Shown here one piece after another: positions 1 through 33,040 of a stretch of 33,040 nt of DNA. Origin of the DNA: Actinomycetota bacterium (GTDB taxonomy: Bacteria; Actinomycetota; Aquicultoria; JACQXZ01); contig JACQXZ010000066.1 of assembly GCA_016208465.1 (NCBI GenBank), positions 1 through 33,040 on the forward strand, read 5' to 3'. Under the pieces are notes generated by a model. The model was not told the origin of the DNA, ran no database searches, and was given only the letters and a program-made list of their open reading frames with translations. Each line of letters opens with the position of its first letter. Within the stretch, counting starts at the first letter, position 1. A program made the position numbers and the translations under genes.

Positions 1-434
1 AAGCACCACTAATTCTGATGGTATAGCTCAATACTCTTATGAAGCTTTGCTTATGCCAAATACCTATAAATACAAAGCAGTTTTTGAAGAAGAACTTCCG
101 TATCTGGCTAGCAGCGGAGAAGCAAATTTAACCGTAAAGGCTATCCCAACAAATCTAATGCCTGAAGATGTTTCTGTTTATTTTGGTGACATAGCGGAAC
201 TCAAAGCAAGAGTAATGAGACCAGATTTTGGCAGCGGTATTTCTGATAAAAACATAAAGTTTTATGTTGATGAGAACAACAATGGTATCTATGAGTCGTC
301 TGAATACAAAGGGACAAGCACCACTAATTCTGATGGTATAGCTCAATACTCTTATGAAGCTTTGCTTATGCCAAATACCTATAAATACAAAGCAGTTTTT
401 GAAGAAGAACTTCCGTATCTGGCTAGCAGCGGAG
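1..434 (+). repeat. Direct tandem repeat, 315-bp period; 1..119 identical to 316..434
   Basis: Base-for-base match read directly, diverging at position 120/435 (a vs c). Confidence 0.95.
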
Positions 435-844
435 CAGCAAAATTAGCTATAAAAGATTTAATCAATACACCCGGAAGAATTGTTGGCTGGGGTTCAATTG
501 CAGACAATAAAACTATCCAAAGTTTTAACTTTAATGTTTTATATCAGACCGGAGGCTTAAGACCAATTGGCACCTTTGTTCATCTTGAATATGGAACGAA
601 CAGAAGATACTTTAGCAATTCCATCAATCATTTAATGGTTTCACCTGACAAGAAGCGAGCTATTTTCGATGGCAATATAATTATAAATTCCATTCCGGGT
701 TATAAGTTTTATGTTATAGCCAATGATAATGGAAATCCAGGTGTATTTGATAAGTATCATATTAGAATATTTAAGCCAGATGGTTCACTTTATTATAAAG
801 CTCAAGGTAATTTGTTTACCGGCAACATTCAGATTTATCCTTAG
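2..844 (+). CDS. Repeat-containing (Ig-like?) surface/secreted protein, C-terminal part; 5' end lies outside the window
   Basis: Frame open from base 2 to TAG at 842-844; contains a 105-aa repeat (STTNSDGIAQYSYEALLMPNTYKYKAVFEEELPYLASSG) seen twice; listed ORF starts at an internal Met (47). Confidence 0.75.
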   Translation, partial: STTNSDGIAQYSYEALLMPNTYKYKAVFEEELPYLASSGEANLTVKAIPTNLMPEDVSVYFGDIAELKARVMRPDFGSGISDKNIKFYVDENNNGIYESSEYKGTSTTNSDGIAQYSYEALLMPNTYKYKAVFEEELPYLASSGAAKLAIKDLINTPGRIVGWGSIADNKTIQSFNFNVLYQTGGLRPIGTFVHLEYGTNRRYFSNSINHLMVSPDKKRAIFDGNIIINSIPGYKFYVIANDNGNPGVFDKYHIRIFKPDGSLYYKAQGNLFTGNIQIYP

Positions 845-951
845 ATAACGTAAGACGCAAGAAAGAGGAAGTTGGGAGGATGGGAAGATAGGAAAGATTA
901 GGGCAGGGTGATAGGTTGATTTTCATTTTCCCCCATTACCTATTACCTAAT

Positions 952-1929
952 TTACGTTTTCAACATATCAATAAAAGCTTCCAGTTGAGTCCGTAATTTA
1001 CTATCAACCAGATAGTTATCGTTGCCTTCAATTCTTAAGATGGGTAAATTTAATTGTTTTTTTATAACAATATCCTGAATAGCGCGATGGCAAAAAGTTT
1101 GGGTGTAATGAATTAATCCTTTAATGTTTCTCACTTCGATTTGTTCCTGAATATCTTCAATCCTGTCAAAAATCGAATAAGGATAGGTATATTTCTGGTA
1201 TTGAACAACAATATCTTCTTCAAACGAAGGCATCGCGAATTGCCGTTGGATTTCATTGAAAACAATCCTTCCGCCAATTCTTTCAATTTCATCATAAATA
1301 TTTTGAACAAAAGGAGGGACTCCCAGATATCCTAATCTAAACTTATTCAATTCAGGCTTTCTGGTTTTTACTTCCTCGATAAATTTATCAACCTGAAACT
1401 CAAATTCGTCCGGGTTTCCTAAAAAATCCGAACAACTTACCTGCCAGTAATGATTTTCAAAAGAAGTAACTTTATTTTCTTCATAAGTCAACTTATCAAT
1501 CTGCTGAACTTTTTTTCTGATTTTATCCAGTCGCTTTTTGATTCTATAAACTTCATCCCGATTTGTTCCTAAATTTTTAATTAATTTTTCTATTTCAATT
1601 TTAAGATCTTCGTAGAGAGATTCGTGGGGATAGGAAAACGGAATTAATTTTTTGTTCTCAACTTGCAAAACTTCCATAAGAGCATTGGTATTAGAACAAT
1701 CCCCGCCGACAACCGCTATTATGGCTTCAATGTCTGCTCTTTCTCTCGCAACAGAAAAAATGCCCTTTATCCATGAACAGCAGGTTTCAGGAAAGCCATA
1801 CATCGAAGCAGATAATAATTTTTTTTCTATGTCTTCACTTTGAATTAAAATATTATTCAAATCAACCGGAATATGACCCGCCGCGTAAACAACTTCTACC
1901 GGAACCGTGCTTGTAATACCTATTTTCAA
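952..1929 (-). CDS. 2-hydroxyacyl-CoA dehydratase family (HgdB/FldC-like, D-component) protein
   Basis: MKIGITSTVPVEVVYAAGHIPVDLNN, CCSWIKG and GGDCSNTNALMEVL cysteine motifs typical of this family. Confidence 0.8.
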   Translation of the reverse strand: MKIGITSTVPVEVVYAAGHIPVDLNNILIQSEDIEKKLLSASMYGFPETCCSWIKGIFSVARERADIEAIIAVVGGDCSNTNALMEVLQVENKKLIPFSYPHESLYEDLKIEIEKLIKNLGTNRDEVYRIKKRLDKIRKKVQQIDKLTYEENKVTSFENHYWQVSCSDFLGNPDEFEFQVDKFIEEVKTRKPELNKFRLGYLGVPPFVQNIYDEIERIGGRIVFNEIQRQFAMPSFEEDIVVQYQKYTYPYSIFDRIEDIQEQIEVRNIKGLIHYTQTFCHRAIQDIVIKKQLNLPILRIEGNDNYLVDSKLRTQLEAFIDMLKT

Positions 1930-1963
1930 TGTTTTACAATACCCCCGTTTTTGTTATTATTAT

Positions 1964-2650
1964 ATGAGTAATCAGCAGATTAGTCGACTAAATCCTCCCT
2001 TTAATAAGGGGAGGGAAGGAGGGGTTCGGAAACCATTGACTAAGCTTTTTTTAATCCGTCACGGAGAAACTCAAAACAACGTTGAATTAAAATATCAGGG
2101 GAACAGCAATCAGGGGCTGACCGAAAAAGGTATTCTTCAGGCGAAATCAATCGCGAAGTGCCTGCAAAAAGAAAAACTCGAAGCAATTTATTCAAGCGCG
2201 TTGAAACGAGCTTTTCAGACCGCGGAAATTATAGGTGGACATCACAATTTAATCCCGAATATCAACGAAGGTTTAAATGAAATAGATTTTGGCGCGTGGG
2301 AGGGTTTAACTTATAATGAAATTGAATCTCAGTATCCCGGTGTTTTTGAAAAATGGGTAAGTGGAACTGATGGAATTGAGATTCCCGAAGGCGAAGCAAG
2401 AATTGATTTTCATAAGCGCATTTCATCCGCCGTTTCTTCTATTATAAAAAACCATCCCGAAGAACAAATCGCTATTGTAACCCATGGCGGCCCGATAAAA
2501 AGCATCCTTTGCAATATTTTAGAAGTTAATCCAACCGCTTTCTGGAGAATAAAACAAAGCAATACTGCTTTAAATATAGTAGAATTTTATGAAGAAAGCG
2601 GATTTATAAATCTTGTTAATGATACCTGCCATTTGAAAAGTGAGTCGTAA
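1964..2650 (+). CDS. Histidine phosphatase (phosphoglycerate mutase/CobC-like) family protein; start uncertain (ATG 1964 or TTG 2036)
   Basis: LIRHGETQNN...KYQG, EGLNEIDFGAWEGL, VTHGGPIKSIL motifs; conserved fold begins only at about 2036. Confidence 0.85.
   Translation: MSNQQISRLNPPFNKGREGGVRKPLTKLFLIRHGETQNNVELKYQGNSNQGLTEKGILQAKSIAKCLQKEKLEAIYSSALKRAFQTAEIIGGHHNLIPNINEGLNEIDFGAWEGLTYNEIESQYPGVFEKWVSGTDGIEIPEGEARIDFHKRISSAVSSIIKNHPEEQIAIVTHGGPIKSILCNILEVNPTAFWRIKQSNTALNIVEFYEESGFINLVNDTCHLKSES
1994..2015. repeat. Palindromic CCTCCC...GGGAGG element inside the annotated 5' end of the phosphatase ORF
   Basis: cctcccTTTAATAAGgggagg; translates as the NPPFNKGREGG-type peptide often seen where such palindromes enter ORFs. 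Confidence 0.5.
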
Positions 2651-3205
2651 AATAATTTTGATATTTTATATATTCGCTAGATAGAGAGTAGACGCAGTGT
2701 TGATAGATACATTAAGTATGTCTAAACATAGTTCAGATAATAGGGGAGAATTGGCAGGACACAGTACATTGTTTTTTTGTGGGTTCCCTTATGAATATAA
2801 GAATAAAGAAACGAACAGCATATAACACAGCATATTCGCTACGGCTAGGCTTTGCCCCTCGAGACATTGCTCCCTTTAGTCGTAACTTCTCATATTCGTG
2901 GACCAATAACTGAAATCAGCAAGAGGAGGCAAACATTGATTAATCCTACCAAGCTCGTGAATTTCGACGGTGGTGTGGACGTGCTCCCTTTTTGCAATCG
3001 TCAGCTTGACAAGCTTGATTCGGTCGTGACTGAATGCGAACAACGGTTCTTGTAATTGCATCACAAGGCACTTCGCATACACGCAAAATGTTAAACACCA
3101 TAACTGTTTTATGGTTGAAGATTATTTTGAAAAAGAACCGCAATAGGAAATACATAAAACTTGCCCGTCCTTGGCAAGCAAAGAAAACGAGGTTAAGGAA
3201 ATCTG

Positions 3206-5902
3206 ATGAAACTAAAACTCGAACAATTAGAATATCAGCAAAAAGCAATACAATCTGTCATTTCTGTTTTTAAAGGACAGGAAAAGAACACTTTTGATAA
3301 TGCCTGTATTGAAGGTATTCGTTCAAATATTCTTTCATTGTCCAATCAGGAAATTATTCAAAATATTAAAGCAATTATCAACGAAAACGGAATCGATGAA
3401 ACAGCCGCGAATATTCAAGAAGATAATGATTTATGCATCGAGATGGAAACAGGCACAGGAAAAACCCTTGTTTATATAAAAACAATTTTTGAATTATTCA
3501 AAAATTACGGATTTACCAAATTTATTATACTTGTCCCCTCTGTTGCTATTAAGGAAGGTGTCTTAAAGACATTCGAGGTTTTTGAAAAACAACTTGAAGA
3601 TATTTATAATATTAAACCAAGCTGCTTTGAATATGACAGCAAATGTCTTTCAAAAGTAATGAACTTTATTGAGGAACAGCATCCTCAAATCATGGTTATG
3701 ACTTTGCAGTCCTTCAATTCTGATGACCGAATACTTAATCAGGCGCAACGGGAAGACCTGTTTTCAAATATGGCTTACATTGAAGCAATCGCCAGAACAA
3801 ATCCAATCATTATAATGGACGAACCGCAAGAAGGGATGGATACGCCAAACTCAATCGAAAGAATTAAAAGTATTAGCCCTTTGTTTAAAATCAGATATTC
3901 TGCTACTCACAAAATACTGACAAATCTTGTCTATCGGCTGACACCATTTGATAGTTACAAGCAGGGGCTTGTGAAAAAAATTGAAGTCTTAACCGTTTCA
4001 GAAAAAAATGACGAAGCCTCAATGAAAATTGAACTTTCAAGAATAGAAATAGGAAAAGGAGAACCAAAGGCTGTTTTAAAAGCGTGGCGCTTAACTAATT
4101 CCGGGTTTAAATTCAAAAATACGAAAAAGCTGGAAAAGAACGCCGTTCTTCAGAAAGTTACCAATAACATCATTTATAAGGATTATGTTATTGAACAAAT
4201 CGCGAAACCAATTCGTGGCAAAGGCTTTGTAAAATTCAAGAACGGGGCGGTTATTTATGAAGGGGAACAGTCAAGGGATTTTTCAACTATATTCAACGAA
4301 CAGCTTTACTGGCTAATTGATACTCATTTCAGAAAAAAAGAAATATTGAAAGAAAAAGGCATCAAATGCCTCTCTCTAACTTTTATTGACCGTGTGGATA
4401 ATTATATCAAGCCTGATGGAATAATAAAAAAAGGTTTTATTGAGCAATATAAAAAGGTTTATAAAGAATTTTACGGAAAAGAACCGACAATACAAGAAAT
4501 TGAACAATCGCAAGGGTATTATTTCGCTCAAACCGGCAAAGGGGATTTTACAGACAATGAAAAATCGATGAGAAATAATAAAGAATTGTATGACCTTATA
4601 TTAAAATCAAAAGAAGAGCTTCTTTCTTTTGATAATTCGGTAGAGTTCATTTTTTCTCATTCTGCTCTCGGCGTTGGATGGGATAATCCTAATGTTTTTA
4701 ACATAGCAACTTTAAACCAAAGTTACAGCGAAATTAAGAAACGGCAGGAAATTGGACGAGGCTTGCGAATTTGCGTCAATCAGGACGGAGCACGCGTTTA
4801 TGATCCGACTACAATACCGGAAGGGACAGAAGTAAACCTTTTAACAGTCATTCCAAACGAGACTTATGAGACTTTTGCATCACAGTATCAATCGGAAATA
4901 GTAGAAATTTACGGCACAAGCGATGCAGGAGCAGAAACAAGGAATAATCACAAAGGGCAGAAATTATCTGAAAAGAAAATAAGCCAAAATGACACTCATT
5001 TTAACAGTCCGTCTTTCAAAAAATTTTGGAAAAGATTATCGAAAAAGACGGAATACCTTGTTTCTTTCGATGAGGGAAGAATAATCAGTGAATCCGTTAA
5101 AGCCCTTAATGAAATAACAATATCCGAGCACCAGATTCAAGTAGCTTTGGGAAGAATACAGAGATTTTCAGAAGAAGGCGTAGAAACATCTGATTTTAGA
5201 ACGGAAAACAGGAAGGCAAACATTCAGTTCGCGCCTCTTGATATTATTGAAGAAATCAGCGAAAACACATCACTTGCTTACCCTACGGTATTTAAAATCG
5301 TATCGGCAATAGATAACAAGAATGAAATCATTAAGAACCCGCCTCGATTCTTACAGGAAGCGGTAAACAAAATCAGAAACATAGAACTTGATGAAATGCT
5401 GAGAGCCTTGAGCTATAAATTGACGGATGAAGTTTTTGATATTGGCGGTTTTGAGAAATATATCGTAAAAAATACAGATAAAATTCAGCCTACTCCCAAC
5501 AGAGGAATTTATGACCATATTGTCTGGGACAGCGAGCATGAGCAAAACTTCGCGCAAAAAGCTGATTCGGATACAGAAGTTGTCTGTTTTCTCAAGCTGC
5601 CTTCGTTTTATGTGATTAAAACTCCTGCCGGAGATTACAACCCCGACTTTGGCTTAGTGCTGAAAAAACGAAAGATAAGAGAAGAAAGCAGTTCTGAATA
5701 TTACTTTGTTATCGAAACCAAAGGGACAAATAATATTGATGACAGGAAAGCGCTTACTGAAAATGAAATATATAAAATCAAATGCGCCATAAAGCATTTT
5801 GAAGCATTGGGCATTGAAGCAAAAGTAAATTATCTTGCGCCCATAAAAGAGTATGATACCTTTAAAACTAAAGCTGAGGTGACGATAAATGGACAATCTT
5901 GA
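3206..5902 (+). CDS. Type III restriction-modification system, restriction (Res) subunit: DEAD-type helicase plus C-terminal nuclease
   Basis: Walker A ETGTGKT, motif II MDEPQ, SATHK, QEIGRGLR, C-terminal NPDFGLVL...FVIETKG (PD-D/ExK). Confidence 0.92.
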   Translation: MKLKLEQLEYQQKAIQSVISVFKGQEKNTFDNACIEGIRSNILSLSNQEIIQNIKAIINENGIDETAANIQEDNDLCIEMETGTGKTLVYIKTIFELFKNYGFTKFIILVPSVAIKEGVLKTFEVFEKQLEDIYNIKPSCFEYDSKCLSKVMNFIEEQHPQIMVMTLQSFNSDDRILNQAQREDLFSNMAYIEAIARTNPIIIMDEPQEGMDTPNSIERIKSISPLFKIRYSATHKILTNLVYRLTPFDSYKQGLVKKIEVLTVSEKNDEASMKIELSRIEIGKGEPKAVLKAWRLTNSGFKFKNTKKLEKNAVLQKVTNNIIYKDYVIEQIAKPIRGKGFVKFKNGAVIYEGEQSRDFSTIFNEQLYWLIDTHFRKKEILKEKGIKCLSLTFIDRVDNYIKPDGIIKKGFIEQYKKVYKEFYGKEPTIQEIEQSQGYYFAQTGKGDFTDNEKSMRNNKELYDLILKSKEELLSFDNSVEFIFSHSALGVGWDNPNVFNIATLNQSYSEIKKRQEIGRGLRICVNQDGARVYDPTTIPEGTEVNLLTVIPNETYETFASQYQSEIVEIYGTSDAGAETRNNHKGQKLSEKKISQNDTHFNSPSFKKFWKRLSKKTEYLVSFDEGRIISESVKALNEITISEHQIQVALGRIQRFSEEGVETSDFRTENRKANIQFAPLDIIEEISENTSLAYPTVFKIVSAIDNKNEIIKNPPRFLQEAVNKIRNIELDEMLRALSYKLTDEVFDIGGFEKYIVKNTDKIQPTPNRGIYDHIVWDSEHEQNFAQKADSDTEVVCFLKLPSFYVIKTPAGDYNPDFGLVLKKRKIREESSSEYYFVIETKGTNNIDDRKALTENEIYKIKCAIKHFEALGIEAKVNYLAPIKEYDTFKTKAEVTINGQS

Positions 5903-7784
5903 TAAAAGAATGATGCAGACACCGGATTTGAATAAAGAACGGCTCGAGAAACTTAAAAACTTCTTCCCGGATATTTTTACTGTTGAAGGCAAACTCAACC
6001 CTGATGAACTTAAAAAAATCATCGACCCTGAACTTGTTAAGGAAGCCGAGCGGTTTGAATTCAAGTGGTTTGGCAAAAGTGAAGCAAAAAGAACTGCGTT
6101 TACGCCGAGCAAGGCAACACTGATTTATGATGAAGCGCGAAGCGTAAACCCCGATGATGCGGACGGAAATATGATTATCGAAGGTGAAAACCTTGAGTTG
6201 TTAAAGGTATTGCTCTCTGCATATCGGGAAAGAATTAAATGTATTTATATTGACCCGCCATATAATGTTGATGGTGACTTTGTTTACAATGATAATTGGG
6301 ATGAGTCAAAAGAAGACTATTGGGAACACATTGGGGTTACAGAAAACGGAGTTCAGATTGATACTAATTCAGAAGCAAGTGGAAGATTTCATTCAAACTG
6401 GATGAATATGATGTATCCAAGACTGCTTTTAGCAAGACAGTTGCTTAAAGAGGATGGGGTTATTTTTATTTCTATAGACGACAATGAAATACATAATTTA
6501 AGAAAAATATGCGATGAAATATTTGGCGAAAGCAATTTTGAAGGACATATACATTGGAGAAGAAGACATAATCAGCCAAATGATAAAACAAAAATGATTG
6601 GGCTTGTTGCAGAACACATTATTTCTTATTCAAAAAATAAAGAAGCCTATAAACAATCTGGTGTTGGTAAGGTGGATATTACAGGAAAATTTTCAAATCC
6701 TAATAATGATCCTCGTGGCGATTGGGCATCCAAGCCTTGGAAAGTTGGTTCAGACCAATCTGGCAGTAGATACAAAATTATTAATCCGAACAATAACGCT
6801 GTTTACGATGAAGAATGGATGGGAGATGAACAAACATACCAGCAACTACTTGCAGATAATCGAATAGTCTTTCCTAGAAACGGAGAAGGATTACCACGTA
6901 AAAAATATTATAAATATGAACGGGAAGAAGAGGGGCAATGTGCTACTAACTGGTGGTCTCATCAAGAATTCGGCCATAATCAAGGTGCAAATGATGAAAT
7001 GACAGCATTATTTGATGGGATTAAAAATATTTTTAGCAATCCTAAACCCAAAGAATTAATTCGAGGTCTAATCCAAATTGCAAATGTAAAAGAGAATAAT
7101 ATTGTATTAGATTTTTTCGCTGGTAGTGGAACAACTGCCCACGCCATTATGGAACTTAATAAAGAAGACGGCGGCAATCGTAAGTTTATTCTTATTCAAT
7201 TACCGGAAAAAATTGACAAAAAATCGGAAGCATACAAAGCCGACTACAAGAAAATCTCCGACATTACCATTGAACGCAATAAGCGCGTAATTGAAAAAAT
7301 CGAAAAAGAAGAAAAAGAGAAAAATCCTGATCTGTTTACCGATGGACAAAAGCCTTTTAAAACAGGATTCAAAGTCTACAAGCTCGCAAAATCCAATTTC
7401 CCAAGAGTTGACTTCGCCCCAGACCCGACTAAATCAGAGAAAGAAAATCTTGCCTTGCTTGATAAATACATTCAGGAAAAAGAAGCCATGTATCTGGCAT
7501 TGATAGACGAGAAAAATATTTTTGACGAAGCGCTTCTGAAAAATGGTTTTATGTTGAATTACAAACTTGAGCAGATTAACGGTTTTACTAAAAATAAAGT
7601 ATTTCACGCTAAAGATGATTTTAAAGAGTGTCTTATCTGTATGGAAATGAACATTGCTAAAGAAACTTTAAAGGAATTAGAAAAGTATAAAGATAAAATA
7701 TTTATCTGTCTGGAAAGATCGCTTGATACAACAACGAAATGGAATTTAAAACATTTACTGGGAGATAAATTGATTGCGTTCTAA
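5889..7784 (+). CDS. Type III restriction-modification system, DNA methyltransferase (Mod) subunit
   Basis: DPPYN (motif IV) upstream of FFAGSGTTAHA (motif I), i.e. beta-class N6-adenine MTase order; start overlaps res end. Confidence 0.92.
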   Translation: MDNLDKRMMQTPDLNKERLEKLKNFFPDIFTVEGKLNPDELKKIIDPELVKEAERFEFKWFGKSEAKRTAFTPSKATLIYDEARSVNPDDADGNMIIEGENLELLKVLLSAYRERIKCIYIDPPYNVDGDFVYNDNWDESKEDYWEHIGVTENGVQIDTNSEASGRFHSNWMNMMYPRLLLARQLLKEDGVIFISIDDNEIHNLRKICDEIFGESNFEGHIHWRRRHNQPNDKTKMIGLVAEHIISYSKNKEAYKQSGVGKVDITGKFSNPNNDPRGDWASKPWKVGSDQSGSRYKIINPNNNAVYDEEWMGDEQTYQQLLADNRIVFPRNGEGLPRKKYYKYEREEEGQCATNWWSHQEFGHNQGANDEMTALFDGIKNIFSNPKPKELIRGLIQIANVKENNIVLDFFAGSGTTAHAIMELNKEDGGNRKFILIQLPEKIDKKSEAYKADYKKISDITIERNKRVIEKIEKEEKEKNPDLFTDGQKPFKTGFKVYKLAKSNFPRVDFAPDPTKSEKENLALLDKYIQEKEAMYLALIDEKNIFDEALLKNGFMLNYKLEQINGFTKNKVFHAKDDFKECLICMEMNIAKETLKELEKYKDKIFICLERSLDTTTKWNLKHLLGDKLIAF

Positions 7785-7940
7785 GCACGAAGAAAGTCCT
7801 ACGCAAATTCGCCTTCAGTAACTTTTTTTATCCGCAACACGATGCCCAAAAATGTGCCGTCGTTTGGATTTACTCAGATTGTTTTCGGGCCGAGAGTTTG
7901 GTAAACTATTGGCAGATCAATCAAGAGAGGAGTTTTTGAG

Positions 7941-8168
7941 ATGCGAAAGAAACATCAGTTTACAGCCATCATTGAACGAGAGGATAATATGTACATTGCT
8001 CTTTGCCCTGAACTCGATATTGCCAGTCAGGGTAAAACTGTCGAAGATGCCCGAAACAACCTCAAAGAAGCTATCGAATTGTTCTTTGAGACGGCTTCGC
8101 GGGAGGAAATTAGCGAGCGTTTACACGATGAGGTTTTCGTAACACGTTTGGAGATAGCTGTTGGCTAA
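7941..8168 (+). CDS. hicB: HicB family antitoxin
   Basis: FTAIIEREDNMYIALCPELDIASQGKTVEDARNNLKEAIELFFE pattern. Confidence 0.85.
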   Translation: MRKKHQFTAIIEREDNMYIALCPELDIASQGKTVEDARNNLKEAIELFFETASREEISERLHDEVFVTRLEIAVG

Positions 8169-8382
8169 ACCGCGAATCATCTCGGGCAAGAAAATCTGTC
8201 AGATCTTATCCAAACACGGTTTTCAGAATGTTCGGCAACGCGGTAGTCACATTATAATGCAGAAGAAAACAGGCTCTTCAACAATTACCATTCCCATTCC
8301 CAACCACAAAGAAATCAAACTCGGAACTCTAAAATCAATTATCCGACAATCGCAACTGCCAATTAACGAATTCAAATCCTGA
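8161..8382 (+). CDS. hicA: HicA family mRNA interferase toxin (TTG start)
   Basis: ISGKKICQILSKHGFQNVRQRGSHIIMQKK...TLKSIIRQSQL; overlaps hicB end by 8 bp. Confidence 0.85.
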   Translation: MAKPRIISGKKICQILSKHGFQNVRQRGSHIIMQKKTGSSTITIPIPNHKEIKLGTLKSIIRQSQLPINEFKS

Positions 8383-8629
8383 GCAAATACATCTCTCGGG
8401 TGTTTTGCAAAATGGCAGTGCATCCTCAAACCTGTACAAGAATATGTTTTTAAAAAATGGAAATTGGAACAAGAAGAACTCATCCCAAGGTTCAGGATTG
8501 CGGTTACCATCCGAACACTTTCACTCGAAGCCTAACCCCCTCGAACCCTTCAAATCCTTCAACCATTTGTCTTTTTCCCAATATTTATATATATTATATA
8601 GAGTGAAAAAATCAGGAAAGGGCTTGGTT

Positions 8630-8992
8630 ATGAGGTTAAGAGGATTAAGAGGAGCAATAACGGCTGATAATAACATCGCTTCTGACATTGTGCAGGAAAC
8701 AACTCTTCTTCTTAAAGAAATGATGAATCGAAATGACATTAAAGAAGAAGACATTGTCAGCATAATATTTTCAGCTACCGAGGATCTTAACGCGGAGTTT
8801 CCTGCCGCCGCGGCAAGAACGCTTGGATTTAAATGCACCCCTCTGCTTTGCACAAAAGAAATTGCTGTTCCCGGAAGTATTGCGAAATGTATAAGAATTC
8901 TAATGCATTTCTATACTGACAAAAACCCTCAAGAGCTAAAGCACGTATACCTTAAAGGAGCAAAACGCTTAAGAACAGATTTACCAGAATAG
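8630..8992 (+). CDS. aroH: Monofunctional chorismate mutase, AroH type
   Basis: RLRGLRGAITADNN...EETTLLLKEMM...ATEDLNAEFPAAAARTLGF...CIRILMHFYTDK; start moved downstream of ORF-track start 8405. Confidence 0.87.
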   Translation: MRLRGLRGAITADNNIASDIVQETTLLLKEMMNRNDIKEEDIVSIIFSATEDLNAEFPAAAARTLGFKCTPLLCTKEIAVPGSIAKCIRILMHFYTDKNPQELKHVYLKGAKRLRTDLPE

Positions 8993-8994
8993 AG

Positions 8995-10155
8995 ATGAAG
9001 GACAAATTGGATAAAGCAATACTTTTTAGAGAAGAAATTGAAGATTTAAAAATTTACGAACCGGGAAGACCAATTTCAGAAGTAAAATCTGAATTTAGGC
9101 TGGAAGAGGTAATAAAACTGGCATCAAACGAATGTCCTTATCCGCCTTTTCCAGAAACAATTGAAGCAATAAAAGAGGATATTTCTGAAGCAAACCGCTA
9201 TCCCGACAACGGATGTTTTGTGCTTAAAGAAAAACTGGCGGAACATTTAAATGTAAAAACTCAAAATTTAGTTGTGGGGAATGGATCAAGTGAAATACTC
9301 AGATTAATCGCTTTGGCGGCTTTAAAACCGGGCGATGAAGCAATAATCCCGCATCCGTCTTTTATTGTTTACCCAACAATAACAAAACTAATGGGAGGCG
9401 TTGAAAGAAAAGTTCCGCTAGAAAATTACAGGCATAGTCTTAACGAAATGCTTAATCGAATCAACGATAAAACAAAAATAATTTTTCTTTGCAATCCCAA
9501 TAATCCAACCGGAACAATTTTTTATAAAAGTGAAGTTGAAAATTTTTTAGATAAAGCGCCTAGGAATATTCTGGTTATATTTGACGAAGCTTATTTTGAA
9601 TATGTAAACGACAATCGCTATCCAAATGGGATAGATTATTTAAAAAATTTTAAAAACGTTATTGTGTTAAGAACTTTTTCAAAAATTTATGGACTAGCAG
9701 GTCTTAGAATCGGCTATGGAATAGCCTCCAAAAAAATTATCGAGGCAATAGAAAAAGTAAGAGAACCCTTCAATGTAAATATGCTGGCTCAACTAGCGGC
9801 AACAGTAAGTCTTGAATATAAAGATGAAGTTGAAAGAAGAAAAAAGTTTAACGAAGAAGGAAAAACATATCTGTATCAGCAGTTTGAAAGTCTAGGATTA
9901 GAATACGTCCCAACAGAAGCAAATTTTATTTTAGTTGACCTAAAAAGAGACAGCAGGAAAACTTTTGAAGATTTATTAAAACTTGGAATAATAGTTCGTC
10001 CCGGAGACATTTTTGGATACAATACTCATATCAGGTTAACTATAGGAACACCTTCGGAAAACAAGAAATTTATAGAAGGATTACAACGGGTCGCAGGTTG
10101 TAGGTCACAAGTCACAAGTAGGACAGGCGTCTCGCCTGTCAAAAAGTTTCAATGA
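8995..10155 (+). CDS. hisC: Histidinol-phosphate aminotransferase-like protein with repeat-derived C-terminal tail
   Basis: LASNECPYPP, NPNNPTGTIF, FDEAYFEY, RTFSKIYGLAGLRIGYG (PLP lysine). Confidence 0.88.
   Translation: MKDKLDKAILFREEIEDLKIYEPGRPISEVKSEFRLEEVIKLASNECPYPPFPETIEAIKEDISEANRYPDNGCFVLKEKLAEHLNVKTQNLVVGNGSSEILRLIALAALKPGDEAIIPHPSFIVYPTITKLMGGVERKVPLENYRHSLNEMLNRINDKTKIIFLCNPNNPTGTIFYKSEVENFLDKAPRNILVIFDEAYFEYVNDNRYPNGIDYLKNFKNVIVLRTFSKIYGLAGLRIGYGIASKKIIEAIEKVREPFNVNMLAQLAATVSLEYKDEVERRKKFNEEGKTYLYQQFESLGLEYVPTEANFILVDLKRDSRKTFEDLLKLGIIVRPGDIFGYNTHIRLTIGTPSENKKFIEGLQRVAGCRSQVTSRTGVSPVKKFQ
10089..10123 (+). repeat. Degenerate heptamer array GGTCGCA GGTTGTA GGTCACA AGTCACA AGTAGGA inside hisC 3' end
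   Basis: 7-bp periodicity read directly. Confidence 0.75.
10122..10140. repeat. GTCTC-loop hairpin copy 1: GACAGGC-GTCTC-GCCTGTC
   Basis: 7-bp perfect stem. Confidence 0.8.
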
Positions 10156-10184
10156 GAAATAAAAACGAAAGAGAGATGATAACA

Positions 10185-11198
10185 ATGATGATAATTATGA
10201 AGCAGAACGCAACTGAAGAACAAATCAATCATGTAATAGAAAAATTAGAAAGCGTAGGCGCCACGGCGCATATATCTAAAGGAAAATACAAGACTGTTAT
10301 CGGTGTAATTGGCGACAGAGAAAGCATTGCCCAGCTTCCGCTTGAAGCTTTGCCGGGGGTTGAAAAAGCCGTGCCGATTCTAAAACCATTTAAACTGGCA
10401 AGCAGGGATTTTAAGCCTGAAGACACTATTATTGACGTAAGAGGAGTTAAAATTGGAGGAAATAATTTTACTATAATGGCTGGTCCCTGCGCGGTTGAAT
10501 CCAGAGAACAAACACTTACAGCGGCGCGGGCAGTTAAAAAATCAGGAGCGGCTATTTTGCGCGGCGGCGCATTTAAACCAAGAACATCCCCTTACAGTTT
10601 TCAAGGGCTGGGAGAAGAAGGGCTTAAAATTTTGGCAGAAGCACGGGAAGAAACAGGTTTGCCAATTGTAACTGAGCTTATGGATATCAGAGATATTGAA
10701 CTGGTTACCAGATACACAGATATACTGCAAATTGGCGCGCGAAATATGCAGAATTTTACACTGCTTAAAGAACTGGGCGCTATCAATAAACCAGTTTTAA
10801 TAAAGAGATCGTTTAGCGCGACGATTGAAGAACTTTTAATGGCGGCAGAATATATAGTAAAAGAAGGAAATAAAGATGTTATTCTCTGCGAACGGGGGAT
10901 AAGAACTTTTGAAACAGCAACCAGAAACACTTTAGATATCAGCGCCATCCCTATAGTTAAAAGTCTTTCTCATTTGCCAATTATAGTTGACCCGAGTCAT
11001 GCGAGCGGCAAACGAGAGTTAATTAAACCGCTTACACTTGCGGCGCTGGCTGTCGGCGCTCATGGAGCTATTATAGAAGTTCATCCCAACCCCGAAGAAG
11101 CGTTGTGCGATGGCTCTCAATCGCTCACCACAAATGATTTTGATGAGCTTATGTCAGAAGTAAAATCATTATTAAGCGTCCTCAAGAAGACATTGTAA
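10185..11198 (+). CDS. aroF: 3-deoxy-7-phosphoheptulonate (DAHP) synthase, type I-beta with N-terminal ferredoxin-like domain
   Basis: MAGPCAVESREQ, LRGGAFKPRTSPYSFQGLG, LQIGARNMQNF, VDPSHASGKR, EVHPNPEEALCDGSQSL; start approximate (ORF from 10152). Confidence 0.93.
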   Translation: MMIIMKQNATEEQINHVIEKLESVGATAHISKGKYKTVIGVIGDRESIAQLPLEALPGVEKAVPILKPFKLASRDFKPEDTIIDVRGVKIGGNNFTIMAGPCAVESREQTLTAARAVKKSGAAILRGGAFKPRTSPYSFQGLGEEGLKILAEAREETGLPIVTELMDIRDIELVTRYTDILQIGARNMQNFTLLKELGAINKPVLIKRSFSATIEELLMAAEYIVKEGNKDVILCERGIRTFETATRNTLDISAIPIVKSLSHLPIIVDPSHASGKRELIKPLTLAALAVGAHGAIIEVHPNPEEALCDGSQSLTTNDFDELMSEVKSLLSVLKKTL

Positions 11199-11210
11199 GG
11201 TGACATAAAA

Positions 11211-12317
11211 TTGAAAACTGATAAAGTTGCTATAATTGGAATTGGTTTAATTGGCGGATCTTTGGGGTTAGCTTTAAAACAGATTTCCAATCCTCCCAAA
11301 ATTACAGGAATAGCCCGAAGACAGGAAGTTATAGACAAAGCGATAGAAACCGGAGCAATAGATGAAGGGACGACATTTTTTGAAGAAGGCGTAAAAGACG
11401 CGGATATTATTTTTATCGCGACTCCTGTCGGATCAATAGTCGATATAGCCAAAAAAATAATCCCTTACCTGAAACAAAAAGCGATCATAACTGATGTTGG
11501 CAGTACCAAAGCTACTATTGTAAAAGAAATAGAGGAAGCCGCGCCGTCTGATATTTATTTTATTGGCGGTCATCCAATGGCTGGATCGGAACAAACCGGA
11601 GTTGAAGCCGCAACTCCTTTTTTATTTAAAAATTCTTATTACATTTTAACGCCAACCAAAAAAACAAACAACGAAGCATTCAGCCATCTTCATTCGCTTT
11701 TAACTCAAATAGGCGCTTATGTATTAGCAATTGACGCGGAAAAACATGATTCAACCGTCGCTACAATCAGCCACCTCCCGCACTTTGCCGCTGCGTCGTT
11801 AGTTAATGTTACTCAAAGTCGAATGAATGAAAATGAAAACTTAATAAAACTTGCCGCCGGCGGTTTTAAGGATATGACAAGAATCGCGATAGGAAGTCCT
11901 GAAATCTGGCTGGATATTGCTTTTGAAAACAGAACAGCAATACTCGAAGCGCTTAACGCCTACAAAAAAGAAATAGAAAAAATTTACGAATTTATAAAAG
12001 ACAAAGACAAAGAAGGATTGATGCAGAGATTAAACGAAGCAAGAGAAAAGCGTTCCGCGTTACAAAGAGTTCTTCACAAGGAACCTCTTAATTTGTGTAA
12101 ATTAAATATCGCCGTAGAAGATAAGCCGGGGGTTATAAGTGATGTAACTGTCGCAATCGGTCAGCTCGGTGTAAATATAGAAAACATAGAAATTTTCTAT
12201 ACTCCCCAAAGTCGTCTTGGAATACTTGAAATAATTGTTATGGGAGAAGACGCGGCTCAGAAAGCTGCTTCCGTTCTTTTGAAAAAAGGATACGAGGTTA
12301 AGATTGAAAATATGTAA
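11211..12317 (+). CDS. tyrA: Prephenate dehydrogenase with C-terminal ACT domain (TTG start)
   Basis: IGIGLIGGSLGLALK, TDVGSTKATIV, GGHPMAGSEQTGVEAA, AAGGFKDMTRIA; ACT-like KLNIAVEDKPGVISDVTVAIGQLGVNIENIEI. Confidence 0.92.
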   Translation: MKTDKVAIIGIGLIGGSLGLALKQISNPPKITGIARRQEVIDKAIETGAIDEGTTFFEEGVKDADIIFIATPVGSIVDIAKKIIPYLKQKAIITDVGSTKATIVKEIEEAAPSDIYFIGGHPMAGSEQTGVEAATPFLFKNSYYILTPTKKTNNEAFSHLHSLLTQIGAYVLAIDAEKHDSTVATISHLPHFAAASLVNVTQSRMNENENLIKLAAGGFKDMTRIAIGSPEIWLDIAFENRTAILEALNAYKKEIEKIYEFIKDKDKEGLMQRLNEAREKRSALQRVLHKEPLNLCKLNIAVEDKPGVISDVTVAIGQLGVNIENIEIFYTPQSRLGILEIIVMGEDAAQKAASVLLKKGYEVKIENM

Positions 12318-12378
12318 TAGGTGATAGGTAATGGGTCACAAGCTTCAACCCTACGACCTATAGCCTATGACCTACGAC
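12318..12378. repeat. Opposed degenerate heptamer arrays: TAGGTGA TAGGTAA TGGGTCA ... CTACGAC CTATAGC CTATGAC CTACGAC
   Basis: 7-bp phased units, starting directly after tyrA stop. Confidence 0.8.
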
Positions 12379-12396
12379 CCACATGGGAGACAAAAA

Positions 12397-13686
12397 ATGA
12401 ATTTAAAAGTAAGTAAATGTAAAAATTTTTCCGGCGTGATTGAAGTGCCCGGTGATAAATCAATTTCTCATCGAGCAGTTATAATTAGCTCATTGGCTCA
12501 GGGAGAATCCAGAATAAAAAATTTTTTAAATGCTGGTGACTGCATAAGCACATTAAATTGTCTTGAAGAAATCGGCATTAAAATTGAACGTTTAGAAGAA
12601 ACTGAGATTGTGGTTCGTGGCGTTGGTTTTTATGGATTTCAAAAACCAGCTAAAACACTCGACGTTGGCAATTCTGGAACAACGATAAGAATGCTTCCGG
12701 CTATTTTAGCGGCTCAAAATTTCACCTCTGTTATTACAGGAGACGAATCAATAAAGCGCCGGCCAATGGATAGAATTATTGAGCCATTAAAATTAATGGG
12801 CGCAGATATTCAAGGAACAGGTAAAGAAAATCTAGCGCCGCTTACTATTAAAGGGGAAAAACTTAAGGGAATAAATTACACCACGCCTGTCCCAAGCGCG
12901 CAGGTTAAATCTGCTATTCTTTTGGCAGGACTGCTGGCAGAAGGACAAACAACAGTAAATGAACAATATTTATCAAGAGACCATACTGAAAAAATGCTGG
13001 TGTCAATTGGAGCTGAAATAAAAATAGATAAAACATCAACAATGGTGATAGGGAAAAGTCCTTTTAACGGGCAGGAAATTTTGGTGCCGGGCGATATCTC
13101 ATCCGCCGCTTTTTTTATTGTCGCAGGGTTAATTATTCCTGATTCAGAAATAACAATTAAAAATGTGGGAATAAATCCAACCAGAATAGGCTTTCTCGAA
13201 GTCCTTAAGCAAATGGGCGCTCAGATAAAACAGGAAAACTGGCAGTTAAAAAACGGAGAGCCTCGCGCAGATTTAATCATAAAATCCAGCCGATTAAACG
13301 GAATAACAATTGAAGGTGAAATAATCCCCCGTTTGATTGATGAAATTCCAATTCTTGCTGTTGCGGCTGCTTTGGCTAATGGAACAACAATTATAAAAGA
13401 CGCAAAAGAATTACGAGTAAAAGAAACAGACCGAATAAAAGCAATCTACAATGAGCTTAAAAAAATGGGAGCAGAAATTGAGGAGAAAGAAGATGGTTTT
13501 ATAGTTGAAGGACCAGCAAAATTAAAAGGAGCTGTTTGTGAAAGTTATAATGATCACAGAATCGCAATGGCTATGTCAATTGCAGGACTAGCGGCAGAAG
13601 GGGAGACAATTATAAATAATACCGTGTGCATAAATATTTCTTTTCCAAATTTCGAGGAGATTTTGAATTTGTGTATAAGAGATTAA
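12397..13686 (+). CDS. aroA: 3-phosphoshikimate 1-carboxyvinyltransferase (EPSP synthase)
   Basis: PGDKSISHRAVI, LDVGNSGTTIRML, GDESIKRRPM, ELRVKETDRI, YNDHRIAMAM. Confidence 0.93.
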   Translation: MNLKVSKCKNFSGVIEVPGDKSISHRAVIISSLAQGESRIKNFLNAGDCISTLNCLEEIGIKIERLEETEIVVRGVGFYGFQKPAKTLDVGNSGTTIRMLPAILAAQNFTSVITGDESIKRRPMDRIIEPLKLMGADIQGTGKENLAPLTIKGEKLKGINYTTPVPSAQVKSAILLAGLLAEGQTTVNEQYLSRDHTEKMLVSIGAEIKIDKTSTMVIGKSPFNGQEILVPGDISSAAFFIVAGLIIPDSEITIKNVGINPTRIGFLEVLKQMGAQIKQENWQLKNGEPRADLIIKSSRLNGITIEGEIIPRLIDEIPILAVAAALANGTTIIKDAKELRVKETDRIKAIYNELKKMGAEIEEKEDGFIVEGPAKLKGAVCESYNDHRIAMAMSIAGLAAEGETIINNTVCINISFPNFEEILNLCIRD

Positions 13687-13714
13687 ATAATGTAAGAAGG
13701 CGATGGGTAAGAAG

Positions 13715-13821
13715 TTCAAATGACAAAATCCAAAGTTCAAATAAAGTTCAAAATCAAAATCACAAAGAATATAAACCATTTTGATATTCATTCATTTGAT
13801 ATTTGGGCTTTGGATTTTGGA
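13715..13821. repeat. Opposed heptamer arrays TTCAAAT GACAAAA TCCAAAG TTCAAAT ... ATTTGAT ATTTGGG CTTTGGA TTTTGGA; 17-bp pairing AAATCCAAAGTTCAAAT / ATTTGGGCTTTGGATTT with two G-T
   Basis: Read directly on both strands. Confidence 0.8.
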
Positions 13822-13839
13822 TTTTTGGGTGTTTTAATT

Positions 13840-13867
13840 CCTATAACCTATAACCCCTAACCTATAA
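13840..13867 (+). repeat. Heptamer array CCTATAA CCTATAA CCCCTAA CCTATAA
   Basis: Read directly. Confidence 0.85.
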
Positions 13868-13897
13868 CCATAAATTAATACGAAAAGAGACGTAAAA

Positions 13898-14572
13898 ATG
13901 ATTATAGCTATCGATGGACCAGCGGCGTCCGGAAAAAGCACAATCGCAAGACTGGTTGCAAAAAAAATGGGCTATGATTATCTTGACACAGGAGCAATGT
14001 ACAGAGCTTTAACATGGAAAGCGCTTAGTGAAAAAGTAGATTTTTCAGATGAAAAACAACTGGCTAACATAGCAAAAAAATTTAAGATATTTTTTGAAAC
14101 CGACCCTAAAACATTAAAGAAGAAAGTTATAGTCGAAGATAAAGATATTACTAAAGAAATCAGGTCCACTAAAGTCAGCAGTCTGGTTTCAATTGTATCA
14201 AAAGTTCCGGCAATTCGTCAGATGCTGGTTGGCGAACAAAGAGCATTCGCCAAAAAAGGCAACGTTGTAGTAGAAGGAAGAGATATCGGAACGGTTGTTT
14301 TTCCTCAGGCTGAAGTAAAAATATTTCTGACAGCGACTCCTGCGGAGCGGGCGAAACGAAGACAACAGGAATTCTTAAAAAAGGGTATAAAAATAGATAA
14401 AACAGCGCTTGAAAGAAAAATCGTTGAGCGCGATCATATAGACAGCACGCGCCAAAGCAGTCCTCTTGTAAAAGCCCAAGACGCCCATCTTGTCAATACT
14501 GACAACAAAACCGTTAGAGAAGTTGCGCGAGAAGTGCTAAAATATTGTTTAAAAGAATTAAAGGAAAGATAA
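13898..14572 (+). CDS. cmk: Cytidylate kinase
   Basis: IAIDGPAASGKSTIARLVA, YLDTGAMYRALTW, VVEGRDIGTVVFP. Confidence 0.94.
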   Translation: MIIAIDGPAASGKSTIARLVAKKMGYDYLDTGAMYRALTWKALSEKVDFSDEKQLANIAKKFKIFFETDPKTLKKKVIVEDKDITKEIRSTKVSSLVSIVSKVPAIRQMLVGEQRAFAKKGNVVVEGRDIGTVVFPQAEVKIFLTATPAERAKRRQQEFLKKGIKIDKTALERKIVERDHIDSTRQSSPLVKAQDAHLVNTDNKTVREVAREVLKYCLKELKER

Positions 14573-14574
14573 CT

Positions 14575-15192
14575 TTGTTTTATTATTTCGCGCGTAAATT
14601 TCTATGGGTTGTTTATAAAGTTATCTTCAGACTTAAAATCAAAGGCAGGGAAAATATTCCATCTGAAGGCCCTGTTGTTTTGGCGTCCAATCATTCAAGC
14701 ATATTAGACCCGGTTGCTGTTGGTATTGCATCCACTCGTCCAATAAACTTTATGGCAAAAGAAGAATTATTTAATATTCCGATTTTAAGAAATTTTTTTC
14801 TTGCCTTAAAGTCATATCCGGTAAAACGAGGAAAATTCGACAGAGCGGCAATTAATAAAACCTTAAATTACTTAAAAAACAATGAAATAGTAGCGCTTTT
14901 TCCGGAGGGAACGCGTAAAAAAAAATCAGAAGCAGAAAAACCATATCGGGGCGTAGCTTTAATTGCCCAAAAGGGCAATGCGCCAATTGTTCCAATAGCA
15001 ATTTTGGGAACAGAAAAAATCTTTATAAAAAAGAAATTTATTCCATGTCTTAATTCGATTACCGTAAAAATAGGAAAACCTATTTTTTTAAATCATCCCG
15101 AAGGAGATCTCAAAAAGGAACAAACAATTACCAGTGAAAAAGTAATGCAGATTATTAATGATTTAATAAAAGAGGAAAAAAATGAAAATTGA
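14575..15192 (+). CDS. plsC: 1-acyl-sn-glycerol-3-phosphate acyltransferase (PlsC)
   Basis: NHSSILDPV (HX4D), FPEGTRKKK; TTG 14575 preceded by AAAGGAAAG; ORF-track start 14545 is an alternative TTG. Confidence 0.88.
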   Translation: MFYYFARKFLWVVYKVIFRLKIKGRENIPSEGPVVLASNHSSILDPVAVGIASTRPINFMAKEELFNIPILRNFFLALKSYPVKRGKFDRAAINKTLNYLKNNEIVALFPEGTRKKKSEAEKPYRGVALIAQKGNAPIVPIAILGTEKIFIKKKFIPCLNSITVKIGKPIFLNHPEGDLKKEQTITSEKVMQIINDLIKEEKNEN

Positions 15193-16021
15193 AATAGCAA
15201 AATACGCCGGTTATTGTTATGGAGTGGAGAGAGCGCTCAAATTAGCCACTCAGACAACTAATCAATTTCCCAAACCAATTTACACTCTGGGTCCGATTAT
15301 TCATAACCCTCAAGTGGTTAGTTCGCTTAAAGAAAAAGGTATTTATCCAATAAACAGCATTGATGATATTTCAGAAGGAACGATTATAATCCGCTCTCAT
15401 GGCATAGATCCAAAAATAATAGCCAAAGCCCGCGAGAAAAAAATAAAGGTGGTTGACGCAACCTGTCCTTTTGTTAAAAAAGCTCAGCAATGCGCATCAA
15501 AACTTGTTGAGGAAAAATATGATTTGATTATTGTTGGCGAAAGAAATCATCCTGAAATTACCGGCATACTGGCTTACGCGGACAACAAAGCGCTGGTTGT
15601 TGAAAAACCGGAAGATATTCCTGACAACATCAAAAGTAAATCCATTGGGGTAGTCGTTCAGACTACTCAGCCGATTGAAAATTTAAACAGAATTGTTTTG
15701 AAACTTTTGCCTATTACAACAGAATTAAAAATCTTCAATACAATTTGCAACGCGACAACAAAACGTCAGATGGCGGCTCGGCGGCTTGCGTTAAAAACAG
15801 ATGTCGTTTTGGTTGTTGGCGGGAAGAACAGCGCCAATACAACAAGGCTGGCTCAGATATGCAAAGAAACGGGAACAACAACGCACCATATTGAAACGGC
15901 GGAAGAAATTGATCAGTTATGGTTTAAAAAAGATAACAAAGTTGGTGTAACCGCAGGCGCCTCAACACCTTCGTGGATATTAGACGAAGTTTTGGAGAAA
16001 ATTGCCCAACTTGTTACGTAA
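15182..16021 (+). CDS. ispH: 4-hydroxy-3-methylbut-2-enyl diphosphate reductase
   Basis: AKYAGYCYGVERAL, LGPIIHNPQVV, RSHGI, VDATCPFVKKAQ, FNTICNATTKRQ, AGASTPSWI. Confidence 0.93.
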   Translation: MKIEIAKYAGYCYGVERALKLATQTTNQFPKPIYTLGPIIHNPQVVSSLKEKGIYPINSIDDISEGTIIIRSHGIDPKIIAKAREKKIKVVDATCPFVKKAQQCASKLVEEKYDLIIVGERNHPEITGILAYADNKALVVEKPEDIPDNIKSKSIGVVVQTTQPIENLNRIVLKLLPITTELKIFNTICNATTKRQMAARRLALKTDVVLVVGGKNSANTTRLAQICKETGTTTHHIETAEEIDQLWFKKDNKVGVTAGASTPSWILDEVLEKIAQLVT

Positions 16022-16043
16022 GATGTAAAACGTAAGACGTAAG
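16016..16043 (+). repeat. Heptamer array ACGTAAG ATGTAAA ACGTAAG ACGTAAG containing the ispH stop codon
   Basis: Read directly; ispH TAA is 16019-16021. Confidence 0.85.
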
Positions 16044-16076
16044 AAGTTGGGAAGATGTAGGTAAGTAGAACGAGGC

Positions 16077-16213
16077 TTTAGGGACTGTTGAAAAAGTATA
16101 TTCGTCATTGCGAGGAGTGATTTTTACGACGAAGCAATCTCGTAAACAAAGGGATTGCCGCGCTCCCTTTGGTCGCTCGCAATGACAAAAGAGGTTTTTC
16201 AACAGTCCCTTTA
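16077..16213. mobile_element. MITE-like element: 15-bp terminal inverted repeats GGGACTGTTGAAAAA (16081-16095) / TTTTTCAACAGTCCC (16195-16209), flanked by TTTA (16077-16080 and 16210-16213)
   Basis: Perfect inverted repeats and matching flanks read directly; no ORF inside; nested 11-bp inverted repeat GTCATTGCGAG/CTCGCAATGAC (16104-16114/16176-16186). Confidence 0.8.
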
Positions 16214-16241
16214 GCTTTACGTATTTTCAATAGAGGTTAAT

Positions 16242-17552
16242 ATGACAACTAATAAAGCGATTGTTTCCGCTGTAGTTAAAAACAGTCCGGCTGACAAATA
16301 TAAACTTAAACCAAATATAATTTTAAAAAAAATAAATAATCATATTTTGAAAGATATAATTGACTATCAGTTTTTTGCGGATGACAAAATATTAGAAATC
16401 GAATATGAAGAAAATCTAAAACTAAAAAGCCTTTTGGTTAAGAAAAAACAAGGCGAACCGTTAGGGTTAATTTTTGAATCATCAGTTTTTGATAAACTTA
16501 AAACCTGTAAAAATAATTGTGTATTTTGCTTTATAAACCAGCTTCCAAAAAGTTTAAGAAAAACATTATATTTAAAAGATGATGATTTCAGGCTTTCTTT
16601 TCTTTACGGAAACTTTATCACATTAACCAATCTGAGCAAAAACGACGTCGAAAGAATAATAGAACAACGCATAAGTCCGCTTTATATATCTCTGCACACA
16701 ACAGACGAAAAATTAAGAAATTTTATGCTGAAACCAAAAAACAACAAAGATAATTCTTTGAAGTATTTAAAACAACTTCTAAAGAATAATATAGAAATTC
16801 ATATTCAGATAGTTCTCTGCCCGGATATAAATGATAAAAAAGAATTAGAAAAAACAATCAATGACTTATATAAAAATTACAATAAAGTAAAATCAATTGG
16901 AATTGTTCCGGTTGGTTTAACAGATTTTAGAGAAAATTTGTATCCGCTTCGTCTGTTCACAAAAAGAGAAGCAAAAAATCTTATTGACAAGATTAGTCAA
17001 TGGCAGAAATATTTTAAATCAGAATTTAAGTCTAACTGGATATATCTGGCTGATGAATTTTATCTAATGGCGGATAAGAAATTCCCTTCTGAAGAAGAAT
17101 ATGACAACTTCCCTCAAATTGAAAATGGCATTGGAATCGCACGTTTATTTATAGACGAAGCTCTTGAAGAAATCTCCCGCAAAAGGAAAGGGTCAAAATG
17201 CAGAAAGTATAAATTTACGGCGCTTACAGGAAAATTAGCAGTTCCGATTTTAAAGCAGGTTGTTGAACAACTAAAAAATAAATTCGACATAGAGTGCGAA
17301 ATAGAAGGAGTAGAAAACAGACTGTTCGGTAAAAATATAACTGTGACAGGACTTCTTGGCGGGAATGATATTGTAAATTTTTTGAAATCAAAAAAAATAA
17401 ACGGCACGGTTTTAATTCCTGATATAATGTTAAAGGATTTAAGTTTATTTTTGGATGACATTTCAATAGAAGAAATAAAAAGTAATTTTAAGTTTCCTGT
17501 AAGAATTGTTCAGTCTTCAGGAAGAGATTTTATTCAAAGTTTTTTTGCATAG
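16242..17552 (+). CDS. DUF512-type protein with N-terminal PDZ-like region and radical-SAM-like CxxxCxxC
   Basis: VVKNSPADKYKLKPNIILKKIN, TCKNNCVFCFINQLPKSLRKTLYLKDDDFRLSFLYGNFITLTNL, ending just upstream of der. Confidence 0.85.
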   Translation: MTTNKAIVSAVVKNSPADKYKLKPNIILKKINNHILKDIIDYQFFADDKILEIEYEENLKLKSLLVKKKQGEPLGLIFESSVFDKLKTCKNNCVFCFINQLPKSLRKTLYLKDDDFRLSFLYGNFITLTNLSKNDVERIIEQRISPLYISLHTTDEKLRNFMLKPKNNKDNSLKYLKQLLKNNIEIHIQIVLCPDINDKKELEKTINDLYKNYNKVKSIGIVPVGLTDFRENLYPLRLFTKREAKNLIDKISQWQKYFKSEFKSNWIYLADEFYLMADKKFPSEEEYDNFPQIENGIGIARLFIDEALEEISRKRKGSKCRKYKFTALTGKLAVPILKQVVEQLKNKFDIECEIEGVENRLFGKNITVTGLLGGNDIVNFLKSKKINGTVLIPDIMLKDLSLFLDDISIEEIKSNFKFPVRIVQSSGRDFIQSFFA

Positions 17553-17562
17553 GAGAAATATT

Positions 17563-18876
17563 ATGTCATTACCACTGGTTGCAATAGTGGGCCGTCCGAA
17601 TGTCGGAAAATCAACTTTATTAAATCGTTTAATTTCAAGTCAGTTTGCTATTGTAGATAGTGTGGCAGGTATCACACGTGATAGAAATTATGTTAAATCT
17701 GACTGGAATGGAAAATTTTTTACAATTGTTGATACCGGCGGTCTTGACTTCACAGAAGACGCTGAAATAACAAAGCAAATCACAAAACAAGCTATGCTGG
17801 CTGTTGAAGAAGCTGATTTAATTCTGTTTGTCGTTGACAATAAAAGTGGTCTGCTGGACACGGATAAAGAAATAGCAAACATATTAAGAAAAAGCGGAAA
17901 AATAACTCTGTTGGTAGTAAATAAAGTTGACAGCCAAAAAGAAAGTCTTGAAAAATATTCGTTTTTTCAGTTAGGCATTGGCGAGCCTATTGAAATATCA
18001 GCTCTTCACGGTCAGGGAATCGGTGAACTGCTGGATCAAATCACTTCGCTGTTACCCGAAATACCGCCTGTTATTGAAGAAGAAGATTTTTATAAAATCG
18101 CAATTATTGGAGGGCCTAATGCTGGCAAATCTTCTTTGTTTAATAAATTACTGGGAGAGGAGAGAGCGATAGTAAGCGCTGTCCCCGGAACAACCCGCGA
18201 CGCAATTGACACTATTATAGAAAAGAATAATAAAAAATATTGTTTTATTGATACGGCAGGCTTTAAGAAAAAAAGTAAAACCGAAAGCGGCGTTGAATAT
18301 TACAGTATGATTCGCACCTTGAAAGCAATTGACAGATGCCACATTGCTATTCTTGTTATTGACGCAACCACTGGCGTAACTTCAAAAGACCAGAAAATAG
18401 CCGACTACGCTGAGAGTCGCGGATGCGCAAGCTTAATCGCGATAAATAAATGGGATTTAATAGAAAAAGAAACAAGCACCGCAAAAGAATATATTGAAAA
18501 AACAAAAAGGGATTTAAGATTTCTGGATTATTCGCCGGTGATTACAATTTCGGCTTTAACAGGACAACGGGTTAACAGACTTTTTCCTGTTATAGACAAC
18601 ATTGCTGAAGAATATTTTAAAAAAATTTCAACCAATGAATTAAACAAATTAGTAAAAGATTTAAAAGCGGCCGGTTATACTATTTCAAAAGGAAGACTTA
18701 AATTAAAAATTTCTTATGCTGCTCAAATTAAAACAGCGCCGCCGGCTTTTTTATTTTTTGTTAATCATCCGCAACTGGTAAATTCAACTTATAAAAATTA
18801 TCTTAAGAACAGAATTCGTGAAGCTTTTGATTTTACCGGCTGCCCGTTAGAATTATATTTTAGAAAAGAAAAATAA
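17563..18876 (+). CDS. der: Ribosome biogenesis GTPase Der (EngA), tandem G domains
   Basis: Two G1 motifs (GRPNVGKST, GGPNAGKSS), NKVD and NKWD G4 motifs, C-terminal KH-like domain. Confidence 0.95.
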   Translation: MSLPLVAIVGRPNVGKSTLLNRLISSQFAIVDSVAGITRDRNYVKSDWNGKFFTIVDTGGLDFTEDAEITKQITKQAMLAVEEADLILFVVDNKSGLLDTDKEIANILRKSGKITLLVVNKVDSQKESLEKYSFFQLGIGEPIEISALHGQGIGELLDQITSLLPEIPPVIEEEDFYKIAIIGGPNAGKSSLFNKLLGEERAIVSAVPGTTRDAIDTIIEKNNKKYCFIDTAGFKKKSKTESGVEYYSMIRTLKAIDRCHIAILVIDATTGVTSKDQKIADYAESRGCASLIAINKWDLIEKETSTAKEYIEKTKRDLRFLDYSPVITISALTGQRVNRLFPVIDNIAEEYFKKISTNELNKLVKDLKAAGYTISKGRLKLKISYAAQIKTAPPAFLFFVNHPQLVNSTYKNYLKNRIREAFDFTGCPLELYFRKEK

Positions 18877-18884
18877 CAACCCGG

Positions 18885-18909
18885 TAGGACGGCCGTCTCG
18901 GCTGTCCTA
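18885..18909. repeat. GTCTC-loop hairpin copy 2: TAGGACGGCC-GTCTC-GGCTGTCCTA
   Basis: 10-bp stem with one G-T; lies between der and plsY. Confidence 0.8.
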
Positions 18910-18939
18910 TAAAAAATATTTTCGGGTGAAAGGAAAACT

Positions 18940-19554
18940 GTGCTAATTAAAACAATACTTGTTCTTGCCTTGAGTTACTTAATAGGATCAATCCCATCCG
19001 GATTAATCATAGGCAAAACAATATACAAAATCGACTTAAGAGAATACGGAAGCGGAAACATCGGCGCAACAAACGCTTATAGAAACATAAGTCCGCTTGC
19101 GGGAATAATTATTTTTATAAGCGATGTAACCAAAGGAGCTATTCCTGTTCTCTTGGCTAAATGGGTAATTGGAGGAGATATTATTCCGCTTGCCGCGGGA
19201 ATGTTTACAATCATAGGCAACATATGGTCAATTTATCTAAAATTTCACGGCGGTAAAGGTATCTCGACTACAACAGGCATCCTTATAGCGCTTCTCCCAA
19301 AAGTTATTTTAATACTAACAATCATATGGGCAATAATCCTGATTATAACCCGGTATGTTTCTCTTGCTTCAATAATGGTCGCCTTACTTTTCCCTGTTAT
19401 GATTCTTTATTTTAAATATCCATTACCTTATACTATCTTTAGTTTTATCGTAATGCTGATTGTTCTTTACAGACACAGGTCAAATTTTAAGCGTCTGATT
19501 GAAGGAAAAGAATTACGATTAGGCGATCGCCTGAAAGGATCGAAGAAAAACTAA
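18940..19554 (+). CDS. plsY: Glycerol-3-phosphate acyltransferase PlsY (GTG start)
   Basis: YLIGSIPSGLIIGK, GSGNIGATNAYR, FHGGKGIST, multiple TM segments. Confidence 0.92.
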   Translation: MLIKTILVLALSYLIGSIPSGLIIGKTIYKIDLREYGSGNIGATNAYRNISPLAGIIIFISDVTKGAIPVLLAKWVIGGDIIPLAAGMFTIIGNIWSIYLKFHGGKGISTTTGILIALLPKVILILTIIWAIILIITRYVSLASIMVALLFPVMILYFKYPLPYTIFSFIVMLIVLYRHRSNFKRLIEGKELRLGDRLKGSKKN

Positions 19555-20571
19555 ATGGAAGCAAAAATTGCTGTTATCGGAGCTGGAAGCTGGGGAACCG
19601 CAATCGCGGCTCTTTTAGCTAGAAAAAATTATACTGTAAAACTATGGGGAAGAGATGAAAGTCTTATAAATGAAATCAGTGCTTATCATAAAAATCCCCG
19701 ATATTTAACTGATCTATCCATTCCGTCTTCAGTGACAGCCACCAATAATATGGAAGAAGCTTTGTTAAATGTTAACATCGTTGTGCTTGCGGTACCTTCG
19801 CATACCGTAAGATCTATCATCTCAAGCATAAAAGATATTCTTAAACCAAATATGTTAATTATCAGTCTGGCAAAAGGAATAGAAGTGTCTTCGCTTATGA
19901 GAATGTCGGAAGTAATCATTGATGTTCTGCCTGAAGAGTTTCACAAAAACATAGGGGTTCTTTCAGGACCAAATCACGCGGAAGAAGTAAGCAAAGATAT
20001 TCCCAGCGCCACTGTCGTTTCCGCTGTAAAAAAAGAGGTGGCATTAAAATTTCAATATGTATTTATGACACCATACTTCAGGGTCTATATCAATCCGGAT
20101 CTGGCTGGGGTAGAATTGGGAGGAGCAACTAAAAACGTGGTCGCGATTGCCGCTGGTGTTTCAGACGGACTTGGATATGGCGACAACACAAAAGCATCTT
20201 TGATCACCCGTGGCTTGGCAGAAATGACCAGACTTGGTATTATCTTAAAAGCAAATCCGCTGACTTTTTCAGGGCTTTCTGGAATGGGAGATTTGATTGT
20301 AACCTGCACCAGTAATTACAGCCGGAACCGCGCTGTGGGAGAAAAACTTGCAAGCGGTAAAACAATTGAAGATATCGCGAAAGAAACAACAATGATTGCC
20401 GAGGGAGTAATCACATCCAAAGCGGTAGATGAAATGGCGAGAAAATATAATATTGAAATGCCTATCACAAAAAAAGTTGTAGAAATTATTTATGAAAATA
20501 AAGATCCTCATAGGTGTGTAAGCGAATTAATGGAAAGAGGCCCAGCCGAAGAAATTCGCTGGGAAACATAA
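19555..20571 (+). CDS. gpsA: NAD(P)H-dependent glycerol-3-phosphate dehydrogenase
   Basis: VIGAGSWGTAIAALLA, LSGPNHAEEV, GGATKNVVAIAAGVSDGLGYGDNTKASLITRG, SGMGDLIVTCTS. Confidence 0.95.
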   Translation: MEAKIAVIGAGSWGTAIAALLARKNYTVKLWGRDESLINEISAYHKNPRYLTDLSIPSSVTATNNMEEALLNVNIVVLAVPSHTVRSIISSIKDILKPNMLIISLAKGIEVSSLMRMSEVIIDVLPEEFHKNIGVLSGPNHAEEVSKDIPSATVVSAVKKEVALKFQYVFMTPYFRVYINPDLAGVELGGATKNVVAIAAGVSDGLGYGDNTKASLITRGLAEMTRLGIILKANPLTFSGLSGMGDLIVTCTSNYSRNRAVGEKLASGKTIEDIAKETTMIAEGVITSKAVDEMARKYNIEMPITKKVVEIIYENKDPHRCVSELMERGPAEEIRWET

Positions 20572-20694
20572 TTATTTAAAAAAATTGTTAATTTTTGCAG
20601 GAATGACGCTGATTTTGTTGAATTTAAAAAACAGTTATCGGATAATTGAAATGATTTAATGTTTCTTTTTTATTTCTGAAAGGAGGTGACTTTA

Positions 20695-20967
20695 ATGACC
20701 AAACAAGATTTAATCGAGGCAGTCGCCGATGACGTTGGTATTTCAAAGAAAGATGCTGGCAGGGCTGTAGAGGCTTTTATTGGAGGCGTAACAGATGCTC
20801 TTAAAAAAGGGGACAAGGTCCAATTGGTAGGTTTTGGTACCTTTGAAATAAGAGAAAGGAGCGCGAGAGAGGGAAGAAATCCTCAAACAGGAAAAACTAT
20901 CTCCATCGCCGCCAGAAAATCTCCGGCTTTTAAAGCTGGCAAAGCTTTGAAAGACGCTGTTCAATAA
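20695..20967 (+). CDS. HU family DNA-binding protein
   Basis: [28 protein letters not shown]...[39 protein letters not shown] upstream. Confidence 0.93.
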
Positions 20968-20997
20968 AATAATAATTTTATAGTTAAGATAGATTTT

Positions 20998-21024
20998 AAA
21001 GGCCGATCCGTATCGGCCTTTTTT
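20998..21024 (+). terminator. Rho-independent terminator after HU gene
   Basis: ggccgat CCGT atcggcc followed by T run. Confidence 0.9.
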
Positions 21025-21105
21025 ATATTCACAATTTCTCCTCCCTTGACAGAAATTTATTTATTATCTCCTCATCCCTTGATGGGAGGGTTTACCCATT
21101 CTTCA

Positions 21106-21155
<50 letters not shown>

Positions 21156-21285
21156 AATCGGACTTTCGGATTTGGGAAGAAACGATAACAACAAAGTTAC
21201 AATTCGAGCTTTCACCTAGAGTCGTGTATAAACGAAGTGCTTCGGTTATTTTAAGTTAAATGAAATCGGGGTTATAGAAAAAAAT

Positions 21286-21735
21286 ATGGAACAGATTGTT
21301 TATATAGTCTTGGGATCCCTTTTAGCACTGATAGGCGGTTTCATCAGCCAATACCCTCAAAACCATCTTAACCAAATCAAAGAAGACGAAAGTCTCTTGT
21401 TTCAAGCAGACTGTCTTTTGTTAGATTACTATCCTTTGATCAAGGGGAAGGATAACCACGCCCCGACAGATAATAACACACTAAAATTAAAGGCAAAAGA
21501 AGTCACTTTTCGTGATGATCTTTCCAAAATCGCTATCAGAATCTGTACCAAACGTTATCGAGGTTTAGCAGTAAGGCTAACTAAATTTGCACTCGATAGT
21601 ACTTTCAGAACAGAAGATAATTTGACCTCGCTTACACATGATGTGCAAATGGCAATTAATAAGCCAATGATCAAAAAATATGAAAGCGAAATGAAGGATC
21701 TTCTTAAACTTTTGAAAAGGAGAATAGGAGAATAG
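21286..21735 (+). CDS. Hypothetical protein with N-terminal membrane segment
   Basis: Open frame with IVYIVLGSLLALIGGFI hydrophobic stretch; no recognised family. Confidence 0.5.
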   Translation: MEQIVYIVLGSLLALIGGFISQYPQNHLNQIKEDESLLFQADCLLLDYYPLIKGKDNHAPTDNNTLKLKAKEVTFRDDLSKIAIRICTKRYRGLAVRLTKFALDSTFRTEDNLTSLTHDVQMAINKPMIKKYESEMKDLLKLLKRRIGE

Positions 21736-21750
21736 GAGAATAGGAGAATA
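21719..21750 (+). repeat. 8-bp tandem repeat GGAGAATA x4 spanning the stop codon of the upstream ORF
   Basis: Four perfect consecutive copies read directly. Confidence 0.95.
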
Positions 21751-21817
21751 AAAAATTGGTAAACCAATTAAGACGAAAATCCGACTTCATTTAACACAAA
21801 TAAATAGAAATAAGGGA

Positions 21818-22555
21818 ATAAGGGGACAGCGCCCTTTTAATTGACATACCATATTATGTTGTTTAAAATAACTTTATGCCACGCCAATAAAGAATTGTTA
21901 TCACAAATATAGCACATCACGTAACCCAGCGTGGAAATTATCAACAGCCGGTTTTTGAACACGAAGAAGATTATAAAAAATACTGCGACTGGTTTAAAGA
22001 ATATGCAAAGAGATACTGTATTACAACGTATGCTTATTGTTTAATGAACAACCATGTGCATTTTATTGTATCGCCCAAAACAGAAGAAGGGCTGGCCAGA
22101 CTTTTCAATACGCTTCACATGAGGTATGCCCAGTATATAAATAAAAGACGAAAAGCAACAGGACATTTATGGCAAGGTCGTTTTTTCTCATGTTTATTGG
22201 ATGAACAACATCTGTATCGAGCCATACGATATGTAGAAAGAAATCCCGTCCGGGCAAAGATAGCGCAATACGCATGGACCTATAAGTGGTCAAGCGCAAA
22301 GGAACACACAGGATATGATATAAGTAGTATACCGCTAAATCGAAAATTTGAAATGGAAGCGAATGAATGGAAGGACTACTTAAAAGAGACGGATGATGAA
22401 ATGATAACAGAGATACGGATGAAAACACAAAGAGGACTCGCGATGGGAACGGAACAATTTATACAAAAAATTGAGAGTAAACTGAATCGTTCGTTGGTGT
22501 GTCTAGGCCCCGGACGACCTAAGAAGAAAACCTAAAAAGGGCGCTGTCCCCTTAT
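21818..22555 (+). mobile_element. REP/RAYT-type element: Y1 transposase flanked by perfect 21-bp inverted repeats (21818-21838 and 22535-22555)
   Basis: ataaggggacagcgccctttt / aaaagggcgctgtccccttat exact reverse complements flanking the transposase; right copy begins at the last base of its stop codon. Confidence 0.88.
21876..22535 (+). pseudogene. REP-associated tyrosine (Y1/IS200-like) transposase, interrupted by in-frame TAA at codon 5
   Basis: MPRQ*RIVITNIAHHVTQRGNYQQPVFEHEEDY...YCLMNNHVHFIV...GHLWQGRFFSCLLDEQHLYRAIRYVERNPVRA; TAA at 21888-21890; ORF track starts at 22044. Confidence 0.8.
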
Positions 22556-22760
22556 CGGATGTATAATTTTTTTACATTGTTATTGACAAATATTTTGACA
22601 TAAATTAAACTGAGATTAGGTAACAATTTAAACAAAATATTATAGCTAAAAGAGAACTCTCACAAATAAAACTTCAAAAAGCTCTAAAACAAAAGGTTGT
22701 TCCAAAAGAAAAACACAAACAAATACACGCCAATAGAAATAAGCGAGGTAAAATATAACT

Positions 22761-23534
22761 ATGCTTTCAAGATTTATTCAACAATTGCGAAAAAAGAATA
22801 ATCTGACGCAGGAGTTTTTGGCATCGGAACTCGGCATTTCCCGTCCGACTTATGTCCAAATAGAACAAGGTAAGCGGGAATTAACCATTTCCGAAGCAGA
22901 AAAGCTGGCTTCTGTTTTTGGCATTTCTATTGAAGATTTTTTGGCCGAACAATTACCAAAGCGCGAGATTGTTTTAGAAAAGAAAAAAATAAACAAAAAA
23001 ACAGGCGCTGATACTCAAATTCGCGTAACGCGAAAGAACCTTAACAAATTCAAACAGGTTCTTTTGTATGTTTTGATGAAGGTCGGTGGAAAACCGAATG
23101 TTGGTGAAACTGTGCTTCATAAATTGCTTTACTTCATTGATTTTGATTACTACGAAAAGTTCGAGGAGAATTTAATGGGCGCGACTTACATTAAAAACTA
23201 TCATGGCCCGACATCGGTTGAACTGGGAGCTATTTTGGACGATATGCAAAAAAATAACGAGATAGAGGCGGTAAAAAGTAAATATTTTAATCACTTGCAA
23301 AAAAAGTATTTACCGCTCAAACGAGCCGATCTTAATGTTCTTTCAGCGCGCGATATCGAGCATATTGATGAAGTTTTGGCTCGCTTGTCTGATAAAAACG
23401 CCAAAGAAATAGAACAATACTCTCATGAAGATATTCCGTGGAAGGCAGCAAAAGACGGCCAGCCGCTTTCTTATGAAAGTGTATTTTATCGTGATGAGTG
23501 TTACTCTGTAAGAAACTATGATGATGAACTTTAA
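22761..23534 (+). CDS. XRE-type HTH plus Panacea (DUF4065/SocA-like) domain antitoxin
   Basis: LRKKNNLTQEFLASELGISRPTYVQIEQGKREL HTH; VLLYVLMKVGGKPNVGETVLHKLLYFIDFDYYEKFEENLMGATYIKNYHGPTS Panacea-like. Confidence 0.8.
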   Translation: MLSRFIQQLRKKNNLTQEFLASELGISRPTYVQIEQGKRELTISEAEKLASVFGISIEDFLAEQLPKREIVLEKKKINKKTGADTQIRVTRKNLNKFKQVLLYVLMKVGGKPNVGETVLHKLLYFIDFDYYEKFEENLMGATYIKNYHGPTSVELGAILDDMQKNNEIEAVKSKYFNHLQKKYLPLKRADLNVLSARDIEHIDEVLARLSDKNAKEIEQYSHEDIPWKAAKDGQPLSYESVFYRDECYSVRNYDDEL

Positions 23535-23856
23535 TGAATTGCCGGAATTCGTTAAAGAATTTAAGCGTCTGGCGAAAAAATATAAATCATTACCAAATGA
23601 CCTGAAAAATTTTAAAAGTGTAATCACGGTTGAGCCAACAGGAAATAGCAAACATTTCAATATTATAAAGAAAAGTGAGATATGCACTGTTGTAAAAGCG
23701 CGTTTGTTTTGCAGATATTTAAAGGGATCTTCTTTGAGAATTATTTATGCTTTTCACAACCAAGGCTGTAAAGTTGATTTTATTGAGATATATTTCAAAG
23801 GTAACAAAGAAAATGAAGATCGCGAAAGAATTAAAGAATATTTAAAAAACCTCTAA
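23518..23856 (+). CDS. Putative toxin of the Panacea TA pair, possibly RelE/ParE-like
   Basis: 112 aa, overlaps antitoxin end by 17 bp; basic, short beta-rich C-terminus (SLRIIYAFHNQGCKVDFIEIYFKGNKENED). Confidence 0.55.
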   Translation: MMMNFNELPEFVKEFKRLAKKYKSLPNDLKNFKSVITVEPTGNSKHFNIIKKSEICTVVKARLFCRYLKGSSLRIIYAFHNQGCKVDFIEIYFKGNKENEDRERIKEYLKNL

Positions 23857-23873
23857 CCAATTAATTACTAATT

Positions 23874-24559
23874 TTGAAAAAACAGAGAAAATTTTACAAG
23901 ACAAAATTAATAAGTATCACTTTTATAGTTTTAACTATCCTTTTAGCGCTTTATTGTTCTTTATCCTTAAACAAGCAAGTTCCAGCACCCCAAAAACCTT
24001 TGCCCAAGAAAAACATAAGCAAAAAATCAAAAGAGGAGGCGCGACTGGTATTTCTTCAGGAACTCCTGAATATAAAATCACTTTATCAATTGCCCTCAAA
24101 TTAAAAAGATTACTTGAAAACAAAGGAATCAAAGTAATTATGACCAGAGAAAGCAATAATGTTAACATCAGTAATTCTGAACGCGCGCAAATTGCCAACA
24201 AAGCAAAAGCTGATTTATCTGTTCGAATACACGCGGATGGCAACGCAAATTCATTCGTAAACGGCTACTCTGTTTTTTATCCGGAAAAAAATCTATGGAC
24301 AGAAGAAATCTACATTGAAAGCAGAAGGGCGGCTCAACTGATTTCAAATGAATTATCAATTACCGGCGCTAAAAATAACGGAATAACGCCTCGGGGAGAC
24401 CTGACAGGCTTTAACTGGTCAAAAGTAACATCTGTTTTGGTAGAAACAGGATTTTTATCAAATCCAAATGAAGATAAATTATTAAACAATGATGCTTATC
24501 AGGAAAAAATCGCTCAAGGTATTTTTAACGGAATTGTGGAATTTTTATTAAAACAATGA
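23874..24559 (+). pseudogene. N-acetylmuramoyl-L-alanine amidase (amidase_3), apparently frameshifted and lacking the first zinc-ligand motif
   Basis: Signal-peptide-like start in frame 23874..24104, catalytic remainder (GGATGISSGTPEYKITLSIALKLKRLLE, VRIHADGN, VLVETGFLSNPNED) in frame 23954..24559; no DPGHGG. Confidence 0.7.
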
Positions 24560-24582
24560 TGTGAAACTCAAAAAGGAGATTT

Positions 24583-25626
24583 ATGCGTTTAGGAATTGTA
24601 CCTGAAGGAATTGTAGATCGTATTGCGCTTGCGTCTGGTCAACTGCCAACGCCAATAGTGGAAACCTTCTGGGGAATCGCTCTTGGACGTCTGATTATTA
24701 CCGGCGCTCAGCTTGGCGTATTCGATGCCTTAGTCGAAGGAGAAAAAACAGTCGAGGAAATAGCCGAATACACTAAATGTGATCCCGAGGGGATGGAAAC
24801 ACTGCTTGATGCTCTTAATGGTTTTGGTTATCTTGCGCGTAGTGATGGACATTTTTCTCTTAATAAAAAATCCCGCAAATGGCTTACAAAAACTTCATCT
24901 TCTTCTATGTATGACGCGATTATGTTTATGTCGGAACTATGGAAAATGATGGAGGATATGGAACAAACAATCAAAAGCGGTAAAACCACAAATCTTCATT
25001 ATGCCAACAAGCCACCTGAGTTCTGGGAACGCTATATGCGCGGTCTTGCTACTTTCGCGAAATACGCGGGACCTGAAATCGTTCGCAAGGTTCCATTAAA
25101 GATAAAACCAAAACGCCTGCTGGGTGTGGGAGGCGGACATGCTTCATATAGTATGGCTTTTTGTCGTAAATATCCTGAACTAAAAGCCGAAGTGCTGGAC
25201 CTGTCGGGTGCAGTAGAACAAGGAAAAAAAATAGTTAAAGAACAAGGACTTGAAGACAGAGTAATTTTTAGAGAAGGAGATTTACGAGAAGCTGAATGGG
25301 GAGAAGGATACGATTTGGTGCTTTTGTTCAACGTCATCCATAATATCTCAGTAGAAGAAGCAGAACAGGCAATGGTAAAAGCCTATCAGGCACTTAAGCC
25401 CAAAGGAACATTTGTTATTTTGGACTCTGAGCATATTGGAGGCAAAGGCAATCTTTCTGTCACCAGTGGTTTTAATGAATTGCTTTTCTTTCTCTTAAGC
25501 AGTTGCCGTGCTTATCCTGAAGAATCTATCCGCGAGTGGGTGACCAATGCGGGTTTTACCAAACTCCGTAAAAGAAAACTTTTGGCTATGCCGATGACTC
25601 TATTGCTTATAGGAGAACGAGAATAA
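24583..25626 (+). CDS. Methyltransferase with dimerisation domain (O-methyltransferase family 2-like)
   Basis: N-terminal LGVFDALVEGEKTVEEIAEYTKCDPEGMETLLDALNGFGYL, LLGVGGGHASYSMAF SAM motif. Confidence 0.8.
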   Translation: MRLGIVPEGIVDRIALASGQLPTPIVETFWGIALGRLIITGAQLGVFDALVEGEKTVEEIAEYTKCDPEGMETLLDALNGFGYLARSDGHFSLNKKSRKWLTKTSSSSMYDAIMFMSELWKMMEDMEQTIKSGKTTNLHYANKPPEFWERYMRGLATFAKYAGPEIVRKVPLKIKPKRLLGVGGGHASYSMAFCRKYPELKAEVLDLSGAVEQGKKIVKEQGLEDRVIFREGDLREAEWGEGYDLVLLFNVIHNISVEEAEQAMVKAYQALKPKGTFVILDSEHIGGKGNLSVTSGFNELLFFLLSSCRAYPEESIREWVTNAGFTKLRKRKLLAMPMTLLLIGERE

Positions 25627-25632
25627 AGCTCT

Positions 25633-25653
25633 GACCCCGAATCCATCGGGGTC
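25633..25653. other. Strong hairpin GACCCCGA-ATCCA-TCGGGGTC without T tract
   Basis: 8-bp perfect stem read directly. Confidence 0.6.
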
Positions 25654-25673
25654 CTGCTGGTAAAAATGGAGGG

Positions 25674-25694
25674 GGACAATGGACAATGGACAAT
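25674..25694 (+). repeat. 7-bp tandem repeat GGACAAT x3 overlapping the cupin start codon
   Basis: Three perfect copies; start ATG at 25686. Confidence 0.95.
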
Positions 25695-26021
25695 AAACAA
25701 GCAGATATAAAATCTCAGATAATAAAAATAACTGATTTGGCAGATTATCAGGATGGCTCGGTGATTAGCCGAACACTCATTAATAAAAAAACAGGCACTG
25801 TAACATTTTTTGCCTTCGATGAAGGACAGGGTTTAAGCGAACACACGACGCCGTTTGATGCTATGGTTTATGTTGTTGACGGCGAAGCAGAAATTATTAT
25901 TTCAGGTAAATCGTTCAATTTAAAAGAAGGCGAAATGATTATAATGCCGGCCAATCAGCCGCATTCTTTAAAAGCAGTGAAAAGATTTAAAATGATCCTG
26001 ACAATGATACGTTCCCAATAA
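25686..26021 (+). CDS. Cupin domain protein
   Basis: GQGLSEHTTPFDAMVYVVDGEAEIIISGKSFNLKEGEMIIMPANQPHSLKA. Confidence 0.85.
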   Translation: MDNKQADIKSQIIKITDLADYQDGSVISRTLINKKTGTVTFFAFDEGQGLSEHTTPFDAMVYVVDGEAEIIISGKSFNLKEGEMIIMPANQPHSLKAVKRFKMILTMIRSQ

Positions 26022-26039
26022 AGGGCGCTGTCCCCTTAT
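26020..26039 (+). repeat. Solo copy of the 21-bp transposase-flanking repeat (aaagggcgctgtccccttat)
   Basis: 20-bp match to 22536-22555; no transposase adjacent. Confidence 0.9.
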
Positions 26040-26053
26040 AAAAGGTCGTAACA

Positions 26054-26623
26054 ATGAAACAACCATCCAACGATGAACAAGCAAGATGGGAACAGCTGTA
26101 TAAAGAAGAACAAACCGAAACAATGCCGTGGTACTATCCAAACATTGAACATATTTTAGATTTGGGAACCGGACCGGGAACTCAGGCTATAGCTCTGGCA
26201 AAAATGGGCTTTAGAGTAACCGCCACAGATATTTCCGCAACAGCTATCAGCAAAGCAAAAGAAAAATCAAAGCAGGAAGAATTAAGTATTGATTTTTTTC
26301 AGGATGATATTGTTGATACCAAAATAAACGATAAATTTGATTTTATTTTCGATAGAGGATGTTTTCACACTCTGCCTCCTGAAAAAAGAGATGTCTACGT
26401 AAAAAATGTTCACAGGATTTTAAAAACAGGAGGAATTCTTTTTTTAAAATGCTTCAGTTATAAAGAAAAAACTCTCGGTGGCCCTCATCGTTTTTCGCCT
26501 GAACAAATAGAAGAATATTTTCACCGCCATTTTGAAATACTCTCCATCACTGACACCATTTTTCAAGGAAACAGAAGACCCTTGCCGAAAGCATTATTTA
26601 GCATAATGAAAAAAATCGGTTAA
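26054..26623 (+). CDS. Class I SAM-dependent methyltransferase
   Basis: ILDLGTGPGTQAIALAKMGFRVTATDIS, FDFIFDRGCFHTLPPEKR. Confidence 0.85.
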   Translation: MKQPSNDEQARWEQLYKEEQTETMPWYYPNIEHILDLGTGPGTQAIALAKMGFRVTATDISATAISKAKEKSKQEELSIDFFQDDIVDTKINDKFDFIFDRGCFHTLPPEKRDVYVKNVHRILKTGGILFLKCFSYKEKTLGGPHRFSPEQIEEYFHRHFEILSITDTIFQGNRRPLPKALFSIMKKIG

Positions 26624-26704
26624 GTTGGGTAATATGACAAAACCACCGTATCTTAATTCCACCCTATAAGCAAAACTAGCTGATTAAAATAAAAGGATAC
26701 TGCT

Positions 26705-28429
26705 GTGATTATCAAATTTAAACCTTGTAAATATTTATACTTTTTTTTAATTCTTCTTATTATTTTGCCGGGTTGTAGAAAAGTTGCTGTAAAAAATTCT
26801 TCTGAACAAGAAATTAAACAGTTAATCAGCAAATGGCACAAGGCTTTTGAGAAAAATGACTATACAATTCAATGGAAACTATTATCTTCAAAATCGCCTC
26901 TTAAAAACAAATTTACTCCATTCTTTTCTTTTGACAAAAGTTTGAAAATTAATAAAAACGAAGCCGCCTTCCTAGCGGCCTCAAAAGAGGCTTTTGGTCA
27001 TTTTAAAAGTTATGAAATTTATCGCATAACAATAAATGATAAAAAAGCAAAAGTTTATCTTATTTTTCATTGGGGCGGAAGCGCAAACTTAGGTGAAGCC
27101 CTTATCAGACCAATGAGAAAGAAAACAACTCTAGAACTAATAAAAGCAAAAAATAAATTGTTTGTTTTCGACGAGAAAGAGGGATTTGAGAAATTTTCTC
27201 CTGAAATTAATATCAAAAAGCTGACTGATTTAACTCCATCAAAAGAAAATGTAGTTGAAATTTATCCAAACCAAAACAAAAGCGTTGTTCTCTTTAGAAC
27301 AAGCGCTAACAAACTTGGTCTTATTGATACCCTGAGCCGAAAACCCATTTTTATTTCGCTTGATCTAAAAAAAGAAACAAATATTTTGCAGGTTGAATGG
27401 TCGTCTTCTGGAAACACTTTTGGGATTCGTTACGATGCTTCTGCTTCCCCGGAATCATTTGAGCCTGCCATTTTCTTCTTTAAGAAAAATGGTGATCAGA
27501 TTTCAAAAGTTTATTCAGCAGGTTTTTTTAAATTTGTCTCAGATGAAAATATTGTTTGGATTTCCGGAGAGAGTGGTTTGATAGAAATGGTTGAATACAA
27601 TTTTATTAAAAATGTTCACCGAATTATCTGGGATGAAGAAAAATCAAAAGCGGAAAAGGTATATCCCTTAGAAATTGTGGGATCGTTTAAAGAAAAAGTA
27701 GTTATAAGCGGCAGAAGCTATGAAAATTATGAATGGGAATACTCGCCGGGAATATTTGGAATTATTGATGCAAAAAGCGGCGAATTTAAAATTTTAACCG
27801 ATAAATGGTATCTTCTTCCGGGCGTATATGCTTTAAAAGAAAATCAGTTGGCATTTTTTGGCGGCAAAGCAACGGTTGAAAAAGAAACAAACAGAGAGAT
27901 GTGGAAGAAGATAAGTCTTGTTACTATTGACATTTTATCCGGAGAAGAAAAAACAGTTATGTTTATGGGAAATATCCCTGTTGAAAATATGGAAATTGTC
28001 AATCATCTTTCATGGTCGCCTCAAAGCAATGAAGTAGTTTTTAGTTATGGAACAAAAGGTCTTTTTCTTGCTTCACTGGAAAGAAAAGAATTTGAAGGAA
28101 TTTATCCAGAAAATTTAGACTGGGAGAATTCAAGAATTATCACTAAACCTCCTGTTGCTGTTGAAGTCTTGTCTGCCTATTGGCCGCCAAAGGGCGATAA
28201 AATTCTCTTCGTAACTTCATCCGGCAAAGTATTTATTTCTTCTTCAGACCGTGGATGGATGTTAAAAGAAATAAATTTTTTGTCCAAACGCGTTGATGGC
28301 ATTCAGTGCAATTGGCAGTCTGACAAAAATATAATTTTTACGGGATGGAAAAAGGCTGAAGAAAAAAATAAACCTCGCGTTTACGCTGAACCAAAAAGTG
28401 TTTATATGCTTGATGTTTCTTTGAAATGA
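26705..28429 (+). CDS. Lipoprotein of unknown function, possibly beta-propeller-like
   Basis: GTG start, hydrophobic signal and LPGC lipobox (LIILPGCRK); repeated SW/W segments (HLSWSPQSNEVVFSYG). Confidence 0.6.
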   Translation: MIIKFKPCKYLYFFLILLIILPGCRKVAVKNSSEQEIKQLISKWHKAFEKNDYTIQWKLLSSKSPLKNKFTPFFSFDKSLKINKNEAAFLAASKEAFGHFKSYEIYRITINDKKAKVYLIFHWGGSANLGEALIRPMRKKTTLELIKAKNKLFVFDEKEGFEKFSPEINIKKLTDLTPSKENVVEIYPNQNKSVVLFRTSANKLGLIDTLSRKPIFISLDLKKETNILQVEWSSSGNTFGIRYDASASPESFEPAIFFFKKNGDQISKVYSAGFFKFVSDENIVWISGESGLIEMVEYNFIKNVHRIIWDEEKSKAEKVYPLEIVGSFKEKVVISGRSYENYEWEYSPGIFGIIDAKSGEFKILTDKWYLLPGVYALKENQLAFFGGKATVEKETNREMWKKISLVTIDILSGEEKTVMFMGNIPVENMEIVNHLSWSPQSNEVVFSYGTKGLFLASLERKEFEGIYPENLDWENSRIITKPPVAVEVLSAYWPPKGDKILFVTSSGKVFISSSDRGWMLKEINFLSKRVDGIQCNWQSDKNIIFTGWKKAEEKNKPRVYAEPKSVYMLDVSLK

Positions 28430-28450
28430 AATTGACTATTAGGAGACATT

Positions 28451-28723
28451 ATGTTTTATCCAAAACATAAACAAAAACCAAAATTAAAACATGTGGAGCT
28501 TGTAAATATTTTTAAAACTGGAAATCTTGCCACTATCGCAATGGCAAAATCTCTTTTAGAATCCGCTGAAATTCAATATTTTGTTAAGAATGAAGGTTTG
28601 CAAGATTTTTTTGCTTTAGGCCGCTTCGGAACAGGATTTAATATAATAGTCGGACCTGTTGAAATCTGGGTTAAAAAAGAAGATGAAGAGGATGTAAGAA
28701 AACTCTTGGAAGAATTAGAATAA
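28451..28723 (+). CDS. DUF2007-type small protein
   Basis: IFKTGNLATIAMAKSLLESAEIQYFVKNEG...IWVKKEDEEDVRKLLEEL. Confidence 0.75.
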   Translation: MFYPKHKQKPKLKHVELVNIFKTGNLATIAMAKSLLESAEIQYFVKNEGLQDFFALGRFGTGFNIIVGPVEIWVKKEDEEDVRKLLEELE

Positions 28724-28778
28724 AAATCAAGGGGGAGGGAGATGTAGAAATTTTTAAGCTAAATAAGGAAAAACTAAA

Positions 28779-29144
28779 ATGAGTAAAATATCTAAAAGTT
28801 TCGTAGAAGTTTGTATATATGAAGTAAAACCGGATAAAACTGAAGAATTTGAACAGTTAATAGAAAAAGTAGTTAAACATCATCGGGATTTCCCCGGCGT
28901 TAAAGATGTGCGTTATATGAAAAGAACTCATCGACCTCCTGATTTTGCCAACGCCAAAAGGGGAGAGCCGCCAATTAGGCTGACAAAAAAACCAAAATTG
29001 GTCACTTATGTTTTATATTGGGAACTGGATAACGAAAAAACTCACGGCACAGCAACCAAGTCGGGCCTTGAACATTTTTATAAAGAATTCACAAAATATC
29101 TGGTTACGATTCCTAGGATTATATTAGGAGAAAGAATTCAATAA
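28779..29144 (+). CDS. Antibiotic biosynthesis monooxygenase-like (dimeric alpha/beta barrel) protein
   Basis: [39 protein letters not shown]. Confidence 0.5.
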
Positions 29145-29157
29145 GGAGGATGTAACA

Positions 29158-29802
29158 ATGAAATTTTTAATTGCATACTATTCTTTGTATGGTCATATTT
29201 ATCGTATGGCGGAAGCTATTGCGGAAGGAGCAAGGGAAGTAGATGGCACAGAAGTAGAACTGCGTCGAGTACCTGAAACATTATCAGAAGAAATACTTGA
29301 AAAAATGAAGGCTCTCGAAATACAAAAAAGTTTTGCTCATATTCCAATATGCACAGTAGATGACTTGGCCGCTGCTGACGCAGTTATTTTTGGCACACCA
29401 ACAAGATTCGGAAATATGTGCGGTCAAATGCGTCAGTTTCTCGACGCCACCGGAGGTCTTTGGGCCAAAGGAGCGCTTGTTGGAAAGGTGGGAAGTGTAT
29501 TTACCAGTTCTTCGACACAGCATGGTGGACAGGAATCTACTATCCTTAATTTTCATACCACACTCCTTCATCATGGAATGATTATCGCAGGGCTGCCATA
29601 TCTATTTAAAGGACAAACACGTATCGATGAAATCACTGGTGGATCTCCTTACGGCTCTTCGACAATAGCAGGCGGCAGCGGGGAACGGATGCCGAGTGAA
29701 AACGAACTATCTGCGGCGCGTTTTCAGGGAAAATATGTTGCAATGATAACTTCCAAACTTGCAACGCATCGAAAAGAAATAATTGACGCTCTTCAGGAAT
29801 AA
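29158..29802 (+). CDS. wrbA: NAD(P)H:quinone oxidoreductase, WrbA-type flavodoxin
   Basis: [56 protein letters not shown]. Confidence 0.92.
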
Positions 29803-29862
29803 ATTTATTGTCCCGAAATGATATTTTTATGACAGCCGGGACGGATGTCCTACGGTTCGTAG

Positions 29863-29881
29863 GTCGGGTGTCTCGCCTGAC
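29863..29881. repeat. GTCTC-loop hairpin copy 3: GTCGGGT-GTCTC-GCCTGAC
   Basis: 7 pairs including two G-T. Confidence 0.65.
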
Positions 29882-29977
29882 GTAGCACGCCAGATTTTTT
29901 ACCTTTCCGTTATCGCCACGTCCTCCGGCGTAACGTTGGAGGACGAAGCAATCTTAAGCGAAAGGAAAAAACAAAAA

Positions 29978-30669
29978 ATGAAAATACATTATTTGCAACA
30001 TGTTCCATTTGAAAATTTAGCTAACATTGAATTATGGGCAAGAAGCAAAAACTATACTATCTCAAAAACATTATTATTTAATAACGATGCACTTCCAAAA
30101 ACAAGTGATTTCGACTGGCTGATTATTATGGGCGGACCTATGAATATTTATGAAGACAAAAAATATCCCTGGTTACTTAAAGAAAAGAAATTTATTGAAA
30201 AAGCAATTGCTGATAAAAAAATTGTTTTGGGAATTTGCCTTGGCGCTCAGCTTATCGTTGACGTTCTTGGCGGCGCTGTTTATAAAAATAATTATAAAGA
30301 AATTGGATGGCATCCTGTTTCATTAACTAAAGGAACCAAAAATTCATCTGTTTTTGGAAAATTGCCTGATAAATTTATTGCTTTCCATTGGCATGGGATA
30401 CGTTTGACTTGCCATCCGGCGCCATAAGAACGCTAAAGAGCGAAGGGTGCGTAAATCAGGCATTTGAATATAATAAACGAGTAATAGGATTACAATTTCA
30501 CCTTGAATCCTCCAATGAAAGCATTAGTTCTTTAATCCAGAATTGCGCTGATGATCTTACAGAGGGTAAATACGTTCAAAAACCAGAAGAAATGTTGTCT
30601 CAGCATAATAATCTAAAAGAGATAAAAAGGATAATGAACTGTTTTCTTTTTGCCTTGGAAATGCTATAA
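29978..30669 (+). pseudogene. Class I glutamine amidotransferase (GMP synthase-like), split by an apparent 1-nt deletion
   Basis: MGGPMNIYED, GICLGAQLI (Cys) in frame 1 up to [15 protein letters not shown] and GLQFHLESS (His/Glu) in frame 30388..30669. Confidence 0.8.
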
Positions 30670-30710
30670 AGGAATTTAAATCATTAAAGCGAAACTAAAA
30701 AGGGTTCAGG

Positions 30711-30800
30711 TATTCAGAATACAGGATACAGAAGTCAGAAGAATACAAAAAGAAATACAGCAATTAGTCTTTTTCTGAATTCTGACTACTGGCTACTGAA
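30711..30800. repeat. Opposed heptamer arrays TATTCAG AATACAG GATACAG AAGTCAG ... TTCTGAA TTCTGAC TACTGGC TACTGAA
   Basis: Read directly; arms are roughly inverse-complementary. Confidence 0.8.
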
Positions 30801-30893
30801 TTCCAACAACAAGAAACACAAAACAATTCTTACATAGCAAACTGCAGAGACTTGAACCCAAAGAGAGAGATTAAAATTAACGAGGTCAAACAA

Positions 30894-32480
30894 ATGCGAA
30901 TACCAACTTCTATGGCGACTCAACATCCTGACAGCGCGAGTAAATATATTCCTATTCAGGAAGAAGCAAATGAAGCAGTCGAATCATTAACACCTCAGCC
31001 GGAAGGTCTTGGGATAGAGGAAGTGATGATTGACTTTGAAGGCAAGATGACTCCTTATCATCAAACTGCCGATGTTGCTTTAAAGCTCTTAGCTAAAAAC
31101 ATAATTCCTGGAAAAGATGTCTGGATAACCCCGCGCATCTCAAACGCAACTGAAGAAACAGTCTTCAGGCAACTGATGGCCCTGATGTCAATTGTGGAAG
31201 CAGATTATGATATCGCGAAAATCAGCAAAGAGGGGAGTATCCGCGAGGTAATCCTTCCGATGGTAAAAGGCGCTGATGATTTAATCTCTTTGAGAAGAAG
31301 AATCGCTGATGTAATTGACTTGGCTCACAAAGAGTTTGGCTTGGAAAAAGACCCAAACGCCCTTCAGATTATTCCGCTGGTTGAGTCTATTCCGACCATG
31401 CTTAACTTTCATACTTTTTATGAAGAATATTATCACAAATGCGCGGAATACGGTTTTACCAATAAAAAACTAAGATTTATGATCGCCCGTTCTGACTCAG
31501 CCCTTTCATACGGATTGATACCCTCCGTTTTATCATCAAAAATTATGCTTAATAATATATATAGATTAGGCGAGAAATTAGATATCTTAATTGCCCCAAT
31601 CCTTGGAGGGGGATGCCTGCCGTTTAGAGGACACATAACTTTAGAGAATATACAAAATGTTCTCAATGATTTCAGCGGAATAAAAACTGTTACAATCCAG
31701 TCGGGCATTCGCTATGATTATGATCCATCCGTGGTGAAAAATCTGGTAAATTATCTCAAGGTAAATCTTCCAAAATCAACTGTTAAATATCTGGACAAAG
31801 AAGAAGAAACTTTCTTAAAAAACTGCACTGCTTTATTCAGCAAACATTATATAGAAATATTTCAGGAAATTGCCCCTGTTGTTTCCGCTCTAACCGATAT
31901 AATTCCTGATCAGCGGGACAGATTAACACCTAAGGGGCCGCTGGGCTACGCCAGATCAAGCGTCAATCCCAATGATCTGATTTTCCTGACTGACAATAAT
32001 AAACTAAAAGAGGAATTAAGTGACCTTACAATAAAAGATACAGGAAAAATCCCCAGAGCAATCAGTTATACTGGAGCTTTATATTCAGTTGGACTACCGC
32101 CTGAATTTCTGGGTCTGGGAAATGGATTAAAAGAAATGCTGGAATTATTTGGAAATGAATCGGTAAATGAGCTTTGCAAACAATACTCGAGCCTGACAAA
32201 TGACATTCTTTTTGCGGCAAAATTTTTAGATCTTGAAGTGGCAAAACAATTCTTCTCCAATGAATTAATAAATAGTGTTTACAATCAGATAAAGCTGATA
32301 GAAAATGTCTTCAATATAACTATTTTTGAAAATAAAGACAGAGCGTATCAGACTCTGCTTGAAATTATTGATCCCCTTGTCAGGCAGATTGTTAGAGGGG
32401 AAATGCTCGAAAATGAGGATAAGGCTCTTTTAAAATCCTGCATGGTTCGCCTGGGAAAACTAAGAGGGAGTCTTGGGTAA
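30894..32480 (+). CDS. ppcA: Phosphoenolpyruvate carboxylase, archaeal type
   Basis: MRIPTSMATQHPDSASKYIPIQEEANEAVE...EVMIDFEGKMTPYHQTADVALKLL; start ATG 30894 preferred over TTG 30852. Confidence 0.85.
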   Translation: MRIPTSMATQHPDSASKYIPIQEEANEAVESLTPQPEGLGIEEVMIDFEGKMTPYHQTADVALKLLAKNIIPGKDVWITPRISNATEETVFRQLMALMSIVEADYDIAKISKEGSIREVILPMVKGADDLISLRRRIADVIDLAHKEFGLEKDPNALQIIPLVESIPTMLNFHTFYEEYYHKCAEYGFTNKKLRFMIARSDSALSYGLIPSVLSSKIMLNNIYRLGEKLDILIAPILGGGCLPFRGHITLENIQNVLNDFSGIKTVTIQSGIRYDYDPSVVKNLVNYLKVNLPKSTVKYLDKEEETFLKNCTALFSKHYIEIFQEIAPVVSALTDIIPDQRDRLTPKGPLGYARSSVNPNDLIFLTDNNKLKEELSDLTIKDTGKIPRAISYTGALYSVGLPPEFLGLGNGLKEMLELFGNESVNELCKQYSSLTNDILFAAKFLDLEVAKQFFSNELINSVYNQIKLIENVFNITIFENKDRAYQTLLEIIDPLVRQIVRGEMLENEDKALLKSCMVRLGKLRGSLG

Positions 32481-32483
32481 ACA

Positions 32484-33040
32484 ATGGTTAGACTATTAAC
32501 TTACACGCCAGAAGAACAGCTAAGGGATAATATCCGGATTGATCAATTAAAACAATATCTTGAAAATAAAAATTCTTTAATCTGGATCGATTTAGAAAAA
32601 CCGTCAAATGAAGAATTTTCTATTTTAAAGAATGTTTTTAATTTTCATCCGCTGGCAATTGAAGACTGCGTAAGTAAATTCCATCTCCCCAAAATAGACG
32701 ATTATGAAAATTATCTTTTTTTAATCTGGCACAGCCTGATTGATGATGAAAAAACAGCCCGTCTTGAAACCACTGAGGTTGATATGTTTATAGGACCGAA
32801 CTATCTGGTCACTTTTCACGCTGAAAAAATATCCGAAATAGACAACTTGTATAACAATGTTTTAAAACATGCGGATTTATTAAAAACAGGTGTTGATATT
32901 CTTCTTCACAGTCTGCTTGATGATATTACTGATAAATATTTTCCTCTTCTTGACAGAATAAGCGATAAAATAGATTTGCTTGAAGACAAAATGTTTTCTG
33001 AGCCAACCAGAGAAGATTTAAGAGATTTATTTGTAATCAA
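32484..33040 (+). CDS. corA: CorA-type magnesium/metal transporter, N-terminal part (runs off window)
   Basis: Own translation: MVRLLTYTPEEQLRDNIRIDQL...LIWIDLEKPSNEEFSIL...FHPLAIEDCVSKFHLPKIDDYENYLFLIWH; not in ORF track because it is open at the edge. Confidence 0.85.
   Translation, partial: MVRLLTYTPEEQLRDNIRIDQLKQYLENKNSLIWIDLEKPSNEEFSILKNVFNFHPLAIEDCVSKFHLPKIDDYENYLFLIWHSLIDDEKTARLETTEVDMFIGPNYLVTFHAEKISEIDNLYNNVLKHADLLKTGVDILLHSLLDDITDKYFPLLDRISDKIDLLEDKMFSEPTREDLRDLFVI

Follow-up and report, generated by a model that had tools for sequence, protein, structure and literature searches.

The two overlapping genes at positions 22,761 to 23,856 of the window (the whole 33,040-nucleotide stretch of actinomycetotal DNA that was analyzed) form, with a probability of about 0.8, a type II toxin-antitoxin module belonging to the PanAT group, in which the toxin is a divergent RNase of the RelE superfamily (BECR fold) and is silenced by an HTH-Panacea protein mostly through that protein's C-terminal tail. 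In the proposed mechanism, the HTH-Panacea protein, encoded by the first gene of a two-gene module and made just before the toxin from the overlapping frame, would bind and silence a 112-aa toxin that appears closest to RelE (PF06296) and HigB2; silencing would most likely be achieved mainly by the acidic conserved tail on the basic active-site face of the toxin, with the Panacea domain serving as a scaffold or sensor and the HTH domain repressing the operon. Toxin freed from this complex would probably enter the ribosomal A site and, with K60/R62, R74 and K94 as active-site residues, probably cut mRNA or another ribosome-associated RNA, so that translation stops.

The panA-type antitoxin gene (22761..23534, forward strand) encodes 257 amino acids arranged as an HTH domain, a variable linker, a Panacea domain and the C-terminal tail, and the gene of its partner, a putative PanT of RelE fold (23518..23856), is read on the same strand in a different frame and encodes 112 amino acids with a pI of 9.6. 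Both open reading frames are where the original prediction placed them, with the predicted overlap of 17 nt (23518..23534, forward strand); the partner frame begins ATGATGATG, where ATG occurs three times in succession (23518, 23521, 23524), and the real overlap could be 17, 14 or 11 nt depending on which of these codons is the start (11 nt for the third, at 23524). Among the best 80 of at least 257 related loci, collected in a search with only the toxin, 75 toxin genes overlap the antitoxin gene, 74 of the 80 by 11 to 17 nt (11 nt in 47 loci, 14 nt in 13 and 17 nt in 14), and the commonest start corresponds to the third ATG. The partner frame is open and is kept in other phyla at up to 77% identity, its differences from relatives fall mostly at third codon positions (e.g., 19/13/48), and dN is approximately 0.14 against a saturated dS; a chance pair of open reading frames is therefore rejected. 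One copy of each gene is present in the genome, which totals 1.75 Mb in 105 contigs.

The reading of the first protein as an XRE-Panacea protein is borne out by two domain matches far above their cut-offs: residues 6-60 (22776..22940, forward strand) are an HTH_3/Cro-C1 DNA-binding domain (Pfam HTH_3, E 1e-16), and residues 119-228 (23115..23444, forward strand) are a Panacea (SocA/DUF4065) domain (Pfam SocA_Panacea, E 6e-17; 62.9 bits versus a cut-off of 25.7), the antitoxin domain of PanAT systems. The AlphaFold2 model of this protein has a pLDDT of 85, with the HTH and Panacea domains modeled confidently and the linker (residues 67-86) and the last residues at low confidence. The HTH domain is naturally missing from six members (L065, L072, L084, L096, L098, L099). 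As a separate observation, antitoxin residues 79-174, in the Panacea region, weakly resemble the DarG antitoxin (NCBIfam, E 0.001; PADLOC, E 6e-5; fold search, 7yk3, E 0.0075), hinting that part of DarG may be Panacea-related.

The presence of the HTH domain suggests that the antitoxin represses its own operon. A candidate promoter, TTGACA-17-TAAACT (22583..22611, forward strand), lies approximately 150 nt upstream of the antitoxin gene, but it is weak, a consensus match only, and such sites are hardly commoner than in shuffled sequences (12 versus 9.5). A search upstream of the antitoxin gene of the window gave no operator palindrome (the best arm is 5 nt), and upstream of its relatives palindromes are in slight excess (6.0 versus 5.5 in shuffled sequences), none of them clearly conserved. 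Farther upstream, an IS200/RAYT-like Y1 transposase gene (21818-22555; PF01797, E 1.5e-8) has perfect inverted repeats of 21 bp on either side (ATAAGGGGACAGCGCCCTTTT), the core of which recurs five times in the genome, and the window has one more copy of it, at 26019-26037. Read from the ATG near 21877, the transposase frame meets an in-frame stop at codon five, so the transposase may be inactive or start later. A short tandem repeat with an 8-nt unit (GGAGAATA) occupies 21714-21751, at the end of a 149-aa open reading frame (21286-21735) with no assigned function.

The original prediction called for a search for the same pair in other genomes and would have lost its footing had the partner not been co-conserved with the antitoxin; the pair is found across many phyla, and a Panacea antitoxin gene lies directly upstream of the toxin gene on the same strand in 80/80 loci (the best 80 of at least 257), although in L019 it is split by a frameshift and in L083 the start of the toxin is uncertain. 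In a second sample (380 genomes of the phylum of a Parcubacteria member, 28 of them with a family match), 24 of 25 strong toxin matches adjoin a Panacea antitoxin, and the twenty-fifth starts 6 nt from the end of its contig. The reverse search of this sample gave 27 Panacea proteins above 210 bits, nearly all of which adjoin the toxin, the exceptions being one orphan (L183) and two that are paired with MazF (L189, L190). No third gene is shared in the flanks of the 80 loci, except among five close Caldilineaceae; antisense "gene families" common to 52 and 28 loci were discarded as reverse-strand shadows of the antitoxin gene. The two genes are a self-contained pair.

At least 257 loci of the partner family were found in 84,980 species genomes, and the best 80 were retained for analysis. 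In the phylum of the window, 17 of 397 genomes have a partner match at E 0.01, of which approximately 15 loci are convincing; two matches, L015 and L017, were set aside as a degraded fragment and a chance hit. The family is scattered over 24 phylum-level groups in a poorly resolved tree, with many members in Patescibacteria and groundwater lineages. In that same poorly resolved tree, the nearest relatives of the window copy are from Armatimonadota, Brocadiaceae and Elusimicrobiota (at most 77% identity), not from its own phylum, which suggests that the partner may have been acquired by horizontal transfer. Plasmid and phage collections contain no relative of the partner at E 0.01, and viral contigs contain one, in which an HTH-less Panacea antitoxin precedes the toxin (L099:2771-3713). 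That contig is prophage-like, the pair being located between replication genes, a tyrosine integrase and a terminase.

The part of the antitoxin that is specific to this toxin is a C-terminal tail of approximately 29 residues, AAKDGQPLSYESVFYRDECYSVRNYDDEL (23445..23531, forward strand; residues 229-257), which falls beyond the Pfam Panacea model, carries the motif FYR....SVR.Y, and is the proposed neutralizing element. The 65 sequences compared all have Y238, V241, R244, S249, V250 and Y253, the tail is kept in the six HTH-less members, and it is acidic (pI 4.1) where the toxin is basic. In the phylum of the window, the tail is present in 9/9 distinct Panacea loci with the toxin (L120 and L129 being counted as one locus) and 0/20 without it. 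In Patescibacteria, the nearest Panacea proteins without the toxin are L189 and L190, which are paired with a MazF/PemK toxin (PF02452, E 1e-22), and the orphan L183, the tail of which ends after FYRNR. Compared with the window protein, the MazF-paired L190 and the RelE-paired L115 have similar identities in the HTH domain (24/62 and 22/62) and the Panacea domain (61/136 and 71/136), whereas the tail of L115 has 11/25 identities and keeps the motif, and that of L190 has 5/29 and does not; the MazF-paired antitoxins also carry approximately 35 further C-terminal residues. The tail thus changes with the kind of adjoining toxin, which suggests that it is what silences the toxin, and from these sequence comparisons we infer that the tail neutralizes its partner. 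Of the antitoxin parts, the tail has the highest distance correlation with the toxin (0.71; partial correlation 0.47), in a set of sequences that are not independent and with tail codons that adjoin the toxin gene, so that linkage alone raises the value; linker distances were too variable for such a correlation.

The alternative that survives best is that neutralization is performed by a three-dimensional epitope of the Panacea core or the HTH domain and that the tail serves stability, proteolysis or sensing. This is a serious, if less favored, possibility: standalone Panacea domains and HTH domains neutralize directly elsewhere, the Panacea core and not a tail acts in some validated PanATs (PMC10440598), and the distances of the Panacea domain likewise follow those of the toxin (0.64 among these non-independent sequences). 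The HTH domain, however, is dispensable in nature and follows the toxin weakly (0.33 in the same set), and where RelE-paired and MazF-paired proteins have diverged to a similar degree in the scaffold, it is in the tail that they differ. If neutralization is by the tail, one antitoxin domain could serve many unrelated toxins, its specificity residing in a short, replaceable terminus that moves along with the toxin gene. A broader reading, which falls a little short of an even bet, is that the HTH-Panacea protein is a conserved sensor and repressor scaffold with an exchangeable C-terminal neutralizing peptide, that FYR....SVR.Y fits one unnamed family of RelE-fold RNases, and that related scaffolds have swapped tail and toxin together (for MazF, or for another unnamed small toxin); if so, Panacea would swap partners through exchange of a cassette at the 3' end of its gene, where tail and toxin lie side by side. 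The literature examined suggests that the tail has not been reported.

Other Panacea arrangements were encountered. At L190:3461-6109, two divergent Panacea modules lie side by side, one with MazF/PemK and one with the RelE-fold toxin. A second HTH-Panacea lineage, with a tail of the form IN..SPENVY (L186:1083-2223, L188:858-1971, L191:1377-2520), overlaps a partner of 137-143 amino acids that has no Pfam family (SGNR.IF...I.VLLVY.K) and is RelE-like by eye; it is possibly a separate uncharacterized pair. HTH-less Panacea proteins at L192:1162-2020 and L156:963-1869 adjoin another small, distant partner of the FPRIWFAVRG type.

The fold of the toxin is predicted with confidence: an AlphaFold2 model built from 79 sequences has a pLDDT of 90.2 and the topology beta-alpha-alpha-beta-beta-beta-beta-alpha, in which the helices, the four-stranded antiparallel sheet and the C-terminal helix of the RelE/ParE (BECR) fold are modeled. 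Foldseek matches to the PDB at ranks 1-24 are all RelE, HigB or YoeB (probability 0.77-1.00), the first being archaeal RelE (1wmi; E 8e-4, TM 0.79 on the target) and the next Vibrio cholerae HigB2; a search of a viral structure library gave nothing significant. By sequence, the partner has no family model in Pfam, NCBIfam or PADLOC, those for RelE included, and direct family scans gave matches to Eaf7, SopA family protein and the like at chance level. What ties the window toxin to RelE is its predicted fold, together with its relatives: L010, a family member, is matched to HigB-2 (E 0.002) along KGKGSQSGIRIIYAYFIEEKRIEFIEIYSK, and searches with the family profile recover L158 (E 2e-6) and L155 (E 1e-6), of which the distant relative L158 alone passes the cut-off of Pfam RelE, PF06296 (29.1 versus 27), and L155 matches below it (E 7e-5, 23.5 bits). 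The window protein has no match to PF06296 and is therefore called a RelE-fold protein of a new family rather than a PF06296 member. In the PDB search, single divergent members such as L010 outperformed the alignment profiles A2 and A4, which yielded only coiled-coil chance matches. L155 and L158 each adjoin a small upstream gene, and that of L155 has a weak ribbon-helix-helix-like match. The suggestion of a poorly described toxin is upheld by the lack of a curated family model (Pfam, NCBIfam, PADLOC), the toxin identity itself being predicted, and the resemblance to RelE/ParE noticed by eye is right at the level of the fold and is narrowed by conserved active-site residues to the RNase side (RelE/HigB2). 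A widespread toxin family that is named in no curated database is now given a predicted fold, a predicted active site and a defined partner.

The predicted active-site stretch (23695..23799, forward strand) contains K60 (23695), R62 (23701), R74 (23737), Y92 (23791) and K94 (23797). K60, C65, R74, F88, I89, Y92 and K94 are invariant in 79/79 sequences, and the position of R62 is R or K in 77/79. Through the alignment of L010, in which the R and K of GIRIIYAY...IYSK align with R64 and K84 of V. cholerae HigB2, residues R74, Y92 and K94 correspond to HigB2 R64, Y82 and K84; K60 or R62 is taken as the equivalent of RelE K54 by position in its strand. Counterparts of the basic catalytic residues of RelE (K54, R61, R81) and HigB (R68, R77, K95) are thus present. 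In HigB-TAC, R68, R77 and K95 have been equated with RelE K54, R61 and R81, and their alanine variants are non-toxic, and HigB2 Y82 is named as the core aromatic residue (PMC9098466); RelE requires R61, R81 and Y87 (PMC12620021). A RelE fold alone is no proof of RNase activity, and some RelE/HigB proteins are non-toxic, such as HigB2 and HigB3 of Mycobacterium tuberculosis (PMC9098466); together with the invariant HigB2-like residues, the modeled fold makes a ribosome-directed RNase toxin, rather than a gyrase-type ParE, the most likely identity of the partner, and its RNase action is a prediction.

An RNase with a target other than A-site mRNA, e.g., tRNA or the anti-Shine-Dalgarno end of 16S rRNA, is unlikely: RelE1 of M. 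tuberculosis, at rank 8 in the fold search, cuts the anti-Shine-Dalgarno region (PMC12620021), but no sequence feature of the partner favors such a target over mRNA, and residues like those of HigB2 typically go with mRNA cleavage that depends on the ribosome. Somewhat less probable still is a ParE-type toxin that keeps the common fold and poisons DNA gyrase instead of cutting RNA. A ParE domain is among the Panacea partners found earlier (PMC8832971), and member L099 has a weak ParE_toxin match (E 0.1); the catalytic residues of the BECR RNases, however, are missing from ParE toxins (PMC11980606) and are invariant here (K60, R74, K94), so that RNase action is the better reading, and the best fold matches are RelE, HigB2 and YoeB. 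That the pair is a regulatory or adaptor pair merely using a RelE-like fold is very improbable, for although eight PanTs assayed earlier were non-toxic in Escherichia coli (PMC8832971), the active-site residues are invariant over many phyla, a basic toxin accompanies an acidic tail, and the two genes have the mobility of a toxin-antitoxin unit with no fixed neighbors.

Among known systems, the proposed RNase toxin and its antitoxin resemble PanAT (Kurata et al. 2022, PMC8832971) in having a Panacea antitoxin beside a small partner with the antitoxin gene first, an HTH domain that is often N-terminal, and a two-gene unit scattered over phyla; they differ in that none of the ten characterized pairs in Table 1 of that paper, the basis of this comparison, has a RelE-fold toxin. 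Panacea with toxins of RelE/ParE fold had been foreseen, by ParE matches and 88 toxin clusters (PMC8832971) and by mention of the RelE/ParE fold (PMC10440598). PanA-Doc of C. doosanense (PMC10440598) likewise has a Panacea scaffold with a toxin-specific C-terminal extension, which is neutralizing there and proposed to be so here, but its Phd-C tail consists of two Phd-like helices facing Doc, whereas here an acidic stretch of FYR....SVR.Y type would contact a RelE fold. The HTH-Panacea proteins paired with MazF/PemK share a related scaffold, and in one genome adjoin a RelE-fold pair, but differ in toxin family and in their longer tail. HigBA2 of V. cholerae is alike in its toxin (HigB2, of the RelE family PF06296), which has a RelE fold with a C-terminal helix and equivalents of R64, Y82 and K84, and in its HTH-containing antitoxin; it is unlike in that HigA2 has no Panacea domain and sequence similarity is only approximately 20%. 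In higBA operons the toxin gene comes first and the antitoxin is a HigA-type HTH protein, whereas here the antitoxin gene comes first and a Panacea domain is added. The phage family phrog_5869 matches 56 of 79 family members (best E 7e-7) but has no function assigned. The toxin is neither a PF06296 member by score nor a ParE, the operon is not a HigBA, and the locus is PanAT-like with a RelE-fold toxin.
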